Positions 1 through 64,000 of a stretch of 64,000 nt of DNA are shown piece after piece. Source of the stretch: Planotetraspora phitsanulokensis (lineage in GTDB: Bacteria > Actinomycetota > Actinomycetes > Streptosporangiales > Streptosporangiaceae). The stretch lies in the NCBI RefSeq assembly GCF_016863295.1, contig NZ_BOOP01000034.1, positions 1 to 64,000 on the forward strand, read 5' to 3'. The position numbers and the translations under genes were made by a program. A model generated the notes under the pieces. The model searched no databases. It was given only the letters and a program-made list of their open reading frames with translations, and was not told the origin of the DNA. Within the stretch, counting starts at the first letter, position 1. Every line of letters starts with the position of its first letter.

Positions 1-450
1 GGAAGCAAGACGATCGTCTGCCGCCTCGAACCCGACGTGGTCGTCCTGGGCGACCGGCTGCGCCTGGGCCGCCTGCTCACGAACCTCATCGACAACGCCG
101 AACGTCACGCCGAGGCCATGATCATGATCAATGGATGGCGAGCGGAGTGTGACGGCCAGCGTTTCCCGTACGGTGTCGCGGTGCTGGAGGTGATCGATGA
201 CGGGCCGGGCATCGAGCTGGACAAGCGCGAGCTGGTGTTCCAGCGGTTCGCCCGGCTGGACGCCGCCCGCAACAAAGACGCCGGGGGCTCAGGGCTCGGC
301 CTGCCGATCGCCCGTCAGATCGCCGAGGCGTGCGGAGGTGCGCTTCGGATCGAAGACAGCGACTGCGGCGCCCGCTTCGTCTTGCGCCTCCCGTGCTACC
401 GGGAGACCGACCCGCCCACACAGGATCCAGGCCAGATCTCCATGACGTAG
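1..450 (+). CDS. Sensor histidine kinase, C-terminal ATPase domain (5' end outside window)
   Basis: The frame is open from base 1 and ends at TAG 448-450, so the start and the H-box lie to the left of the window. What remains is a HATPase_c domain. The N-box (LLTNLIDNAERHA), G1 box (DDGPGI), F-box (ELVFQRFARLD) and G2 box (GSGLGLPIA) are all present, so ATP binding looks intact. It is the cytoplasmic catalytic end of a membrane sensor kinase. It resembles the kinase at 13348-14730 along its whole visible length (for example DKRELVFQRF and LRIEDS), so the two are paralogues. No response regulator follows it, and one could lie upstream of the window. Signal unknown. Confidence 0.9.
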   Translation, partial: GSKTIVCRLEPDVVVLGDRLRLGRLLTNLIDNAERHAEAMIMINGWRAECDGQRFPYGVAVLEVIDDGPGIELDKRELVFQRFARLDAARNKDAGGSGLGLPIARQIAEACGGALRIEDSDCGARFVLRLPCYRETDPPTQDPGQISMT

Positions 451-540
451 TCGGCGCGGGGTCGGGGAGTCAGTGACTCACGGTCACTCGACACACCCGG
501 TCCAGAGTCAACCCGTGGCCTGCACCCCCATTTTCGAGGC

Positions 541-768
541 CGACCGTCACGAGCACTCACGCTGCCGCAGGCCGAAGCTGTGGTGCGCGCCGCCGAACAG
601 GCTGGGCTACGCATACGCGCGTACATCCTGCTGTCTCTCCTCACAGGAGCACGCACCGAGGAAGATCGAGCACTGACCTGGTCCCACGTCGTCACGTTCG
701 ACGACCGGCGCAAGACGTCGCTGCCCGTCACCGAAGCCGGCTGGGATCACGCCGAGTTCGCCGTGTAA
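541..768 (+). pseudogene. Tyrosine recombinase (integrase) remnant
   Basis: The frame reads RALTLPQAEAVVRAAEQAG, then LLSLLTGARTEEDRALTWSH. This is the start of the catalytic domain of actinobacterial phage or ICE tyrosine integrases, including the first catalytic Arg in LLTGART. The reading frame is then lost and stops at 766-768. The conserved HxxR and Tyr regions are absent. No plausible start lies upstream in frame (only GTG 580, inside the domain). It is a non-functional scar of an integrated element. The tRNA-like repeats at 12.2, 13.1 and 35.4 kb would be natural partners for such an integrase, but that link is inference. Confidence 0.7.
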
Positions 769-778
769 GGCACAGATA

Positions 779-803
779 CCGCAGCATGCCTGCATGGCTG
801 CGG
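779..803. terminator. Hairpin, possible terminator
   Basis: Inverted repeat CCGCAGC / GCTGCGG with an 11 nt loop. It lies just after the integrase remnant and before the 3' end of the convergent MerR gene. No U-tract. It could terminate transcription from either side. Confidence 0.35.
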
Positions 804-874
804 CGCTGAACGGACAGAGGGGGCCCACCCTGCGCGACCGTGGTTAAACTCCCGTCACCCCTCCAAAGAGCCCG

Positions 875-1378
875 CTAACGGCCCACGATCAGCTGGTGAT
901 CTGCGGGGCTCACCTTGGTTTGGTCGTTCGTCACTGATGCAACCTGAGCCGCGGTCGGGTGAGGTGCAGTCTGCGTTGCGTCGGCAGGGTTGTACGGCGC
1001 CCAGGCGGGCTCACGCAGGGCAGGGCAGTGTTCGGGAGTTGGATGGTTCGCGATGTCGATCATGCGGTCGAGAGCGTCGCGTGCGGCGGCAAGGTCGGCC
1101 ATGGCGGCGGTGATGCGGTTGCGCTCCGATGCCAGCAGCTCGAAGGCCTTGGGGGAGGCGTGCCCGGTATCGACGCAGGGCAGCAGCTGCAGGATGGTCC
1201 GGCTGGGCAGGCCGGCGGTGAAGAACTGCTGGATCAGCCGGACACGTTCGACGGCTGACTCGGGGTAGGTTCGCTGGCCGCTGGGGGTGCGTTCCGAGGT
1301 GAGCAGACCCTGCTCTTCGTAGTACCGGAGAGCTCTGGTGCTGACCCCCGCCTGGTGTGCGATCTCGCCTATCCGCAT
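875..1378 (-). CDS. MerR family transcriptional regulator
   Basis: A 167 aa protein with an N-terminal winged helix (MRIGEIAHQAGVSTRALRYY, EEQGLL) typical of MerR, a dimerisation helix (about residues 75-115) and a Pro/Ala-rich tail. A single Cys sits in LLPCVD, at the same position as in the second MerR protein (61965-62357). A longer frame reaches 1432, but the start at 1378 has a clear Shine-Dalgarno (AGAGGAGG) and matches the family N-terminus. It is divergent from the SDR gene at 1508. An operator of the 19 bp-spacer MerR type lies between them, so it probably activates the SDR gene and controls itself. Inducer unknown. Confidence 0.9.
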   Translation of the reverse strand: MRIGEIAHQAGVSTRALRYYEEQGLLTSERTPSGQRTYPESAVERVRLIQQFFTAGLPSRTILQLLPCVDTGHASPKAFELLASERNRITAAMADLAAARDALDRMIDIANHPTPEHCPALREPAWAPYNPADATQTAPHPTAAQVASVTNDQTKVSPADHQLIVGR

Positions 1379-1415
1379 CTGCGTCCTCCTCTGATGGCGG
1401 CTTCGCGGCTCTCGA

Positions 1416-1447
1416 CTTGCCCTTGACGTCAATGTGAGGTTTTAGGT
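1416..1447 (+). promoter_or_regulatory. MerR-type operator/promoter between merR and SDR genes
   Basis: Read toward the SDR gene, a -35-like TTGCCC (1417-1422) and a -10-like TTAGGT (1442-1447) are separated by 19 bp. This long spacer is characteristic of MerR-activated promoters. The spacer contains TCAATGTGAGG. Over 24 bp (1416-1439) the site matches the one in front of the second MerR gene (61925-61948) at 20 positions, in the same orientation relative to merR. TSS positions are not visible from sequence. Confidence 0.6.
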
Positions 1448-1507
1448 TAGCCGATGCCGGGCCGGATGCGGCTCGCCCGAGAGACCTACGCAGGAAGCAA
1501 GGAACCC

Positions 1508-2233
1508 ATGAACGTCACCGACCAGATCGCCCTCGTCACTGGAGCCAACCGCGGTATCGGCCGTCAGTTCGTGCTCGAACTGCTCGAGCGCGGGGCGAGC
1601 AAGGTCTACGCGACGGCTCGCCGCCCCGAGAGCCTCGACTTCGACGACACCCGGGTGGTGCCGCTGCGACTCGACATTGTCGACCACGAGTCCGTCATCG
1701 CGGCAGCGGCGACCGCGCGCGATGTGACCCTCCTCGTCAACAACGCCGGCATCGCGACCGGTGCCGCCCTCGTCACGGGTGACGTGGACGAGGTCCACCG
1801 CGAGATGGACACGCACTTCTGGGGCACGCTCGACGTGATCCGCGAGTTCAGCCCCGTCCTCGCGGCCAACGGCGGAGGTGCAATCGTGAACGTCCTGTCG
1901 GCGCTGTCGTGGTTCGCCGGCCCGGGCACCGGCTCGTACTCCGCTGCCAAGGCTGCGGAGTGGAACATGACGAACGGCGTCCGTCTCGAGCTCGCGGCTC
2001 AGGGCACGCTCGTCCAAGGCGTCCTCCTCGGCGCCGCCGACACGGACATCATGGCCGGATACGACGGACCCAAGATCGATCCCCGCGACGTGCCGCGCCG
2101 CTCGCTCGACGGCCTGGCCGACGGCTCGATCGAGGTGATCGTCGATGACTGGACCGCAATGGTGAAGGCGTCGCTCGTCGGCGACCCCGCCGCGTTCTAC
2201 GCACAGATCACCGAGTTGCTCGGTGCGAGTTGA
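1508..2233 (+). CDS. SDR family NAD(P)-dependent oxidoreductase
   Basis: A 241 aa classical short-chain dehydrogenase. The cofactor motif is TGANRGIG, the structural motif NNAG, and the catalytic pair sits in YSAAK (Tyr/Lys), with a Ser about 13 residues earlier (LSALS). The ATG at 1508 follows AAGGAA with good spacing. An upstream in-frame ATG at 1454 has no ribosome site and would add a non-family extension. It is divergent from the MerR gene, the likely regulator. The substrate cannot be deduced. The second SDR at 40687 shares the VTGANRGIG core and the KVYATAR segment, so the two belong to one subfamily. Confidence 0.92.
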   Translation: MNVTDQIALVTGANRGIGRQFVLELLERGASKVYATARRPESLDFDDTRVVPLRLDIVDHESVIAAAATARDVTLLVNNAGIATGAALVTGDVDEVHREMDTHFWGTLDVIREFSPVLAANGGGAIVNVLSALSWFAGPGTGSYSAAKAAEWNMTNGVRLELAAQGTLVQGVLLGAADTDIMAGYDGPKIDPRDVPRRSLDGLADGSIEVIVDDWTAMVKASLVGDPAAFYAQITELLGAS

Positions 2234-2656
2234 GCAGCTCGGCCGGAGCTTCCTCTCGCGGAATCGAACATGACACCGCCTCCGGGTGCCCGCAGCAGCC
2301 GACGTGCGAGCTCGACGACGACGCCGGCGGCGGTGGGATATGCCGCACGTGGAAAAGACGACGTTGCGGGCTTCGGTGAGGAACCCGCCTGACGCTAGGG
2401 CGGCGATCTCCCGGCGGACGGCGGGTTCTGCAAGAGAGCGCCGTCCACTGGCCGTCGCCGACCAGCGGCGCAACAGCAGACTGTGGAAGATGGAAGCCTG
2501 GCTGATCCGTGGTCAAACTGTCGATGCTGGACCGCTCGCGGACACGCGATCGCCCCGAGACCGGCCCGGCTGGAGATGGACACCAACTGCCCGGCCATGG
2601 GGATGCGGACCCTCTCCTTGCATTTAGAACAAATATTCCGATGAGCGGAGACTGAC
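2234..2656. other. Intergenic region without a supported gene
   Basis: About 420 bp. Open frames on both strands here are Arg/Pro-rich with no recognisable domain or ribosome site. Near 2625-2640 the sequence turns A/T-rich (TTTAGAACAAATATTC), which could hold the promoter of the following XRE gene. Confidence 0.5.
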
Positions 2657-2698
2657 GACGCGAGCGTCACGAGCTCACTCGCGGCCAAGATCGAGTGG

Positions 2699-3091
2699 TT
2701 GATCCAGAATCGCTGGCCGGCGGGTAGCCGACTGCCGAAGAACAATGTCGAGGCCGCTGCGGCGATCTCGGAGGCGATGGGGGAGGATCTGTCGTCCACG
2801 ACGATCTGGAAGCTGAGGACGGGGAGATCCGACAACCCGCAGCTCAAGACCCTGAAAGCTCTGTCGACGTTCTTCGGCGTGCCCATCGGCTACTTCGGCG
2901 ACGACGACGAAGCGGAAGCGACCGCTGATCGCGTTGCCGCATCATCTTTAGTCGGCGAATCCGGCCTCAACCGGGAGGCCTTGCGAGCTCTGGTTGAGCT
3001 CTCCGACGGTGGCCGCCAACTCGTGGCTGACTTCATCATCAGCGCCGCGCGCCTCGAACAAGGTCGGAGAAAAGACGGCGGCGATGCCTAA
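2699..3091 (+). CDS. EspR-like XRE helix-turn-helix regulator, start codon doubtful
   Basis: Short DNA-binding regulator. The helix-turn-helix (about residues 20-65) includes DLSSTTIWKLRTGRSDNPQL, then LKALSTFFGVPIGYFGDDD, the signature of actinobacterial EspR-like regulators. The frame is open from 2657 and encodes VTSSLAAKIEWLIQNRWP, which looks like the native N-terminus. However, the expected start codon at 2666 is GTC rather than GTG, and no other ATG/GTG occurs before TTG 2699. No good ribosome site precedes 2699. The protein may be made from the TTG without its first 11 residues, or poorly made. The C-terminal half (residues 80-130) is a conserved regulatory tail. Confidence 0.7.
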   Translation: MIQNRWPAGSRLPKNNVEAAAAISEAMGEDLSSTTIWKLRTGRSDNPQLKTLKALSTFFGVPIGYFGDDDEAEATADRVAASSLVGESGLNREALRALVELSDGGRQLVADFIISAARLEQGRRKDGGDA

Positions 3092-3226
3092 CAATGGCGA
3101 TCCAGAGGTTGAACGCGCTGGCGGCCAGCGACCCTCGATGCACCCGTGGTGCGCAGCTGTCACGGGCGGCCTGTAAGAATTCAATAGCTTCGCCCATTCG
3201 CCGAATCGCGAACTTACCGTGAAGGC

Positions 3227-3463
3227 ATGTGGAAGGCCATCAAGATATTCGGCTTCATCGTGGGCGTATACGCCGTCGCCCGTGCCCTTGTCGAGCCATT
3301 CGTCATCGACATGTCCGATCCGGCGACGTATCAGGGCGACTGGGGTGGTCCCAGTCTGGGGGGAGTCCTTCTCGCACACTGTGGCCCGGGTGTCGTGGCG
3401 GCCGTGGTGATGATTTGGGCGCTTCTCCGCCGCCGGTCTAGATTCCGCAGCCAGAACCAGTGA
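3227..3463 (+). CDS. Small two-helix membrane protein, function unknown
   Basis: A 78 aa protein with two hydrophobic segments (about residues 5-25 and 48-68), separated by a polar loop (DMSDPATYQGDWGGPS) and ending in a basic tail (RRRSRFR). The topology suggests an integral membrane protein with the tail in the cytoplasm. Similar tiny proteins occur in related actinomycetes, but I know of no assigned role. It stands alone between the XRE gene and the interrupted hydrolase. Two other frames overlap it, but only this one has the hydrophobic pattern of a real protein. Confidence 0.7.
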   Translation: MWKAIKIFGFIVGVYAVARALVEPFVIDMSDPATYQGDWGGPSLGGVLLAHCGPGVVAAVVMIWALLRRRSRFRSQNQ

Positions 3464-3518
3464 GGCCGCCGTGTGGGGTATTCGACGACGGTGAAGCCGA
3501 GACGCTAGCGTCTCCGCC

Positions 3519-3893
3519 ATGGAGAACGTGATCGTCGTGCCGGGATTGGGCGGTTCCGGTCATGACCACTGGCAGTCCTACTGGCTCCGGGACCGGCGCG
3601 GCGCCGTTCGGGTCGAGCAGCGGGACTGGGAACGGCCGGACCGGGATGAGTGGGTTGCCGAATTGCACGACACGGTCCAGCGGGCCACAGGACCGGTCGT
3701 GCTGGTGGCACACAGCCTCGGCTGTCACACCGTCGCCCATTGGGCTCACCGACACGACGCCCAGGTCCGTGCGGCGCTGTTGGTGGCGCCGCCCGATATC
3801 GACTACTCGGCATCCCACGGCGCGCCGATCGCCGGCTTCGGCCCGCCCGCAGCGAACCCGTTGCCGTTCCCGACTGTCCTAGGGCCTGTCTGA
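3519..3893 (+). pseudogene. RBBP9/YdeN-like serine hydrolase, 5' part (interrupted by IS)
   Basis: First two thirds of an alpha/beta hydrolase of the RBBP9/YdeN type. It starts MENVIVVPGLGGSG, has the nucleophile elbow AHSLGCH (Ser) and continues VAAPP-like (LLVAPPDID). The frame runs into the insertion at 3883 and stops at TGA 3891-3893 inside the element. Joining 3519-3882 to 5683-5861 restores one uninterrupted 180 aa protein in frame, with one copy of CTAG at the junction. The Asp/His of the triad lie in the separated 3' part, so the gene is inactivated as it stands. Confidence 0.85.
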
Positions 3894-4773
3894 CAATTTG
3901 GCGTGGCGGAGCCAGAGCATGAGGCTGGCGATGGTGGCGCCGGCGAGGTAGCGGCTGGCGAGTTTGTCGAAGCGGGTGGCGATGGCTCGCCATTGCTTGA
4001 GCTTGCCGAAGCAGCGTTCGACCAGGTTGCGCTGCTTGTAGATGTCGGCGTCGAAGGCGTAGGAGCGGCCTCCCTGGTTGCCTCTACGTGCCCGGTTGGC
4101 GAGTTGGTCGCGGCGTTCGGGGATGACCGCTTTGATGCCGCGCCGGCGCAGGTAAGTGCGGATGCTGCGGGAGGAGTAGCCCTTATCTCCGAGCAGGATG
4201 TCGGGGCGGGTGCGGGGTCGGCCACCTGTTGGGCGGCTGATTCGTAAGGTGGCCATGACCGCTTCGAAGGCGGTGCAGTCGACCACGTTCCCGCCGGTCA
4301 CATGCAGGGCCATCGGCAGACCACGACCCTCGGTGATCAGGTGGAGCTTGGTGGTGAGTCCTCCGCGGGACCGTCCAAGGGCCTGCCGGATTTGCGAGTC
4401 CTTCGTATCGATCGTCCCGCTGTCATCCCCTTTTACGCGCACCGGCGGCATGCTGATGGGCCCGGGCGATGGTCGAGTCAATGCTGACGACCCACTCAAC
4501 GTTGCCGACCGAATCGTCCTTGACCTGCATCTGTTCCAGCAGTCGCGCCCAGGTGCCGTTCTCGTCCCAGCGCTTGAACCGCTCGTAACAGGTCTGCCAG
4601 GGCCCGTACCGCTCGGGAATGTCGCGCCACGGCGATCCGGTCCGCAGCCGCCACAAGATCCCATCGATGACCTGGCGGTGGTCACGCCACGGACGGCCGC
4701 GCGCGTCTGTGGCGGGTAACAGCGGCTCGATCCGCTGCCAGGCCTTATCGGTCAGCTCACCACGTCTCACCAC
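3879..4773 (-). CDS. IS5-family DDE transposase (two frames, programmed frameshift)
   Basis: OrfA (4423-4773) starts MVRRGELTDKAWQRIEPLLP, has the DUF4096-like N-terminal domain (WRDIPERYGPWQTCYERF) and the first catalytic Asp (SIDSTIARAHQ). The second frame carries the rest: LGDKGYSS (second Asp) and NLVERCFGKLKQWRAIATRF (catalytic Glu). The frames join around 4425-4440 at a run reading AAAAGGGG on the coding strand, a plausible slippery site. The C-terminus reads LSDRP and ends at TAG 3879-3881. That stop lies in the CTAG target duplication, not in the element. All DDE residues are present, so the enzyme may be active. Confidence 0.85.
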
Positions 4774-4820
4774 GAACGATCATCTAACCGCACCAGCAGA
4801 GATCATTTACCAGACAGGCC
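3883..4820 (-). mobile_element. IS5-family insertion sequence (IS427-like)
   Basis: 938 bp element. Both terminal repeats begin GGCCTGTCTG and then diverge (ACAATTTG at the left end, GTAAATGATC at the right). It encodes one DDE transposase in two overlapping frames. The right end abuts CTAA (4821-4824), the left end CTAG. Subgroup assignment comes from the two-frame organisation and the protein motifs. Confidence 0.82.
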
Positions 4821-4861
4821 CTAACCATGCGATTACCTGTTCGCGGCCACTATTCGTCGTC

Positions 4862-5506
4862 GTGAGTGAATCTTCTGACGAGGGCGGTCAGCCGGCGGCG
4901 TTCCCGCCGGCCTCCCCTCACCCCCCACCTCCTCTCTCCGGCGCTCCCGTGCGGGCCGGCTCGTACGGCAGGCTCCCGCCGTACCTGTTCGGCGTGCTCG
5001 CGCGAATGCAGATCGGACCGCGTGGCAACTCCAGGAACCTGTGGGTCGCCGTCGCCATGTTGGTGGTGGCCGTGGCGATCGTGTACCCCGGCGTCGTCCG
5101 CTACCTCGGCTCGGCTCAGCGGGACGACGCGGGAAGGGTGATCAGTAGCGGGTCGGTGCAGATCACCGGCATGCACGTCGGCGACTGCGTGGACGGCCTG
5201 GTCCTGGGCGGAACGCAGACCAGCGTGACGGCCACGCCGTGCGGCCAGCCGCATGAGGCCGAGGTCGTCGACCGGACGGCCGGGCCTTCGGGCGACTGGC
5301 CAGGCGTCGACGCCGTACGCGAAGGCGCCTTTTCCACCTGCGACGCGCAGATCGCCCAGAAAGTTCTGGGCGGCCCGTTGGCCGATCGGCTCGTGAGCGT
5401 GGTCTTCTTCCCCCATGACGAGGCGGCGTGGATCCGAGGGGATCCGATCACCTGCCTGGCGGTCGACAAGGACGGCGGCAAGCTGACCGGGCCGGTGGGC
5501 TCATGA
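4862..5506 (+). CDS. Septum formation family membrane protein (passenger gene)
   Basis: A 214 aa protein: a Pro-rich cytoplasmic N-terminus (residues 1-55), one membrane helix (LWVAVAMLVVAVAIVYPGVV, about 60-80), then an extracellular domain starting VGDCVDG with CGQPHEAEVVD, a Cys near CDAQIAQKVLG and a final Cys (ITCLAVD). This is the pattern of the actinobacterial septum-formation domain (PF13845-like). The GTG at 4862 opens the family-like N-terminus, and the longer frame upstream runs through the IS end. It sits inside the composite element, oriented opposite to the transposase, and is followed by a strong hairpin, so it is a self-contained transcription unit. Precise role unknown. Confidence 0.75.
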   Translation: MSESSDEGGQPAAFPPASPHPPPPLSGAPVRAGSYGRLPPYLFGVLARMQIGPRGNSRNLWVAVAMLVVAVAIVYPGVVRYLGSAQRDDAGRVISSGSVQITGMHVGDCVDGLVLGGTQTSVTATPCGQPHEAEVVDRTAGPSGDWPGVDAVREGAFSTCDAQIAQKVLGGPLADRLVSVVFFPHDEAAWIRGDPITCLAVDKDGGKLTGPVGS

Positions 5507-5507
5507 C

Positions 5508-5542
5508 GGAAGGGGGCGGTTGCGGCTGAAACCGCCCCCTTC
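5508..5542 (+). terminator. Strong hairpin after the passenger gene
   Basis: Perfect 14 bp inverted repeat GGAAGGGGGCGGTT / AACCGCCCCCTTCC with a 7 nt loop, two bases after the stop of the septum-formation-like gene. No U-tract, as is common for high-GC terminators. Confidence 0.75.
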
Positions 5543-5558
5543 CCTGAGAGCACGCCGG

Positions 5559-5678
5559 GCTCAAGCAATGGCGAGCCATCGCCACCCGCTTCGACAAACT
5601 CGCCAGCCGCTACCTCGCCGGCGCCACCATCGCCAGCCTCATGCTCTGGCTCCGCCACGCCGAATTGTCAGACAGGCC
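5559..5678 (+). repeat. Inverted 120 bp terminal fragment of the IS5-family element
   Basis: Matches the complement of 3883-4002 with one visible mismatch (GAATTG against AAATTG near the tip). It encodes only the transposase C-terminus. It provides the right end of the composite element and lies directly against CTAG 5679-5682. Confidence 0.88.
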
Positions 5679-5681
5679 CTA

Positions 5682-5861
5682 GCGGCCAGCAGCACCGACC
5701 CCTGGGCAGAGATCAACTGGTCCCGCCTGCTGGCCAAACAGTGGGGCGCAAGGTTCGTGAACCTCGGCGACGTCGGCCATGTCAACCCCGAGGCCGGCTT
5801 CGGTCCATGGCCCCAGGGTGAGGAACTGCTCCGAGACCTCCTTACCGAGACCGCCGACTGA
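5682..5861 (+). pseudogene. RBBP9/YdeN-like serine hydrolase, 3' part
   Basis: Continuation of the gene at 3519. It reads AASSTDPWAEINWSRLLAKQ and then GDVGHVNPEAGFG, with the Asp (STDPW) and His (GHVNPEAG) expected for the RBBP9 catalytic triad. It ends at TGA 5859-5861. Its frame is exactly continuous with 3519-3882 once the element and one CTAG are removed. No start codon of its own. Confidence 0.85.
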
Positions 5862-6040
5862 GGTCACACGTGTTCGGTGCCGGCTCTGCCGCCATGATCA
5901 CCATTTTTCACGTTTCCGGCCCGTCACCTGGCTCACTCCCGTCTTTCTCGTAGCGCTTACTGTCGTCACCGGTCTTGATCCGCGAGAGGTGGGGCTACGT
6001 GGTGGTGCACTGGGCTTGATCCGGTTTGACGGACATCTGA

Positions 6041-6274
6041 GATCAGGGGTTCGTCCGTCGGTCGATCGGCCAGGTGGCCAAGGACTTCGATCTGACCGAC
6101 ACCGCGGTGCGGGACTGGGTCCGCCAGGCCGAGGTCGACGCCGGAGCCCGTGACGGACTGACCAGCAGCGAACGCGAAGAACTGGCCGCATTGCGGCGGG
6201 AGAACCGCCGGCTGCGCGAGGACGTCGACATCCTCAAGCGGGCCACGGCTTTCTTCGCGAAGGAGACCCGGTGA
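6041..6274 (+). pseudogene. IS3-family OrfA, N-terminally truncated
   Basis: The open frame after TGA 6038-6040 reads RRSIGQVAKDFDLTDTAVRD, a helix-turn-helix of IS3 OrfA. It continues into the leucine-zipper region LAALRRENRRLREDVDILKR and ends ATAFFAKETR, the standard OrfA terminus. The usual first 15-20 residues and an ATG are missing. GTG 6074 would lose part of the helix-turn-helix. It overlaps the OrfB start by 4 bp, as in intact elements. Confidence 0.75.
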
Positions 6275-6720
6275 GCGTTGACCTGTTCATCGAGGCGGAG
6301 AAGCAGGGCGGCCACAACGTCAAACGGGCGTGTGAGCTGCTGGACGTCTCCCGCGCCGCCTTCTACGCCCGCCGCAACGCTGCTCCTGGCCCTCGCGCTG
6401 TCCGCGACAAAGAGTTGAGCGAACGCATCGGCGCCGTCCACCGCGAATCGCACGGAACCTACGGCGCGCCGCGCATCCACGCGGCCCTGCAGCACGAAGG
6501 CGAACGATGCGGACGCCGACGCGTGCCCGGCTGATGTGCGCGCTGGGATTACAGGGCAGACACCGGCGGCGCGGCAGATCACCACGATCCCCGCCCCGCA
6601 CCGCCGCCCGCACCGCGATCTACGAGTTCATCGAGAGCTGGTACAACCTACGACGTCTGCACAGCAGCCTCGGCTACGGCGGCACCGGGGGAGTGGCGTC
6701 CGGCTTGCCGTCCATGTCGA
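6271..6720 (+). pseudogene. IS3-family OrfB with catalytic core deleted
   Basis: Begins MSVDLFIEAEKQGGHNVKRA with the HTH_21 segment CELLDVSRAAFYARRN and ESHGTYGAPRIHAAL. The frame then breaks near 6505-6534. A later frame gives AIYEFIESWYNLRRLHSSLG, the conserved C-terminal end. The whole rve/DDE core (about 130 residues, with all three catalytic acids) is absent, so the remnant cannot catalyse transposition. Confidence 0.78.
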
Positions 6721-6760
6721 CGTGCGACCTGAGCTTGTTCCGCTTTGACGGACACCGTTG

Positions 6761-6980
6761 GCGTGGTGGTCAGGCCGCGCGAGTGCCGGTGAACGTCGCC
6801 GATGCGCTCACTCAGTTCCTCATCGCGTGATCTTCTCCTTTACGGAGCAGCGAGTACGGGGGTGCCCTCCTCGAGGGTTTCCGGACCCTCTTCGAAGAGG
6901 AGTCAGAAGCAGGTGGTGGCCAGGCTCGTCACGCCGCCGGCCTCATCTCGTACGTCTCGCCCGTCCCCCAGAAATACGTC
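6761..6980. other. Intergenic region without a supported gene
   Basis: Between the IS3 remnant and the ROK fragment. Frames on either strand show no recognisable domain. A short minus-strand stretch (DDVVIETYFWGTGETYEMRP, about 6940-7000) looks protein-like and may be frameshifted remains of the same ROK gene, but cannot be assigned. Confidence 0.4.
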
Positions 6981-7109
6981 TCAATCACCACGTCGTCCGG
7001 TGACGGCACCCACGACACGTACGAGCCCGGCCCGCTCGATATCGGCGAGCGCGAACGAGACCGGGGGCTTGGACAGTCGCGACTCTCGGGCGAGTTGGGC
7101 ACGGAAAGA
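6981..7109 (-). pseudogene. ROK-family repressor remnant (N-terminal winged helix)
   Basis: The 42-residue open stretch reads AQLARESRLSKPPVSFALAD followed by IERAGLVRVVGAVTGRRGD. This is the winged helix of ROK/NagC-type repressors (usual form AELARATGLSKPTVS-ALADLERAGLV). A stop at 7110-7112 cuts off the N-terminus and another at 6981-6983 removes the entire sugar-binding domain. It is divergent from the glucosaminidase gene, where a regulator would be expected. Chitosanase genes in Streptomyces are known to be governed by a ROK protein (CsnR), so this is probably the lost local regulator. Confidence 0.55.
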
Positions 7110-7112
7110 TCA

Positions 7113-7143
7113 TTGACATTCGTTAGGGAGGCTTACAAACTAT
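7113..7143 (+). promoter_or_regulatory. Putative promoter and ROK-type operator upstream of the glucosaminidase gene
   Basis: TTGACA (7113-7118) is a consensus -35. Downstream, TTAGGGAGGCTTACAAA matches the palindromic ROK/CsnR-like pattern TTAGGAAAGTTTCCTAA at 12 of 17 positions. The -10 is not clear (AACTAT with 19 bp spacing is the best candidate). The operator assignment rests on memory of the family pattern and on the neighbouring ROK remnant. Confidence 0.4.
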
Positions 7144-7280
7144 CAACGGCGGCAGTTTCGCTGGGACACATCCTCGGTGGTCGCAGACCTGGGAACGGAG
7201 GTCGCCGTGTCACATCAGGTGCGAACGCCGCCACAGCCTTCTCCTTTCCTGATCTCGCCCCCCGTTCGACGGAGATCGGA

Positions 7281-10013
7281 GTGTTGCTGTTGAAGAGTCC
7301 GCGATCATTATCGGCGCGTCGCATCCTTCGCCGCAGAACGGCCTTCGCGGCCGTTCTGACGATGAGCCTGAGCTCAATCGGTATCACCTCGGCCGCGGGC
7401 GCGGCCGACGGGGCTCCCGTGGGAGCCGGTCAGCCCACAATCGTTCAAGGAGCGGTCGGGACCGCCACCCCGATCGCCGGGTGGAAGCTCAAGTCGTCGA
7501 GCGCTGTGAGGTCGGGCGGTGAGGACGTATCTCAGCCCAACTTCAAGGACACGGGGTGGCTGCCGGTGTCCCCGCGCTCGACGGTGCTCGCCGGCCTGGT
7601 GGAGAACGGCCGCTATCCCGACATGTTCTACTCCACGAACATGCGCGATAACGTCGACAAAGCGGACTTCAAGGTCCCCTGGTGGTACCGAGAGGAGTTC
7701 GTTGTCACCGGAAAGCCGGGCCTGACGACGACTCTCCGCTTGAACGGCATCATCTCCCGGGCGGACATCTGGCTGAACGGACAGCAGGTGGCCACGAAGG
7801 ATGAGGTCGTCGGCGCGTACAACATCAAGGAACTTGATGTGACCGATCTCGTCCGCCCTGGCAAGAACGCGCTGGCGATCGAGTCGTATCCGGCAGATCC
7901 CGACCGGGACCTGTCCATCGGCTGGATCGACTGGGCGCAGTCCCCTCCGGACAACAACATGGGGATCTGGCGTGACGTGGAGATCGTCCGTTCTGGGCCG
8001 GTGTCGCTGACCGAACCGCGGGTGCTCACCGACGTCGCCCTGCCAGGCCTGGACCATGCCGACCTGACCGTCAAGGTAGACGTGCGCAACGCCGGTGACC
8101 AGCCCCGCACCGTGGCCGTCGAAGGCAAGATCGACAACATCGCCGTCAAGAAGACGGTCACGCTGACGCCGCGGGAGATGCGGACGGTCGTCTTCACCCC
8201 TGAGGAGTTCGGTCAGCTCTCGATCGACAACCCGCGGATCTGGTGGCCCGCGCAGATGGGCAAGCAGCCACTTTACGACCTCGATCTGACGGCGCACGTG
8301 GACGGAGATCTCTCCGACCGGGCGCACACCACCTTCGGTATCCGCGACGTCACCTCGCACGTCAACTCCGACAACGGTCGCCAATTCGTCATCAACGGCA
8401 AGCCACTGCTCATCCGGGGCGGGGGCTGGGCGTCCGACCTCCTTCTGCGGCCCGAGCTCGGCAAGATGGAAGACCAGTTCCGCTATGTCGTCGACCTCGG
8501 ACTGAACACCATTCGCACCGAAGGCAAGCTGGAGAGCGACGAGTTCTACGCACTCGCCGACCGCTACGGCATCATGATCATGCCGGGCTGGGAATGCTGC
8601 CATAAGTGGGAGAAGTGGACCGGCACGAACAAGTGGACCGATGAAGACCGGCGGGTCGCCGGGGAGCTGATGGCCAGCGAGGCGAAGTCGCTGCGCAACC
8701 ACCCGAGCGTCATCGCCTTCCTGATCGGCAGCGACAAGGTTCCGCCGGCGGACATCGAAAAGCTCTATGTCGACACGCTGCGGGACAACGACTGGCGCAA
8801 CCCGATCATCCCCTCCGCCGCGACCACGACGGGGGCGATCACCGGCAAGTCGGGAATGAAGATGTCCGGCCCATACGACTGGGTACCGCCGAACTACTGG
8901 TACAACAAGCAGGTTGGGGGCGCGGAGGGCTTCAACGCCGAGCTGAGCGCGGGCAAGAGCATCCCGACGCTCGACAGCCTGCGCAAGATGCTCTCCCCCG
9001 CCGAACAGGACGCCTTGTGGCAGGACTTCAACGCCGCGCAGTATCACGCCGCACCCTCGTCCACGTTCACCAATCTCAAGCTCTTCAGCAACGCGCTGGC
9101 GGGCCGCTACGGCGCGCCGAAGAGCCTTGAGGACTACGTCGCCAAGGCGCAGCTGGCGAACTATGAGAACGTGCGCGCGCAGTTCGAGGCATATATCCGG
9201 AACATGAACGACACCAGCAAGCCGTCGACCGGGCTCGTCTACTGGATGCTCAACAATGCCTGGCCGTCGCTGAACTGGCACCTCTACGACTACTACCTGA
9301 ACCCGGCAGGCTCGTACTTCGGGGCGAAGAAGGCGAATGAGAACCTGCACGTGCAGTACTCCTATGACGACCGTTCCGTCGTCGGGGTCAACCACACCGC
9401 CGAACCCGCGAAGGACCTGACCATCTCGGCGGAGGTCTACAACCTCGACGGGACATTGCGGTACAGCAAGCAGGTCGGCGACGTCAGCCTGTCTGCCAAC
9501 CGGTCCGAGAGGTTGCTGACCCTCCCGCAGCTGAACGATCTATCGCGGACGTACTTCGTCAAGCTCGTCATGACCGACCGCGGCGGGGCCACCGTCAGCC
9601 GCAACGTCTACTGGCTGTCGACGCAACCCGACGTCATCAACTACGCCAAGTCGGACTGGTACTACACGCCGACGACGCAGTACGCCGGGCTGTCCGACCT
9701 CGCCGACCTGGCTCCGGCCATGGTGAGCACGAGCACGAGTTCACGCGAGAGCCGCGACGGCACCGGGGAGACGACGGTCACCCTCACCAACAGCTCCGAC
9801 AAGATCGCGTTTTTCGTGAACCTCACCCTTCGCCAGGGCCCCGGCGGAGAGAACGTCACACCGGTCACGTGGAGCGACAACTACGTGTCGATCTGGCCTG
9901 GAGAGTCGCTCACTGTGACGGCCACGTACCGTCAGGCCGACCTGGCCGGCAAGACCCCCAGCGTCGACGTGTCCGGCTGGAACACGCCGACCGTGACCCT
10001 GTCAGGGCGCTGA
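7281..10013 (+). CDS. csxA: Exo-beta-D-glucosaminidase, glycoside hydrolase family 2, secreted
   Basis: A 910 aa secreted enzyme that removes D-glucosamine from the non-reducing end of chitosan oligomers. It has an Arg-rich signal peptide (about residues 1-43, ending near SAAGAADG), then GH2 sugar-binding, immunoglobulin-like and TIM-barrel domains. Segments such as STVLAGL.NG.Y.D.FYSTNM, VPWWYR, GKPLLIRGGGW and MPGWECC.KWE are shared with Amycolatopsis CsxA. The catalytic Asp and Glu of CsxA correspond to D485 (LIGSDKV) and E554 (FNAELSAG). GTG 7281 is preceded by GGAG and opens the signal peptide. The frame extends upstream to 7095 without support. It is followed by a terminator and by a secreted deacetylase gene. 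Likely substrate: chitosan from fungal walls or deacetylated chitin. Confidence 0.9.
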   Translation: MLLLKSPRSLSARRILRRRTAFAAVLTMSLSSIGITSAAGAADGAPVGAGQPTIVQGAVGTATPIAGWKLKSSSAVRSGGEDVSQPNFKDTGWLPVSPRSTVLAGLVENGRYPDMFYSTNMRDNVDKADFKVPWWYREEFVVTGKPGLTTTLRLNGIISRADIWLNGQQVATKDEVVGAYNIKELDVTDLVRPGKNALAIESYPADPDRDLSIGWIDWAQSPPDNNMGIWRDVEIVRSGPVSLTEPRVLTDVALPGLDHADLTVKVDVRNAGDQPRTVAVEGKIDNIAVKKTVTLTPREMRTVVFTPEEFGQLSIDNPRIWWPAQMGKQPLYDLDLTAHVDGDLSDRAHTTFGIRDVTSHVNSDNGRQFVINGKPLLIRGGGWASDLLLRPELGKMEDQFRYVVDLGLNTIRTEGKLESDEFYALADRYGIMIMPGWECCHKWEKWTGTNKWTDEDRRVAGELMASEAKSLRNHPSVIAFLIGSDKVPPADIEKLYVDTLRDNDWRNPIIPSAATTTGAITGKSGMKMSGPYDWVPPNYWYNKQVGGAEGFNAELSAGKSIPTLDSLRKMLSPAEQDALWQDFNAAQYHAAPSSTFTNLKLFSNALAGRYGAPKSLEDYVAKAQLANYENVRAQFEAYIRNMNDTSKPSTGLVYWMLNNAWPSLNWHLYDYYLNPAGSYFGAKKANENLHVQYSYDDRSVVGVNHTAEPAKDLTISAEVYNLDGTLRYSKQVGDVSLSANRSERLLTLPQLNDLSRTYFVKLVMTDRGGATVSRNVYWLSTQPDVINYAKSDWYYTPTTQYAGLSDLADLAPAMVSTSTSSRESRDGTGETTVTLTNSSDKIAFFVNLTLRQGPGGENVTPVTWSDNYVSIWPGESLTVTATYRQADLAGKTPSVDVSGWNTPTVTLSGR

Positions 10014-10033
10014 CCAGCACGGCGCCAAAAACG

Positions 10034-10073
10034 AGGGTGGGTCCTTGAGCATCGACGCAGGGACCCGCCCTTT
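10034..10073 (+). terminator. Terminator after the glucosaminidase gene
   Basis: Inverted repeat AGGGTGGGTCC (10034-10044) / GGACCCGCCCT (10061-10071), 11 bp with one G-T pair, ending in TTT. 20 bp after the stop codon. Confidence 0.8.
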
Positions 10074-10166
10074 GACCCGGATCCACGAGCGGCTGGACCA
10101 GCGACGGTTACTAACCAATGCAACCTTGGCAGCCGGATCAGTCAGACAAATATGGGAGAACTTCGC

Positions 10167-12095
10167 ATGAGATCCTTCTCTAGGGCGCGGGGTCGAGGGA
10201 CACGCTTGGCTTCGCGTCTTAGCCTCCTAATCGCCACGGTCTTCACGGTTTCGTTTGTGCACGTGCCGGCATCTTCTGCGCTGGCGGCCCCGAGTCTCAC
10301 GATCTCCGCAACCCACAGCCTCGACACATTTCTCAAAGGACAGCCCGACAACACAACCGTGTACTCCGGAACTCTTCGGCTGACGGTCACGAACTCCGGG
10401 GATGGCCCGACCCAAAGCGCGGTTACCGTGTCCGACGTGCTCCCGGCCGGCCTGTCAGCGCTGGTCAACAACGCTGGGTTCGGTGCCGGGCCGGTCGCCG
10501 CGTCCGGGAACGGGTGGACCTGCTCCGGCGCCACGTCCATCACGTGTACGCGCAGCGACCCATTGCGCGCGGGGTCCTCCTACCCTCCGATCACGATCAC
10601 CGTGAAAGTGGCCACCAATGCAGCGGCGTTGCTGGCCAACACCCCCACGGTTGCCGGTGGTGGGGACGAGACTCCTAGCTCCGCCACCGATTCCATCCCG
10701 GTGACGCGGGACGCCTGTCCCAATGGGTGGTCGCCGGAGGAGGCGGTGTCGTTCGCGCCGCCGGTACCGGCGATTGACTCGGGCGTCCGCAACCCTGAGC
10801 GCGCCGACGGGTGCACGCTGCTCGACGTCATCTGGAATGCGGAACCCTTCAACAACCACGGCAGCTTTGTCTCCACCGTGGCCCACGCGACCAATGAGTT
10901 CGTCAGGGAAGGGCTCCTGTCGCCGGCCCAGCAACGCGCGATCCAAAGGGCCGCCTCACGCTCGGACGTGGGTACGAAGAACGACAACCAGATCCCCAAC
11001 TCCTGCCCCAACCGCCTTGCGATCACCTTCGACGACGGGCCATCGGTCTACCGACCACAGACCCTACAGATCTTCCGTGACAACCAGGTTCATGGAGTGT
11101 TCTTCGATCTCGGCATGAGAGCAGAGGCCAACCCGCAGATCGAGAGGTTTACACGGAGCGAGGGCCACGTCCTGCTCAACCACACGTATAACCACACCGA
11201 TATGAACGCGCTCTCCGACGCGGCGAAGATCGAGGAAGTGCAACACAACGAGGCCGTATTCGATGCGATTGGTGCCCCTTTCACCTTCAAGGGGATCCGA
11301 ACGCCGTTCGGCAGCGCCAACACCCATACGCAGGAGGTCGTGAGCTCGCAGGGCTACACCTACTTCCTCACCAGAATCGAAACGGGTGCCGACTACGAGC
11401 CGGCCACGACCGCGGAGCAGACGCGCGACTCGATCCTCGGCCAACTGCATCCAGGTGCCATCATCGGTCTGCACGATGGCCCGATCGACACGCCGGCCGG
11501 GGCCGCGACGGTGGATGCCGTGAGACAGATCCTCCCCGCGGCCCGCGCCATGGGCTACTGCTGGGGCAAGGTCGATCACACCGGCCAGGTCGTGGCCGAT
11601 CGGTATGTCTCCTCCGGCAAACCCATTCCGCAGATCACCAACCCCGTGCCGTACAACTTCCTGGAACGCCCCGGCACGCCCCCGGAGCCCTGGTTCGTCG
11701 CTCCGGACCCCATAGCAATCTCCGCAGCCCACAGCCCTTCTACGTTCGTGCCGGGACAGACCGGCACACTGACGCTGACGGTCACGAACACCAGCGGCCG
11801 GCCGAGCGATCCCGATCCCATCGGCGGAAGCACGGTCACGGTACAAGACGTGATCCCAGCCGGCCTCACGGCCACGGCGGCGTCGGGTCCAGGTTGGACC
11901 TGCAGCGGATCGAGGACGAGAACGTGCACCCGTAGCGACACTTTGGGTCCGTATTCGGACTATCCGCCGATCACGATCACCGTGAACGTAAGCAACAATG
12001 CCCCGACGACAATCGTGAACGACCCCACGGTCACAGCTCACGGGCAATCGTGGAAGGACCAGGCCCGTGACACGATCAGCGTTGCTCGGCCATAG
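10167..12095 (+). CDS. Secreted polysaccharide deacetylase with two flanking DUF11-like repeats
   Basis: A 642 aa secreted protein. Signal peptide about residues 1-40 (cleavage near SSALAAP), DUF11-type beta domain (about 42-175), NodB polysaccharide deacetylase domain (about 285-470) and a second DUF11-type domain (about 520-640). NodB motifs are TFDDGP (D289-D290), HTYNH (H339, H343, metal ligands), RTPFG and LHDG, so the Asp-His-His metal triad is complete. The two beta domains share PAGL..NGWTCSG.-CTRSD and SYPPITITV. ATG 10167 is chosen over 10152 because GGGAGAA lies at the right distance. Probable role is de-N-acetylation of chitin, feeding the upstream glucosaminidase. Substrate inferred from context. 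Confidence 0.88.
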   Translation: MRSFSRARGRGTRLASRLSLLIATVFTVSFVHVPASSALAAPSLTISATHSLDTFLKGQPDNTTVYSGTLRLTVTNSGDGPTQSAVTVSDVLPAGLSALVNNAGFGAGPVAASGNGWTCSGATSITCTRSDPLRAGSSYPPITITVKVATNAAALLANTPTVAGGGDETPSSATDSIPVTRDACPNGWSPEEAVSFAPPVPAIDSGVRNPERADGCTLLDVIWNAEPFNNHGSFVSTVAHATNEFVREGLLSPAQQRAIQRAASRSDVGTKNDNQIPNSCPNRLAITFDDGPSVYRPQTLQIFRDNQVHGVFFDLGMRAEANPQIERFTRSEGHVLLNHTYNHTDMNALSDAAKIEEVQHNEAVFDAIGAPFTFKGIRTPFGSANTHTQEVVSSQGYTYFLTRIETGADYEPATTAEQTRDSILGQLHPGAIIGLHDGPIDTPAGAATVDAVRQILPAARAMGYCWGKVDHTGQVVADRYVSSGKPIPQITNPVPYNFLERPGTPPEPWFVAPDPIAISAAHSPSTFVPGQTGTLTLTVTNTSGRPSDPDPIGGSTVTVQDVIPAGLTATAASGPGWTCSGSRTRTCTRSDTLGPYSDYPPITITVNVSNNAPTTIVNDPTVTAHGQSWKDQARDTISVARP

Positions 12096-12143
12096 CTTCA
12101 CGGGGCCAATCCCCGGACCGCTGTAGTCGGAGCAACTGTGCAA

Positions 12144-12173
12144 GCGGGGTCGACCCGAAACGGTCGACCCCGC
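12144..12173 (+). terminator. Strong hairpin terminator after the deacetylase gene
   Basis: Perfect 12 bp inverted repeat GCGGGGTCGACC / GGTCGACCCCGC with a 6 nt loop (CGAAAC), about 50 bp after the stop. Confidence 0.82.
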
Positions 12174-12218
12174 GCGGCAAGCGACGAGAACCTCCGATTA
12201 CGCGGCGCGACAGCCGTG

Positions 12219-12338
12219 GGATGGTCGGCGCAGGTCAGGGCAGCATTTGACCCATGTGGGCGATCTGGGCAAGGTGCTTCACACAGAAGAGGTCACTGGT
12301 TCGATCCCAGTATCGCCCACCATATTTCCGCAGTTCAG
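12219..12338 (+). repeat. 120 bp direct repeat, copy 1 (contains tRNA-Val-like sequence)
   Basis: Aligns without gaps to 13084-13203, with about 20 differences in 120 positions by my count. Both begin GGATG..-GGCGCAGGTCA and end CGCAGTTCAG. The two copies flank the DUF6247/RelE-like gene pair. They could be attachment-site repeats. A 28-30 bp third copy of the right part lies at 35410-35438. Confidence 0.75.
12258..12322 (+). other. tRNA-Val-like sequence (65 nt, D-arm lacking), probably a pseudo-tRNA
   Basis: The acceptor arms pair perfectly (GGGCGAT 12258-12264 with ATCGCCC 12312-12318) and are followed by ACCA. The T-arm is perfect (ACTGG TTCGATC CCAGT). The middle is shortened: only GCTTCACACAGAAG resembles a tRNA-Val(CAC) anticodon arm, and no D-stem can form. 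Total 65 nt against about 76 for a normal tRNA with CCA. It therefore looks like a tRNA-derived remnant or a compact tRNA-like element, not a working tRNA. Confidence 0.5.
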
Positions 12339-12457
12339 GGGCGGTTCTCGCCTGACGATGGGCTTGGTGCTGCTCCGGGTGGGGGCTCGCCAGTTGAGTC
12401 ATCGACGCCTGCGTAGATTCGCGGCGCCCTTCTATTGCTGCGCAGTAGCCTGGGAGC

Positions 12458-12748
12458 ATGACTGCTGAGCCGCTGCATCACGCCGAGGACGACCCGGCGG
12501 AGATCTTGCGTGTGTTGCCGGAGCGGTGGCATGAGCAGTTCCTGAGCGAGTATCACAGGGCTTTGGACGCGGCCCACGAGGTGTGGCGGTTCCAGCAGCT
12601 TCGGGAGCTGTTGCGGGTGTGGCGGTTGCATGCGGCCGCGGTTTCCGATCCCGACTTCGACCGGGCGGAGCAAGCGGTTAGAGCGGGTCGGCGCGAGGAG
12701 TTCGTGTCCATGGAGGACGCTTTCCCTGGTTGGGCCGACCGTCGATGA
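12458..12748 (+). CDS. DUF6247 family protein, putative antitoxin
   Basis: A 96 aa acidic, helical protein containing DDPAEILRVLPERWHEQF and a region EVWRFQQLRELLRVWRLHA typical of actinobacterial DUF6247 proteins, which commonly precede RelE-like genes. Its stop overlaps the next start by 4 bp (ATGA), so the two are translationally coupled. Position and size fit an antitoxin. No DNA-binding motif is obvious. The start at ATG 12458 matches the family, though the ribosome site is weak. The pair sits exactly between two tRNA-like direct repeats. Confidence 0.75.
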   Translation: MTAEPLHHAEDDPAEILRVLPERWHEQFLSEYHRALDAAHEVWRFQQLRELLRVWRLHAAAVSDPDFDRAEQAVRAGRREEFVSMEDAFPGWADRR

Positions 12749-12990
12749 GCTACCGCGTGGATCTCCACGTGGCGGCGTTGTCCCAGATGAAGGGCCTTCC
12801 GGAAGAAGCGCTCGACGCTCTGATCTCCCGGACGGCAGATCTCGTTGAGAAGCCCTGGGACGCGCGGGTTCTGTACAAGGATGATCCTGATTTCCGTATG
12901 ACGACCTTCGGGGATTTCGGCGTCCTGTACTTCAAGGTCGATGAGGCCGACGAGCTGATCACCATCTTCAACGTGACATGGGCGGGCTGA
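12745..12990 (+). CDS. RelE-like toxin of a type II toxin-antitoxin pair
   Basis: An 81 aa protein, MSYRVDLHVAALSQMKGLP, with the layout of RelE/ParE-fold proteins: an N-terminal strand, helices with DALISRTADLVEKPW, then strands DFRMTTFGDFGVLYFKVDE and ELITIFNVTWAG. The family role is ribosome-dependent mRNA cleavage or gyrase inhibition, which cannot be decided here. The start chosen is ATG 12745, overlapping the preceding stop. A frame extension to 12730 would add five residues with no ribosome site. Cognate antitoxin is probably the DUF6247 protein. Confidence 0.75.
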   Translation: MSYRVDLHVAALSQMKGLPEEALDALISRTADLVEKPWDARVLYKDDPDFRMTTFGDFGVLYFKVDEADELITIFNVTWAG

Positions 12991-13083
12991 CGGCAGAACG
13001 CCAACCACGCGCGACCGTGCAGCCTGAGTGACTACTTGAGTGCCAACGGCGACGGACGCCCGCAGATCGAGACGGACGTCCGT

Positions 13084-13203
13084 GGATGCTTGGCGCAGGT
13101 CAAGGATGCTTTCGACCCACGTGGGCGAGCCGGCAAAGGCGCTTCACACCGAAGAGGTCACTGGTTCGATCGCAGTATCGCCCATCACGTTGTCGCAGTT
13201 CAG
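13084..13203 (+). repeat. 120 bp direct repeat, copy 2
   Basis: Ungapped counterpart of 12219-12338. The core from GAAGAGGTCACTGGTTCGAT through the acceptor end is the most conserved part. A hairpin (GGGCGGATCCCACA, then TGGGAGTCCGTCC, ending TTTG) follows, as after copy 3. Confidence 0.75.
13123..13187 (+). other. tRNA-Val-like sequence, decayed second copy
   Basis: Same 65 nt length as 12258-12322. The acceptor pairing is broken at its inner end (GGGCGAG with ATCGCCC), the T-stem has a G-G mismatch (ACTGG with GCAGT), and the terminal ACCA has become ATCA. The anticodon-like GCTTCACACCGAAG is retained. Decay relative to copy 1 argues against tRNA function. Confidence 0.45.
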
Positions 13204-13347
13204 AGGGCGGATCCCACATTTGGGAGTCCGTCCTTTGTGATCGTCTGACCCCCGGATCGACCGTCACTTGCCGTCTCGGATCATCAGTGAGTCACCTTCT
13301 CCGGCACGTGGGAGAGTCGGCCACTCGAATCCCGATGTGTGAGATCT

Positions 13348-14730
13348 CTACGAGAAGTTCGTTGCGGCAGGGCAAAGCGGGAGCCGGAGGACGAGGCGTG
13401 CGCCACGGGCGCTGTCCTCGATACGGAGGGTTCCTCCGCTGGCTTCGGCGAACTGGCGGGCGATCGGCAGGCCCAATCCGGTGCCCGCCGCATCCTTGTT
13501 GTGAGCGGCATCCAGCCGAATGAACCGCTGGAACACCAGTTCGCGCTTGTCCGGATCAATGCCGGCGCCGTCATCGAGCACCTCGAGTACGGCGGCACCA
13601 TCGGGAAATCGTTGATCGTCGTTCTCGTTGGTCGGCTCGCGCCGCAGGGTGATGGTGATCCTGGACTTGGCGTGCCGCTCGGCGTTGTCGAGGAGGTTGC
13701 TGAGCAGGCGGCCCAGCCGTAGCGGGTCGCCGATCACCATCACGCCATGGTCCAGCGAGCCTTCGATCTTCTTTACCGATGCGCGGCGGATCCGGTTTTC
13801 CGCGATAACGAGGTCGGCCAGGTTGATTCGGTGGCGTGCGCCTGGCACTTCCGCGTCCAAACTCGCGAGGGTGAGTAGATCGTGTGTGATCGCCTGCATT
13901 CGGTCCAGGCTGTCGAGAACGGTGAATCCCACCTCGATCGCAGTGGTCTTCGTCGGTGCGTACAGCGCGTCCAGTACGGCGGCCCGCATCGTGGCCATCG
14001 GGCTCCGCAGGCCATGGGAGGCGTCGAAGACAAACTGCCGCTGCAGGTCCGTCGCCGTCTGAAACTTGTTCACGCTTACGGCCAGGTCGTGAAGCTCGTC
14101 ATCGCTGGACGGTATGGACACTCGGCGGCCAGGGCGGGCCGGGTTGATCTCATCGAGTTCGGCTCGGAGGGCCTTCACAGGGTTGAGAGAGGCGGTGGCG
14201 AACCGGTAACCGACGTAGGTGGCCGCTGAGGCGAGCAGCACCGCGCCTCCTGCCACCAGGGCGGCCAGCAGGGGATCGATCCATGGGGGAATCACTGGAG
14301 AGGCGCTGTAGACGACCCAGTTCTCGCCTGCGTGACGGGCCCGCTGTGCGACCACGTAGTAGCAACTGCCTGGCGGGAAAGCTCCGCCGCACATGATGGA
14401 GGCAGTAGCCCTATTGCCATCGGGGATGAAGGTGGCCATGGCCGGCTTGCCTCGTAGTTTCGGCGTCGAGGCGGCCACCCGACCGTGTGCGTCGACCACT
14501 TGGAGGCCGTGGGACAGGTTGAGATTGACGGGGCGGTTCTCGAACTGGCCCTGTTCCACCCTGGCGGCCACGCGGCCACCGATCGCCATGTTCTGCCTGG
14601 CGAGGTAGCTGGTCGCGAGATGGCTGACCACGAACATCAGCAGCGTCGCGACCACAGCCGGCAGTGTCGCTACCACGCTAGTGAACAAAGTGATACGAGT
14701 TGTAACGGACAACCGGTGGCGCGCATTCAT
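13348..14730 (-). CDS. Sensor histidine kinase with atypical H-box, orphan
   Basis: 460 aa. Membrane helix about 12-38, extracellular sensor about 40-150 with two Cys (MCGGAFPPGSCYY), second helix about 153-178, HAMP, dimerisation domain and ATPase domain. The phosphoacceptor motif reads DASHGLRSP instead of the usual DASHELRTP. The His is kept but the adjacent Glu, normally the general base, is Gly. N, G1 and G2 boxes (LLDNAERHA, DDGAGI, GTGLGLPIA) are normal. No response regulator adjoins it. Its C-terminal half is closely similar to the partial kinase at 1-450. The start at ATG 14730 has its ribosome site inside a hairpin. Confidence 0.88.
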   Translation of the reverse strand: MNARHRLSVTTRITLFTSVVATLPAVVATLLMFVVSHLATSYLARQNMAIGGRVAARVEQGQFENRPVNLNLSHGLQVVDAHGRVAASTPKLRGKPAMATFIPDGNRATASIMCGGAFPPGSCYYVVAQRARHAGENWVVYSASPVIPPWIDPLLAALVAGGAVLLASAATYVGYRFATASLNPVKALRAELDEINPARPGRRVSIPSSDDELHDLAVSVNKFQTATDLQRQFVFDASHGLRSPMATMRAAVLDALYAPTKTTAIEVGFTVLDSLDRMQAITHDLLTLASLDAEVPGARHRINLADLVIAENRIRRASVKKIEGSLDHGVMVIGDPLRLGRLLSNLLDNAERHAKSRITITLRREPTNENDDQRFPDGAAVLEVLDDGAGIDPDKRELVFQRFIRLDAAHNKDAAGTGLGLPIARQFAEASGGTLRIEDSARGARLVLRLPLCPAATNFS

Positions 14731-14750
14731 CCTGGAGTCCCCCCTCCAGG
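14731..14750 (-). promoter_or_regulatory. Hairpin enclosing the kinase ribosome binding site
   Basis: On the coding strand CCTGGAG-GGGGGA-CTCCAGG forms a 7 bp stem directly in front of ATG 14728-14730. The GGAGG Shine-Dalgarno is inside the 5' arm and loop, so initiation may be limited by this structure. Confidence 0.4.
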
Positions 14751-15332
14751 GTCAGTGGAGCATATGTGGCGGAAAGCGACGGCAAAGGTGGCGAGGGCAA
14801 CGTCTTCCGCTGGGTGATCCCCTATCAGCAGTGAGTGACGGGCTTCACTTCACGGCCAACCCGCCTGCTGCAGTGCCTCTCGGAATAGCGCGCGGCGCGT
14901 AGATCATCTCAGGAGCGGGCGGCCCGCTGCAGCGCGGTCTTGGCGGTCACGATGTTGTCGCGGGCCTTCCAGAACTCGTGGCCGGGCAGCTGCTCGGCCA
15001 GGTGGGTAGAGGAAGGGCAAAGTCGTTCAGACGTGACCTTGACTGCCGGGCGAGTGATGATCCTCCGGTTCCCCTGACGATCTCTAAATGGCCGTCCATT
15101 GGGGCTGCCTACAGGGCTGGGGCACTTTGGGCACATGGCTCCGGAAGGTGCTGGCAAGCGATGACAACGAATGGAAGCGTTTTCGCAGGATGCTCGTGGT
15201 CAAGAGCGATTCGTCGCAGGTAGGAGCCTGCTGAATTCGAACCCGGCCTACAGGTCGACTCGTCCGCTCCCGCCCTTCTGACCAGCGCGAAGCGCGCGCC
15301 GAAGGCCCCGGCGCGCGCTCGCGTACTCTTCG
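14751..15332. other. Intergenic region, with a possible coding remnant at 14909-15010 (minus)
   Basis: No complete gene. On the minus strand a stretch ending at TGA 14909-14911 reads LPGHEFWKARDNIVTAKTAL then QRAARS. It has protein-like composition, but its upstream part is not convincing. It may be the 3' end of a lost gene, family not recognised. Confidence 0.35.
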
Positions 15333-15869
15333 CTACTCGTTCGCGTAGACCAGGTGCAGCACGCCTGTGCTGAACGTCGCCGAGCTCACCAGCTTCAGCG
15401 GGACCTTGGCCGAACCCTCGAACACCCGCTGGCCGGCGCCGAGCACGACGGGGTGCACCAAGAGGTGCAGCTCGTCAAGCAGCCCCTCCGCCAGTAGCGA
15501 TCGCACCAGCGTCCCGCTGCCGGTGATCCCCAGGTTCTGATCGGCCTTCAGAGCGCGCAACTGGTCATACACGTCCTCGCCACCGACCACTGTGGTGTTC
15601 TCCCAGTCGGACCGGGCCAGCGTGTTCGACACCACGTACTTCTGGGTGCTGTTCATCTGCTTGGTCATCGGGTCGTCGGCGTCCGCGTTCGGCCAGTAGC
15701 CCGCGAACTCGTCGTGCGTACGGCGGCCGAGCAGCATTGCGTCGTTGCCGCCCATGAGCGAGCCGACCGCGTTGCCCATCTCCTCGTTGAAGTAGCCGAA
15801 GTGCCACGTGTCCGGGGCCTCGGTCACGCCGTCGAGCGAGATGAACAGGCCGGACTTGATGCTTCCCAT
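15333..15869 (-). CDS. Dihydrofolate reductase family protein (RibD C-terminal-like)
   Basis: 178 aa, MGSIKSGLFISLDGVTEAPD. It has the NADPH-binding features of the DHFR/RibD fold: LLGRRTHDEFAGYWP, TKYVVSN-type segment (QKYVVSNTLARSDWENT), ITGSGTLVRSLLAEGLLDEL and HPVVLGAGQRVFEG. Members are small reductases of mostly unknown substrate; this is not the housekeeping folA or ribD. It is the last gene of an apparent three-gene operon with the SRPBCC gene 18 bp upstream and an HTH regulator before that. Confidence 0.88.
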   Translation of the reverse strand: MGSIKSGLFISLDGVTEAPDTWHFGYFNEEMGNAVGSLMGGNDAMLLGRRTHDEFAGYWPNADADDPMTKQMNSTQKYVVSNTLARSDWENTTVVGGEDVYDQLRALKADQNLGITGSGTLVRSLLAEGLLDELHLLVHPVVLGAGQRVFEGSAKVPLKLVSSATFSTGVLHLVYANE

Positions 15870-15887
15870 GTCAGTGCTCCTGAAGTG

Positions 15888-16634
15888 TCATGCGGGCAGG
15901 CCGTTGAGCCAGGTCCGCCACGCCTGTGCGGTGTCGGTATCGGTGTTGTGTGGCTTGAAGATGTGGTGACCCAGGACGATCGAGCCGAAGTAGCCCCGGA
16001 TGAAGCGGTAGAGCGCATCGGGTGTCCGAATACCGATGGCCTGCGGGTTGACGAAGTCGACGACTCCCTCGACGGCCGGTAGCCCCGGTACGGTGGCCCG
16101 GGCCGGGTCACCGACCCGAGGCGAGGCGGAGAGACCCAGGGCATGGTGCAGTTCGGCCCAGGCGGTCGGCCAGTCGGTCACGGGCGGCCCCGACACGTTG
16201 ATCGGTTGCCCAGACAGGCCGGCGAAGTGGTTGAGGTACGCGACGAGCGTCGCGAAGTACATCGCGCCGCCGAGGCTCATGGCCTCGAACTCGGTCTCCC
16301 AGTCGTCGCCGGGCAGGAAGCCGCTCGCCACTATGCGCAGCACAGTGCTGCCCTGATCGCGCCCCTCGATGAGGTACTCATACGCGATGAACCGTCCGTC
16401 CGGGCCATCGGCGCCGCGGTGCGCGAACCGGTGCAGCGGCTCCCACCCGGTGATGGTGGAGTCCATTGTGAACGAGCCCATCGACGTGCGGACCGCGCCG
16501 TCCGGGCCGGGCTCCACCTCGCTGTGGCCCATGAACCACGAGTCGATTCCCGGGCCGGTGGCGATGGCCTCCCACACCTCCTCGACGCTCGCTCCGACCG
16601 TTGCCTCGTCGCGCTGCTCCCATTGGTGGCCCAC
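15888..16634 (-). CDS. SRPBCC (AHSA1-like) ligand-binding protein
   Basis: 248 aa with an N-terminal START/Bet v1-like domain (residues 1-145). Characteristic segments are ATVGASVEEVWEAIATGPGI and SWFMGHSEVEPGPDG. The C-terminal 100 residues hold a second, less clear region (HALGLSASPRVGDPA). Such proteins bind hydrophobic ligands in a deep cavity and are often paired with an ArsR-type regulator, as here. The GTG start at 16634 touches the stop of the regulator gene (TGAGTG), which implies coupling. No catalytic residues are evident. Confidence 0.85.
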   Translation of the reverse strand: MGHQWEQRDEATVGASVEEVWEAIATGPGIDSWFMGHSEVEPGPDGAVRTSMGSFTMDSTITGWEPLHRFAHRGADGPDGRFIAYEYLIEGRDQGSTVLRIVASGFLPGDDWETEFEAMSLGGAMYFATLVAYLNHFAGLSGQPINVSGPPVTDWPTAWAELHHALGLSASPRVGDPARATVPGLPAVEGVVDFVNPQAIGIRTPDALYRFIRGYFGSIVLGHHIFKPHNTDTDTAQAWRTWLNGLPA

Positions 16635-17303
16635 TCAGGACTCTTTCCTGTCGTTGGCCGGTAGCTCACTGGCCGCTGTTTCGGTGGCCGCCGTCTTGGC
16701 GGCCCTTATGGCGTCGCTTGCGGTCTGGGGGATCGACGGGTGGACGGCCACGATGACCCGGTACGCCCGGCCGCCGGCCACCTTCTCGTCGTGGTACTTG
16801 GCGACCAGGCCGGATACCGCGTTGGTGAGCTCCTCCGCGAAGGCGGCACGGTCGTGCGCCGTGGCGAACCGCACCTCCCCGTCAAGGGCATAGGTCGCGA
16901 CCTGTTTACCGGCCTTGGTCGCCCCGGTGATGAGCGTGCCGACGTCGCGCACCAGCCCCGCGCCCACCGCCAGCAGCCAGCGCGCCGAGAGCCGGTCCGG
17001 CGACCGCGCCGGGTCCGGCTCAACCGCGGCCAGCGCCGCCGGCGAGATGACGTACGACGACGCCGTCGCCTGGAGCACCCGCTCGGTCATATTGCCCCTG
17101 CGCCGCTCCTCGATCAGTTCGAGCAGGCCGTGCCGCTCCAGCTCCCGGAGGTGGTAGTTCACCTTCTGCCGGGGCTGCCCAACCCGGGCCGCGAGGCTGC
17201 TCGCCGAGCCGGGCTGGACCAGCTCGGCCAACAGCCGCGCCCGGATCGGATCCAGGGTGGCTCCCGCCGCCGCCGCGTCCTCGATCACCGCCACTTCCCA
17301 CAT
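16635..17303 (-). CDS. ArsR-like winged helix-turn-helix regulator
   Basis: 222 aa. The N-terminal 90 residues form a winged helix: LDPIRARLLAELVQPGSASS, LAARVGQPRQKVNYHLRELE and RHGLLELIEERRRGNMTERV. The C-terminal half (ARWLLAVGAGLVRDVGTLIT onward) is a helical regulatory domain seen in this SRPBCC-linked regulator group. First gene of the operon with the SRPBCC and DHFR-like genes. A palindromic site at its promoter suggests autorepression. ATG 17303 is the obvious start. Confidence 0.86.
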   Translation of the reverse strand: MWEVAVIEDAAAAGATLDPIRARLLAELVQPGSASSLAARVGQPRQKVNYHLRELERHGLLELIEERRRGNMTERVLQATASSYVISPAALAAVEPDPARSPDRLSARWLLAVGAGLVRDVGTLITGATKAGKQVATYALDGEVRFATAHDRAAFAEELTNAVSGLVAKYHDEKVAGGRAYRVIVAVHPSIPQTASDAIRAAKTAATETAASELPANDRKES

Positions 17304-17317
17304 GCCAAAAGCTTCTC

Positions 17318-17350
17318 AGCGACAATTATCCTTGTCAAGACAAAAATTAT
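17318..17350 (-). promoter_or_regulatory. Palindromic operator/promoter of the HTH-SRPBCC-DHFR operon
   Basis: Contains the perfect palindrome TTGTC-TT-GACAA, flanked on both sides by GATAATT (GATAATTTTTGTC and GGATAATTGTC on the coding strand). TTGACA within it is a good -35. ArsR-type repressors usually bind such A/T-rich dyads over the promoter. Confidence 0.6.
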
Positions 17351-17379
17351 CGTCGGTGTTTACGCGGTAGCCCCCGGCA

Positions 17380-17639
17380 GGCATCGCGGGGCAGGCGTAC
17401 GGGGATGCCGCGGCGGCGGTCGCCGACGAGCTCGGCATCCTGCTGAAGGCCGTCGTCATCGGCCCCGGCCAGGAGGTGACCGACCTCTACTCGACTCGGC
17501 GCGGCTGCGCGAGATCGAGGAAGACGGCTCGCTGTTCGTGCGCCTCGACAAGATCGTGGCGTGGCGCAGCCTGAGGATGGCCGACGGCCCCGAGGCGGTG
17601 CAGTTCGACTCGCTCCAGAAAGTGCTCAGTATGGTGTAG
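17380..17639 (+). pseudogene. FAD aromatic hydroxylase (PheA/TfdB type), C-terminal remnant
   Basis: Reads AYGDAAAAVADELGILLKAV then VIGPGQEVTDLY, breaks frame near 17490, and continues ARLREIEEDGSLFVRLDKIV and AWRSL to TAG 17637-17639. This is the thioredoxin-like C-terminal domain of phenol/chlorophenol monooxygenases. The FAD domain and start are missing. It lies directly upstream of maleylacetate reductase and hydroxyquinol dioxygenase, so the cluster once had its own ring hydroxylase. The loss of more than 400 residues means it is inactive. Confidence 0.7.
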
Positions 17640-17642
17640 ATC

Positions 17643-18704
17643 GTGTCATTGATGTTCGACCATGTGACTTTGGGGCAGCGCATCCTGTTCGGCACGGGCG
17701 CAGCCGCCGACAACGCGGTCGCGGCGGTCAAGGGGCTCGGGGCGCGGCGGATCCTGCTCGTCCACGATGCCTTCGCCGTCGCGCTCGCCGACGCCATCGC
17801 CGAGCGTGCCCCGGTGGTGCGGCGCATCGATGAGATCGTGCAGCACGTCCCGGTCGAGAACGCCGAGAGGGCGACGGCGGCTGCGGTCGCCGCCGACATC
17901 GACGCGATCGTCGCCATCGGCGGGGGCTCGGCGACCGGTCTGGCGAAGGCGGTGGCGCTGAGGACCGGCGCCCCGATCGTGGCGATACCGACGACGTTCG
18001 CCGGGTCCGAGGCCACCGACGTGTGGGGGATGACCGAGGGACAGCGCAAGACGACGGGAGTGGACCCCAGGGTGCTGCCGAAGGTCGTCGTCTACGACGC
18101 CGCGCTGAACGCCGGCCTGCCGGCGACCCTGGCGGTGGCGTCCGGCCTCAACGCGGTGGCGCACGCCGTCGACGGGTTCTGGGCGCCGCGCGCGGACCCG
18201 ATCAACCGCGCGCTGGGCACCGAGGGGCTGCGGGCGCTCTTCCCCGGACTGCGCGGCCTGATCGCCGACCCCGGTGACCTCGACGCGCGCGAGCAGACCC
18301 TGTACGGCGCCTACCTCGCCGCGGTCGCATTCGCCTCGGCCGGCTCCGGGCTGCACCACAAGATCTGCCACACCCTCGGCGGGGCGTACAACCTGCCGCA
18401 CGCCGAGACGCACGCGATCGTGCTGCCGTACGTCACCGCGTTCAACGCCCCCTTCGCGCCGGATGCCGCCGAGCGCGTCCAAGAGTTGCTCGGCGTGCGG
18501 AACGCCGCGGCCGGGCTCAACGCGCTGCGTGCTGAGCTCGGCGCACCGGCTTCACTCGCAGCCATCGGGATGAAGGAGTCCGATATCCGTCGGGCAGCGG
18601 AACTGGCCCTGCCCGCGGTCCCGCCGTCCAACCCCCGACCAGTGACCGTGTCCGACCTGGAAGGCATCATGCGTGCCGCATGGGTTGGCGAGCAGATCGT
18701 ATAA
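17643..18704 (+). CDS. Maleylacetate reductase
   Basis: 353 aa, iron-containing alcohol dehydrogenase superfamily. The NAD-binding motif is GGGSATGLAKAVAL, followed by IPTTFAGSEATDVWGMTEG, typical of maleylacetate reductases. Metal- and active-site segments include ASGLNAVAHAVDGFW and HHKICHTLGGAYNLPHAETH. It reduces maleylacetate to 3-oxoadipate, the step after hydroxyquinol ring cleavage. The start is GTG 17643, 3 bp after the hydroxylase remnant. ATG 17652 is an alternative. It is immediately followed by the hydroxyquinol dioxygenase gene. The protein itself looks intact. Confidence 0.88.
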   Translation: MSLMFDHVTLGQRILFGTGAAADNAVAAVKGLGARRILLVHDAFAVALADAIAERAPVVRRIDEIVQHVPVENAERATAAAVAADIDAIVAIGGGSATGLAKAVALRTGAPIVAIPTTFAGSEATDVWGMTEGQRKTTGVDPRVLPKVVVYDAALNAGLPATLAVASGLNAVAHAVDGFWAPRADPINRALGTEGLRALFPGLRGLIADPGDLDAREQTLYGAYLAAVAFASAGSGLHHKICHTLGGAYNLPHAETHAIVLPYVTAFNAPFAPDAAERVQELLGVRNAAAGLNALRAELGAPASLAAIGMKESDIRRAAELALPAVPPSNPRPVTVSDLEGIMRAAWVGEQIV

Positions 18705-18779
18705 GGAAGCTTGAGACCCATGACCGACCAGATTTCGCCCGAGTAGACCGCTCGCGAAGAAGACCTCGTCGCCCAAGTT

Positions 18780-19643
18780 GTGCAGTCGTTTGAGAACACC
18801 CCCGACGAGCGCACGAAATATCTGCTGCAGGAGCTTGTGAAGCACCTTCACTCGTACGTGCACACGGTGCGGCTCACCGAGGCCGAGTGGAACACCGCAA
18901 TTGGGTTCCTCACCCGCGTCGGCAACATCACCACCCCGCACCGGCAGGAGTTCGTGCTGCTCAGCGACGTGCTCGGCGTCTCCATGCACACCGTTGCCGT
19001 CAACAACGAGGTTCACAGGAACGCCACCGAGGCCACCGTCTTCGGCCCCTTCTTCGTCAACGGCGCCCCGCTCATCGAGAACGGCGGCGACATGTCCGGC
19101 GGCGCCCCCGGTGAGCCGGCCTGGGTCGAGGGCACCATCAGGGGCGTCGATGGCGAGCCCGTTCCCGGTGCCCGCATCGAGGTGTGGGAGGCCGACGCGG
19201 AAGGCTTCTACGACGTGCAGCACGAGGGCGGCCGCGTCTACGGCCGCGCCCACCTCTTCGCCGACGAGAAAAGCGAGTTCCGCTTCTGGGGGCTCCTCCC
19301 GACCCCGTACGCCATCGCGCACGACGGGCGGGTCGGCGACCTGCTCAAGGCCACGGAGCGAAGCCCGTACCGGCCGGCACACCTGCACTTCATGGTCACC
19401 GCGCCCGGCTACCGCACCCTCGTCACGCACGTCTTCGTCCGCGGCGATGAACATCTCGACAAGCCGACCAAGGATGCGGTCTTCGGCGTCAAGGACTCCC
19501 TGATCTACGACTGGTCCCGCCACTCCGCCGACGAGCCCACCCCGGACGGACGCGACCTACAGGGCAAGCCGTGGGCCAGCCTCCATTTCGACGTCGTCCT
19601 CGCCCCCGGCCAGGCCGTCGACTACGCCGCCCTCATGGAATAG
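18780..19643 (+). CDS. Hydroxyquinol 1,2-dioxygenase, native start separated by an in-frame amber codon
   Basis: Intradiol ring-cleavage dioxygenase converting 1,2,4-trihydroxybenzene to maleylacetate. N-terminal helical domain, then the catalytic beta domain with TVFGPFFVNGAP, GEPVPGARIEVWEADAEGFY and the iron ligands Tyr (second in GFYD or RVYG), Tyr (SPYRPAH) and two His (PAHLHFMV). The best ribosome site and ATG are at 18720 (AAGGAAG upstream). That frame meets TAG at 18744-18746, codon 9. The frame then stays open, and the first usable start is GTG 18780, which lacks a Shine-Dalgarno. Either a nonsense mutation has lowered expression, or an N-terminally shorter protein is made. The catalytic domain is intact. 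Confidence 0.85.
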   Translation: MQSFENTPDERTKYLLQELVKHLHSYVHTVRLTEAEWNTAIGFLTRVGNITTPHRQEFVLLSDVLGVSMHTVAVNNEVHRNATEATVFGPFFVNGAPLIENGGDMSGGAPGEPAWVEGTIRGVDGEPVPGARIEVWEADAEGFYDVQHEGGRVYGRAHLFADEKSEFRFWGLLPTPYAIAHDGRVGDLLKATERSPYRPAHLHFMVTAPGYRTLVTHVFVRGDEHLDKPTKDAVFGVKDSLIYDWSRHSADEPTPDGRDLQGKPWASLHFDVVLAPGQAVDYAALME

Positions 19644-19718
19644 CGCGACCCGGCTCCGAAGTCGGCTGCACGGATGTCCGTAGTTCCCTGCACGCGGTCG
19701 GGTTGATCGGGTTTGGCG

Positions 19719-19756
19719 TTCCTGGCTGGGCCCCACGTGGTGTGTCCAGCCAGGAA
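19719..19756 (+). terminator. Hairpin terminator after the hydroxyquinol genes
   Basis: Perfect 11 bp repeat TTCCTGGCTGG / CCAGCCAGGAA around a 16 nt loop, 75 bp after the dioxygenase stop. Confidence 0.7.
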
Positions 19757-19764
19757 CTTGCCGG

Positions 19765-19833
19765 CTACAGGGACACGCGGGTGATCATCCCGATGGCGTG
19801 ACCGGTCGGATCGTCGAGCTGGAAGTCGCTGGG
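19765..19833 (-). pseudogene. VOC/glyoxalase C-terminal remnant
   Basis: The minus strand reads DFQLDDPTGHAIGMITRVSL and stops at 19765-19767, resembling the last strand of VOC proteins (F-L-DP-GN-IG). It directly follows, in the same frame, the stop of the oxidoreductase gene and has no start. A short scar only. Confidence 0.4.
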
Positions 19834-20751
19834 TCAGGGCTGGAGCACGTAGCGACCGCGCACCCCACTCTTCGCCACGGCCCGGTGGGCGTCGGCGACC
19901 TGGTCCAACGGCACGACCGTGTGCACTCGGGCCGGTAGTTCGCCGGACGCGGTGCGGGTGAGCAGGTCGCTCAATCGCGGGCCGTCGGGGTGCGTTTCCA
20001 CGGCGGCTACCGTGATCCCGCGCTCCGTGGCCGGCACGGCGTTCGGCCGGACGCCGACGAACGCCCCGCCGTCGCGGACCAAGGCGAGACCCTGCTCCTG
20101 CAGTGCGGCACCGTCGGCGACCGCGTCCCAGCCCGGCTCGGCTTGCGTGGTGAAGCCGGCGCCGAGGCTGCGGACGAACTCCTCGTCCTCGGCTCGGACC
20201 AGGCCGGTCACCCGCCAGCCGCGGTCCTGCGCGAGCGAGGAGACGTACCCCCCGACCGCACCAGCCGCCCCGGTCACCAGCAGCCGGTTACCGTCGGTGG
20301 GCGCGTCGCCGAGCAGGTCGACGATCTGGGCGGCGGCCAGCCCGTTGAGCGGCACCGTCGACGCCGCGACCAGGTCCAGCCCGTCGGGCACGACGGCGAG
20401 GTCGGCGGCCGGTACGACGAGCTGCTCGGCGTAGGTGCCGAAGTCGCGGTCGAACCCGACCACCAGACCGGCGACCCGGGTACCGACGGCCAGGTCTCCG
20501 CCGCGGCCGGTGGCTACGACGATGCCCGCGAAGTCCCAACCCAGGCCGGTACGCTCCGGCTGATTGATCAGCCCCATGGCGTGGAAGAAGCCACCCGCGA
20601 CCCCGAGGTCGACGGGGTTGACCGGTGCAGCGGCGATCTCGACCCGGACCTCGCCGGGCCCGGGCTCGGCAACGGGAACGTCAATGATCTCGATCGAGCC
20701 GGGTCCGCCCGGGGTGCGCACGACGGCGGCGCGGAAGGTGGACATGCTCAT
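19834..20751 (-). CDS. NADP-dependent oxidoreductase, quinone reductase (zinc-independent MDR) type
   Basis: 305 aa medium-chain reductase. It has the GroES-like N-terminal domain (EPGPGEVRVEIAAAPVNPVD, GWDFAGIV), then the Rossmann motif TGAAGAVGGYVSSLAQDRGW. No structural or catalytic zinc Cys cluster, as in quinone oxidoreductases. The start at ATG 20751 (MSMSTF) has AAGGAG at good spacing. A longer frame to 20787 is less likely. It is divergent from an HxlR gene, with a palindromic operator between them, so the pair probably responds to an electrophile or oxidant, as in other HxlR-oxidoreductase pairs. Confidence 0.88.
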   Translation of the reverse strand: MSMSTFRAAVVRTPGGPGSIEIIDVPVAEPGPGEVRVEIAAAPVNPVDLGVAGGFFHAMGLINQPERTGLGWDFAGIVVATGRGGDLAVGTRVAGLVVGFDRDFGTYAEQLVVPAADLAVVPDGLDLVAASTVPLNGLAAAQIVDLLGDAPTDGNRLLVTGAAGAVGGYVSSLAQDRGWRVTGLVRAEDEEFVRSLGAGFTTQAEPGWDAVADGAALQEQGLALVRDGGAFVGVRPNAVPATERGITVAAVETHPDGPRLSDLLTRTASGELPARVHTVVPLDQVADAHRAVAKSGVRGRYVLQP

Positions 20752-20825
20752 GGGTTCGCTCCTTGTGGGCTTGTGTTCGGCGGTCATCCCACATCACTAT
20801 TGGGGGGTAACTCTCCACTAGGAAG

Positions 20826-20845
20826 TACGCACCTCAGAGTGCGTA
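20826..20845. promoter_or_regulatory. Palindromic operator between oxidoreductase and HxlR genes
   Basis: Perfect dyad TACGCAC-N6-GTGCGTA in the divergent intergenic region, 30 bp before the HxlR start. HxlR proteins bind such dyads at their own promoter and that of the neighbour. Confidence 0.6.
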
Positions 20846-20874
20846 GGCCACCGCCCGGTAGGAAGGAGCAGTCG

Positions 20875-21318
20875 ATGCCGACACTGACGGCAGCCCAGAA
20901 GCGGGCACAGGCGCAGGCAGACTACGACGCGTTCCTGGCACGCTGCCCCAGCCGCCAACTACTCGACCGGATCTCCGACAAGTGGGTGACGCTGGTCCTG
21001 GCGGCTCTCGGCAGCGACGGCCCGCACGCCTCCGGCAGCAACCGTGTCGGCGAGCCGCGAGCGATGCGCTACTCGGAGCTGGCCCGCCGGCTGGCCGGGG
21101 TGAGCCAGAAGATGCTCACCCAGACGCTGCGCTCCCTCGAGCGCGACGGCCTGCTCACCCGCACCGTGACGCCGACTGTGCCGGTCACCGTCACATACGA
21201 GCTGACCGACCTCGGTCTCTCGCTCCACCACATGGTGCGCGGCATCAAGGATTGGGCCGAGGCGCACATGGACGAGGTGCTCGCGAATCGTGAGGAGTAT
21301 GACACCCGCGTCGTCTGA
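20875..21318 (+). CDS. HxlR family transcriptional regulator
   Basis: 147 aa winged helix. A conserved Cys near the N-terminus (FLARCPSRQLLDRISDKWVT) is the position used for thiol or electrophile sensing in HypR/QorR-type HxlR proteins. Then RYSELARRLAGVSQKMLTQT (recognition helix) and LRSLERDGLLTRTVTPTVPV, the HxlR signature. The start at ATG 20875 follows GGAAGGAG. The very long frame upstream is antisense to the oxidoreductase. Likely represses the divergent reductase. Confidence 0.92.
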   Translation: MPTLTAAQKRAQAQADYDAFLARCPSRQLLDRISDKWVTLVLAALGSDGPHASGSNRVGEPRAMRYSELARRLAGVSQKMLTQTLRSLERDGLLTRTVTPTVPVTVTYELTDLGLSLHHMVRGIKDWAEAHMDEVLANREEYDTRVV

Positions 21319-21391
21319 ACGCCGACCATCAGCGCAGCGAGACGCCGTCACATCAACCCCTCCCGGATCCTCACCAGGCCATCGGCGTCTG

Positions 21392-21414
21392 ACGGGCCGG
21401 TTTTGCCGGCCCGT
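21392..21414. terminator. Bidirectional hairpin terminator
   Basis: ACGGGCCGG / CCGGCCCGT, 9 bp, loop TTTTG. Lies between the convergent HxlR and pyridoxamine-oxidase-like genes. Confidence 0.7.
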
Positions 21415-21571
21415 AGGTGTAGCGGTCCAGGGCAGCCACCGGTTCGCCCACCGGCGCCGACAGTTCCTCGCCCAGGGCCGCGACGGGTGTGACGGTGGCT
21501 CGACAGGAAATGGCAGCGCTCGATACGGCCGGAGCGCACTCGTGCGCGTCCCGGGCCGGAGCACCTGCGCC

Positions 21572-22039
21572 TCAGTCTCCGGCTGAGGCGGGCGCGTCAT
21601 CAGCGAAGTCGAAGGTCAGCCACCGGTCGGGACGCGCGGTGAACAGCACGAAGGTGCCGGCGGGGTTGGCCGTCTCGGCCTCGGCGAAGGCGCGGGCGAG
21701 GTCCGGCGGTAGGTAGCGGGAGGTGATGGCCGTCACCTCGTCGACCGAAGGCCTCCAGTCCTCCTCCACCACCGTGCATTCGACCGTGACGTATTTGTAG
21801 GGGAACTCGGCCTGCTGCACGCAGAAGCTCAGGGCCCCCGACCGCTGGAGCAGCCGGGTCTTGCGCGCGACCCGGCCCTGACTGCCGGTGAAGAAGTTCA
21901 GGTTTCCGCCGGGTGTGTAGGTGTACCAGACGGGCACGGTGAGCGGGGGACGGCCGTCGTCCGCGGCGACGCTGAGGACGCCGACGTGCGGCAGGGCGAG
22001 GAAGTGCTCGCGCTCGGGGGCGGTGAGGGTGCGTGCCAT
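21572..22039 (-). CDS. Pyridoxamine 5'-phosphate oxidase-fold protein
   Basis: 155 aa split-barrel flavin/F420-binding protein: LPHVGVLSVAADDGRPPLTV, PVWYTYTPGG, NFFTGSQGRVARKTRLL, SFCVQQAEFPYKYVTVECTV. Members include PPOx and F420-dependent reductases; the cofactor cannot be fixed from the sequence. Lies 55 bp downstream of, and in the same direction as, the DUF899 gene, so co-transcription under the HxlR-type operator is likely. Confidence 0.88.
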   Translation of the reverse strand: MARTLTAPEREHFLALPHVGVLSVAADDGRPPLTVPVWYTYTPGGNLNFFTGSQGRVARKTRLLQRSGALSFCVQQAEFPYKYVTVECTVVEEDWRPSVDEVTAITSRYLPPDLARAFAEAETANPAGTFVLFTARPDRWLTFDFADDAPASAGD

Positions 22040-22094
22040 GGCTGTCTCCTGGGCAAGCGGTCGGGGGGCTGCGGAATTCGAGGGTGGGCGGGGG

Positions 22095-22763
22095 TCACGG
22101 CCGCGGCGGGTTGGGGTACTCGTCGCGCGGCCGGAGCCGGCTCATCGTCGGGTCCTGCGGCCAGCCTTCGGGGGAGTCCTCCCACTCCTCCTGACGTCCG
22201 TAGGGCGTGAGGTCGAGCAGGTTGAAGTCGAGTCGGAGCCGGTCGACCCCGCGGCCGCTGGTGTAGTAGGTGCGGAAGACCTCCGCGCCGTCGCGTAGCA
22301 GCACGCTCAGCCCGAAACCGTCGCCGAGCCCGAGGTCGTCGTAGAAGTCGTCGCCGGCTGAGTACCAGGGCACGGTCCAGCCCATCCGCCGCCGTACGAC
22401 GTCGATCTCGTCCTGTGGCGCGCGGGACATCAGGATCAGCCGGGTGTGCCGGGCGTTGAGGTGGGACTGGTCGGCGATGTTGTCGGTGAAGGTGGCGCAG
22501 CCGGTGCACAGCCAGTCCTGCCCCGGGGCCTGCATGAAGTGGTAGATCACCAACTGGTGGTGGCCCTCGAACAGGCCGGGCAGATCGACTGTCGAGCGGT
22601 CCGGCGCGGTGTAGCGGTAGCCGTCGGCGAGGCGGACCATCGGCAGCCTGCGCCGTTCCGCGGCCAGCGCGTCCAGTGCTCGGGTGTGCTCCTTCTCCTT
22701 GACCAGCAGCGCCTCGCGCGCGGCCTGCCATTCCTGTGTCGACACGACGGGGGGACGGTTCAC
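22095..22763 (-). CDS. DUF899 family thioredoxin-fold protein
   Basis: 222 aa with the DUF899 pattern: VVSTQEWQAAREALLVKEKE at the N-terminus, MVRLADGYRYTAPD, LVIYHFMQAPGQDW and LCTGCATFTDNI, where CTGC is a potential redox pair. DGAEVFRTYYTSGRG and the Tyr/Trp-rich end (PYGRQEEWEDSPEGWP) are also typical. Biochemical function unproven; proteins of this group are often annotated as DUF899 or AhpC-like. Divergent from an HxlR gene, which suggests a redox or electrophile response. Confidence 0.9.
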   Translation of the reverse strand: MNRPPVVSTQEWQAAREALLVKEKEHTRALDALAAERRRLPMVRLADGYRYTAPDRSTVDLPGLFEGHHQLVIYHFMQAPGQDWLCTGCATFTDNIADQSHLNARHTRLILMSRAPQDEIDVVRRRMGWTVPWYSAGDDFYDDLGLGDGFGLSVLLRDGAEVFRTYYTSGRGVDRLRLDFNLLDLTPYGRQEEWEDSPEGWPQDPTMSRLRPRDEYPNPPRP

Positions 22764-22783
22764 ACGGGCTCCTTTGTGCGTCT

Positions 22784-22799
22784 CTTAAGGGAACTTAAG
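22784..22799. promoter_or_regulatory. Operator-like dyad between DUF899 and HxlR genes
   Basis: CTTAAG-GGAA-CTTAAG: two palindromic hexamers one helical turn apart, between divergent starts. A/T-rich against the local GC background. Likely site for the HxlR protein. Confidence 0.55.
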
Positions 22800-22859
22800 G
22801 GGGCCAACGCTAGCAGGAGTCGGTCTCCTCAAGGAACCCTCTCGGCTATCATCGAGCTC

Positions 22860-23321
22860 ATGCAGCGAACCCGGTTCGGCGACATGGCCTGCTCGATCGC
22901 CCGCACGCTGGACGTGATCGGCGAGCCGTGGTCGCCGTTGATCCTGCGCAACGTGATGGTGGGGATCGGCCGCTTCGACCACCTCCAGCAGAGCCTCGGC
23001 ATCTCCCGGAAGGTGCTGACTGAGCGGCTCAGATGGCTCGTGGACAACGACGTGCTGGAACGACGGCAGTATTCGGAGCGGCCGCCCCGGTACGAGTACG
23101 CACTCACCGTCAAAGGGACCGAGTTGTGTGACTTGCTGATGGTGATGGTGCGGTGGGGCGACCGCTGGACGGCGGGCGAGGCCGGGCCGCCGGTGCTGTA
23201 TCGGCACCATGCCTGCGGGGAGATCGGCTACGTCGAGCTGCATTGTTCCGTGTGCGACCGTCCCATGGACGTCACCGGCATCGACATCCTGCCTGGTCCG
23301 GGAGCTGCCGTCACCACCTGA
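22860..23321 (+). CDS. HxlR family transcriptional regulator
   Basis: 153 aa. Starts MQRTRFGDMACSIARTLDVI with a conserved Cys (MACSIA), then GEPWSPLILRNVMVGIGRFD, LQQSLGISRKVLTERLRWLV and ERRQYSERPPRYEYALT, the HxlR core. A C-terminal extension carries HHACGEIGYVELHCSVC, with three Cys and a His pair that could bind metal or sense redox. The ribosome site before ATG 22860 is weak and upstream frame extensions exist, but the family begins here. Divergent from DUF899. Confidence 0.88.
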   Translation: MQRTRFGDMACSIARTLDVIGEPWSPLILRNVMVGIGRFDHLQQSLGISRKVLTERLRWLVDNDVLERRQYSERPPRYEYALTVKGTELCDLLMVMVRWGDRWTAGEAGPPVLYRHHACGEIGYVELHCSVCDRPMDVTGIDILPGPGAAVTT

Positions 23322-23544
23322 CCCGTCCCCCCTCATGGCCCGGCGATCACGCGGATCACTTGGACTGCTCCCTCGGAGGGGGACGACGGCCACGGGATGA
23401 TCTGGCCGGGGAGGGGCGTGAGGCCGGTCACCGTCCGGGGCCTGACGAAACGGCCGATCTAGAGGGTTGACGCCGGTCAAGCAGGGTGGCTCTGGCCCGT
23501 GGGTCCCGCCGACCGCGGTGTGACTAGGGGCACATACTGGCTAT

Positions 23545-24405
23545 ATGGACCGGCTCGTGGGGTTAGGGGACTTCCTCCGCTCTCGCCGGGCCCGCCTCAA
23601 TCCTGAAGACGTGGGGATGGAGGGCGAAGGGCATAGACGCGTTCCAGGGCTGCGTCGCGAAGAGCTCGCACGACTCGCCGGCGTCAGCGTCGACTATTAC
23701 ACCCGGCTGGAACAGGGCCGCAGCAAGAACGCCTCTCCGATGGTCCTCGACTCGATCGCCCGAGCGCTCCGGCTGAACCAGACCGAGCGTGATCACCTGT
23801 TTGCGCTGGCCGGCCCCATCCTCGTTCCCGTCCGTCGCCACGCGGGCGCCTGGCAACGGGTATCACCCCTGACCTACGAACTGCTCGACGCACTGGAGCG
23901 CGCAGACATCCCGGCGTGCGTGTTCAACCATTGCCTGGACATCCTGGCCGCCAACCGGCCGTTCTGGGCTCTGCATATGCGGCAGGACGCCAGACCGGCT
24001 CGAGACAACAGCCTCCCGAGATTCTTCTTCCTGGACCCGGACTCACGCAGGCTGTATCTCGACTGGGAGCACGTGGCGACCGACGTCACCGCCATGCTCC
24101 ATTTCGCCCTCGGGCGTCATCCCGACGATCCGAGGCTCAACGAGCTGATCGGGGAGTTACTGGAAAACGAGGACTTCAGGAGAGTATGGGCTGCTCACCA
24201 TGTATATGAGCGCGCCTCTGGAACGATTGCCTTTCACCATCCGATAGTCGGGGACTTCTCGATCAACTACCAACTTCTGCGGCTCCCCGGAGACCCCGAG
24301 CAGTTCCTGTTCGCCTGCACCGCCGCACAGGGATCTCTGTCCGCCTCCGCCCTGAAACGGTTGGCCAAATGGGCCGGAACACGAGGCCATCCTTCCCACA
24401 ACTAA
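23545..24405 (+). CDS. XRE regulator with MmyB-like ligand-binding domain
   Basis: 286 aa. N-terminal helix-turn-helix (GLGDFLRSRRARLNPEDVGM, VPGLRREELARLAGVSVDYY, TRLEQGRSKNASPMVLDSIA) and a C-terminal MmyB-like PAS-related domain (residues 110-275) that binds fatty-acid-like ligands in characterised members. CVFNHCLDILAANRPFWALH and FLDPDSRRLYLDWEHVATDV are typical. No ribosome site precedes ATG 23545. CATACT at 23533-23538 lies 6 bp upstream, so the mRNA may be leaderless. No divergent partner gene is adjacent. Confidence 0.9.
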   Translation: MDRLVGLGDFLRSRRARLNPEDVGMEGEGHRRVPGLRREELARLAGVSVDYYTRLEQGRSKNASPMVLDSIARALRLNQTERDHLFALAGPILVPVRRHAGAWQRVSPLTYELLDALERADIPACVFNHCLDILAANRPFWALHMRQDARPARDNSLPRFFFLDPDSRRLYLDWEHVATDVTAMLHFALGRHPDDPRLNELIGELLENEDFRRVWAAHHVYERASGTIAFHHPIVGDFSINYQLLRLPGDPEQFLFACTAAQGSLSASALKRLAKWAGTRGHPSHN

Positions 24406-24742
24406 GCGTGGCGAAGCCCACCAAGGAGCCGCTCAAGAAGCGCAGCCGAAGCCGCCGTTGATCAGCCGCGTTGGCGTAGCGCTGACCCCCTCGGGTTTCT
24501 GTCAGGGTGTGGCCGCCGAACTGGCCGGTCGCGCACGGATCTCCTCGGGCACAGGACGTACCAATGCCCGAACGGCCTCCGCATTGATTCGTTCGATCTG
24601 CGACCCGCTTAGCGCGTCCGTCAGCGCGTCCCAATCGTTTTGCGCTGCTCGTTGGCATCGCCACGAGACGTCCCGCCTCCGCGGGCTCGCGCGAGCCGGA
24701 GACCGGAGCTTCCACGTAGGCGCTGCCGGTCCGCAGCTCTCG
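24406..24742. other. Intergenic region with a possible minus-strand coding remnant
   Basis: On the minus strand about 24660-24502 reads AAQNDWDALTDALSGSQIER, then INAEAVRALVRPVPEEIRAR and stops at 24502-24504. The composition is that of a real protein C-terminus, but no start or domain is recognised. The rest shows nothing. Confidence 0.35.
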
Positions 24743-26125
24743 TCAGTTCGTGGGCGGGATGTTGTGGTTGATCCGGAACAGGTTCGCCGGGTCGTAACGT
24801 CGCTTGATCTCGCGTAGCCGCGGGTAGGCCTCCTCCGACCAGGCCAGCGCCGCGGTCTGCGGTTCCGCGTCGCCCGCGAACATGAAGTTCAGATACCGGC
24901 GGCCGGTCGACCACGGTGCCAGGGCGTCGATCAGCGTCTGCTCGTAGCCGCGCAGGGCCTTGGCGTCGGGCGGGCCGCCCGCCGCCACGAGGAAGATGTT
25001 GAAGAGCGTCGCGTCGCGGTTGCCGACCGCGTTCGGCACCGCCGGCGGCCGGGCCAGCGCACCGCCCATGTGACGGATCTCGGCCAGGACCAGCGGCGAG
25101 GCCGCGTCCGGGCCGGCCAGCCGGAGGAACTCGTCCACCGCCTTGGCCGGCAACTCGCTCAGGAGGGCACCATGCTCGAACAACGGCAGCGGGTCAACCG
25201 GGTCGTTGTGTACCGCCGCGACCGCCGAGTACGGCATCTCGCCGACCGCGTCGATGATCGGCTCGCCCAGTGCCCGGAATGGCGCGACCAGCCGTTCGCC
25301 TTCCGCCGGGTCTCCGAGGTACGTGATCCGCAGATGGGCCACCAGCCGATCGCGCAGCGGTTCCGGCACGAACGGCAACGCAGGCAGGTGCAACAACCCA
25401 ACTGAGCCGGACATCTCCTCCGGCACGTCGGCCGTCCACTCGCGGAACAGGTGCAGCACCTTCCCGGACAGCTCGCCCGGGAAGAAGATGCCGCCGCCGT
25501 AGAAGCCGCGGATCGGGAACAGGCCGAACTCGATCGCCACCACGACCCCGAAGTTGCCTTTTCCGCCGCGCAGCGCCCAGAACAGGTCGGGCTCGGATTC
25601 CGCGGTGACGCGCCGCAACTGGCCGTCCGCGGTCACGACCTCCAAAGCGGTGACGTGGTCGGCGGCGTACCCGTGTTTGCGGCCGAACGGTCCCAGACCT
25701 CCGCCCAGGGTGTAGGAGACGACTGTCACCGTCGGCGACGAACCGTTCAGACCCGCAAGACCCACCTTGCTTGCCTGCTCGATGAAGTCGGCCCACCGGA
25801 CGCCCGCCTCGACCCGGGCCGTGCGAGCGCCCTCGTCGATCGCCAGCCCGGTCAGGCGCCGCGTCGTGATCAGGACCGAGCCCGCCGACGGCACCGAGCT
25901 GCCGTGACCCGCGCCCAGCACCGCGACCGGCAGTTCATGAGCCGCGGCGAACTTCACCGCGGCCCGAACGTCGGCCGCGTTCTCGGCGCCGACCACCACG
26001 GACGGCGCGTGCACCACTGTCAGGTTGTAGGTGCGAAGCTCCTCCGCGTAGCCCTCATCCTCCGGTAGGAGGACGGGACCGGCCACGGTCGCTCGAAGGT
26101 CACCAATGGACAATCGTGTACTCAT
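24743..26125 (-). CDS. FAD-binding PCMH oxidoreductase, BBE type
   Basis: 460 aa berberine-bridge-enzyme-like oxidase. FAD-binding PCMH domain (about 40-210) with PVAVLGAGHGSSVPSAG, where the His is the usual 8-alpha covalent FAD link, and SYTLGGGLGPFGRKHGYAAD. The position of the second, cysteinyl link is not Cys, so FAD is probably attached through His only. The C-terminal BBE segment is RRYLNFMFAG ... RYDPANLFRINHNIPP. These enzymes oxidise sugars, alkaloids or polyketide intermediates; the substrate is unknown. Start ATG 26125 (MSTRLS) fits the family. Paralogous to the gene at 38501. Confidence 0.88.
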   Translation of the reverse strand: MSTRLSIGDLRATVAGPVLLPEDEGYAEELRTYNLTVVHAPSVVVGAENAADVRAAVKFAAAHELPVAVLGAGHGSSVPSAGSVLITTRRLTGLAIDEGARTARVEAGVRWADFIEQASKVGLAGLNGSSPTVTVVSYTLGGGLGPFGRKHGYAADHVTALEVVTADGQLRRVTAESEPDLFWALRGGKGNFGVVVAIEFGLFPIRGFYGGGIFFPGELSGKVLHLFREWTADVPEEMSGSVGLLHLPALPFVPEPLRDRLVAHLRITYLGDPAEGERLVAPFRALGEPIIDAVGEMPYSAVAAVHNDPVDPLPLFEHGALLSELPAKAVDEFLRLAGPDAASPLVLAEIRHMGGALARPPAVPNAVGNRDATLFNIFLVAAGGPPDAKALRGYEQTLIDALAPWSTGRRYLNFMFAGDAEPQTAALAWSEEAYPRLREIKRRYDPANLFRINHNIPPTN

Positions 26126-26189
26126 GGGAAAGCGGCCTTTCTGCGTGGTGCCGGACTGCTGGACCATCGAGCCCGGCTCTAAGTGGACA

Positions 26190-26714
26190 AAAGGGGGAAA
26201 GGGCGCATCGTCGTGATCAGGCCGATGAGGATGTCGGCACCGGTCATGTTGGTGGCACGGCCACCGGAGCAGCACCAGGTCCGCGACCTCGTCCGGCCGG
26301 GCGAAACGCCCGGTCGAGGATCCGCTGACCGCGCCTCTGACGACGTCCTCCCGGGAGGCGGTTGCTCACTTCGCCGACGGTTTCGGCCATCCCGGCCGAC
26401 GCCCAGCCGCGGATCGGGCTCCACGGGCCCGGGGCTGACCGTGTTGACCCGCACGCCGCGCGGACCGACCTCTTCGACAGCGCTTCGCAGATGTCCAGCC
26501 GGCCACCAAGCGGTTCCGGCCGAGACGAGGGGGGCCGGGCCGTCCGGGGTTGCTCAGGTCGGGGTGACCGGGTGGAGGTGGCCGGTCTGGGCGAGGGCGG
26601 CCGGCTCATGCGGGCTCCCGCGACCACGCTCACGGCTTCGTCGGCGAGCGCCCGCACGATACCGCAGCCGGCACCGGTGACCAGGGTGGTCATGCCCGGC
26701 AGATGAAGATCCAT
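26190..26714 (-). pseudogene. SDR oxidoreductase, multiply frameshifted
   Basis: Starts MDLHLPGMTTLVTGAGCGIV (damaged TGxxxGIG motif). Later, in other frames, come VNTVSPGPVEPDP, FARPDEVADLVLL-like, and NMTGADILI-GLITTM, the standard C-terminus of SDR enzymes. At least three frame changes and loss of the NNAG and YxxxK regions leave no functional protein. Same strand as the neighbouring FAD oxidase and hydrolases. Confidence 0.7.
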
Positions 26715-26754
26715 GGCAGTCCCTCCGAGGGCGAGGGACCATGGCCATCGGCGG

Positions 26755-27738
26755 CTACTTCAAGAAGGTGAGCAGGCGCCGGGTCATCTCGTCGGGATGT
26801 TCTTCGTAGATCCAGTGGCCGGAGTCGGCGATTACCACGCTGGTGACGTTGGTGGCGTAGTCCTCGACCTGCGTGCCGACGAAGTCCTTGAGACTGTGGT
26901 CGGCTCCGACCGCGAGCACCGGCATCGTCAGCTTCGTCCGCTTGTTCACCGCGTTGTCGTCGATGTCGGTCGGGAAGGCGCGGAACCATTCGAAGCTGGC
27001 CCGTAGGTGCGCGTCGTCCTTGAGATACTTCGCGAAGACCTGCACGTCATCGGCGTCGACGCCGTCCTTGACCACCTCGAGGTGGTCGGTGAAGCCTTGC
27101 ACCCACTGTTCCTCCCGGCCGTGCACGGACTCCTCAGGCAGGCCGTTGGTCAGCAGGAAGAAGCCGAACTGCCACGGGCCGGGGCCGTCCTCGGTCAGTG
27201 CCGGGAACGAATAGATGTTCTCGTCTGGGATCGGCGCCTCGCTGAGCACCAGCCGTTTGACCTCGTTGGGATGGGCGGCGGCGTAGGCGTAGGCCACCAT
27301 CGTTCCGATGTCGTGCCCGACCAGCCGGATGTCCTTGTTCAGTCCCAGCTCGACGAGCAGGCCGTGAATGTCGGCCGCCATCGTCTTCTTGTCGTAGCCG
27401 CCGACCGGCGCGTCACTCTTGCCGGCGCCGCGCAGGTCAGGAGCGATGATCGTGTACCGCGCCGCGAGAGCGGGCATGATCTCGTGCCATTCGTACCAGG
27501 TTTCCGGGTACCCGTGCAGCAGCACCAGCACGGGACCGTGGCCGCCCCTCACGTAATTGATGCCGACAGCGCCGACGCGGATCTTCTGTTCGGTGAAGCC
27601 TTTCGGCAACCGGCTGTCGGCGGTGCCCCGGCTGTGCGAGGCGGCCGCCGAGGGAACCGCGAACGTCGCAACGGCGGCGAGTAGGACGCCGGCCGCACCG
27701 GCCGACACCCAGGCGCGGATGCGTGAACCCGTTCTCAC
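26755..27738 (-). CDS. Secreted alpha/beta hydrolase, epoxide-hydrolase-like
   Basis: 327 aa with an N-terminal signal peptide (about residues 1-33). Oxyanion motif HGYPETWYEW (HGxP), nucleophile VGHDIGTMV (Asp in place of Ser, as in epoxide hydrolases and haloalkane dehalogenases) and catalytic His in DSGHWIYEEHP. DLRGAGKSDAP is also typical. Epoxide hydrolase is the best family call. Export is unusual for that class and suggests an extracellular substrate. ATG 27738 overlaps the stop of the preceding hydrolase gene by 4 bp, so the two hydrolases are coupled. Confidence 0.87.
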   Translation of the reverse strand: MRTGSRIRAWVSAGAAGVLLAAVATFAVPSAAASHSRGTADSRLPKGFTEQKIRVGAVGINYVRGGHGPVLVLLHGYPETWYEWHEIMPALAARYTIIAPDLRGAGKSDAPVGGYDKKTMAADIHGLLVELGLNKDIRLVGHDIGTMVAYAYAAAHPNEVKRLVLSEAPIPDENIYSFPALTEDGPGPWQFGFFLLTNGLPEESVHGREEQWVQGFTDHLEVVKDGVDADDVQVFAKYLKDDAHLRASFEWFRAFPTDIDDNAVNKRTKLTMPVLAVGADHSLKDFVGTQVEDYATNVTSVVIADSGHWIYEEHPDEMTRRLLTFLK

Positions 27739-28526
27739 AGGTTCTGCTCTTTCAGCCAGGACAGGGCCGTCTCGGCGACCTCGCGCCAGCCGGAGTCGAT
27801 GGTCAGCGAGTGCGCCTTGTCCGGGAAGTCGATGATGTCGGTGACCGCGTGGGAGTGGCGGTACTGCTTGAGTGTCGCCCGCACCACGGTCTCGGGCACG
27901 GTGTGGTCCTTGCCACCCGCGATGAGCAATAGCGGTCCGCGTGACTCGTTCGCGGTGTTCACCTTGGCTGAGGAGTGCGGGTTGAAGTTGGCAGCGGCGG
28001 CCTCGAAGAGCGGCTTGCCGGGGGCGGGTATGGACCAGCGGTCATACAGCTCTTGGGACTCCTGCTCCGAGATGGCGTTGCCGAAGGCGTAGCGGAACTG
28101 TTCGGGGGTCAGCGAAACCGACTTGTTCTTGTTCGCCGGATTGCCGAGCACGGGGAAGCCGGACCGCAGCGCCGACAGAGGTAGTGGCAGCACGCCCTTG
28201 ATCTGGGCGGCGTCGATGGCCACCGCCGCGGCGCCGAGGTCGAGGCCGAGCAGCTTCTGGGCGATCATCCCGCCGAATGAGTGCCCGATCAGGATCGGTG
28301 CCGAAGGCAGCCGTTCGATGATGCCGGCGAAATGTTCCACCACGTCGTCAATGCCGTGGCCGGCGATCGCGTCGGGATTCGCCCGCGATGCCGCGACCGT
28401 GTCACCGTCGCCGGGCCAGCCCGGAGCTTGCGGCAAGTAGCCGGCGTCCTCGAAATACTGCACCCACGGATCCCAGGATGAGGCGTGCAGCCAGAGACCA
28501 TGGATGAAGAGCACGGGCGTTCTCAT
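27735..28526 (-). CDS. Alpha/beta hydrolase (serine nucleophile)
   Basis: 263 aa: PVLFIHGLWLHASSWDPWVQ, nucleophile LIGHSFGGMIAQKL (Ser), acid in LLLIAGGKDHTVPE and His in FPDKAHSLTIDSGW complete the triad. Cytoplasmic, no signal peptide. Likely esterase or lipase-like; substrate unknown. The start chosen is ATG 28526, which has GGAG at proper spacing; GTG 28538 would add four residues. First gene of a two-gene unit with the secreted epoxide-hydrolase-like gene. Confidence 0.87.
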   Translation of the reverse strand: MRTPVLFIHGLWLHASSWDPWVQYFEDAGYLPQAPGWPGDGDTVAASRANPDAIAGHGIDDVVEHFAGIIERLPSAPILIGHSFGGMIAQKLLGLDLGAAAVAIDAAQIKGVLPLPLSALRSGFPVLGNPANKNKSVSLTPEQFRYAFGNAISEQESQELYDRWSIPAPGKPLFEAAAANFNPHSSAKVNTANESRGPLLLIAGGKDHTVPETVVRATLKQYRHSHAVTDIIDFPDKAHSLTIDSGWREVAETALSWLKEQNL

Positions 28527-28647
28527 AGTTGGCTCCACTCGTCATGAGCTGGGCGCCAGACGCACCACAGCCGTGTAGACCGTAGGACGGCGGAGGACCT
28601 GCCGGCTTCAGTCGTGGGCGTGAGTCATTCGCCCCGGGCAACCAGCG

Positions 28648-31446
28648 TCAGGGGTATCGGCTAGCGTCACCTGACTGAAAGTGGTCGCGCCTGGCCTGGT
28701 TGCCGGGGTTGTTCAGCACGGCAGCCAGCTGATTGCGGGAGACGATTCCGAGTTTGGGGAACATTCGGTACAGGTGCGAGCTGACCGTGCGGTGTGACAG
28801 AAACAGACGCTGGCCTATCTCGCGGTTGGACAGGCCCTGAGCCGCCAGCTCGGCGATCTGGGCTTCCTGCGGCGAGAGCAACTCGCGCGGGTTCGACGTC
28901 GGCTGCCACCCGCGTTCGCCTGTCGCACGCAGCTCCTGGTCAGCTCGCTGCGCCCACGTGCGAGCACCTAAGGCGTCGAAGGTGCCCCGTGCCGCCCGCA
29001 GTGGTTCACGGGAGTCGACGACGCGTCGCTGCCGGCGCAACCAGGAGCCGTAGGCCAGTTCAGCCCGAGCTCGATGCCAAGGCAGCCGGCGACCCGCGCC
29101 ATCCATGGCGGTCTGGAAGAGCGACTCGGCCGACGCGGGGTCTGCCAGCACTGCTCTCGAATACTCCAGGGCGATGGTCGATCCCGTCGAGGGGGAAGCA
29201 CCGGCGAGGTCTTCCACCGAGGTCAACACGGATCTCGCCTCGGCGCGGCGACCGGTGCGGACGGCGGCGTCGGCCAGGTAGCTGAGAGTCCACACCTGCT
29301 GTACGCGTTGGAACGCGGGGTCGCCTGGCGTGTACACGCGGCGAAGCTCGCCGTACGCCTGATCGTGACGGTTCGCGCCCAGCTCGGCGATGCCACGAGC
29401 GAGCTGGACGCCGGCGAGCAGGGACGATGCGGCGTTCGGGGTCCGCAACGCCACGTGCTCGGCCTCCGAGAGCAGGTCGTGGCCTGTGTCCCAGCCCCTG
29501 CCCACCGCGTCGATCAGTGCTACGGCGATGCGTGCGGTGGCAGCCCACAAGGACTGACCCGTCTCGTCGGCGAGCCGCATGGCCTCGTCGGCCGAGCTCG
29601 CCACGTCGAAGCTCCCCAGGTAGATCTCGGCCCATGCTCGTATCGCCAGCGCCTCGGCGAGCAGGCTCATGCGGCCCTGCGCGCGTAGCTCTTGGACTGG
29701 CGTGGACAGGAAGGCGACGGCACGGCGGAAATCGCCCGTGCAGAACGCCGCGATGCCCAGCAGGCCGGCCAGATCCGGTCGCCCGCCGGCGTCCGCGGGC
29801 CACCGCGTGAGCTGCTCGATGACCGTCGGCCCCTGCTCGTGGGACTCGGAGAGCGCGTAGATGGCCAGCAGCCGAGCGTCGTGTGCCGGCAGGTTCACCT
29901 GCTGGGCCGCCTGGACGATCTCGTGCCTCACCGTCTCACCGGGGTCGCGCCACCAGACTCTGCGGGCTGCGCCGACCAACAGCTGCATCGCGAGGTCGAC
30001 GTCCTGTGCGTCCGTGGCGTGCTGTGCCATGCCGACCAGGTGACGTACTTCCGCGGGTTCACCCGTTGAGCCGTCGTGGAAGACGCCTTCGAGCCAGGCC
30101 AGCCTGGACCGATCCCGCTGTCGCAGTGTCATTCCCGTGACCTGCGCCTTGATCTGCTCAACCTGGCTGAACCGGCCGAGTTGGTAGCCGAGTTCTGCGG
30201 CGCTGAGCAGGCGGGCGGCTCTCGACTGCGGGTCCGGACTCAGGGCCGCCGCCCGCTGGAGCCAGGCGGCGGCGGAGGCGACCGCACCGCGGCGTTGGGC
30301 GTTGTCGGCCGCCTGTTCCAGCTCGCCCGCGATCTGCTCGTTGTGTCCTGACAGCGAGAAGGATCGGTGCCACACCGCGCGGTCCGGATGAGGCGCCAGG
30401 ACGCGCGCGAGCGCCGCATGCGCCTGCTGGCGCGTGGCCGGCGGCATGGCCTGCCGAAGGGCCGAGCCGACCAGCGGGTGGGCGACGCGGTACCTCTCGC
30501 CGACCACGGTCAAGAGCCCGTGCTCGAACGCCGGCTGAACCATGGCACGGTCGAGGGGCGAGCCATGGAGGATCTGCGCGGCCGCGAGGACGTCGTTGAC
30601 GTCGTCGCCGTCGTCGACCGCGGCGACGGTCAGGACCGCGCGTACGGCTGGGGCGAGGTGCTCGGCACGCGCGGCGAACGCCTGTTCCAGGCGAGTGGTC
30701 ATGGGCAGGTCCTCATCGAACTCGGTCCACGCGTACCGCCCCGACTCCAACGCGGCGGCGAACTCCAGCAGGGCGAGTGGATTGCCGCGGGCCTGCCACA
30801 GCACGCGATCGCGCAGCGTCGAAGACAAGTGCGGCGCCCGCGCGTCCAGCAACGCGGCCGATGCGGCCTCGCCGATGCCGTCCAGCCCCGTCCATTCGAC
30901 CGTGTGCGCGTCAGCGAACGGCAGCGCCTCTGGGCGGGACGTGCAGAGGACGATGATCCGCTCACTGGCGATCCGGCGTGCGACGAAGGCGAAGGCGTCT
31001 GTCGACGGCTGGTCCATCCAGTGGAGATCGTCGAGGCACACGAGGACGGGCGTCTGTCTCGCCGCGTCGACGAGCAGCTCCAAGACCGCCAGGAATGTGA
31101 AGAATGGGTTGATTTCGGCCGAATCGCCCATGGCGAAGCAGGCGAGGAGTGCGTCGCGCTGCGTGGTCGGCAGCCGGTCGACGCGGGGCAACAAGGGTCG
31201 GAGCACCTGGTGAAGGCCGGCGAATGGAAGGTGCGTCTCGGACTGACTGCCCCGAGCAGTGAGCACGGCGAACCCGAGAGACCGCGCATGCTCCACAGCC
31301 TCCGCCTGCAGTGCACTCTTGCCGACCCCGGGCTCTCCGAGAAGCCCGATCGCGCGACCCCGGAAACCGACGCCCTCCAGATGTCCGAATAGGGACCGCA
31401 GTTCGTCGTCGCGCCCGACGAGGCGCCGGCGGGTGACCGTGTTCAT
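28648..31446 (-). CDS. LAL-type LuxR regulator (AAA ATPase plus LuxR helix-turn-helix)
   Basis: 932 aa. N-terminal AAA domain with Walker A GEPGVGKS and Walker B-like VLVCLDDLHWMD, followed by a long TPR-like helical middle (residues 370-850). The C-terminal LuxR helix-turn-helix is LSPQEAQIAELAAQGLSNRE, IGQRLFLSHRTVSSHLYRMF, PKLGIVSRNQLAAVL. Large ATP-binding LuxR proteins act as pathway-specific activators, for example MalT. ATG 31446 (MNTVTRR) is the preferred start; ATG 31458 is possible. Located between the hydrolase operon (same strand) and the divergent GH92 gene; either could be a target. Confidence 0.9.
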   Translation of the reverse strand: MNTVTRRRLVGRDDELRSLFGHLEGVGFRGRAIGLLGEPGVGKSALQAEAVEHARSLGFAVLTARGSQSETHLPFAGLHQVLRPLLPRVDRLPTTQRDALLACFAMGDSAEINPFFTFLAVLELLVDAARQTPVLVCLDDLHWMDQPSTDAFAFVARRIASERIIVLCTSRPEALPFADAHTVEWTGLDGIGEAASAALLDARAPHLSSTLRDRVLWQARGNPLALLEFAAALESGRYAWTEFDEDLPMTTRLEQAFAARAEHLAPAVRAVLTVAAVDDGDDVNDVLAAAQILHGSPLDRAMVQPAFEHGLLTVVGERYRVAHPLVGSALRQAMPPATRQQAHAALARVLAPHPDRAVWHRSFSLSGHNEQIAGELEQAADNAQRRGAVASAAAWLQRAAALSPDPQSRAARLLSAAELGYQLGRFSQVEQIKAQVTGMTLRQRDRSRLAWLEGVFHDGSTGEPAEVRHLVGMAQHATDAQDVDLAMQLLVGAARRVWWRDPGETVRHEIVQAAQQVNLPAHDARLLAIYALSESHEQGPTVIEQLTRWPADAGGRPDLAGLLGIAAFCTGDFRRAVAFLSTPVQELRAQGRMSLLAEALAIRAWAEIYLGSFDVASSADEAMRLADETGQSLWAATARIAVALIDAVGRGWDTGHDLLSEAEHVALRTPNAASSLLAGVQLARGIAELGANRHDQAYGELRRVYTPGDPAFQRVQQVWTLSYLADAAVRTGRRAEARSVLTSVEDLAGASPSTGSTIALEYSRAVLADPASAESLFQTAMDGAGRRLPWHRARAELAYGSWLRRQRRVVDSREPLRAARGTFDALGARTWAQRADQELRATGERGWQPTSNPRELLSPQEAQIAELAAQGLSNREIGQRLFLSHRTVSSHLYRMFPKLGIVSRNQLAAVLNNPGNQARRDHFQSGDASRYP

Positions 31447-31743
31447 GGGATCGAGCATCCAGCCGCCGGCGGCCCGTGTCCAACCGGCGTGGGCAGGCAC
31501 GCGGGTTGCGGGAGCCGGCCCACTGGTCGTGACGCGCAGTTGCTCGCGCGGATAGGCCCAATCGGTCAGTCGCGCCGTTTCGGGTGGTCGTGGGCAAGCG
31601 GCTCTCCCCGCTCCGGTACGACCACATCAACCATCGGCGTCTCCGCTGACGGGCGGCCTGATCCTGCCTCGTTCGCCTCACCTTGCCGGGGGCGAGCCGG
31701 GAAAAACAGACGGACGGCTTCGTAGCGGCCGCGTGAATAGATC

Positions 31744-31757
31744 TTGACAACGTTGTC
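31744..31757 (+). promoter_or_regulatory. LacI-type operator overlapping a -35 box, upstream of GH92
   Basis: Perfect 12 bp palindrome GACAACGTTGTC (31746-31757) overlapping TTGACA (31744-31749). This sequence is of the kind bound by LacI-family sugar repressors in actinomycetes. It lies 126 bp before the GH92 start. No LacI gene is in the window. Confidence 0.5.
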
Positions 31758-31882
31758 GGCGAGGGCCACCCTAACCGCTGTCTCTGTCCGGGCGCCCCTC
31801 CGCGAGCCCACCATCCCCGTTCCGCTCAGCTGGACCAGCCGGCGGGCCGTGCCGCGGGTCCCGACCTACATGGAGGTCCTTC

Positions 31883-34800
31883 ATGTTAACCACGCTGACT
31901 CGCACGGCACTTGCCGCTGCGCTCGGCGGCGCCGTGCTGATCGGCGGCACCACCCAGGCGGCGGCGGCCCCCCCGCCCGCGCGGGCCGCCGTGTTCGCCG
32001 ACCCGGTGCAATACGTGAATCCGTTGATCGGGACCGGCAACGGCGGCGAGGCCGTCGGCGATATCAACGACTTCCCCGGGGTGGACACGCCGTTCGGCAT
32101 GATGCAGCTCAGCCCGGACACGGCCGGTTCGGGCGTTGGCTACTCCTACGGCAAGTCATCGATCCGCGGATTCAGCCTGAACCACGCGTCCGCCGGGTGC
32201 AGCGTGTTCGGAGACGTGCCGATCCTGCCCACGATCGGCTCCATCGGCACGGACCCGGGGAACGCCTCGGCGACGTTCTCCCACGAGCACGAGCACGCCA
32301 CGCTTGGCTCCTACGACGTGCTGCTCACCGACTCGGGCGTCAACGTCAACCTGACCGCCACCAACCGCACCGGCCTGCTCTCCTTCGACTATCCCGCGGG
32401 CAGCACCGCCCAGGTGCTGGTGAAGTCGGGCGCGAGTCTCGGCGGCAACAGCGCCGCGTCCGTCACCGTCGACGGCAATGACGAGGTGTCCGGCTCGGCG
32501 ACGGCGAACGGGCTGTGCGGGTTGGGCAGCTACACCGTCTACTTCGACATCAAGTTCTCGCAGCCGTTCACCGCTCACGGCACCTGGCAGGGAAAGACCG
32601 TCACCGCCGGGTCGGCCGGCGCGAGCGGCAAGGGATCCGGCGCCTATCTGACCTTCGACACGAGCAGCTCCACGACGGTGCGCGCGAAGGTCGGGATGTC
32701 GTATGTGAGCGTCGACGGGGCGCGCAAGAACATGGCTTCCGAGATCCACGGCTGGAACCCCACGCCGGTGCAGCAGCAGACGCGCGCCGCGTGGCGCCGG
32801 GCGCTGAACACCGTCCAGGTCGGCGGCGGCAGCGCCGCGAACCTGACCACGTTCTACACCGCCCTCTACCACTCGCTGCAGTTCCCGAGCGTCTTCAACG
32901 ACGTGGACGGCCGCTACATGGGCTTCGACAACCAGGTCCACCACGTGCCGGCCGGGCAGAAGCAGTACGCCACGTTCTCCGACTGGGACACCTACCGCGC
33001 CCTCGCGCCGCTGCAGGCCATGCTGTTCCCCAAGGAAGCCGGCGACATGGCGAACTCGCTGCTCCGCGATGCGCAGCAGCAGGGTGACTGGATGCCGCGC
33101 TGGCCGCTGGCGAACGTGAGCACGACCGGCACGATGAACGGCGACAGCGCGGTGCCGCTCATGGCGAACACCGTGGCCTTCGGCGGCCGGAACGTCGACA
33201 TCGCCAGCGTGCTGCCCATCATGCTCAAGGGGGCCAACCACTCGGAGGAGCTGGGCTGGGGCTGGCAGGAGCGCCAGTGCGTGGAGGAGTACGTCCAGCT
33301 CGGCTACGCACCGAACGACGCCTGCTCGCAGGGCGCGCATGGCCGGCAGGGGGTCTCTGAGACGCTCGAGTGGTCCATCGACGACTTCGCGATCTCGCAG
33401 CTGGCGGCCGCGATCGGCGACAAGCACACCGCGGCGCAGTACCAGCTGCGCAGCCAGAACTGGCAGAACACCTTCAACCCCACGACCGGCTACCTCCAGC
33501 CGCGGGACGAGCGCGGCGCGTTCCCGAACGGTCCCGCGTTCGTCACTCCGCCGGCGAACGCCTTCGGCCAGGACGGCTACGACGAAGGCAACGCCGCCGA
33601 CTACGGCTGGGAGGTCCCGCAGAACATGGCGGGCCTGATCGCCGCGATGGGCGGGAAAGACGTCGCGATCCCGCGCCTGGACACGTTCTTCAGCGAGATC
33701 AACGCCGGCCCGAACGCGCCGTACATGTGGATGGGTAACGAGGTCGACCTCTCCGTTCCGTATGTGTACGACTACCTGGGCCAGCCGTGGAAGACGCAGG
33801 CCCAGGTGCGCAAGATCGAGCAGAGCCTGTACCCGCCCACCCCGGACGGGCTGCCCGGCAACGACGATCTCGGCGCGATGTCGTCCTGGTACGTGTGGTC
33901 GGCGCTCGGGATGTTCCCGGTGACGCCCGGCCGGGCCGACCTGGCTCTCGGCAGCCCGCTGTTCACGCACGCCGTCGTCCACCTCGGCAACGGCCGTGCG
34001 ATCGACATCAACGCCCCCGCCGCCGGCGACAACACTCCGTACGTCACCGGCGTGCGGCTGAACGGGCACCCCTTCGACAGCACCGGGCTGCCCGAGTCGG
34101 TCGTGACCCGCGGCGGCCGGCTCGACTTCAGCCTGTCGAGCTCGCCCAACACGAGCTGGGCAACCGGCCCGCAGGACGCCCCGCCGTCGTACCAGACCGG
34201 CCAGGTCCCGGCCATCGGGTTCACCGACCCCTCCGGGCCGGTCACGGTGACCGCCGGCGACACCAAGCAGGTCACTGTGGGCGCGCAGGGCACCGGGCTG
34301 CACGCCACGCCCGTGAAGTGGACCGCGCAGGCCTCTGGCGGCATCACCGTCAGCCCGTCCTCCGGCACGCTTGACGTGGCAGCGGACGGCCGCGCCAGTA
34401 CGGACGCCACGGTGTCCGTCCCGGCATCGGCTGACTCGGGCTTCTACACGGTCTCGTTCAGCTTCACGACCAGCGACGGGCAGAAGCTGCCGGGCGGTGT
34501 GGTGGTGATGACCGTGCAGGCCGCCGACCACACCGCGATCGTGGCCGACAACCTGGGCAACCCCGACGTCGCCAACGGCCTCAGCGTGAAGGAGGAGGGG
34601 GACGGCCACACCACCGCCACCACGGCAGGCGGCCTGCCCGGCCGGACCACCACCGGCGCCGGGTCGTTCTACATGTACTTCAACATCGACAACTCGTTCG
34701 TTCCCGGCGGCCGGTACAACGCGACCGCGTACATCAGCTACTTCGACCAGGGGACGGGCAGCTGGGGCATCCAGTACGACTCCTACGGCAACGTGTCCAA

Positions 34801-35284
34801 CAACGCCTACCGGGACTCGGCCCGCGTGACCAACACCAACACCGGCACCTGGAAGACCGCGGCGATCCCACTGCCCGAGGCCGCTTTCAGCGGCCGTGAG
34901 AACGGTGGCAGTGACCTGCGGTTGAACATCGGCGCCGGCGGCCAGGTGATCGGCCGCGTCGCGTTCGCCGTCACCGGCGACAACGTGCTCGCCATGCACC
35001 TGGCGTCGGCGCAACCGGTCTCGCCGGCCGTCACCACCCAGCCCGCGGACGCGACCGCCAACGGCGGCCCGGTGTCCTTCACGGCGGCTGCAACGGGCGA
35101 CCCGCAGCCGGCGGTGCGGTGGCAGGCGAGCCTGCCCGGCGGCAACTGGGCCGACGTCAGCGGCGCGACCGGCACCACCCTGACGGTAACCAGCCCGCAG
35201 GACTACCCCGCCGGCACCCAGTTCCGCGCGATCTTCACCAACCTGGCGGGCGAAGCCGCCACTGATCCCGCAACCCTGCGTTAG
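31883..35284 (+). CDS. Secreted GH92 alpha-mannosidase with C-terminal accessory domains
   Basis: 1133 aa. Signal peptide about 1-28, then the two-domain GH92 catalytic unit (about 40-760). Hallmarks: VNPLIGTGNGGEAVGDIN, GFSLNHASAGCSVFGDVP, FSDWDTYRALAPLQ (near 366), MWMGNEVDLSVPYVYDYLG (near 614) and GNDDLGAMSSWYVWSALGMF (near 659), with the calcium and catalytic Glu/Asp of the family. Later domains: NEW3-like beta domain (about 780-890), a jelly-roll-like segment (about 900-1040) and an Ig-like end (TTQPADATANGGPVSFTAAA). Exo-acting, calcium-dependent alpha-mannosidase on N-glycan or fungal mannan. Linkage specificity cannot be told. GGAGGTCC precedes ATG 31883. Confidence 0.92.
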   Translation: MLTTLTRTALAAALGGAVLIGGTTQAAAAPPPARAAVFADPVQYVNPLIGTGNGGEAVGDINDFPGVDTPFGMMQLSPDTAGSGVGYSYGKSSIRGFSLNHASAGCSVFGDVPILPTIGSIGTDPGNASATFSHEHEHATLGSYDVLLTDSGVNVNLTATNRTGLLSFDYPAGSTAQVLVKSGASLGGNSAASVTVDGNDEVSGSATANGLCGLGSYTVYFDIKFSQPFTAHGTWQGKTVTAGSAGASGKGSGAYLTFDTSSSTTVRAKVGMSYVSVDGARKNMASEIHGWNPTPVQQQTRAAWRRALNTVQVGGGSAANLTTFYTALYHSLQFPSVFNDVDGRYMGFDNQVHHVPAGQKQYATFSDWDTYRALAPLQAMLFPKEAGDMANSLLRDAQQQGDWMPRWPLANVSTTGTMNGDSAVPLMANTVAFGGRNVDIASVLPIMLKGANHSEELGWGWQERQCVEEYVQLGYAPNDACSQGAHGRQGVSETLEWSIDDFAISQLAAAIGDKHTAAQYQLRSQNWQNTFNPTTGYLQPRDERGAFPNGPAFVTPPANAFGQDGYDEGNAADYGWEVPQNMAGLIAAMGGKDVAIPRLDTFFSEINAGPNAPYMWMGNEVDLSVPYVYDYLGQPWKTQAQVRKIEQSLYPPTPDGLPGNDDLGAMSSWYVWSALGMFPVTPGRADLALGSPLFTHAVVHLGNGRAIDINAPAAGDNTPYVTGVRLNGHPFDSTGLPESVVTRGGRLDFSLSSSPNTSWATGPQDAPPSYQTGQVPAIGFTDPSGPVTVTAGDTKQVTVGAQGTGLHATPVKWTAQASGGITVSPSSGTLDVAADGRASTDATVSVPASADSGFYTVSFSFTTSDGQKLPGGVVVMTVQAADHTAIVADNLGNPDVANGLSVKEEGDGHTTATTAGGLPGRTTTGAGSFYMYFNIDNSFVPGGRYNATAYISYFDQGTGSWGIQYDSYGNVSNNAYRDSARVTNTNTGTWKTAAIPLPEAAFSGRENGGSDLRLNIGAGGQVIGRVAFAVTGDNVLAMHLASAQPVSPAVTTQPADATANGGPVSFTAAATGDPQPAVRWQASLPGGNWADVSGATGTTLTVTSPQDYPAGTQFRAIFTNLAGEAATDPATLR

Positions 35285-35335
35285 TAGCGCCGGAGGGCCG
35301 CGTTGATCGTGTGCTGACGGGATGCAACGCACATA

Positions 35336-35367
35336 GCGGTGGCCGCCCCCGAGGGGGCGGCCACCGC
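35336..35367 (+). terminator. Strong terminator after GH92
   Basis: Perfect 15 bp inverted repeat GCGGTGGCCGCCCCC / GGGGGCGGCCACCGC with a 2 nt spacer, 51 bp after the stop. Confidence 0.85.
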
Positions 35368-35409
35368 CGCATTTCAGCGCGACCGTTCAGCGGGGCTCCG
35401 CCATCAGCG

Positions 35410-35470
35410 TCGCCCACCACGTTGTCGCAGTTCAGAGGCCGGATCCTGCTCGTGCGGGTCCGGCCTTTCG
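35410..35470 (+). repeat. Third, shortened copy of the tRNA-like repeat end plus hairpin
   Basis: TCGCCCACCACGTTGTCGCA followed by GTTCAGAGG matches 13178-13206 at 28 of 29 positions. The match starts inside the tRNA acceptor end. A hairpin follows (GGCCGGATCC ... GGGTCCGGCC then TTTCG), as after copy 2. This is what an attachment-site half would look like. Confidence 0.65.
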
Positions 35471-35693
35471 TCGTCTGGACCGTGATTGGACCGTGGGGCC
35501 AGACGTCACCCACCGCCCTGGACCGTCACTGAGCCGCTCTCTCCGGCACCTGATTGCGCGGGGATGGCGGGCCGCTGTGTTCGATCGGAACGACGACGTG
35601 CGCCGTGCGGGAGTCAGGTTGGGGTCCTGTCTGCGGACGTCGTGACGGAGGGGAGGGTGCATTCGGCCTGTCGGGGAGGCGCGGGGTGGGGGA
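35471..35693. other. Intergenic region without a supported gene
   Basis: Contains a short repeated phrase GGACCGT (three occurrences between 35477 and 35528) and the phrase GACCGTCACT, also found at 13258-13267 beyond repeat copy 2. No credible reading frame. Confidence 0.4.
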
Positions 35694-35810
35694 CTATCGA
35701 CCGCGGATCATGGGACGACGGTGAGACTGCTCCCGGCGGGCCACGATGAGGCCGAAGCTGATCAACCCAGCCACGGCGAGCAGTAGGGCGATGGCGAACG
35801 TCTTGATCAT
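35694..35810 (-). CDS. Very small single-pass membrane protein (38 aa)
   Basis: ATG 35808-35810 is preceded by a very strong ribosome site (GGAGGGGG at ideal distance). The product is MIKTFAIALLLAVAGLISFG followed by LIVARREQSHRRPMIRGR: one membrane helix (residues 3-24) with a basic tail, predicted Nout-Cin. It ends at TAG 35694-35696. A promoter and palindrome lie just upstream. No known family recognised. Gene reality is supported by the ribosome site plus a clean hydrophobic helix, which GC-rich chance frames rarely give. Confidence 0.6.
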   Translation of the reverse strand: MIKTFAIALLLAVAGLISFGLIVARREQSHRRPMIRGR

Positions 35811-35834
35811 GATCCCCCTCCGATTGTAGCGATG

Positions 35835-35868
35835 AGTAGTCGATAAACTACTGTGTGTAGTGGTGTCA
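35835..35868 (-). promoter_or_regulatory. Promoter with overlapping palindrome for the 38 aa membrane protein
   Basis: Coding-strand TGACAC (35863-35868) and TATCGA (35840-35845) are separated by 17 bp. The dyad AGTAGT-N6-ACTACT (35835-35852) covers the -10, suggesting repression. A/T-rich island in GC-rich surroundings. Confidence 0.5.
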
Positions 35869-36087
35869 TGTATATGCCACTTGTGGGCGTCTCCGTACCG
35901 GAAGAGATCATTTAAGCGAATAGAAGCTTCCCGGTGATTTGCCTTTTACGTGCTTGCCGCCGTGTGACCGCGACCTGTGAGTGGAAGCCGTTTTTGGCCG
36001 GTATTGAACGCAACTGTTACCGATGGCTGAGGCACCGCTGGGTACCGTGAAGGCAAACCCATCGCGATTCAGGCGAAGGTGCGCGTT

Positions 36088-36444
36088 ATGGCAGGGCAAG
36101 AGAGCATTTCCGTCACGGACGTCCTGCAGACTTCCGTGGTCAGCGTGTCTGGCCGTCTCGATTACTCAACCGCGCCGGAGGTGCGCGAGTTCCTCAAGAC
36201 CTTGATCGATGACGGCCGCAAGGCGCTGGTCATAGACACATCCGCTCTCCAGTTCTGTGACATCGAGGGCTTGGAGGTCTTACTGGAGATCCGCCAGGAT
36301 CTTGAGCGGGCCGGGGGCGCCCTGCGGCTGACCGGAGTCCACGGCAACCTGGAGCGCATGCTTGATTCCGGACGGCTGAGTCAACTATTCGAAATCGATG
36401 AAACTCCCGTCGAAGCTCTCTCCGAATTGATGTCGCGCTCGTAG
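36088..36444 (+). CDS. STAS-domain anti-anti-sigma factor-like protein with Glu at the phosphosite
   Basis: 118 aa single STAS domain: VVSVSGRLDYSTAPEVREFL, ALVIDTSALQFCDIEGLEVL and GGALRLTGVHGNLERML. In active antagonists (SpoIIAA, RsbV) the loop reads D-S-S-G and the second Ser is phosphorylated by the cognate anti-sigma kinase. Here it reads D-I-E-G, so the phosphorylatable Ser is Glu. That would block kinase control and might mimic the phosphorylated, non-binding state. ATG 36088 is used; GTG 36079 is an alternative. No partner kinase or sigma factor adjoins it. Confidence 0.88.
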   Translation: MAGQESISVTDVLQTSVVSVSGRLDYSTAPEVREFLKTLIDDGRKALVIDTSALQFCDIEGLEVLLEIRQDLERAGGALRLTGVHGNLERMLDSGRLSQLFEIDETPVEALSELMSRS

Positions 36445-36492
36445 CGATCGCGGCATTAATCGTCCCGCTCACCAAGGGGGCTTCGACGGTTA

Positions 36493-36519
36493 GGCCCCGC
36501 CTCTTCCGGGAGCGGGGCC
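36493..36519 (+). terminator. Terminator after the STAS gene
   Basis: GGCCCCGC / GCGGGGCC, 8 bp stem, followed by GTCTTC. About 50 bp after the stop. Confidence 0.65.
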
Positions 36520-36541
36520 GTCTTCATGCTGTTCATAAGAT

Positions 36542-36790
36542 GCCCCCCAGCGCGACCTGGCCGAGCTGCCGGCGCCGCTGCGGCGTAAGGGCTCGCCGTT
36601 CGACGGGCCGGTGCCGCGTGAGCACGCCCGGCACGCCCAGTGGGTGGAGCCGCGCCTCGTGGGGGAGGTGCAGTACGCCGAGTGGACCGGCGACGGCGTC
36701 CTGTGGCACCCGTCGTGGCGTGGGTTGCGGTCGGACAAGGACGCGGGCGACGTCGTCCGCGAGGTGCCGCCGGGGCGGCAGGTCAGCTGA
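36542..36790 (+). pseudogene. ATP-dependent DNA ligase, C-terminal (OB-fold) remnant
   Basis: The frame reads QRDLAELPAPLRRKGSPFDG, PVPREHARHAQWVEPRLVGE, VQYAEWTGDGVLWHPSWRGL, RSDKD, which is the end of the OB-fold domain of LigD/LigC-type ligases (WVEP-LV-EV-F-EWT-DG-LR-P-F-GLR-DK). The adenylation domain and any start are missing. It ends at TGA 36788-36790, 13 bp before the next gene. Remnant of a lost NHEJ-type ligase gene. Confidence 0.7.
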
Positions 36791-36803
36791 ACAGGGGGCG
36801 ATC

Positions 36804-37085
36804 ATGAGTCAGCCAGGAAACCCAGTCCCGGGCCCAGAGGAGCGGAGGTCCCTGTCGGAGATGCCGCGCGATGAGCTCCACATCCGGCTGGCGTCCGGCC
36901 TGTTCGTCGTCGCTCTGATCGTGGCCGCCGTCGCGACGGCAGCGCACGCCCTGGAGGTGGCGATCGTCGCGGCGGTGGTGGCACTGGGGGCGATCATCTA
37001 CATGGCGGTGTGGATCACGCGAAGGGCCGGGCCCGAAGACCGGACGCCCGAGGACCGGACGCCGGAGGACCGACCCCACCGGTAG
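36804..37085 (+). CDS. Small two-helix membrane protein with PEDR repeat tail
   Basis: 93 aa. Two adjacent hydrophobic helices (about residues 30-48 and 51-70: GLFVVALIVAAVATAAHAL and VAIVAAVVALGAIIYMAVW), then RR and a tandem TPEDR repeat (PEDRTPEDRTPEDRP). ATG 36804 follows a GGGGG ribosome site; the longer frame upstream is antisense noise. Function unknown. Confidence 0.68.
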   Translation: MSQPGNPVPGPEERRSLSEMPRDELHIRLASGLFVVALIVAAVATAAHALEVAIVAAVVALGAIIYMAVWITRRAGPEDRTPEDRTPEDRPHR

Positions 37086-37328
37086 CGGCGCGGCGATCCG
37101 AGGGGGTGGGCGCCTCGGTCGGTTCGACAACCTCCTACGTGCAATCATGGAAAGAGGCTGAATCCGGCGGGTGGTTTCGAACTCATCGGCTGGCGGACTG
37201 GCCGGCGACCGGACCCATGGCGCGAGGCGGCCGGCAGCACCCGGTTGCAAGACGATCTCATCGCGTAGGCCGGTGATGGGGAGACGTCCACTGACTCATA
37301 CGAGTGGAGCCAGTCAGGGAGTACCGCC
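37086..37328. other. Intergenic region without a supported gene
   Basis: Nothing recognisable apart from the ribosome-site region of the DUF488 gene (CAGGGAG near 37316). Confidence 0.4.
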
Positions 37329-37703
37329 ATGACCAAGGACATCACGTACCGCAGGATCTACGAGGAATCCTCGCCCAAGGACGGCAGGCGGGTGCTTGTC
37401 GATCGCGTCTGGCCTCGGGGGATGCGCAAGGAGGACGCACATCTCGACGAGTGGCTGCGTGACGTCGCCCCTTCCACCGAACTGCGCCGCTGGTACGGTC
37501 ACGAGCCCAGCCGCTTCGTCGAGTTCCGCCGCCGCTACCTCACCGAACTGCGCGAGCCTGTGCGGCGGCAGGCCGTAGATCATCTGCGAGACGTCGCCAA
37601 CCACGACAAACTGACGTTGCTGACCGCCACCCACGATGTAGACCACAGCCAGGCCGCCGTCCTCGCCGAGTGGCTGACCGGCGCCGGGAGATCTAAGGCT
37701 TGA
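37329..37703 (+). CDS. DUF488 family protein
   Basis: 124 aa. Family pattern: RRIYEESSPKDGRRVLVDRV, WPRGMRKEDAHLDEWLRDVA, PSTELRRWYGHEPSRFVEFR, RRYLTEL, then TLLTATHDVDHSQAAVLAEW. DUF488 proteins are small, usually single-domain, and of unknown biochemical role; a conserved Arg/Trp-rich surface is visible in VWPRG and WYGH. Stands alone. ATG start with GGGAG upstream. Confidence 0.9.
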   Translation: MTKDITYRRIYEESSPKDGRRVLVDRVWPRGMRKEDAHLDEWLRDVAPSTELRRWYGHEPSRFVEFRRRYLTELREPVRRQAVDHLRDVANHDKLTLLTATHDVDHSQAAVLAEWLTGAGRSKA

Positions 37704-37838
37704 TCCGCCGTGAGCCCCCCGCACCTTTGCTGCGGGTGTCGCTCGCAGAGGCCAAGCTCGACCGGATCGAGGAGTCACCACCCGCTTCCCACGCAACCCC
37801 TTGCCGGTGATCAGCAGCAGGTCGGGCCGCGACCTCCT

Positions 37839-37870
37839 GCGAACAACCGCAAGATCACGGGGTTGTTCGC
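37839..37870 (+). terminator. Hairpin in the DUF488/membrane protein intergenic region
   Basis: GCGAACAACC / GGTTGTTCGC, 10 bp, 12 nt loop, followed by CTTT. Probably terminates DUF488 transcription about 140 bp after its stop, or acts as a leader hairpin of the next gene. Confidence 0.55.
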
Positions 37871-37909
37871 CTTTCCATGAATATCCCTAACGGGGAGGGG
37901 GAGGCGCCG

Positions 37910-38425
37910 ATGAGACGCGAACTCATGATCGGCGCCGTGGCGGGGGCGGTCGGCATCCTGGTGCTCGACATGGTGAGCTATCTGGACATGGTGATCCGGG
38001 GACGGCCCGCGAGTCAGCTGTCCGCACAGCTGGTGGGCAAGATCGCGGAACTCGCGGGAGTCAAACCCGCGGAGGATGGCGAGACGTGGCGGAACCGGGC
38101 CAGTGCGATCGGCGCACTGCTCGGTTATGTCATGGGACTCGGCATAGGGATGGTCTTCGGCGTGATCCGTGCCCGCTGGCCCGGCCTGCTGAGGTCGGTG
38201 GCGGTCGTGGGCGTCGGTGCGGCGGCGATGGCGCTCGCCGATGCGGGGCTCGTGCTGTTCGGTCTGACCGATCCGCGTACGTGGGGTCTGGCCGGATGGT
38301 TGTCCGACATCGTGCCGCATCTCGGCTATGGCATCGCCGTAGTGGTGATCTTCGACCTTCTGTATGGCGCACGGCGCTCGCCGCCCGAAGGGTCCGCGAG
38401 GCGCCCCCCTAGTCCTGTCGAGTGA
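37910..38425 (+). CDS. Membrane protein, four predicted helices, DUF1440-like layout
   Basis: 171 aa. Hydrophobic segments near residues 5-22 (MIGAVAGAVGILVLDMVSYL), 70-92, 100-122 and 132-150. A polar segment PASQLSAQLVGKIAELAGVK follows the first helix. Architecture resembles DUF1440/YagU-like proteins, but the match is loose. ATG 37910 is preferred because GGGAGGGGGAGG lies upstream; ATG 37877 is possible. Function unknown. Confidence 0.75.
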   Translation: MRRELMIGAVAGAVGILVLDMVSYLDMVIRGRPASQLSAQLVGKIAELAGVKPAEDGETWRNRASAIGALLGYVMGLGIGMVFGVIRARWPGLLRSVAVVGVGAAAMALADAGLVLFGLTDPRTWGLAGWLSDIVPHLGYGIAVVVIFDLLYGARRSPPEGSARRPPSPVE

Positions 38426-38500
38426 AACTCCAGGTCGGGAGCCTATCGAGGCATATCCGCCCGATTTTTCGCGAGTACTGCCGTGACCCCGAGAGAACCG

Positions 38501-39904
38501 CTAGGCGGGCGTGATGTTGTGGTTCATGCGGAACAGGTTGCGGGGGTCGTACCGCTTCTTGATCGCGGCGAGTCGGTCGTAGCGTTCGTCGCCGTAGATG
38601 GCGCGCAGTTCTTCTGGAGTGGTGCCCTGGCCGGCGGTGAGCAGGTTGGCGTACATCTCGTCCTGCGCCCACGGTGCCACCGCGTCGACCATGTTCTTCA
38701 GCTGTTCCTGGAACACCGGGATCTGGTCGGGGCTGCCCGCACCGGAGCCGAAGACTTGCCAGCGCACGCTCCGACCGGCTACCGCGGGCGGCCGTTCCAG
38801 CGCGCCGCCGAGGGCCCGTATCTCGGCGAGGAGCAGCCGCGCACCCGAATCGGGACCGACCGCGGCGAGCAGGGCGTCGGCGGCCTCGCGGGGGAAGTCT
38901 CGCAACGCTGCCGTGCGTTCGACCCACGGCAAGGGATTGGGCGGGTCCATGTGCACCTTACCGGCCATGCTGTAAGGCAGTTCGGTGAGCGTGTCCATCA
39001 CCGTCGGTGCCATCTCGCGTATCGGTGTGAGCAGGCGTTCGGCTTCCTCCTGCGGCTGTAGCGAGGAGAACCGTACGTGCATGACGAAGGTTCCCCGCAG
39101 AGGCTGCGGCATCTCAGGCAGCGGAGGCCGGCGCAGGAATGCGATGGAGGAAGTCATCTCCGGCGGCAGGCCGACCACCCAGTTCCGCCAGGTGTGCAGC
39201 ACCTTCGCCGCGTGCTCGCCGGCGAAGAAGAGGCCGCCGCCGTAGAAGTGCTTGAGCGGGAAGAGGGCGAACTCCAGGGCGGTGACCACGCCGAAGTTGC
39301 TCTTACCGCCGCCGCGCAGCGCCCAGAACAGGCCCGGCTCGGAGGAGGCGGTGACGTGGCGCAGCTCGCCGTCCGCGGTGACGATCTCGAGCGCCTGTAC
39401 GTGGTCGGCGGCGTACCCGTGCATGCGGCCCAGGACCGGGCTCAGCCCGCCGCCGAGGTGGTAGCCGACGACGCCGACGGTGGGGCTGGCGCCGCTGGCC
39501 GGGGCGAGGCCGTACTTGTCGGTTTCGGGGAGTACCTGACGCCAGCGGACGCCGCCCTCGACGCGGGCGAGGTTTCTGGAGGGGTCGACGTGTACCTCGT
39601 TCATCCTGGACATGTTGATCAGTACCGCGCCTTCGGCGGAGCGGACCACCTGGTGTCCGGTCGCGAGGACGGCCACCGGCAGGTCTCGTCCGGCGGCGAA
39701 CCGGACCGCGGCCTGCACGTCGGCCGCGCTGGTCGCGCCGACGGCGACGGCAGGTCGTACCGGGGTCATCAGGTTGAAGGTGGCACATTCATCGTGGTAG
39801 CCCGCGTCGTCCGGCAGCACCACCGGACCGGCGACCTGCGCCGTGAGATCGGCAATTTCGGCGCTGCTCAGCGAGGCTGTGCCCGCCGTGTCGCACAAGG
39901 TCAT
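38501..39904 (-). CDS. FAD-binding PCMH oxidoreductase, BBE type (paralogue)
   Basis: 467 aa, same build as 24743-26125: VGATSAADVQAAVRFAAGRD, LPVAVLATGHQVVRSAEGA (His FAD link), YHLGGGLSPVLGRMHGYAAD, FWALRGGGKSNFGVV, and C-terminal KKRYDPRNLFRMNHNITPA. Both paralogues lack the Cys for a second FAD bond. No signal peptide, so probably intracellular. Substrate unknown. Stands alone on the minus strand; AAGGCGAGATG precedes the ATG at 39904. Confidence 0.9.
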   Translation of the reverse strand: MTLCDTAGTASLSSAEIADLTAQVAGPVVLPDDAGYHDECATFNLMTPVRPAVAVGATSAADVQAAVRFAAGRDLPVAVLATGHQVVRSAEGAVLINMSRMNEVHVDPSRNLARVEGGVRWRQVLPETDKYGLAPASGASPTVGVVGYHLGGGLSPVLGRMHGYAADHVQALEIVTADGELRHVTASSEPGLFWALRGGGKSNFGVVTALEFALFPLKHFYGGGLFFAGEHAAKVLHTWRNWVVGLPPEMTSSIAFLRRPPLPEMPQPLRGTFVMHVRFSSLQPQEEAERLLTPIREMAPTVMDTLTELPYSMAGKVHMDPPNPLPWVERTAALRDFPREAADALLAAVGPDSGARLLLAEIRALGGALERPPAVAGRSVRWQVFGSGAGSPDQIPVFQEQLKNMVDAVAPWAQDEMYANLLTAGQGTTPEELRAIYGDERYDRLAAIKKRYDPRNLFRMNHNITPA

Positions 39905-40151
39905 TCATCTCGCCTTTCCGTATTTGGACTCGTGATGGAGGAGGCGATGCGTCCCGGACGGCTTCCGCCCCCGTGCCCGGCCGGCGCGAGATCGTTGTGG
40001 AGCCACGGGCCGCCGTGGCCTTCCATGCGGGGCAACTGCAGCAGCATGGTGAAGGGGTGGTGCGCTCAACCAGGGTGCCGATCGCGGAGCTGTCCAGCCC
40101 GGCTGAACAGCAGGCTTAATGCCCATCGACTGGTATTTCCGCCGCGGGCAT

Positions 40152-40282
40152 TCACGCTTGCTCGACGTCCGAGAAGGGAGTCAGGAGGCCGGTGTCGTGG
40201 AACATGGCCGCCTGGATGAGCCTGGTCGCTTCGGCGACCGCCGCTGTCTCAGGAATCTCAACCCCGTGATGACCTCTGCCAT
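40152..40282 (-). pseudogene. HD-domain protein remnant
   Basis: Begins ATG GCA GAG GTC ATC ACG (MAEVIT), then after a one-base shift reads VEIPETAAVAEATRLIQAAM, FHDTGLLTPFSDVEQA and stops at 40152-40154. This joins the N-terminus of HD-domain hydrolases to the FHD-LGL motif. The intervening 35-40 residues, including the first metal His (YHHSRR-type), are missing. Internally deleted and truncated. Confidence 0.55.
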
Positions 40283-40686
40283 GACCTCTGACTTTCCGGG
40301 GAGTATGTCGGCTGTGGGACCGTGTGTCCGACTTTTATGCTGCCTACTGATCGGCGTGCGGCGCCGCCTTCGTCCTGCCAGGAAGCACCCATATCCGGAC
40401 ATGGCGAAATCGCAGCCGTGTGCTCCACCACGCGCGGCACCACGTCGCGCAGCCGGGTCCAGCGCGTGGCCTGCGACTTCGCGTTGTCCGTCACAGCTGG
40501 TTCCGCGCGATGCCTGGTCCCGTCATCTCCGGTAACGGTGTGCTGGTGGCCGGGTCCGACCTTCAGCGACCGCCGACCGGCCACCGACGCGAGGTCACAG
40601 CCGCGGAGCGGTACTCGGCCGTCGACCGATGGATTCCGGCGCCTCCTCGGATCTCTATCTAAGTAAGGCGATTAGAGGAGGCAGGC
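40283..40686. other. Intergenic region without a supported gene
   Basis: About 400 bp, lower GC than its surroundings. Frames on both strands lack domains. AGAGGAGG just before 40687 is the SDR ribosome site. Confidence 0.4.
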
Positions 40687-41445
40687 ATGCAGGGTTCCAC
40701 ACGGATTGAAGGGTCGGTTGCGCTGGTGACCGGCGCCAACAGGGGCATCGGCCTCGCGATCACGGAGGCGCTGCTGGAGCGCGGCTCGACGAAGGTCTAC
40801 GCCACGGCGCGTGATCCGAAGACGCTCGAGGTGTTGCACGAGCGCTACGGCTCTCGCTTGGTCCCGTTGCGGTTGGACGTCACGGACGCCGAGCAGGTCG
40901 CCGAGGTCGCACGCCAGGCCACGGACGTCGATCTGCTGTTCAACAACGCGGGCGCGTTCGAGCCGACGGATCTGACCGACGAGGCGATCGTCGAGGTGGC
41001 TCGGCGCGAGATGGAGGTCAACTACTTCGGGGCTCTGCGGATGCTGCGGAGCTTTGCGGACACGCTGGCGCGGCGCCGCGGCGTCATCGTCTACGTCGGC
41101 TCGGCGGCCGGACTCACCAATGTGCCGCTCCAACCTACGTACAGCGCCTCGAAGGCCGCGCAGCATTCGCTGACCCAGGCCTCCCGCGCGCTGCTGGCGG
41201 CTCGGGGTGTGACCGTCCATGGCGTCTACCCGGGGCCGGTCGACACCGACATGACCAAGGATCTCCCGCCTCAGTTTGAGAAGACCCCGCCCGAGGACGT
41301 CGCGAAGGAGGTCCTCGACGGCGTCGAGGCGGGCGATGAAGACATCTTCCCGGACCCGTTCGGCGTGGACTTCGGTGAGCGGTTCCACTCCTCGCCGAAG
41401 AGCGTGGAGCGGCAGATGGCGGCGATGGTCGCGGTCCCGGCGTAG
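40687..41445 (+). CDS. SDR family NAD(P)-dependent oxidoreductase
   Basis: 252 aa. Motifs TGANRGIG (cofactor), NNAG, catalytic Ser (YVGSAAGL), YSASK (Tyr/Lys) and PGPVDTDM. AGAGGAGG precedes the ATG. It ends 116 bp before the VOC gene. Same subfamily as the SDR at 1508, but without a MerR neighbour. Substrate unknown; likely carbonyl reduction. Confidence 0.92.
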   Translation: MQGSTRIEGSVALVTGANRGIGLAITEALLERGSTKVYATARDPKTLEVLHERYGSRLVPLRLDVTDAEQVAEVARQATDVDLLFNNAGAFEPTDLTDEAIVEVARREMEVNYFGALRMLRSFADTLARRRGVIVYVGSAAGLTNVPLQPTYSASKAAQHSLTQASRALLAARGVTVHGVYPGPVDTDMTKDLPPQFEKTPPEDVAKEVLDGVEAGDEDIFPDPFGVDFGERFHSSPKSVERQMAAMVAVPA

Positions 41446-41561
41446 GGGTGATTCACGGGTCCGCCTGCGGCGGCCTTGTTCGGGTGTGGCTCCCGTAATG
41501 CGTCTGCCACTTCGAACCGGGCCCGCCGCGGGCGGGCTAATCCATGTAAAGGAGCTGGAAG

Positions 41562-41945
41562 ATGCAACGAGTCATGGGCCTCCCCGTCGTGCACCTGGAG
41601 CTGCACACCAACGATCTCTGTGGAGCGAGCGCGTTTTACGGCCGGCTTTTGCGCTGGCGCACGGAGCGGATCGAGGTTCGCCGGGGTTCCTACCACGCGC
41701 TCGCGTTCGGCGGTCCACTCGACGGCGGGATCGTTGAGTGTGGCGCGACGCGCGCGACGTGGCTTCCGTACGTGGAGGTCGAGGAGATCGAGGCGATCAC
41801 CGAGCGCGGGCGCCGGCTCGGCGCGTCGGTGCTGCTCGAGCCGCGGGAGGGACCGGCGGGGTGGCGTAGCGTGCTGGCCACGAGCGAGGGCGGCGAGATC
41901 GCGCTCTGGCAGCCCAAGCAGCGTCTCGAGAGGGGGAGGGGATGA
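41562..41945 (+). CDS. VOC (glyoxalase-like) family protein
   Basis: 127 aa: GLPVVHLELHTNDLCGASAF, YGRLLRWRTERIEV, then PYVEVEEIEAITERGRRLGA and LATSEGGEIALWQPK. One VOC module pair with a potential metal His (HLELHTN) and Glu (GGEIALW). Translationally coupled to the sigma factor gene (ATGA overlap at 41942-41945). VOC genes next to ECF sigma factors with SnoaL tails are a recurrent arrangement, so it may take part in sensing or in the response. AAAGGAGC upstream of the start. Confidence 0.9.
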   Translation: MQRVMGLPVVHLELHTNDLCGASAFYGRLLRWRTERIEVRRGSYHALAFGGPLDGGIVECGATRATWLPYVEVEEIEAITERGRRLGASVLLEPREGPAGWRSVLATSEGGEIALWQPKQRLERGRG

Positions 41946-42973
41946 CCGAGTCAAAGCTGCTCGAGGCCGCCGTCGCGGGGGACGACAGGGCCTACGCCGA
42001 GCTGGTCGAACCGCAGCGCGGCGCGCTGCACGCCCACTGTTACCGAATGCTCGGCTCGGTCCACGACGCCGAGGACGCCGTGCAGGAGACGCTGCTGCGG
42101 GCATGGCGGAGCCTGTCGTCGTTCCAGAGCCGAAGCTCGTTGCGTTCGTGGCTGTACACGATTGCGACCAACGTCTGTCTCCGGGCGATCGAGCGCCGAC
42201 CGGGGCGCGTGCTGCCGATCGATTACGGTCCGCCGGCGGATCCGCACCGGCCGCTCGGCGAGCCGCTGGTCGAATCGACCTGGATCGAGCCGTACCCCGA
42301 CGAGCGGCTCGATCTCGACGACGGCCTCGCCGGCCCGGAGGCCCGCTACGAGCAGCGCGAGAGCGTCGAACTCGCGTTCATCGCGGCGCTCCAACATCTG
42401 CCGGCCCGCCAGCGGGCGGTGCTGATCCTCCGCGACGTGCTCGGCTTCTCCGGCGCCGAGGTCGCCGCGGCGCTCCAGACGACTCCGGCGTCGGTGTACA
42501 GCGCGCTGCAGCGCGCCCACGAAACCGTCGATCACCACCTCCCCGAGCTCAGTCAGCAAGCGACACTCAACTCGCTTGGCAACGCGCGGCTGCGAGAGAT
42601 CGTCGACCGCTACGTTCAGGCTTGGGAACGGCACGACGTCGGCGCGATCGTGGCCATGCTGACCGAGAGTGTGACGATCGCGATGCCTCCGACCGCGACG
42701 TGGTACCGCGGGCGCGAGACGGTCGCGGCATTCCTGGGCGCAAGGCCGCTGGACGGCAGCCTGAGGTGGCGGCTCACCCCTACCCGTGCGAGCTGCCAGC
42801 TTGCCGCCCGGGCCGACCTCTGGGACCCGGCAACCGGCAGCTTCCGGCCGCACCACATTGCGGTGCTCACGCTGCGCGGCGGGCTGATCGACGAGATCAA
42901 CACCTTCCACGAGCCATGGGCGCTGACGTCGCACGCTCCGGAGGGTGACGGCTGCCGGCGCGGCCGATCCTGA
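41942..42973 (+). CDS. ECF sigma factor with C-terminal SnoaL-like domain (SigG/TIGR02960-like)
   Basis: 343 aa. Sigma region 2 (ALHAHCYRMLGSVHDAEDAV, QETLLRAWRSLSSFQSRSSL, RSWLYTIATNVCLRAIERRP), region 4 (LPARQRAVLILRDVLGFSGA, EVAAALQTTPASVYSALQRA), then a SnoaL/NTF2-like domain (residues 220-330, RYVQAWERHDVGAIVAMLTE). In this group the C-terminal domain replaces a separate anti-sigma factor. Overlaps the VOC gene by 4 bp. Mycobacterial SigG is the closest named relative I can suggest. Targets unknown. Confidence 0.9.
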   Translation: MTESKLLEAAVAGDDRAYAELVEPQRGALHAHCYRMLGSVHDAEDAVQETLLRAWRSLSSFQSRSSLRSWLYTIATNVCLRAIERRPGRVLPIDYGPPADPHRPLGEPLVESTWIEPYPDERLDLDDGLAGPEARYEQRESVELAFIAALQHLPARQRAVLILRDVLGFSGAEVAAALQTTPASVYSALQRAHETVDHHLPELSQQATLNSLGNARLREIVDRYVQAWERHDVGAIVAMLTESVTIAMPPTATWYRGRETVAAFLGARPLDGSLRWRLTPTRASCQLAARADLWDPATGSFRPHHIAVLTLRGGLIDEINTFHEPWALTSHAPEGDGCRRGRS

Positions 42974-42981
42974 CCACCTAC

Positions 42982-43083
42982 GTGCGGGCCGCGAACAGCT
43001 CGTATCCGTGCCCTTGCTGCGGGTTCCTCACGCTTGAGGAGCGTGCTCGACCGCCCCGGCGAGGGCCGGGCACGAGTCCTTGA
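42982..43083 (+). pseudogene. CPCC-type cysteine-rich protein fragment
   Basis: GTG 42982 opens MRAANSSYPCPCCGFLTLEE and ends after 33 residues at TGA 43081-43083. YPCPCCG.LTL is the N-terminal zinc-ribbon-like motif of CPCC proteins (PF14206), but the second half (ICPVCFWEDD) is missing. A remnant, or at best a tiny metal-binding peptide. Confidence 0.4.
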
Positions 43084-43413
43084 GGTGGAGTTACGTCTTT
43101 GCTTACCCGATCCTCCCGCGCTTCCTGATGTGCATCGGTAGCATTCCGTGATGTGATGATTACCGATAGTGCTGCGGTGCGACTGCGGCGCATGGAGTGA
43201 GCTGACGATCTCGCGGCTCGGTTGACTCCGCCCGGCGACATCCGCCGCTGGAGACGCCCTCGCTGAATTGGTGCGAGGGTGAGGCGATCGTGCAGGTGTT
43301 GAACACATGGCCCCGCACTCACCCTCTTCCACCGTCTGCGGAGTCAGGCGCTCCGGAACGTCGTACCGCGTCCTTACAAGGCATTGGTCACGGGAGTTGA
43401 GGGGGACTGAACC
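43084..43413. other. Intergenic region without a supported gene
   Basis: No credible frame. TTGATGG-like promoter elements are not clear. The DUF347 ribosome site (GAGGGGG, about 43399-43405) lies at the end. Confidence 0.4.
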
Positions 43414-44289
43414 GTGCGAAACGACGACCAGGCGCGCGGCATGGACACGCACTGGATACAGCGTCCCGGCACATACGTGCTGAAGAAACTGCCCGAGGTC
43501 ACGCTGGCCTTCTGGATCATGAAGGTCGCCGCCACCACGCTCGGTGAGACCGCCGGCGACCTGTTCGCCCAGACGCTGAAGATCGGCTACTTCCTCACCA
43601 CGGTCGCGCTGTTCCTGGTCTTCCTTGTCGCACTGGTGATCCAGCTTGCCTCCAAGCGGTACAACCCGTTCTTCTACTGGACGGTCATCCTGGCCACCAG
43701 CATGGCCGGCACTACGATGTCGGACTTCATGAACCGCGACGCCAGCGCCGAATACCTGCCCAAAGGGGAGACTTCGCTGGGTTGGGGGCCACAGGGCCTC
43801 GGCATGGGCTACCCCGTCGGCGCCGCGATCCTGATCTCGATCCTCATCGCCATCTTCGTCGTCTGGAAGTTCACTGGACTGACCTTCGCGATCCGCGACA
43901 TCGACACCTTCCGCGGCGAAGCCCTCTTCTGGTCGGCGATCCTCGTCTCCAACACGCTCGGCACCTCCCTGGGCGACTTCCTCTCCGATAGCTCAGGCCT
44001 CGGCTACGGCGGAGGCGTGGTACTGATCACCGCCCTGCTCGCGCTGCTCCTCGCCCTGAAGTACGTCCCTGCCGTGCCCAACGTGCTGCTGTTCTGGCTC
44101 GCCTTCGTCCTGACCCGGCCCTTCGGCGCCACCGCAGGTGACCTCCTCACCAAGCCGACGACCAAGGGCGGTCTCGACCTCGGAACCGCCGGGTCCTCCG
44201 CCGTCCTCCTCGCCATCATGTTCGGCCTCATGGGATGGGCCCATCTCCAGGCACGCCGCGACAACCTCGCCATGGCGAGCGTCTCCTGA
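43414..44289 (+). CDS. DUF347/COG4705 polytopic membrane protein
   Basis: 291 aa, about eight helices. Four internal repeats, each with a T-L-G/G-D core: KVAATTLGETAGDLF, TSMAGTTMSDFMNR, SNTLGTSLGDFLSD and TRPFGATAGDLLTK. PEVTLAFWIMK at the start and TTKGGLDLG at the end are family hallmarks. Function not established; reports link the family to metal stress in other bacteria. GTG start with GAGGGGG upstream. The dipeptidase gene follows after 59 bp on the same strand and may be co-transcribed, though it appears functionally separate. Confidence 0.88.
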   Translation: MRNDDQARGMDTHWIQRPGTYVLKKLPEVTLAFWIMKVAATTLGETAGDLFAQTLKIGYFLTTVALFLVFLVALVIQLASKRYNPFFYWTVILATSMAGTTMSDFMNRDASAEYLPKGETSLGWGPQGLGMGYPVGAAILISILIAIFVVWKFTGLTFAIRDIDTFRGEALFWSAILVSNTLGTSLGDFLSDSSGLGYGGGVVLITALLALLLALKYVPAVPNVLLFWLAFVLTRPFGATAGDLLTKPTTKGGLDLGTAGSSAVLLAIMFGLMGWAHLQARRDNLAMASVS

Positions 44290-44348
44290 CCTCTGTGCCG
44301 CACGCCGGCGACTCCCGTGATCATGGTGAAATCCACCAGGATGTGTGC

Positions 44349-45308
44349 ATGAATTCCGCCCGTGCCTTCTGGGAGCAGCACGCCTGCCTGCCCCTCACGC
44401 TCGACGCCGACGTGACCGACCTGCTGCGCTACCGCCGTACCGGCGGGGCCTACGTGTGCGTCAACGTCGGCTACGCGCCGCATTCCCGTGCGGACGCGCT
44501 CTCCTTCATCGGCCACTTCACCCGCGCGATCGAGGCGCACCCCGACCTGACGCTCGCGACGGGCGTCGCCGACGTGGACGCGGCGGTGTCGGACGACCGG
44601 ATCGTCGTCGCGTTCGACCTGGAGGACTCCGCCCCGCTGGAGGGGGACCTCGACATGGTGCGCGTCTTCTCCGACCTGGGCGTGAAGTCGCTGCTGCCGA
44701 GTTACAACAACGGCAACGCCGCCGGCGGCGGCTGCCTGGACGCCGTCGACGCCGGCCTGACGGCCTACGGCCGCGACCTGGTCCGGCGGATGAACGAGGT
44801 CGGCATGCTGGTCGACGGGTCGCACTGCGGCACCCGTACGGGGCTGGACCTGTCGGCCGCCACCGAGCAGCCGATGATCTACTCGCATTCGGCGATGCGC
44901 GGCCTGTGGGAGCACGCCCGCAACATCACCGACGAGCAGGCCCGTGAGTGCGCCGCGACCGGCGGCGTCATCGGCATCCCCGGTGTCGGCATCTTCCTGG
45001 GGCCCAACACCGCGACCCTGGACGCGTTCATCGCGCACATCGACTACGCCGTCGAGCTGGTGGGCCCCGAGCACGTCGGCATCGGCAGCGACTACTCCTT
45101 CGACGCCGAGGACCTGGCGGAGGAGCTGGCGGCCAACCCCGACCTGTTCCCCGAGGAGTACACGCGCTGGGGCGTCGTCGAGTTCGTCGAGCCGGAGACG
45201 ACGCTGCTGGTCGAGCGCGAGCTGGTGGGGCGCGGCTACCCGGAGGAGGCGGTCCGCGGCATCCTCGGCGGCAACTTCCGGCGGGTGGCGGCCCAAGTCT
45301 GGAAGTGA
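44349..45308 (+). CDS. M19 family membrane-dipeptidase-like metallopeptidase
   Basis: 319 aa TIM-barrel dinuclear zinc dipeptidase. Expected ligands: His in WEQHACLPL, bridging Glu in AFDLEDSAPLEGDLDMV, His in LVDGSHCGTRTGLDLS and His in MIYSHSAMRGL; Asp in GIGSDYSFD. The N-terminal site is H-A-C rather than the canonical H-x-D, a variant seen in one branch. No signal peptide, so cytosolic despite the family name. Family members cleave dipeptides with D-residues at the C-terminus. It heads the peptide-import/D-amino-acid cluster and is separated from the binding-protein gene by a hairpin. Confidence 0.87.
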   Translation: MNSARAFWEQHACLPLTLDADVTDLLRYRRTGGAYVCVNVGYAPHSRADALSFIGHFTRAIEAHPDLTLATGVADVDAAVSDDRIVVAFDLEDSAPLEGDLDMVRVFSDLGVKSLLPSYNNGNAAGGGCLDAVDAGLTAYGRDLVRRMNEVGMLVDGSHCGTRTGLDLSAATEQPMIYSHSAMRGLWEHARNITDEQARECAATGGVIGIPGVGIFLGPNTATLDAFIAHIDYAVELVGPEHVGIGSDYSFDAEDLAEELAANPDLFPEEYTRWGVVEFVEPETTLLVERELVGRGYPEEAVRGILGGNFRRVAAQVWK

Positions 45309-45315
45309 CCCTTGT

Positions 45316-45355
45316 CCGATCGCACAACCCCGACCGCCTGCGGTTGTGGGATCGG
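45316..45355 (+). terminator. Intercistronic hairpin between dipeptidase and binding-protein genes
   Basis: CCGATC-G-CACAACC / GGTTGTG-G-GATCGG, a 13 bp interrupted stem with a 12 nt loop, 8 bp after the dipeptidase stop. Could partly terminate, or stabilise the downstream mRNA. Confidence 0.6.
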
Positions 45356-45437
45356 CTGAGTACGGGCTCCCTGGTGGCGATCTAGCCTCTGCGCATGACG
45401 TCGCGCTGTTGAGCGGCCGTACCAGAAAAGGAACCGC

Positions 45438-47033
45438 ATGAGTCCCTTCCGCACGAGGGCCCTCACGGCCCTCGCCCTGACCGGTTCGGTCGGCTTGACC
45501 GCCTGCGGCGGCGCGAGCTCTCCCTCCCCGAGCGCGGGCACGGCCGCCGCCTACGCCGGCGGCAAGACCTTCACCCTGGACCTGGCGACCGATCCTGGCG
45601 CCCTCGACCCGCAGGGGTCGGTGGTCAGCGCCCTGTTCGGCATGACCAAGTACGCCTACGACAACCTGGTCGCCGTCGCCAAGGACGGCACGATCAAGCC
45701 GCACCTGGCCACCGCGTGGACCGTCGACGGCGCCACCCTCACCTTCGACATCAAGCCGGGCGTCACCTGCGCCGACGGCGCCCCGTTCACGGCGCAGACC
45801 GTGGTCGACAACATCACCTATGTGGAGAACCCGGATAACAAGAGCCCGTTTCTCGGCGCCTTCATTCCGGCCGGCGCCACGGCCTCCGCCTCCGGCTCGA
45901 AGGTCACCGTGAAGCTGGCGGCGCCCGCGCCGTTCGCGCTGAACGCGTTCGCGAACCTGCCGATGGTGTGCGACGCCGGCATGAAGGATCGGTCGAGCCT
46001 GAAGGCCGCCACGAACGGCACCGGCCCGTACGTGCTGAAGGAAGCGGTCCCCTCCGACCACTACATGTACGAGCTGCGTCAGGGCTACACCTGGGGCCCC
46101 GGCGGCGCCACCACGGCCGAGAAGGGCATGCCGGCCAAGGTCATCGTCAAGATCGTCCCGAACGAGACCACCTCCGCCAACGAGCTGCTCGCGGGCACGG
46201 TCAACGCGACCCTGATCAACGGCCCCGACGCCGACCGCCTGTCGGCCGCGGGTCTGAAGTCCGTCGGCACGCAGGCGCTGATCGGTGAGCAGTGGTACAA
46301 CCACGCCGAGGGTCACCCCACCTCGGACCCGGCTGTGCGCATGGCGCTGACCCAGGCGCTCGACCTCAAGCAGCTCCAGACCGCCCTCACCTCCGGCAGG
46401 GGCGCATCCGCGACCCAGCTGGCCGCCCTCCAGCCCACCGGCTGCAGCGGCGACGCCGTCACCGGTCACCTGCCGGCCTTCGACGCCGCCGCGGCCGGGG
46501 CCGCCCTCGACGCCGCCGGCTGGACCAAGGGCGCCGACGGCGTCCGCGTCAAGGATGGCAAGCCGCTCACGGTCTCCTTCGTCTACGACGCCGGGCTCGG
46601 CACCGGCGGCAGCGCAGCCGCCGAACTGGCCGCCGCGGCCTGGAAGGCGATCGGCGTCGAGGTCAAGACCACTCAGCAGAACACGACGCAGATCTCGGCC
46701 GCCCTCTTCGGCACCGGTGACTGGGACATCGCCTGGGAGGCCCTGAACCTCAGCACTCCCGACCAGGTCATGCCGTTCGTCTCCGGCCCCGCCGCGCCGG
46801 AGGGCACGAACTTCGCCGCCATCGACAACGCCGACTACCTGTCCCTGGCCACCAAGGCGAAGTCCGCCACCGGCAACGCCGGCTGCGCGGACTGGTTCGC
46901 CGCCGAGCAGGCGCTGTACCAGGCCGCGGACGTGGTGCCGTTCGCCAACAACGTCATCCCCACCTTCCTCAAGGGTGCGGAGCTGGACATCGTCGGCAGC
47001 ATCATCCCCACCAGCGTCCGGATGCTCGGCTGA
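45438..47033 (+). CDS. ABC transporter substrate-binding lipoprotein, family 5 (peptide type)
   Basis: 531 aa. Lipoprotein signal with lipobox LTAC (Cys about residue 23), then an SBP_bac_5 domain: FTLDLATDPGALDPQGSVVS, AYDNLVAVAKDGTIKPHLAT, AWTVDGATLTFDIKPGVTCA. Captures oligopeptides outside the membrane for the permeases encoded next. AAGGAA precedes the ATG. First gene of a tightly packed set (next ATG 3 bp after the stop). Ligand specificity cannot be read from sequence; context suggests small peptides or N-acyl amino acids. Confidence 0.92.
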   Translation: MSPFRTRALTALALTGSVGLTACGGASSPSPSAGTAAAYAGGKTFTLDLATDPGALDPQGSVVSALFGMTKYAYDNLVAVAKDGTIKPHLATAWTVDGATLTFDIKPGVTCADGAPFTAQTVVDNITYVENPDNKSPFLGAFIPAGATASASGSKVTVKLAAPAPFALNAFANLPMVCDAGMKDRSSLKAATNGTGPYVLKEAVPSDHYMYELRQGYTWGPGGATTAEKGMPAKVIVKIVPNETTSANELLAGTVNATLINGPDADRLSAAGLKSVGTQALIGEQWYNHAEGHPTSDPAVRMALTQALDLKQLQTALTSGRGASATQLAALQPTGCSGDAVTGHLPAFDAAAAGAALDAAGWTKGADGVRVKDGKPLTVSFVYDAGLGTGGSAAAELAAAAWKAIGVEVKTTQQNTTQISAALFGTGDWDIAWEALNLSTPDQVMPFVSGPAAPEGTNFAAIDNADYLSLATKAKSATGNAGCADWFAAEQALYQAADVVPFANNVIPTFLKGAELDIVGSIIPTSVRMLG

Positions 47034-47035
47034 CG

Positions 47036-47998
47036 ATGAAGATCCCGACCAGCGGCCGATGGCCGCGCTTCGCGCTGCGGCGCGCGGCGCGGCTGCTGGT
47101 GTCGCTCTGGGTGCTGGTGACCGCCGCGTTCCTGATGATCCACCTGGTCCCGGGCGATCCCGTACGCGCGGCGCTCGGCCCGACTGCCCCGGCAGACCTC
47201 GTGCTGGCCCGCAAACAGGAGCTCGGCCTGCTGGAACCCCTCTGGCGGCAGTACGTCACCTTCCTGCGCCACCTGCTGAGCGGCGAGCTGGGAGTGTCGA
47301 TCTCCAGCCGGCTCCCGGTGGGCGAGACGATCGCCCAGCGGCTGCCCGCCTCGGCCCAGCTCGCCGCGGCCGCGTTCCTGCTCGCGGTGGCCGTCGCGGT
47401 CCCCGTGGGCGTGGTGATGGCGACGCTCACCCGCCGCGGCCGCGGCAGACGCACGGAGCTGGCGTTCACCAGCACGAACGTCGTCATCGGCGCGATCCCC
47501 GACTTTCTGCTCGGCGTCGGCCTGGTCTACCTGCTGGCGGTGCAGACGCACCTTTTCCCGGTGGCCGGTCGCGACGGCCTCGATTCCTACGTGCTGCCGG
47601 TGCTCGCCCTGGCGATCGGCCCGGCGGCGGTGCTGTCGCGCATCGTCCGGGTGGAGATGCTCGCGGTGCTGGAGACCGACTACGTCCGTACGGCGCGGGC
47701 CAAGCGGCTCACGTCGCTGCGGGTGCACCTCGTGCACGCCCTGCCGAACGCGGTGACGGCGACCCTGACGCTCGGCGGGCTGCTGCTGAGTTCGCTGGTG
47801 GCCGGGACGGTACTGGTGGAGAACGTCTTCGCCTGGCCGGGGCTCGGCTCCTCGATCGTCTCCTCGATCGTCGCCAAGGACTACCCGATGGTCCAGGGCA
47901 CCGTCCTGGTGTACGGCGCCGGGGTCCTGCTGGTCAACACCCTCGTCGACGTGGTGCTCGCGCTGCTCGACCCCCGTTCGGCGATCGGAGAGAGCTGA
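47036..47998 (+). CDS. Oligopeptide ABC transporter permease, DppB type
   Basis: 320 aa with six helices. Start RRAARLLVSLWVLVTAAFLM, then the family segment HLVPGDPVRAALGP and the cytoplasmic coupling (EAA) loop DYVRTARAKRLTSLRVHLVH, ALPNAV. Forms the channel with the DppC half encoded next. 2 bp spacing to its neighbours. Confidence 0.93.
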   Translation: MKIPTSGRWPRFALRRAARLLVSLWVLVTAAFLMIHLVPGDPVRAALGPTAPADLVLARKQELGLLEPLWRQYVTFLRHLLSGELGVSISSRLPVGETIAQRLPASAQLAAAAFLLAVAVAVPVGVVMATLTRRGRGRRTELAFTSTNVVIGAIPDFLLGVGLVYLLAVQTHLFPVAGRDGLDSYVLPVLALAIGPAAVLSRIVRVEMLAVLETDYVRTARAKRLTSLRVHLVHALPNAVTATLTLGGLLLSSLVAGTVLVENVFAWPGLGSSIVSSIVAKDYPMVQGTVLVYGAGVLLVNTLVDVVLALLDPRSAIGES

Positions 47999-47999
47999 C

Positions 48000-49832
48000 A
48001 TGCGGGCGGCACGTGTTCTGCTCCGGCCGGTCGGCTTCGCCGGGTTCGGGCTGCTGACCCTGGTACTGCTGGCCGCCGCGTTCGCGCCCGTCCTGTGGGG
48101 TGGGCGGGCCGCGGCCGTCGACACCGGCAACCTGCTGGCCGGACCGTCGGCCGAGCACTGGATCGGCACCGACAACCTCGGCCGCGACCTGTTCGCCCGG
48201 GTGCTGGTGGCCGCCCGGCTCTCGATCGTGCTCGCGGTGGCGGCGACGGCGATCAGCCTGGTGCTGGGCATCCTCCTGGGGGCCGCGCCGATGCTGCTCG
48301 GACGGCGGCTGGGCCGCCTGGTCACCTCGGCCGTCAACGTGCTGGTGGCCTTCCCCGGCCTGCTGCTCGTCCTGTTCTTCGCCGTCGTCTTCGGCGTCGG
48401 CGCCCGGGGGGCCGCGCTCGCGGTCGGCGTGGCCGGGGCGCCCGCGTTCGCCCGGCTGTGCCACACCCTCATGGCCGCCGTCTCCGAGCGGGACTACGTC
48501 GCGGCGGCGCGCATCGCCGGGGTGAGCCGCATCCGGGTGCTGCTGCGCCATGTGCTGCCGAACGTCGCCGAGCCGCTCATCGTGAACGCGACCATGGCGG
48601 CCGGTGGGGTGCTGCTGACCTTCGCCGGGCTGTCCTTCCTGGGGCTGGGCGTGCAGGCGCCGTCCTACGACTGGGGCAAGCTCATGCAGGACGGGCTCAA
48701 CGGAATCTACGTCCACCCGCTGGCCGCGCTCGGCCCCGGCATCGCCGTCGTCCTGGCCGGCCTGGCGTTCAACCTCACCGGCGAGGCGTTCGCGGCGGCG
48801 TTCGGCCTCGGCGACCAGCCCGGCAGGGCCCACTCCATGGAGGAGCCCCGCGAACCGGTCGCCGCCACGCCTGCCGTCCCCCGGACGGTCCTGTCGGTGG
48901 AGGGCCTGCGGGTGACGATCCCCGGCCCGGCCGGCCCGATCCGTGCGGTGCGCGGGGTCACGTTCGCCGTCTCCGAGGGCGAGGCCGTCGGAGTGGTCGG
49001 CGAGTCCGGCTCCGGCAAGTCGCTTACGGCCCTGGCGGTGGCCGGGCTCATCGAGCCGCCGGTACGCGTCGAGGCCGGCCACCTCGTCGTCGCGGGCGAG
49101 GACCTCATGGCCGCCGGCGCCCACCGGCGCCTGGGCACCTCGCTGGCGATCGTCTTCCAGGACCCGATGACGTCGTTCAACCCGGCGCACCGGGTGGGGC
49201 CGCAGCTGGCCGAGGTGAGCCGCTTCCACCAGCGCATGGGCCGCAAGGCCGCCCTCGCGCGCGCGGTCGACCGCCTGCGCGCGGTACGGATCCGCGAGCC
49301 CGAACGACGCGCGCGCCAGTACCCCTTCGAGTTCTCCGGCGGCATGCGGCAGCGGGCGATGATCGGCATGGGCCTCATGGGCGACCCCCGGCTCATCGTC
49401 GCCGACGAGCCGACCACCGCCCTGGACGTCACCGTTCAGCGGCAGGTCCTGGAACTGCTCGCGGAGGTACGCCGCGACACCGGCGCCGCCCTCCTGCTCA
49501 TCAGCCACGACGTCTCGGTCGTGACCGACGTGTGCGACCGGGTGCTGGTGATGTACGCCGGCCTGGTCGTCGAGGAGCTGCCCTCCAAGGACCTGCGCAC
49601 GCTCGCGCGGCACCCGTACACGCGGGCGCTGGTGGCGGCCGTGCCGGACATGGACACCGACCTGAGCCGGCCGCTCGCCGTCATCCCCGGGCTGCCCGCC
49701 GACCCCGTCCACGTTCCGGCCGGGTGCGCGTTCGCCCCCCGCTGCCCGCTCGCCGACGACCACTGCCGTGCGGTCGCGCCCGCGCTGGTGGCCGGTGTGG
49801 CCTGCCACAAGAGCACGGAGGTCCCGGTATGA
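48000..49832 (+). CDS. Fused oligopeptide ABC permease (DppC type) and ATPase (DppD type)
   Basis: 610 aa. Residues 1-275 are a DppC-type permease: GTDNLGRDLFARVLVAARLS, EAA loop DYVAAARIAGVSRIRVLLRH, FLGLGVQAPSYDWGKLMQDG. A short linker (QPGRAHSMEEPREPVAATPA) leads to an ATPase (residues 295-610): Walker A GESGSGKS, signature FSGGMRQR, Walker B LIVADEPTTALD, switch His ISHDV, and an Fe-S/C-terminal CAFAPRCPLADDHC segment. These are normally two genes. An internal ATG at 48837 (MEEPREP) could allow separate translation. Overlaps the next gene by 4 bp. Confidence 0.9.
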   Translation: MRAARVLLRPVGFAGFGLLTLVLLAAAFAPVLWGGRAAAVDTGNLLAGPSAEHWIGTDNLGRDLFARVLVAARLSIVLAVAATAISLVLGILLGAAPMLLGRRLGRLVTSAVNVLVAFPGLLLVLFFAVVFGVGARGAALAVGVAGAPAFARLCHTLMAAVSERDYVAAARIAGVSRIRVLLRHVLPNVAEPLIVNATMAAGGVLLTFAGLSFLGLGVQAPSYDWGKLMQDGLNGIYVHPLAALGPGIAVVLAGLAFNLTGEAFAAAFGLGDQPGRAHSMEEPREPVAATPAVPRTVLSVEGLRVTIPGPAGPIRAVRGVTFAVSEGEAVGVVGESGSGKSLTALAVAGLIEPPVRVEAGHLVVAGEDLMAAGAHRRLGTSLAIVFQDPMTSFNPAHRVGPQLAEVSRFHQRMGRKAALARAVDRLRAVRIREPERRARQYPFEFSGGMRQRAMIGMGLMGDPRLIVADEPTTALDVTVQRQVLELLAEVRRDTGAALLLISHDVSVVTDVCDRVLVMYAGLVVEELPSKDLRTLARHPYTRALVAAVPDMDTDLSRPLAVIPGLPADPVHVPAGCAFAPRCPLADDHCRAVAPALVAGVACHKSTEVPV

Positions 49833-50572
49833 GCACGCTCAGCTTCCACGACGTCCGCGTACGCTACGGCTCGCACACCGTGCTGGACGACGTCAGCCTC
49901 GAGGTGACCGACGGGCAGACCGTCGGCCTGGTAGGCGAGTCGGGCTGCGGCAAGTCGACCCTCGCCCGGGCCGCCGTCGGGCTGGCGCCCCTGACCGGCG
50001 GGCAGATCCTGCTCGACGGCAGACCCGTCCCGAACAGGGGCCGCCGCCCGGTGCAGATGGTCTTCCAGGACCCGTACTCCTCCCTGGACCCCCGCATGAC
50101 CGTGGGGGAGAGCCTGGCGGAGGCCATGCCGGAGCGCCTGGGCAGGACGGCCCGCCAGGCGGAGATCGCACGCCTGCTCGCGCTGGTCCACCTTGACGCG
50201 GCCCGGGCCGCCGACCTGCCGGGGCGCCTGTCGGGCGGGCAGCGGCAGCGGGTCGCGCTGGCCCGGGCGCTGGCCGCCCGGCCGCAGGTGATCCTCGCCG
50301 ACGAGATCACCTCGGCGCTGGACGTGTCCGTGCAGGGCGCCGTGCTCAACCTGATCCGTGACATGCGCCGCGACCTGGGCCTGTCGATGCTGTTCATCTC
50401 CCACAACCTGGCCGTCGTCCGGTACGTCGCCGACCACGTGGCGGTGCTCCACAACGGGCGGATCGTCGAATTCGGACCCACCGCCCAGGTGCTCGGCGCG
50501 CCCCGCCACGACTACACCCGCCACCTCCTCGCCGCCCTCCCCGGCGCCGTCCCCCTGAAGGAGCAGACGTGA
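49829..50572 (+). CDS. Oligopeptide ABC transporter ATPase, DppF type
   Basis: 247 aa: Walker A GESGCGKS, Q-loop MVFQDPYSSLDPRMTVGESL, signature LSGGQRQR, Walker B VILADEITSALD and ISHNL. It lacks the usual long C-terminal oligopeptide-transporter tail with its conserved Cys, ending soon after HLLAALPG. Pairs with the ATPase half of the fused protein. Start ATG 49829 overlaps the previous stop. Confidence 0.92.
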   Translation: MSTLSFHDVRVRYGSHTVLDDVSLEVTDGQTVGLVGESGCGKSTLARAAVGLAPLTGGQILLDGRPVPNRGRRPVQMVFQDPYSSLDPRMTVGESLAEAMPERLGRTARQAEIARLLALVHLDAARAADLPGRLSGGQRQRVALARALAARPQVILADEITSALDVSVQGAVLNLIRDMRRDLGLSMLFISHNLAVVRYVADHVAVLHNGRIVEFGPTAQVLGAPRHDYTRHLLAALPGAVPLKEQT

Positions 50573-51954
50573 CCCTCGACCAGACCCACTGGCAGAACCG
50601 CCTCGACGAACTCGCCGCCAAGCACGGCGTCCCCGGCGCCCAGCTCGGCATCCTCCGCCTCGGCACCGACGGCGCGGACGACGAGCTGCTCACCGCCGCC
50701 ACCGGCGTGCTGCACGCCGGCACCGGCCAGCCCGCCACCACCGACTCCGTCTGGCAGATCGGCTCGATCTCCAAGGTGTGGACGGCGACCGTCATCATGC
50801 AGTTGGTCGACGAGGGCGCCCTCACCCTCCAGACCCCGGTCGCCGAGGTCCTGCCGGAGTTCCGGCTGCGCGACCCGGAGACCACCGCCGGGGTCACCGT
50901 CTGGCATCTGCTCACCCACACCAGCGGCATCGACGGCGACCTGTTCACCGACACCGGCCGGGGCGACGACGCCCTGGAGAAGTACGTCGCCCTGCTGGCC
51001 GACGCGGCGCACAACCATCCCATCGGCGCCACCTGGTCCTACTGCAACGCTGGCTACTCCGTACTCGGCCGGATCATCGAGGTCCTCACCGGCCAGACCT
51101 GGGACCAGGCGATCAAGGCCAAGCTGTTCGCGCCGCTCGGCCTGACCCACACCACGACGCTGCCCGAGGAGGCGATGGTCTTCGCCCACGCGATGGGTCA
51201 CGTCAAGGGCGGCGACGACCCGGTGATCGCCCCGGTGTGGGGGCTGCCCCGCGCGGTCGGCCCGGCCGGGCTGATCACGTCCACCGTCTCGGACGTGCTC
51301 GCCTTCGCTCGCATGCACCTGCTGGGCGGGCTCGCCTCCGACGGCACCCGCGTCCTTTCGGCCGGCAGCGCCGAGGCGATGTCCGCGTACCAGACCGACT
51401 GCCCGGAAAAGCGCCTGCTCGGCGACTCGTGGGGGCTGGGCTGGTTCCGCTGCGACTGGCACGGCCACCGCGCCTACGGCCACGACGGCAACACCATCGG
51501 CCAGGCGGCGTTCCTGAGGATCCTGCCGGAAGCCGGTGTCGCGGTCGCGCTCACGACCAACGGCGGCCACACCCACGACCTGTACGTCGACCTGTACGAC
51601 GAGATCTTCTCCGACCTCACCGGGGTCCGGCTGCCCGAGCCGTTCGAGCCCCCGGCCGAGCCGGTGGCCACCGACCTGGCCCCGTACGCCGGCACGTACG
51701 TTCGGGAATCGGTCCGCATGGAGGTGCTGGAGGAGGACGGCAAGCCGACCCTGCGCATCACGGTGACCGGGCCGATCGCCGAGCTGGAGGGCACCCCCGT
51801 CCAGATCTACGAGATGACCCCCGTCGCCCCGGCCCTGTACGCGGTCCGCCCCGAGGGCATGGAGTCGTGGGTCCCCGTGACGTTCTACTCGCTGCCCACC
51901 GGCGAGGAGTACGTGCACTACGGCGCCCGCGCGACCCCGAAGAAGCACGGCTGA
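50569..51954 (+). CDS. Beta-lactamase-fold serine hydrolase (D-aminopeptidase/class C-like)
   Basis: 461 aa. The SxxK motif is SISKVWTA (nucleophile Ser), YxN is YCNAGYS, and the third motif region is GHDGNTIG (H-x-G in place of KTG). A C-terminal beta domain (residues 360-460, APYAGTYVRESVRMEVLEED) follows. No signal peptide, so it acts in the cytosol on imported substrates. The family includes D-aminopeptidases and D-amino-acid esterases; the cluster makes a D-amino-acid peptide substrate plausible. GTG 50569 overlaps the previous stop, with GGAG upstream. Confidence 0.88.
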   Translation: MTLDQTHWQNRLDELAAKHGVPGAQLGILRLGTDGADDELLTAATGVLHAGTGQPATTDSVWQIGSISKVWTATVIMQLVDEGALTLQTPVAEVLPEFRLRDPETTAGVTVWHLLTHTSGIDGDLFTDTGRGDDALEKYVALLADAAHNHPIGATWSYCNAGYSVLGRIIEVLTGQTWDQAIKAKLFAPLGLTHTTTLPEEAMVFAHAMGHVKGGDDPVIAPVWGLPRAVGPAGLITSTVSDVLAFARMHLLGGLASDGTRVLSAGSAEAMSAYQTDCPEKRLLGDSWGLGWFRCDWHGHRAYGHDGNTIGQAAFLRILPEAGVAVALTTNGGHTHDLYVDLYDEIFSDLTGVRLPEPFEPPAEPVATDLAPYAGTYVRESVRMEVLEEDGKPTLRITVTGPIAELEGTPVQIYEMTPVAPALYAVRPEGMESWVPVTFYSLPTGEEYVHYGARATPKKHG

Positions 51955-51956
51955 CC

Positions 51957-53063
51957 GTGCCCGTCAGCATCGAGACGTTCCTCGCCGACCTCAGGGCGCT
52001 CGTCGAGTGCGAGTCGCCCTCCGCCGACCGGGCCGCGGTCGCCCGGTCGGCCGACCTGGTCGCCCGCATAGGTGCCACGCGACTCGGCGTGGCGCCCGAG
52101 CGCATCACCCTGGACGGGTGGTCGCACCTGCGGTGGCGGTTCGGGGACGGCGACCGCCAGGTCCTGCTCCTGGCCCATCACGACACGGTCTGGCCCGTCG
52201 GCACGCTGGCGGCCCGGCCGTACCGGCTGTCCGGCGGGGTGGTGCGCGGCCCCGGCTGTTTCGACATGCTCGCCGGCCTGGTGATGGCGATCCACGCCGT
52301 TGCCGGCCTGCCCGAGCGCACCGGCGTCACCCTGCTCGTGACCGGGGACGAGGAGCTCGGCTCGCCGAGCTCGGCCGCCCTGATCGAGGAGGAGGCCCGC
52401 CGGTCCAAGGCGGCGCTCGTCCTGGAGGCCTCGGCCGACGGCGGCGCCCTCAAGACGGCCCGCAAGGGCGTGTCCCTGTACGAGGTGCGCGTCACCGGCC
52501 GGGCCGCGCACGCCGGGCTGGAACCAGAGAAGGGCGTCAACGCCACTCTCGAACTGGCCCGTCTGGCTCTGGCGGCGAGCGCCCTGTCGGACCCGGCGGC
52601 CGGGACGACGGTCACCCCGACGGTGTTCGCCGCGGGCACCACGGCGAACACGGTGCCCGCCCACGGCTCGTTCGCCGTCGACGTACGCGCGTGGACCCAC
52701 CGCGAGCAACTGCGCGTCGACCACGCGCTGCGCGCGCTGGCCCCGCTCGACTCCGCTGCGGTGATCGAGATCGGGGGAGGCGTCAACCGGCCCCCGCTGG
52801 AGGAGCCGTCCAGCCGGGAGCTGTTCGGCCGGGCCGCCGCCGTCGCGGCCCGGCTCGGCCTGCCGCCCCTGTCCGGCACGGCCGTCGGCGGCGCCTCCGA
52901 CGGCAACCTCACCGCCGGCGCCGGCACCCCGACCCTCGACGGCCTGGGCGCGGTCGGCGCGGGAGCCCACGCCGACCATGAGCACGTCGTCGTCGACCTG
53001 CTGCCCGGCCGCACCGCGCTGCTGCGCGAGCTGGTCGCCGAACTTCTGGAGGACGAGTCGTGA
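51957..53063 (+). CDS. M20 family metallopeptidase (carboxypeptidase/desuccinylase type)
   Basis: 368 aa: metal ligands in LLAHHDTVWP (His), GCFDMLAG (Asp, bridging), VTGDEELGSPSS (catalytic Glu and ligand Glu) and HADHEHV (C-terminal His). Lid domain with GRAAHAGLEPEKGVNA. Removes an acyl or amino-acid group from an N-substituted L-amino acid. Next to a GNAT and an N-succinylamino-acid-racemase-like gene, desuccinylase is the natural assignment, as in the Geobacillus pathway; G2-type carboxypeptidase is the alternative. GTG start; its stop overlaps the next GTG. Confidence 0.88.
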   Translation: MPVSIETFLADLRALVECESPSADRAAVARSADLVARIGATRLGVAPERITLDGWSHLRWRFGDGDRQVLLLAHHDTVWPVGTLAARPYRLSGGVVRGPGCFDMLAGLVMAIHAVAGLPERTGVTLLVTGDEELGSPSSAALIEEEARRSKAALVLEASADGGALKTARKGVSLYEVRVTGRAAHAGLEPEKGVNATLELARLALAASALSDPAAGTTVTPTVFAAGTTANTVPAHGSFAVDVRAWTHREQLRVDHALRALAPLDSAAVIEIGGGVNRPPLEEPSSRELFGRAAAVAARLGLPPLSGTAVGGASDGNLTAGAGTPTLDGLGAVGAGAHADHEHVVVDLLPGRTALLRELVAELLEDES

Positions 53064-53827
53064 GCATGCTCGACCTGGCGGCGCGGGACGCGGGCAGACG
53101 GGCCGAGAAGGCGGGCGTGGTGATCAGGGAACTCCAGGACCTGGACGAAGCCCAGGCCCTGATCGACCTGCTGCTGGAGATCTGGGGCCGCCCGCTGATC
53201 ACGATGGAGTTCCTGCGCGCGCTGACCAAGGCGGGCAACTACGCCGCGGGCGCCTACGACGGTGACCGGCTCGTCGGCGTCTGCATCGGCTTCCACGAGG
53301 AACCGGCGGCCCGTACCCTGCACAGTCACGTCGCCGGGGTCGCCCCCGGCATGGAGGGCCGCAGCGTCGGCATGGCGCTCAAGCTGCACCAGCGCGCGTG
53401 GGCCCTGACCCGCGGCATCACGACGATCGAGTGGACGTACGACCCACTGGTCGGCCGCAACGCCTACTTCAACATCGTCAAACTGGGCGCGCTGCCGGTG
53501 GAGTACCTTCCGAACTTCTACGGCGCGATGCACGACGCGATCAACGGCGCGGACGACTCCGACCGGCTGCTGGTGCGCTGGAGCCTGCTCGCGCCGAGGG
53601 TCGTCGCCGCCTGCGCGGGGACGCCCATCGACCGCCCCACGGGCGGCCCGTCGAGCCGCCGGGTCGCCACCCCGCCCGACATCGAGGCCCTGCGTGCCGC
53701 GGACTCGGCCGCCGCCGCGGCCTGGCGCCGCGGGCTCCGCGCCGAACTGGAGCCGCTGATGGCCTCCGGCGGGCGCGTCGTCGACTTCGACCTCGACCTC
53801 GGTTACCTCGTCGATCTGGAGTACTGA
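53060..53827 (+). CDS. GNAT family acyltransferase (COG3375 type), putative D-amino-acid N-succinyltransferase
   Basis: 255 aa. GNAT fold with VIRELQDLDEAQALIDLLLE, LVGVCIGFHEE, then the acyl-CoA-binding stretch VAPGMEGRSVGMALKLHQRA (Q/R-x-x-G-like) and TIEWTYDPLVGRNAYFNIVK, LGALPVEYLPNFYG, which is characteristic of the COG3375 subgroup. In Geobacillus kaustophilus a relative succinylates D-amino acids before racemisation. Coupled by overlaps to the M20 gene before it and the racemase after it. Acyl donor and acceptor inferred from context only. Confidence 0.85.
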   Translation: MSMLDLAARDAGRRAEKAGVVIRELQDLDEAQALIDLLLEIWGRPLITMEFLRALTKAGNYAAGAYDGDRLVGVCIGFHEEPAARTLHSHVAGVAPGMEGRSVGMALKLHQRAWALTRGITTIEWTYDPLVGRNAYFNIVKLGALPVEYLPNFYGAMHDAINGADDSDRLLVRWSLLAPRVVAACAGTPIDRPTGGPSSRRVATPPDIEALRAADSAAAAAWRRGLRAELEPLMASGGRVVDFDLDLGYLVDLEY

Positions 53828-54951
53828 TGAAGCTGCGCGGAATCGAACTCCGCCGTGTCTCGATGCCCCTGGTGTCGCCGTTCCGTACCTCGTTCGGCAC
53901 GCAGACCGAGCGCGACATCCTGCTGATCAAGGCGGTGACCGACGACGCCGAAGGCTGGGGCGAATGCGTCGCGCTGGCCGACCCGCTCTACTCGGCCGAG
54001 TACGTCGACTCCCAGCAGGACGTCCTGCGCCGGTTCGTGCTGCCGCGACTGGCGGCGCATGAGAGTCAGGCCGCGCTCGCCCGGTTCGGCGCCGCCGCCG
54101 TCGCCGGTCTGCTGCACGCGGTCAAGGGGCACCGGATGGCCAAGGCCGCGGTGGAGATGGCGATCCTCGACGCGGAACTGCGCCCCCTCGGCCGCTCCTT
54201 CGGCCGCGAGCTCGGCGCCGTCGCCGACCGGGTCCCCAGCGGCGTGTCGGTCGGCATCCACGACTCGATCCCCCAATTGCTGGCCGCCGTGGAGGGTTAT
54301 CTGGACGAGGGGTACGCCCGGATCAAGCTCAAGATCGAACCGGGCTGGGACCTGGCTCCGGTGGCCGCTGTACGCGACCGGTTCGGCGGGGACGTGCCGC
54401 TACAGGTCGACGCCAACACCGCTTACACCCTGCGCGACGCCCGTCACCTGGCCAAGCTCGACGCGTACGACCTGCTGCTGATCGAGCAGCCGCTGGAGGA
54501 GGAGGACGTCCTCGGGCACGCCGCGCTCGCGCGGGAGCTGGCGACGCCGATCTGCCTGGACGAATCCGTCGTGTCCGCGCAGACGGCCGCCGCGGCCATC
54601 ACGCTCGGCGCGTGCCAGATCATCAACATCAAGCCCGGCCGGGTCGGCGGATACCTGGAGGCCAGGAAGATCCACGACGTGGCCGCCGCCCATGGGATCG
54701 CGGTCTGGTGCGGCGGCATGCTGGAGACGGGCCTCGGCCGCTCCGCCAACATCGCCTTGTCCGCCCTGCCCGGCTTCACCCTGCCCGGCGACGTCTCGGC
54801 GTCGGACCGCTTCTACCGCACCGACATCACCGAGCCTATCGTCCTGGTGGACGGCCACGTCCCGGTGCCCACCGGCCCCGGTCTCGGCGTCACCCCCGTA
54901 CCGGAGCTGCTGGAGCGGGTGACGACCTCGGTGGAGTGGATCGACTTCTGA
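53827..54951 (+). CDS. Enolase-superfamily MenC/N-succinylamino acid racemase
   Basis: 374 aa, muconate-lactonising subgroup. Capping domain MKLRGIELRRVSMPLVSPFR, TSFGTQTERDILLIK. Barrel residues: K-x-K in RIKLKIEPGWD (catalytic Lys), metal ligands Asp (LQVDANTAY), Glu (LLLIEQPLEE) and Asp (ICLDESVV), and the opposite catalytic Lys in IINIKPGRVGG. Members make o-succinylbenzoate for menaquinone, racemise N-succinylamino acids, or both. No other menaquinone genes are nearby, while GNAT and M20 partners are, so racemase is favoured. Start overlaps the GNAT stop by 1 bp. Confidence 0.88.
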   Translation: MKLRGIELRRVSMPLVSPFRTSFGTQTERDILLIKAVTDDAEGWGECVALADPLYSAEYVDSQQDVLRRFVLPRLAAHESQAALARFGAAAVAGLLHAVKGHRMAKAAVEMAILDAELRPLGRSFGRELGAVADRVPSGVSVGIHDSIPQLLAAVEGYLDEGYARIKLKIEPGWDLAPVAAVRDRFGGDVPLQVDANTAYTLRDARHLAKLDAYDLLLIEQPLEEEDVLGHAALARELATPICLDESVVSAQTAAAAITLGACQIINIKPGRVGGYLEARKIHDVAAAHGIAVWCGGMLETGLGRSANIALSALPGFTLPGDVSASDRFYRTDITEPIVLVDGHVPVPTGPGLGVTPVPELLERVTTSVEWIDF

Positions 54952-54962
54952 GGAGCGCGCCT

Positions 54963-56585
54963 ATGCTGCCGGGCGTGAGTCAGCGACCGCGTGCCAGTCT
55001 CGGCCGGGTCCTGGACGACCTGGGCTCCACCCTTCTCGAACTCGTCGCAGGCGACGTTGACCAGCCGGAGGGCATCAGCGCCCTGGCCATCTTCGACCCG
55101 CTCGACGAACCCGTACTCGCCCCCCGCTCGCTGGTGCTGGGTGTCGGGGTCGACCCGGCGAGCGGCACCCTGGCGCCGCTGCTGCGCGCACTCGGTGACC
55201 ACGGCACGGCGGGCCTGGTCGTACGGGCGCCGGTCGCCCTGACCCCGGAGGTGCGCGCGGCGGTCCAGGACAGCGGCGTGGCCCTGATCGGACTGCGCCG
55301 GGGCGCCACCTGGGCGCAGCTCACCGCCCTCATCCGCGCGATGCTCGCCGAAGGCGACATCGGGGTCACCAGCCACGAGTCCCTCGGCGGCCTGCCGTCC
55401 GGTGACCTGTTCGCGGTGGCCAACGCCGTGGCCGCCCTCCTCGACGCCCCCATCACCATCGAGGACCGCAGCTCGCGGGTGCTCGCCTTCTCCGGCCGCC
55501 AGGACGAGGCCGACCCCTCCCGGGTGGAGACCGTCATCGGCCGCCAGGTGCCCGAACGGTACGCCGCCCGGCTCACCGAGATGGGGGTCTTCCGCGACCT
55601 CTACCGCCACCACGCCCCGGTCGTCGTCAGCCCCCAGAACCTGGGCTACGACGGCATGACGGTGCAACGCGTCGCCATCGCGGTCCGCGCCGGCGACGAG
55701 GTCCTGGGTTCGATCTGGGCCGCCATGGACGGCGAGGTCGACGGCGAACGGACCCAGGCCCTGCTGGACGCGTCGAAACTGGTCGCGCTGCACCTGCTGC
55801 GGCTGCGGGGCGGCGCCGACGTCCAGCGCAGATTGCGGACCGACCTGATCGGCACCGTCCTGGAAGGCGGCGCCGGGGCGCGGGACGCGCTGGCCCGGCT
55901 CGGCCTGTCCGGCCGCCGCCTGGTCATCGTGAGCGCCGGCCTGCTCGACGACCATGCGCACGCCGACCTCGAACGCCTGGCCGACGCCCTGTCGGTGCAC
56001 CTGTCGGCGACCGTGCCGTCCTCCGCTGTCGCCGCCGTCGGCGGTACGGTCTACGGCCTGCTGCCCGTGGTCACGGCGACGGCCGGCCCCGAGCAACGGG
56101 TCGCCCGGCTGGCCGCCGACTTCGTCGACCGCGTGGACGGCAATCTGCACGCGATCGTGGCGGTCGCCCCGGCGGGGTCGGACATCAGCGCCATCGTCCA
56201 CGGCAAGGCGCAGGCCGACCGCGTGCTGCGGGTGATGCGTGAGGGCCATACCGGCCTACGGGTGGCCCGTCTCGACGACGTCCAGACGCTCGCCCTGGTG
56301 CTGGAACTGCGCGACCTGGCCGCCGCCCGCGACGAACGCCCCGGCGGCGCGATCGCCCGCCTGATGGAGTACGACGAGCGCAACAACGCGGGCCTGGTCG
56401 AATCCCTCGCGGCCTGGCTGGACGCGCTCGGCGACGTGGGCAAGGCGGCGGCCGCCCTCTTCATCCACCCGAACACGCTGCGTTACCGCCTGCGCCGGGT
56501 CGTCGAGGTGGGCGAGCTCGACCTGAACGACCCGGAGCAGCGGTTCGCGGCGATGCTGCAACTGCGCATCCTGGCGCAGCGCTGA
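54963..56585 (+). CDS. PucR/CdaR-family transcriptional regulator
   Basis: 540 aa. N-terminal PucR-like sensor (about 15-150, SLGRVLDDLGSTLLELVAGD), a GAF-like middle domain (about 150-280) with LLDAPITIEDRSSRVLAFSG, GGDEF-like region (about 300-420), and the C-terminal PucR helix-turn-helix FIHPNTLRYRLRRVVEVGEL, DLNDPEQRFA. Such proteins activate amino-acid, purine or sugar-acid catabolism. Last gene of the cluster, 11 bp after the racemase, so it is probably the cluster-specific regulator. GGAG precedes ATG 54963. Confidence 0.9.
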   Translation: MLPGVSQRPRASLGRVLDDLGSTLLELVAGDVDQPEGISALAIFDPLDEPVLAPRSLVLGVGVDPASGTLAPLLRALGDHGTAGLVVRAPVALTPEVRAAVQDSGVALIGLRRGATWAQLTALIRAMLAEGDIGVTSHESLGGLPSGDLFAVANAVAALLDAPITIEDRSSRVLAFSGRQDEADPSRVETVIGRQVPERYAARLTEMGVFRDLYRHHAPVVVSPQNLGYDGMTVQRVAIAVRAGDEVLGSIWAAMDGEVDGERTQALLDASKLVALHLLRLRGGADVQRRLRTDLIGTVLEGGAGARDALARLGLSGRRLVIVSAGLLDDHAHADLERLADALSVHLSATVPSSAVAAVGGTVYGLLPVVTATAGPEQRVARLAADFVDRVDGNLHAIVAVAPAGSDISAIVHGKAQADRVLRVMREGHTGLRVARLDDVQTLALVLELRDLAAARDERPGGAIARLMEYDERNNAGLVESLAAWLDALGDVGKAAAALFIHPNTLRYRLRRVVEVGELDLNDPEQRFAAMLQLRILAQR

Positions 56586-56696
56586 ACGTCAGGCGATTCA
56601 GGGCCGGGGCCGGCGGATTCTTGGGCAACCGCTCGGACACCGCCGCGACGAGGTCGTCGAAGGACGGGGTGAGGTCCACCGTCTCGCTGGAAAACC

Positions 56697-56731
56697 GGTG
56701 GGCGGGACCGATGATCACGGCCCCGCCCACC
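56697..56731. terminator. Bidirectional terminator between convergent units
   Basis: GGTGGGCGGG / CCCGCCCACC, 10 bp stem, 15 nt loop. Between the PucR gene and the convergent nuclease gene. No gene is credible in the surrounding 56586-56799. Confidence 0.75.
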
Positions 56732-56799
56732 GGCGGTTCATGTACGGCCCGGCTCCGCGGCACCGAGGGGACTTCGGTCGCGATCGGAGCCGGGCTGGT

Positions 56800-59334
56800 T
56801 CAGTTGTGGATCCGGACGGCTCCGGCGGTGATCTGCTGCGGGTCCGCCAGGTCCAGGTCGTATTCCAGTGAGGGACTGTTGTCGTAGACGTTGTCCCGAA
56901 GCGGGTAGGGGCCCGTCTTCAGGTCCCACACGACCAGCCTCAGCCGGTCGGGGTCGTAGCCGTACAGGACGAACCCACGTCCGTCCGCCGTCGTGCCCTT
57001 GACGGCGACCTTGTCGTCGGGCGTGACGACCAGCCACTCCAGCGTCTCGGAGGCCACGTCGAAGTCCGTGCCGTCGACTCGGAACGAGACCTTGCCTCTG
57101 GTCGGCTCGGGGCCTTCGTCGTGTGGCCGGTAAGCCGGATTGAACTGGAAGTGGCCCTTTCCTGCGACGGGTTCCGGCGAGGCGAGGTGGCCGCCGCCGG
57201 TCGCGAAGCCCGCGTCCGGGTCGTAGACCACGACCATGGTCTCCCGTGTCCGGGTTCCCAGGTCGTCGTCGGTCACCGTGACCTTGATCGTGTACATGCC
57301 CGCGTGGGTGTACCGGTGCGAGCGGTCGCATCGGTCGTCGACCGCTGCGAAATCCTCCGTGGTGCCGTCGTCCCAGCCGACCACGCACGTGTGCGTGTCG
57401 TTCTCACCCGGATCGCTGACCGGCACCGTTACCGTGACGTCTGTGCCCACGCGGTAGACCGACCAGGGCTCGGGACCGAACCCCGCGGGATCGGCGGCCA
57501 GGGCTTTCTGGGCGGGCTGGCTTGTGGCGGCGACGCGCGGCGCGACATTGCGGACGGTGACGGTGGCGCGGTCGGTCACCGGGCCGTTCACCCCGTCGTT
57601 CGCCGTCAGGATGGCGACGAACTCGCCGTCGTCGTTACAGGTGATCGTCGTCTGGGCGGCGCGCGGGTCGGCGACCACGCAGGCCGCGCCGGGATCCGTT
57701 CCCGACACCGGCTGCAACGTCCAGGTGAGGGAGGGGGTGGACTCGCGGTCGTGCGCGTACCCGTTGAGCGTGATGAAAGCGCCCTCGTCCCCCGTGACGT
57801 CCACGCCGGCGCTCACGGTCGGCGGTTCGTCGACCGGAACGGGGAGGGATCCTCCGCTCCCGCCGTCAGTGATCTCGACCCAGAACTCGTCGCTGATCGG
57901 AGCGCCTGGGGTGGGATCGGTGTAGAGGATCCTGTCGCCGGTGTAGTAGGCGCGGAGCCTGCCTCCCGCGACCGAGTTCTGGCGCTGTGGCACCGCACGA
58001 ACCGAGAAGTCCCAGTCGGGGTTGGACGCGCCCTCGATGGTGGAGGCGAAGGGGTACTCGTCGCACTGTTCGCCCGGAGGCTGCGGCGGTCTGGGCAGCC
58101 ACAGGTCGAAGTAGACGTCCCGCTGGACGCCCGTGCGATAGCAGGCGGCCTCCTTGTGGTCCTCGTGGTTCTTGGCCAGTCCGGTGTTGGCCGGGTCGTA
58201 GCGGTGCAGCCCGGGGTCGGCGGCGCTGCCCAGACGGCCGGGGATGAGCTTGTCCCTCGGCGGTGGAAAGCCCGCCGGAACCAGGAGCGGATAGGAGTCG
58301 TTGGGCGTGTCCTGAGCGATCTTGATGTGGTTGGCCACCAGGGCCACGTCTCTGTCGCCTGTCGAATAGGTGATGTGGGGTAGTACCTCGTTGAAGACGC
58401 AGGCCTGCGGCGCGAACTGGAAGTACGTCGCCGAGTCGCACCGGATCATCCGATCGGGGGTGTCGACGGGGGTGAGGAGTTTGAACTTTCCCTCACTACC
58501 TGAACCGATCTTGATGAACCACCGGTGGTAGAGCACCTTGTCCTGGAACGTCGAGCGGTCTTCATGGGAGTAGATGTCCCACTTGGCCCACACTCCCGTG
58601 TCCCAGGAGGCCAGGGTGTGGTCCACGCCGGAGAACGCGCCGTGACAGTAGTCGGGCGCCTCACGGCAATCGCCGACCGCGCTGAAGGACTGGTTGGGAG
58701 CGGTGAACCAGTTGTCCCACAGGCCCCAGTCGTAGTCCACCGAGCCCTTCTCGATCCGGAAGAAGACGCGGACTTTTCTGGTCTGATTGCTGGCCAGGCC
58801 GATGATGGTGAATTCAGCCTCGGTGGTGCCCACCTTCTTGGGAGGTTTGTCGGTGTAGATCTCGTAGTAGTCGATCTTGAGGTCGCCACGTTGGCAGTAT
58901 TGGAATCGGTTGTGAATCCGGCCGACCACGCTTCGCGCGCCGGGGAGTGACGTGCAGTTCTTGACGAAGTTCTCGTCGGGCTCGTCGGGCGGTTCGGCCA
59001 TGGCGGCGGCGACGCGGTTCTGCTCTTCCCCGTCCCCGAACTCCGCCGAGTCCCGGTAGGACTTCTGCCCCGTCGCGATCGCGGTCTCCCGGGCTTCCGC
59101 CTGCGCCTCCTCAGGAGAGAGCGCCGCGGTCTCCCGCTGAACCTTGGCTTTCATGTCGTCGGCGCTGACCGTGCTGCCGTCGCCGAATCTGAAGGTGGCC
59201 TCCGCCGAGTATTTGACGGAAGGCTCTCCTGCGGGTTCGGGACCGGCGGCCGTGGCGGGCTGTGTCATTCCCGCCACCAGTACGGCCGTCATCGCCAGAA
59301 TCATTGCTTTTCGCTTCGAAGGACGTAACCCCAA
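56800..59334 (-). CDS. Secreted protein with NucA/NucB-type nuclease domain, PKD repeats and a conserved C-terminal beta domain
   Basis: 844 aa. Signal peptide about 1-29 (ending QPATAAGPE). A large Cys-containing N-terminal region (residues 130-390) has segments KIDYYEIYTDKPPKKVGTTE and GRIHNRFQYC. The central NucA/NucB domain (about 330-500) shows QCDEYPFASTIEGA (catalytic Asp-Glu pair) and NSVAGGRLRAYYTGDRILYT. Two PKD-like domains (about 510-690) include VGWDDGTTEDF. The C-terminal domain (about 700-844) reads FATGGGHLASPEP and KVSFRVDGTDFDV. Start TTG 59334 has GAGG upstream and supplies the basic n-region; ATG 59304 is the alternative. Likely extracellular DNase, nutritional or antagonistic. 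Confidence 0.82.
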   Translation of the reverse strand: MGLRPSKRKAMILAMTAVLVAGMTQPATAAGPEPAGEPSVKYSAEATFRFGDGSTVSADDMKAKVQRETAALSPEEAQAEARETAIATGQKSYRDSAEFGDGEEQNRVAAAMAEPPDEPDENFVKNCTSLPGARSVVGRIHNRFQYCQRGDLKIDYYEIYTDKPPKKVGTTEAEFTIIGLASNQTRKVRVFFRIEKGSVDYDWGLWDNWFTAPNQSFSAVGDCREAPDYCHGAFSGVDHTLASWDTGVWAKWDIYSHEDRSTFQDKVLYHRWFIKIGSGSEGKFKLLTPVDTPDRMIRCDSATYFQFAPQACVFNEVLPHITYSTGDRDVALVANHIKIAQDTPNDSYPLLVPAGFPPPRDKLIPGRLGSAADPGLHRYDPANTGLAKNHEDHKEAACYRTGVQRDVYFDLWLPRPPQPPGEQCDEYPFASTIEGASNPDWDFSVRAVPQRQNSVAGGRLRAYYTGDRILYTDPTPGAPISDEFWVEITDGGSGGSLPVPVDEPPTVSAGVDVTGDEGAFITLNGYAHDRESTPSLTWTLQPVSGTDPGAACVVADPRAAQTTITCNDDGEFVAILTANDGVNGPVTDRATVTVRNVAPRVAATSQPAQKALAADPAGFGPEPWSVYRVGTDVTVTVPVSDPGENDTHTCVVGWDDGTTEDFAAVDDRCDRSHRYTHAGMYTIKVTVTDDDLGTRTRETMVVVYDPDAGFATGGGHLASPEPVAGKGHFQFNPAYRPHDEGPEPTRGKVSFRVDGTDFDVASETLEWLVVTPDDKVAVKGTTADGRGFVLYGYDPDRLRLVVWDLKTGPYPLRDNVYDNSPSLEYDLDLADPQQITAGAVRIHN

Positions 59335-59433
59335 CGCCTCTTCCCCCTCGTAATTTGATCAGGAAGCGAATCGGCGCGAGCGTAACACTGACGATCTTGG
59401 TGATCAATGGTGGTTTTCAGTTGTCAATGACTC

Positions 59434-60420
59434 TCATTGACCGAGCAGGCGGAGAACGTCTTGTCTTCTCGTGGCAATTCGCTCGGTCACCAGCGAAGAC
59501 AACGCACAGTAGGCGGCGGTCCGAGCGTCCGGGAACATCGCCGCTCTCACGGCGTTTCCCGCATGTGCCCGGAGGAACGCGAGCCGCCGCAGGCCGGCAG
59601 TCATGCGATCTCGGCCGACGGGGTCGGCAAGCGATGCGCCGGCGACGTGGCCTTCCTCGTTCCAGCTCCTGATCAACAGTCCCAGAGACTCGGTGTCCTC
59701 GACCAGCCGGGACATCCCCGCGTCCAGCGCCGCCGAGATCAGCGGCTCGTCCGCCACGTCGGCACGGCGGGCGCACCACCGCGCCTGATCGACGGCGACG
59801 TGCCGCAGCGTCGCGTCGTCGCTTCGGTCGAGGAGCCGGGCGAGCTCGGGATCGAGTTGCCGCACCTCGTGGCCGGACAACGAAGGCGGATCCTCGAGCA
59901 ACGGCCGCAAGGGGGCGGCGGTGACCGGCTCGGCGAAGAGCGTCTCGGTGAGGGGCGTCCCCGCGAAAGACTCCAGAAGCCGCAGCGCACCGCAGGCTCC
60001 CTGCCCGCTATCGAGGGAAAGCCGTCCCGGATCACTACCCCACCGCACGGACGGATTCCTCGCGTCGAGGCCCGCGACCAGCTCACCGTCCACGGCCAGC
60101 GCCACGTGACATGCTTCCGGAGCGACGAGCACGGACATGGCCTGCGTCTCCGCCGAGAGCGCGCGCAGGACCTCCGGCCGCGCCCCCTCGGCGGCCGACA
60201 TCTCCAGGAGCAGAACCGCCTTGTCACACGGCTTGGCGAGACACAGCCGCGGATATCCCGCGTCGAACGAGCGCGAGAGCCGTACGGCGTCCTCGAGGGT
60301 CATCGCAGCGGGAGCATCGAGCGCGCCGCACCTGGCCAGCGCGGATCCCGCGTCGATGCCCGTCGCCGCCGTCAGGCAGAACGCCTCCCCGAGCCACGAG
60401 TAGGCTCCAGTTGACGTCAT
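59434..60420 (-). CDS. DUF6461-like protein, possible immunity protein
   Basis: 328 aa, starting TGAYSWLGEAFCLTAATGID as in DUF6461 proteins (YSWL-EAFCLT-V-GID). Middle part CHVALAVDGELVAGLDARNP, C-terminal half helical (SSLVTERIATRRQDVLRLLG). Role unknown; the family is frequent in actinobacteria near secreted or effector-like genes. It lies upstream of the secreted NucA/NucB-type gene on the same strand (100 bp gap) and 27 bp downstream of a SUKH-like ORF. An immunity or regulatory partner role is therefore possible but unproven. Confidence 0.75.
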   Translation of the reverse strand: MTSTGAYSWLGEAFCLTAATGIDAGSALARCGALDAPAAMTLEDAVRLSRSFDAGYPRLCLAKPCDKAVLLLEMSAAEGARPEVLRALSAETQAMSVLVAPEACHVALAVDGELVAGLDARNPSVRWGSDPGRLSLDSGQGACGALRLLESFAGTPLTETLFAEPVTAAPLRPLLEDPPSLSGHEVRQLDPELARLLDRSDDATLRHVAVDQARWCARRADVADEPLISAALDAGMSRLVEDTESLGLLIRSWNEEGHVAGASLADPVGRDRMTAGLRRLAFLRAHAGNAVRAAMFPDARTAAYCALSSLVTERIATRRQDVLRLLGQ

Positions 60421-60446
60421 GGCGGTCAGCGCTTTCTCACGACGGC

Positions 60447-60862
60447 TCAGGGACTTGGTTGAGGTCTGTCCGGCTTCTCGTCGCCACAGTAGTCTCCGAT
60501 CGCCACGTCAAAGAGGAGCGAGCGCCAAAATCCCGAGTCGTCGAGCAGAGCGGACGGGTCGATTCTTTCAATGGCCATGCTCAGCGAATCCGCGAGCTCC
60601 TCGAACGCGTCGGGATCCGCTCCGGCCGCAATACCTGAGATCTCTGTCTGGAAGAAGGCCAAGAAGAATCCTGCACCGATGAGTTCACGTGGAATTCCGT
60701 GAACACATGATCTTCGACGTACGCCACCGCACCGGTACGGCAGTCTGCGTAGTAGGACCCTTCACCTTCCGTGCAAAGTCGTGAATATCCGGCGCGGGCG
60801 CTGCCGCCCGAACCACTGTCGAAACGCTGCTCTGCGTCTCCGGCGTTGGCAACGTCGGTCAT
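60447..60862 (-). pseudogene. SUKH-like small protein, frameshifted
   Basis: The first frame (ATG 60862, coupled by ATGA to the LLM oxidoreductase stop) reads YSRLCTEGEGSYYADCRTGA, VAYVEDHVFTEFHVNSS. A second frame then continues GFFLAFFQTEISGIAAGADP, DAFEELADSLSMAIERIDPS, ALLDDSGFWRSLLFDVAIGD and stops at 60447. The joined product, about 137 aa, resembles SUKH-type immunity proteins (VNSS-G-FL--F). A single-base shift near 60668 splits it. Either a decayed gene, a sequencing error, or a recoding site. Confidence 0.55.
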
Positions 60863-61794
60863 GAGGCTGCGGCCCGTTCGCGGATCTCCACCGCCGTCTC
60901 AAGCATCTGCCGAGTGCTGGTGAACCAGTCCTGCAGATTCAGATCCACGATGAGCTCGTCTGCGCCGGACTCTGCGGCCGTGTGGATGTCGTCCATGATC
61001 TGGTCGAGAGTGCCGACGAACGGCGATCGGTCAGGTCCTGCCGGACGGTCGGTGAAGGTGACGTTTCCCACCACGACCATCTCCATCCGGCTCGTGTCCC
61101 GGCCATACTCAGAAGCCATTTCCCGGATGCGGTCCCAGCGTGCGCGCAGTTCTGCGGCTCCTTCCGGGCCCGGCGTGGTCAGGAACGGCAGCCAGCCGTC
61201 CGCGCGTTTGGCGATGCGCTGCACGGCCTTGGCGCCGGCACCGCCGCCCAGCATCACGGGGATTTTCGAAACGGGCTTGGGCAGGACCGAGGCGTTGTCG
61301 ATGACTACGCGAGGACTCCGGAAGTTCACCGGGTCCGGCCCCCACACGGCATCGAAGACGTCCAGCGTCTCGTCGAGGAAGCGGCCGCGATCCGCTCGGG
61401 TCGCGCCAGTGGCCCGAAACTCGTCGCTGGACCAGCCGGTGCCCATACCCGCGATCATGCGGCCGCCGCTGATCTGATCGATCGTGGCCAGCGCCTTCGC
61501 CAGCTGGACGGGTGTGTGGAGTGCGGCGATCAGAACAGAAGTACCGAGGCGCACCTGTTCGGTCGCCACCGCCGCTGCGGTGAGGACTGCGAGGGGGTCG
61601 GCGGCCTGCCGCTGGGTTTCCGGCCACGGCACGTTCGGCGGGGCATATGGTTCGGCGGGTGTCTCCGGGAAGAGCAGCCGTTCGTACGTCCACAAACTGG
61701 CGTACCCAGCCGCTTCGGCCGTTTTGGCCGCTTCGACCAGGTCGTGCTGCAGGTCGACGCCCAACCTCTGGGGCAGACGAAGTCCGAGTCTCAT
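60859..61794 (-). CDS. LLM-class F420-dependent oxidoreductase
   Basis: 311 aa TIM barrel: MRLGLRLPQRLGVDLQHDLV, GYASLWTYERLLFPETP, RVRLGTSVL-type segment (EQVRLGTSVLIAALHTPVQL), then GGRMIAGMGTGWSSDEFRAT and VMLGGGAGAKAVQRIAKRAD, GWLP. F420 is the probable cofactor, as in most actinobacterial LLM proteins of this type; FMN is possible. The start ATG 61794 has GGGGG upstream. The longer frame to 61926 would run over the operator. Divergent from a MerR gene whose operator sits between them, so likely MerR-activated. Confidence 0.9.
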   Translation of the reverse strand: MRLGLRLPQRLGVDLQHDLVEAAKTAEAAGYASLWTYERLLFPETPAEPYAPPNVPWPETQRQAADPLAVLTAAAVATEQVRLGTSVLIAALHTPVQLAKALATIDQISGGRMIAGMGTGWSSDEFRATGATRADRGRFLDETLDVFDAVWGPDPVNFRSPRVVIDNASVLPKPVSKIPVMLGGGAGAKAVQRIAKRADGWLPFLTTPGPEGAAELRARWDRIREMASEYGRDTSRMEMVVVGNVTFTDRPAGPDRSPFVGTLDQIMDDIHTAAESGADELIVDLNLQDWFTSTRQMLETAVEIRERAAAS

Positions 61795-61918
61795 GTGAAA
61801 CCCCCGATGTAGTCGTGATTGTTCGTGGCCGCCGCAGGAACTGAGCCGAGCCTCACACCTACCCCTGCCTTCCGGGCAGAGTGCGGATTTCGGCTGTGCT
61901 CGGTCCACCCAGCGAGTC

Positions 61919-61957
61919 TTGAACACTCACATTGATGTGAAGGTCAAGTCATAGGCT
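61919..61957. promoter_or_regulatory. MerR-type operator/promoter between LLM oxidoreductase and merR
   Basis: Toward the oxidoreductase: TTGACC, 19 bp, TCAAGA, the long-spacer geometry of MerR-activated promoters. The spacer carries the dyad TTCACAT-C-AATGTGAG (CACAT-TG-ATGTG core on the plus strand). 61925-61948 matches the first MerR site (1416-1439, complement) at 20 of 24 bases. Confidence 0.65.
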
Positions 61958-61964
61958 TGAGCAC

Positions 61965-62357
61965 ATGAGAATCGGAGAGCTCGCGGAGCGTACCGGCGTA
62001 TCCCGCCGGCTACTGCGCTACTACGAGGAGCAGGGGCTGATCACAGCCAGCCGCGCCCCCAACGGTTACCGTGAGTACCAAGAGTCACACGTGGACGTCG
62101 TGCTGCAGATCAAGGGACTGCTCGACGCCGGACTGCCGACCCGAATCATTGAGCAGCTCCTGCCGTGCCTGGACAAGCCGCAGACCATCTACGTCCCCGA
62201 CGTGACACCCGAAATGATCACCACACTGCAATGCGAACAAACTCGGCTGTCCGAACGCATCGAGTGCCTGACCCGTAACAGAGACAGAATCGCCGAGTAC
62301 CTCGACGCGGTTCTCAGAGTCAAGTCAGCGAAAACCGAGAGCAGGGCCTCGTCATGA
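61965..62357 (+). CDS. MerR family transcriptional regulator
   Basis: 130 aa. Winged helix MRIGELAERTGVSRRLLRYY, EEQGLITASRAPNGYREY, effector-side helix with GLPTRIIEQLLPCLDKPQ and a C-terminal coiled coil (QTRLSERIECLTRNRDRIAE). The Cys in LLPCLD is shared with the first MerR protein. The operator ends 16 bp before the ATG and leaves little room for a leader. Divergent from the LLM oxidoreductase gene. Confidence 0.92.
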   Translation: MRIGELAERTGVSRRLLRYYEEQGLITASRAPNGYREYQESHVDVVLQIKGLLDAGLPTRIIEQLLPCLDKPQTIYVPDVTPEMITTLQCEQTRLSERIECLTRNRDRIAEYLDAVLRVKSAKTESRASS

Positions 62358-62646
62358 TCTGACGAGCCTCTCGCAGACGGTGGGTCACGCGGCGTCGATC
62401 TCGACGGGGAAGGCGGCCAGGCGCCATTAGAGCCGCGTCTGCCGATGCCGTCTACGGCGCGGCGGTGACGTCCCTCTTCGACCAGCTGTGCATGTTCGTG
62501 ATCACCCGGATGAAGGTGCTGCCGATCCCGATCAGCGATGCACTTTATGCCGTTTTATATCGATTTCCTTCGGTACGAGTTTTCCACGATATCCGCGCTT
62601 TCGGCCCGCGCCCATCATCGGGAGGTCTCAGAGAGGGAGATCAGCC
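62358..62646. other. Intergenic region without a supported gene
   Basis: Short frames on both strands look partly protein-like (minus: GIGSTFIRVITNMHSWSKRD, about 62540-62470) but have no start or family. GGGAG before 62647 is the ribosome site of the next gene. Confidence 0.4.
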
Positions 62647-64000
62647 ATGCTCGACATGTTCGTGAGGACCTACCGCGATCGGACGTACCGGTTTCCCACC
62701 ATGTTGCGCCACAACGGGATGGTCGTAGCCTTCGCGATGGACGAACGGCGCCGTATCCATTACACGGTGCTCGACCTGACGACGGGGTCCTCCGACGTGG
62801 CGGCGTGGTCGGCGAATCCGCGTGAGCTGGCGTTCCCCTCCGAGTTGGCGCGGGTAGGGTACGGCGTCGCCGAGCAGGTCCAGATGCCGGGCCGGATGCC
62901 GGGCAGCGGCGCGGACACGTTCATGTCGTCGACCGCGCGGCTGACCGCGGCGGTCCCATTCCAGGTGCTGTCCGACGGCCGGTACCTGTACGTGCTTCGG
63001 CAGGCGGTCGTCGAGCCGTCGCCCGAGGCGCTCCTCGCATCCCACACCATGCTTGCCGACCCGGCAGCGGACCCCGCCGCCGTGGCCGCGGCGCGGGAGG
63101 TGGTCGTGGACCACGAGAACATGGTCTACGCCGCCAATGCCGCCGATGGCCCGGTGCCGGTGGTCGACGGGAGACTGCTCATCGACCGGTTCCTGCTCGT
63201 GGGGGCCGAGTTAAGGCCCAAGCGGGAGGTCCGTTTCAAACGCAGCCGCAGCAGGACCCGGCCGCAGAGCGGCAAGGACAGCCTCGGCGCCGAGGACCTG
63301 GAGCGGCGGCCGTTCATCGAGCCCACTCAGGAACTGCGTTTCGTGTCCCCGCTGAACGGCGGTCGGTTCGCCGCGGTGCTGACCCCGACCAGTGTCGCCG
63401 AGGCCCTGCGATGGCAGATCTTCACCCACGACCGGACGGCGGGCCTGCTCTGGTCGTACAGCGTGGAACGCTCCTCCGACGGCCTGTTCGACACCCGGGG
63501 CTCGCATGCCTACACCTGTCTCGAACACGACGACGTCTACACGCTGACGCCCGGCACCTGCCCGCACCCGCTCTCTAAGGAAGAGCCCGGGAAAGTCTGC
63601 GGCGAGGATCTGGTGCCGAAGGTCGGCACATCCGGCTCGGCCGGCTCGGCCCTGTCGTTCACCGGAGACAGTGACCAGGTCCGCCTCTCCGGCGTGCCGG
63701 CGCTCGGGCACGAGTTCACGATCGAGGCGTGGATCCGGCCACAGGGGATCGGCAAGGAACAGGCCCTCGTAGGCGGCATCACGAAGACGCCGGCGAAGGC
63801 GGCTCCGTCGGTTTGGCTCATCGACGGGTCGCGGCTGCGGATCGGCTTCGGCGACGGGACGGCCTGGCACGAGGTGGTCACCGGCGACATCGTCACGCAG
63901 GGTGAGTGGAACCACGTCGCCGTGACCTTCGATCCGGCCACCTCGCTCCAGGTGTACGTCGGCGGTGGGCTGAGGCACATCACCTCTGATCTGCGCGGTC
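62647..64000 (+). CDS. Large LamG-domain protein (3' end outside window)
   Basis: 451 codons are visible and the frame is still open at the window end. Start MLDMFVRTYRDRTYRFPTML, RHNGMVVAFAMDERRRIHYT, with GGGAG upstream and no signal peptide. Residues 60-340 form an unassigned region with FMSSTARLTAAVPFQVLSDG and LRFVSPLNGGRFAAVLTPTS. From about 335 a LamG/concanavalin-like domain begins: ALSFTGDSDQVRLSGVPALG, FTIEAWIRPQG, GEWNHVAVTFDPATSLQVYV. Such N-terminal regions occur in very large actinobacterial proteins of unknown role, some effector-like. Function cannot be assigned. Confidence 0.82.
   Translation, partial: MLDMFVRTYRDRTYRFPTMLRHNGMVVAFAMDERRRIHYTVLDLTTGSSDVAAWSANPRELAFPSELARVGYGVAEQVQMPGRMPGSGADTFMSSTARLTAAVPFQVLSDGRYLYVLRQAVVEPSPEALLASHTMLADPAADPAAVAAAREVVVDHENMVYAANAADGPVPVVDGRLLIDRFLLVGAELRPKREVRFKRSRSRTRPQSGKDSLGAEDLERRPFIEPTQELRFVSPLNGGRFAAVLTPTSVAEALRWQIFTHDRTAGLLWSYSVERSSDGLFDTRGSHAYTCLEHDDVYTLTPGTCPHPLSKEEPGKVCGEDLVPKVGTSGSAGSALSFTGDSDQVRLSGVPALGHEFTIEAWIRPQGIGKEQALVGGITKTPAKAAPSVWLIDGSRLRIGFGDGTAWHEVVTGDIVTQGEWNHVAVTFDPATSLQVYVGGGLRHITSDLRG

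Follow-up and report, generated by a model that had tools for sequence, protein, structure and literature searches.

A probable degenerate composite transposon, bounded on one side by a solo IS end, in a serine-hydrolase gene of Planotetraspora phitsanulokensis

How did a membrane-protein gene come to lie between two ends of an insertion sequence (IS) in the middle of a serine-hydrolase gene? The question is raised by a 1.8-kb block that splits a serine-hydrolase gene (3519-5861) in the window, by which is meant the whole stretch of 64,000 nucleotides of Planotetraspora phitsanulokensis DNA that was analysed. The window lies on contig C34 of G000, the organism's own genome, which is a draft of 95 contigs and 9.17 Mb. 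From left to right, the block consists of a full IS, a passenger gene, a stem repeat and an inverted solo IS end. It is very likely a degenerate composite transposon, in which the passenger, held between two like IS ends, would have entered a TA of the hydrolase gene as one unit. This is a known kind of event; in the new example, one side of the composite transposon consists of no more than an IS end. The features of the split gene and the block are as follows.

3519..3881, plus strand: 5' half of the hydrolase gene, closing with one copy of the TA target (PF06821 at 1.6e-39, profile positions 1-119 of 172; 95% amino acid identity to the uninterrupted gene of congener G003)
3880..3881, no strand: left copy of the TA target duplication (flank reading)
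3882..4821, minus strand: full IS of 940 bp, IS427 type of the IS5 family, with the transposase-3' end on the outer (left) side (NF033580 above cut-off for both frames)
4423..4773, minus strand: first transposase frame, 116 aa (DUF4096 at 5.6e-32; ORF list)
3879..4685, minus strand: second transposase frame, with the DDE domain (DDE_Tnp_1 at 1.4e-19)
4822..5558, plus strand: passenger segment, including the upstream TA and the downstream inverted repeat (homology to G001:C12 from the IS joint onward)
4862..5506, plus strand: passenger gene, 214 codons and stop (PF13845 at 5e-05, 23.4 bits; 57% amino acid identity to congener G001 over residues 40-214)
5508-5543: inverted repeat with a 14-bp stem, 3' of the passenger gene (repeat search)
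5559..5679, minus strand: solo IS end, 121 bp, from the transposase-3' side, in the orientation opposite to that of the full IS (differs from the end of the full IS at 1 of 121 positions)
5680..5681, no strand: right copy of the TA target duplication (flank reading)
5682..5861, plus strand: 3' half of the hydrolase gene (PF06821 at 5.4e-14, profile positions 122-171 of 172)

The passenger has an IS copy or end on both sides, the full IS and the inverted 121-bp end, as a composite transposon should. An earlier note on this DNA had described a full IS and an inverted terminal fragment around a gene, with mirror-image outer ends, and both observations are borne out: the two parts are 940 and 121 bp long, and inverted arms of 124 nt (3879-4002 and 5559-5682) lie 1556 nt apart and are 99% complementary. 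Within the element, the two outer ends mismatch at one of 121 positions; their near-identity suggests that the pair was recently formed or has been kept homogenised. The outer flanks read CTA followed by GGGCC on the left, and GGCCC followed by TAG on the right.

These flanks had been read as a duplication of CTAG, a claim that gave way to TA once relatives of the IS were compared. Of thirty IS loci fetched from the family, ten other than that of the window were legible by eye at both ends (L078-L086 and L089, with L087 and L088 left outside the ten because the right end was not read). Eight of these ten full-length relatives have TA at both ends, and the other two, L080 and L085, at a single end. 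In four of the eight two-sided TA relatives (L083, L084, L086 and L089) the CTAG-type 4-mers disagree between the two sides, which rules out CTAG as a 4-bp duplication. Judged from these flanks, the duplication is TA and the adjoining C and G would be target or IS bases; a TA duplication sets the limits of the IS at 3882-4821 and those of the solo end at 5559-5679. The 2-bp duplication, found in eight of the ten relatives and at the outer ends of the unit, and an IS5-kind DDE transposase both agree with membership of the IS427 type. In the block, TA borders three full edges, namely the two at the hydrolase joints and that of the full IS on the passenger side. Since TA is the usual target, these three edges alone cannot separate entry as one unit from stepwise models. 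At a locus in another genome, L094 400-1549 (G637:C45), an IS5-type copy next to an inverted IS fragment of 340 bp is flanked left and right by one dinucleotide that is not TA, so a target other than TA may at times be used.

The hydrolase flanks yield a 180-aa frame when they are joined with one TA. The earlier note had described this frame upon excision, correctly as to its length, with one CTAG at the joint. At neither TA-flanked joint is a hydrolase base missing. The 5' half found matches in 10 of 60 relatives, own genome counted, and the two close ones were both congeners, G003 at the identity given above and G002 at 92% over residues 50-122. The G003 hydrolase is full length and uninterrupted, with 172 of 181 positions identical counting the stop, and that of G002 is uninterrupted across the joint, with a differing 5' part. 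The passenger is absent from the hydrolase site in both. The block is thus an insertion, given that these two genes are uninterrupted and lack the passenger, and the empty sites together with the TA outside both block ends fit a composite transposon.

Both empty sites read CTGG at the joint, and the joined flanks of the window read CTAG, so that the TA target itself is not seen in relatives. The difference would be a synonymous change of TG to TA in a leucine codon, and a single such change before insertion could explain TA on both sides. The proposal that relatives would show an uninterrupted hydrolase was accordingly right except for its single CTAG. Two findings had been named as fatal to the insertion: the passenger gene conserved at this locus in relatives lacking the IS did not turn up, as neither G003 nor G002 has it there, and an uninterrupted locus without CTAG did turn up by letter, through one synonymous base that leaves the insertion itself untouched. 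G002 shares further DNA with the window upstream of the locus (934-2339), the stretch fetched from G003 shares the hydrolase part alone, and homology to both stops downstream at about 5907. We take the split enzyme to be RBBP9/YdeN-like, with the catalytic Asp and His of the hydrolase fold presumably falling in the 3' half (5682-5861); with these residues so placed, the 5' half alone should be inactive, and hydrolase activity would have been lost by the split. Pieces of an IS3-type transposase are found 3' of the split hydrolase, at 6074-6534 of the window (HTH_21 above cut-off, HTH_Tnp_1 just below).

The two frames of the IS score 137.8 and 157.5 bits with NF033580 (IS5 family transposase), against a cut-off of 110. 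Elements of the IS427 group have two overlapping transposase frames, a layout that the window IS matches, and their rows in Table 2 give a 2-bp duplication save for one with 4 bp, as described in the available part of the source (PMC3281130). The window IS is alike in both its frames and its 2-bp duplication, but at 940 bp, with a terminal repeat of 11 bp by eye, it differs from the Paracoccus IS427 rows in that part, which are 832-865 bp long and have longer repeats (PMC3281130). Six IS matches were found in the own genome, and the window copy is the only full-length one found in this 95-contig draft. In the family search (341 genomes, two candidates scored per genome), 108 genomes, own genome counted, had an IS match at E 1e-30 or better, and the best full-length match outside the own genome was 85% identical. 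In the IS427 type, the two overlapping frames are joined by a frameshift. The two transposase frames in the ORF list for the window IS are offset by +1, whereas the 21 loci with both motifs found, among 29 other loci, have an offset of -1 in 16 cases, +1 in four and 0 in one. With this atypical +1 offset, which could also stem from a sequencing error in a homopolymer, the copy may or may not make transposase. The description of the IS as active therefore finds no support in this copy, the only full-length one found in the draft and one whose offset is +1 where 16 of 21 others have -1.

The C-terminal part of the passenger is weakly like Septum_form, scoring below the curated PF13845 cut-off (23.4 versus 25 bits), and the names "septum-formation-like" and "cell-division-type" given to the gene earlier go back to this sub-threshold label. 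Its relatives in G002 and G001 pass the same profile (37.1 and 36.1 bits) and are DUF4190+Septum_form proteins; profile searches gave no DUF4190 match for the passenger. Hydropathy shows one hydrophobic segment in the passenger and two in the G002 relative, and NCBIfam returned no family for either protein. The closest passenger relative found lies on contig C12 of congener G001, with 57% amino acid identity and, over two pieces, 74% and 77% DNA identity. This match begins at the inner edge of the full IS: in the window the IS end is followed by TAACCATGCGATTACC, and G001 has the same letters preceded by unrelated DNA. A search of the G001:C12 locus with the window IS gave no match. Because G001 carries these letters without the IS, the IS of the window adjoins DNA that belongs upstream of the passenger gene. 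The G001:C12 copy has an in-frame stop after 63 codons. A neighbour gene of this copy, metallophosphoesterase-like by eye, was found in one of five genus genomes, G001 itself, and a donor locus in the own genome was rejected on that ground.

Other relatives of the passenger, in G002, G003, G004 and on contig C52 of the own genome, share one common neighbourhood beside groEL (identified by eye). A 15-row tree groups the passenger with the G001 copy at 99/99 support, on a long passenger branch (0.68 versus 0.10); the tree program warns that long rows may be misplaced. In pairwise comparisons, dN/dS is 0.76 between the passenger and G001, 0.69-1.00 between the passenger and the others, 0.67-0.79 between G001 and the groEL-side copies and 0.30-0.54 among the latter; since only the last 137 codons of the passenger entered its comparisons (90 with C52) and longer stretches entered the rest, this contrast is to be taken as a hint and no test. 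By sequence comparison, the passenger appears to be a fast-changing relative of the DUF4190+Septum_form gene adjoining groEL. It looks like a loosely constrained spare copy and has no evident part in transposition. A scan for promoters and terminators found none of either, and 5508-5543 is called a stem only since no terminator was found; a similar-looking stem is present, by eye, downstream of the groEL-side relatives.

The groEL-side homologue of the own genome (G000:C52, about 26913-27406; L048 8914-9305) is about 50 residues shorter than those of G002, G003 and G004, in frame and inside the C-terminal domain. In G001:C65 (44492-44958) the groEL neighbourhood is kept and the homologue between the matched blocks seems to be gone (467 bp versus 997 in G002), the only G001 homologue found being that at C12. 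This internal deletion and apparent loss can be invoked as signs of decay for a wider proposal, that the transposase accepts like ends and that a gene-carrying IS spreads a variant DUF4190/Septum_form gene through the genus, replacing decaying groEL-side copies. The proposal is an improbable one. The window IS gave no match near other homologues in loci L008-L029, L107-L121 and L044-L048.

The degenerate composite transposon would have formed in another genome, in or near the genus. An IS427-type element may have entered a TA there that lay shortly upstream of a free-standing gene for a membrane protein, with a second, inverted IS copy downstream of that gene, and the second copy would have been reduced to its outer 121 bp. 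Transposase would have paired the two outward-facing transposase-3' ends, and the whole 1.8-kb block would have moved into the TA of the serine-hydrolase gene, duplicating the TA and splitting the enzyme. The structure, its joints, the empty target in two congeners and a donor-side joint without the IS can all be seen in the DNA. What we infer is that a second copy once existed, in which order the steps took place, that two like ends were used, where the transposase came from and that the enzyme lost its activity. Entry of the block as one unit is the most likely course, since a lone IS leaves unlike ends and the two joints with the hydrolase have one and the same IS end. The empty sites, the exact joints and the presence elsewhere, without the IS, of DNA from upstream of the passenger uphold the earlier view that a bracketed unit was inserted into an intact hydrolase.

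Several other histories could lead to a similar arrangement. The outer ends might have been unlike at entry, with the IS copies in direct repeat, and the left IS might later have flipped in place by recombination between the inverted repeats at its termini. In Wolbachia, 9% of the IS loci studied are reported to have undergone flips of this kind (PMC3004938). A flip of the left IS would leave terminal repeats and flanks unchanged, and the sequence is compatible with it; however, it requires an extra step and a shared terminal repeat that is here only 11 bp by eye, and two inverted copies already account for the structure, which makes a flip unlikely. Alternatively, the IS could have entered the hydrolase by itself, and the passenger and second IS could have been added later by insertion or recombination. 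Side-by-side independent insertions do occur. A survey of 18 genomes, chosen because their IS matches were strong or numerous, scored 27 of the 76 to 197 candidates in each genome and listed 78 matches; it found, by eye, one other outward-facing pair of like ends within 10 kb, in which an IS lies beside an inverted IS fragment on G637:C45. There, the flanks of the IS itself match, unlike those outside the pair, which shows an independent insertion beside a fragment. The window shows the opposite, and where a single IS would give unlike joints, its two joints share the same end, are flanked by TA and have cost the hydrolase no base. Stepwise assembly in place is thus quite improbable.

A third alternative is an assembly artefact in which repeats were joined. 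The genome is a draft of 95 contigs and IS repeats are common misassembly points, but one full IS copy is present, the block is internal to a contig of 158,983 bp and the restored hydrolase frame is exact, so an artefact is very improbable. That the passenger is native to the hydrolase locus, with IS copies landing on either side, has no supporting point that we could find and is almost certainly wrong, as both empty sites lack the passenger and the homologues of G002, G003, G004 and the own genome lie near groEL and that of G001 at C12, a test made on G003 and G002, the congeners in which the hydrolase was found (its 5' half had no match in G001 or G004 in the 60-relative search).

Entry as one composite unit would make the passenger a mobilised gene, as the earlier note had it, for the insertion at the present locus. 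The further expectation, that the same passenger would be found between IS ends elsewhere, was disappointed in the genomes and plasmids searched. A second copy of the unit was not found in the own genome, in 341 family genomes with the IS (two candidates scored per genome) or the passenger (eight) as query, or in 396 phylum genomes with the DNA of the passenger segment (two). The phylum search matched 46 of the 396 genomes, own genome counted, and outside the own genome the matches were short and weak only. With the block as query, 439 plasmid records matched a part and none had one place covering 80%; in phages, nothing matched the passenger. Only the plasmid search used the whole block as its query, and with so few candidates scored per genome, rare or weak genome copies could be missed. 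In scans of genome contigs, peptide patterns of the passenger matched 31 stretches, of which none was confirmed, and a 32-base pattern of the IS end matched nowhere. The literature searched held no publication on this unit. With no second copy in the genome and plasmid searches, the unit was rejected as a recurring element. It does not mean that the unit is immobile; the unit was seen at one place and not in motion, and with no second copy its movement as a unit is read from one locus.

Tn10 and Tn5 are composite (compound) transposons with inverted IS copies. The window unit resembles them in having a gene between inverted IS ends and a target duplication at the outer ends, but one of its flanks is only 121 bp long, its passenger has no known selectable trait and it was found at a single locus. 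Transporter IS and mobile insertion cassettes are grouped here with transposable modules as the comparison for a single full IS with cargo. The window unit shares this composition with transposable modules and differs from them in its recognisable second IS end, which makes a one-ended mechanism unnecessary. In such modules one IS copy mobilises adjacent DNA (PMC3281130). Another comparison is offered by the Streptomyces plasmid NZ_CP134205.1 (L132 2924-4323), where 1400 bp between TA flanks hold IS5-like transposase sequence and a 132-aa ORF. Like the window unit, this element has a cargo ORF in IS5-type ends, TA on both sides and, by eye, termini of like type; it differs in its cargo, is 69% identical in DNA over 827 IS bases and has no such solo end. 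Its existence means that cargo inside IS5-type ends is not unique to the window.

The locus is a clean worked example in that the target side and a donor-like side are both visible. A 121-bp IS end and one full copy seem enough to carry a chromosomal gene to another site. Should two like ends be sufficient in this IS group, the solo IS ends scattered in such genomes would be potential partners in the capture of genes. At G604:C2 275949-276126 and G571:C1 324051-324227, in two genomes of one genus, this IS end occurs as a solo copy. Both copies are cut at query position 178; they may be an ancient remnant common to the two genomes, or a mobile end of small size.
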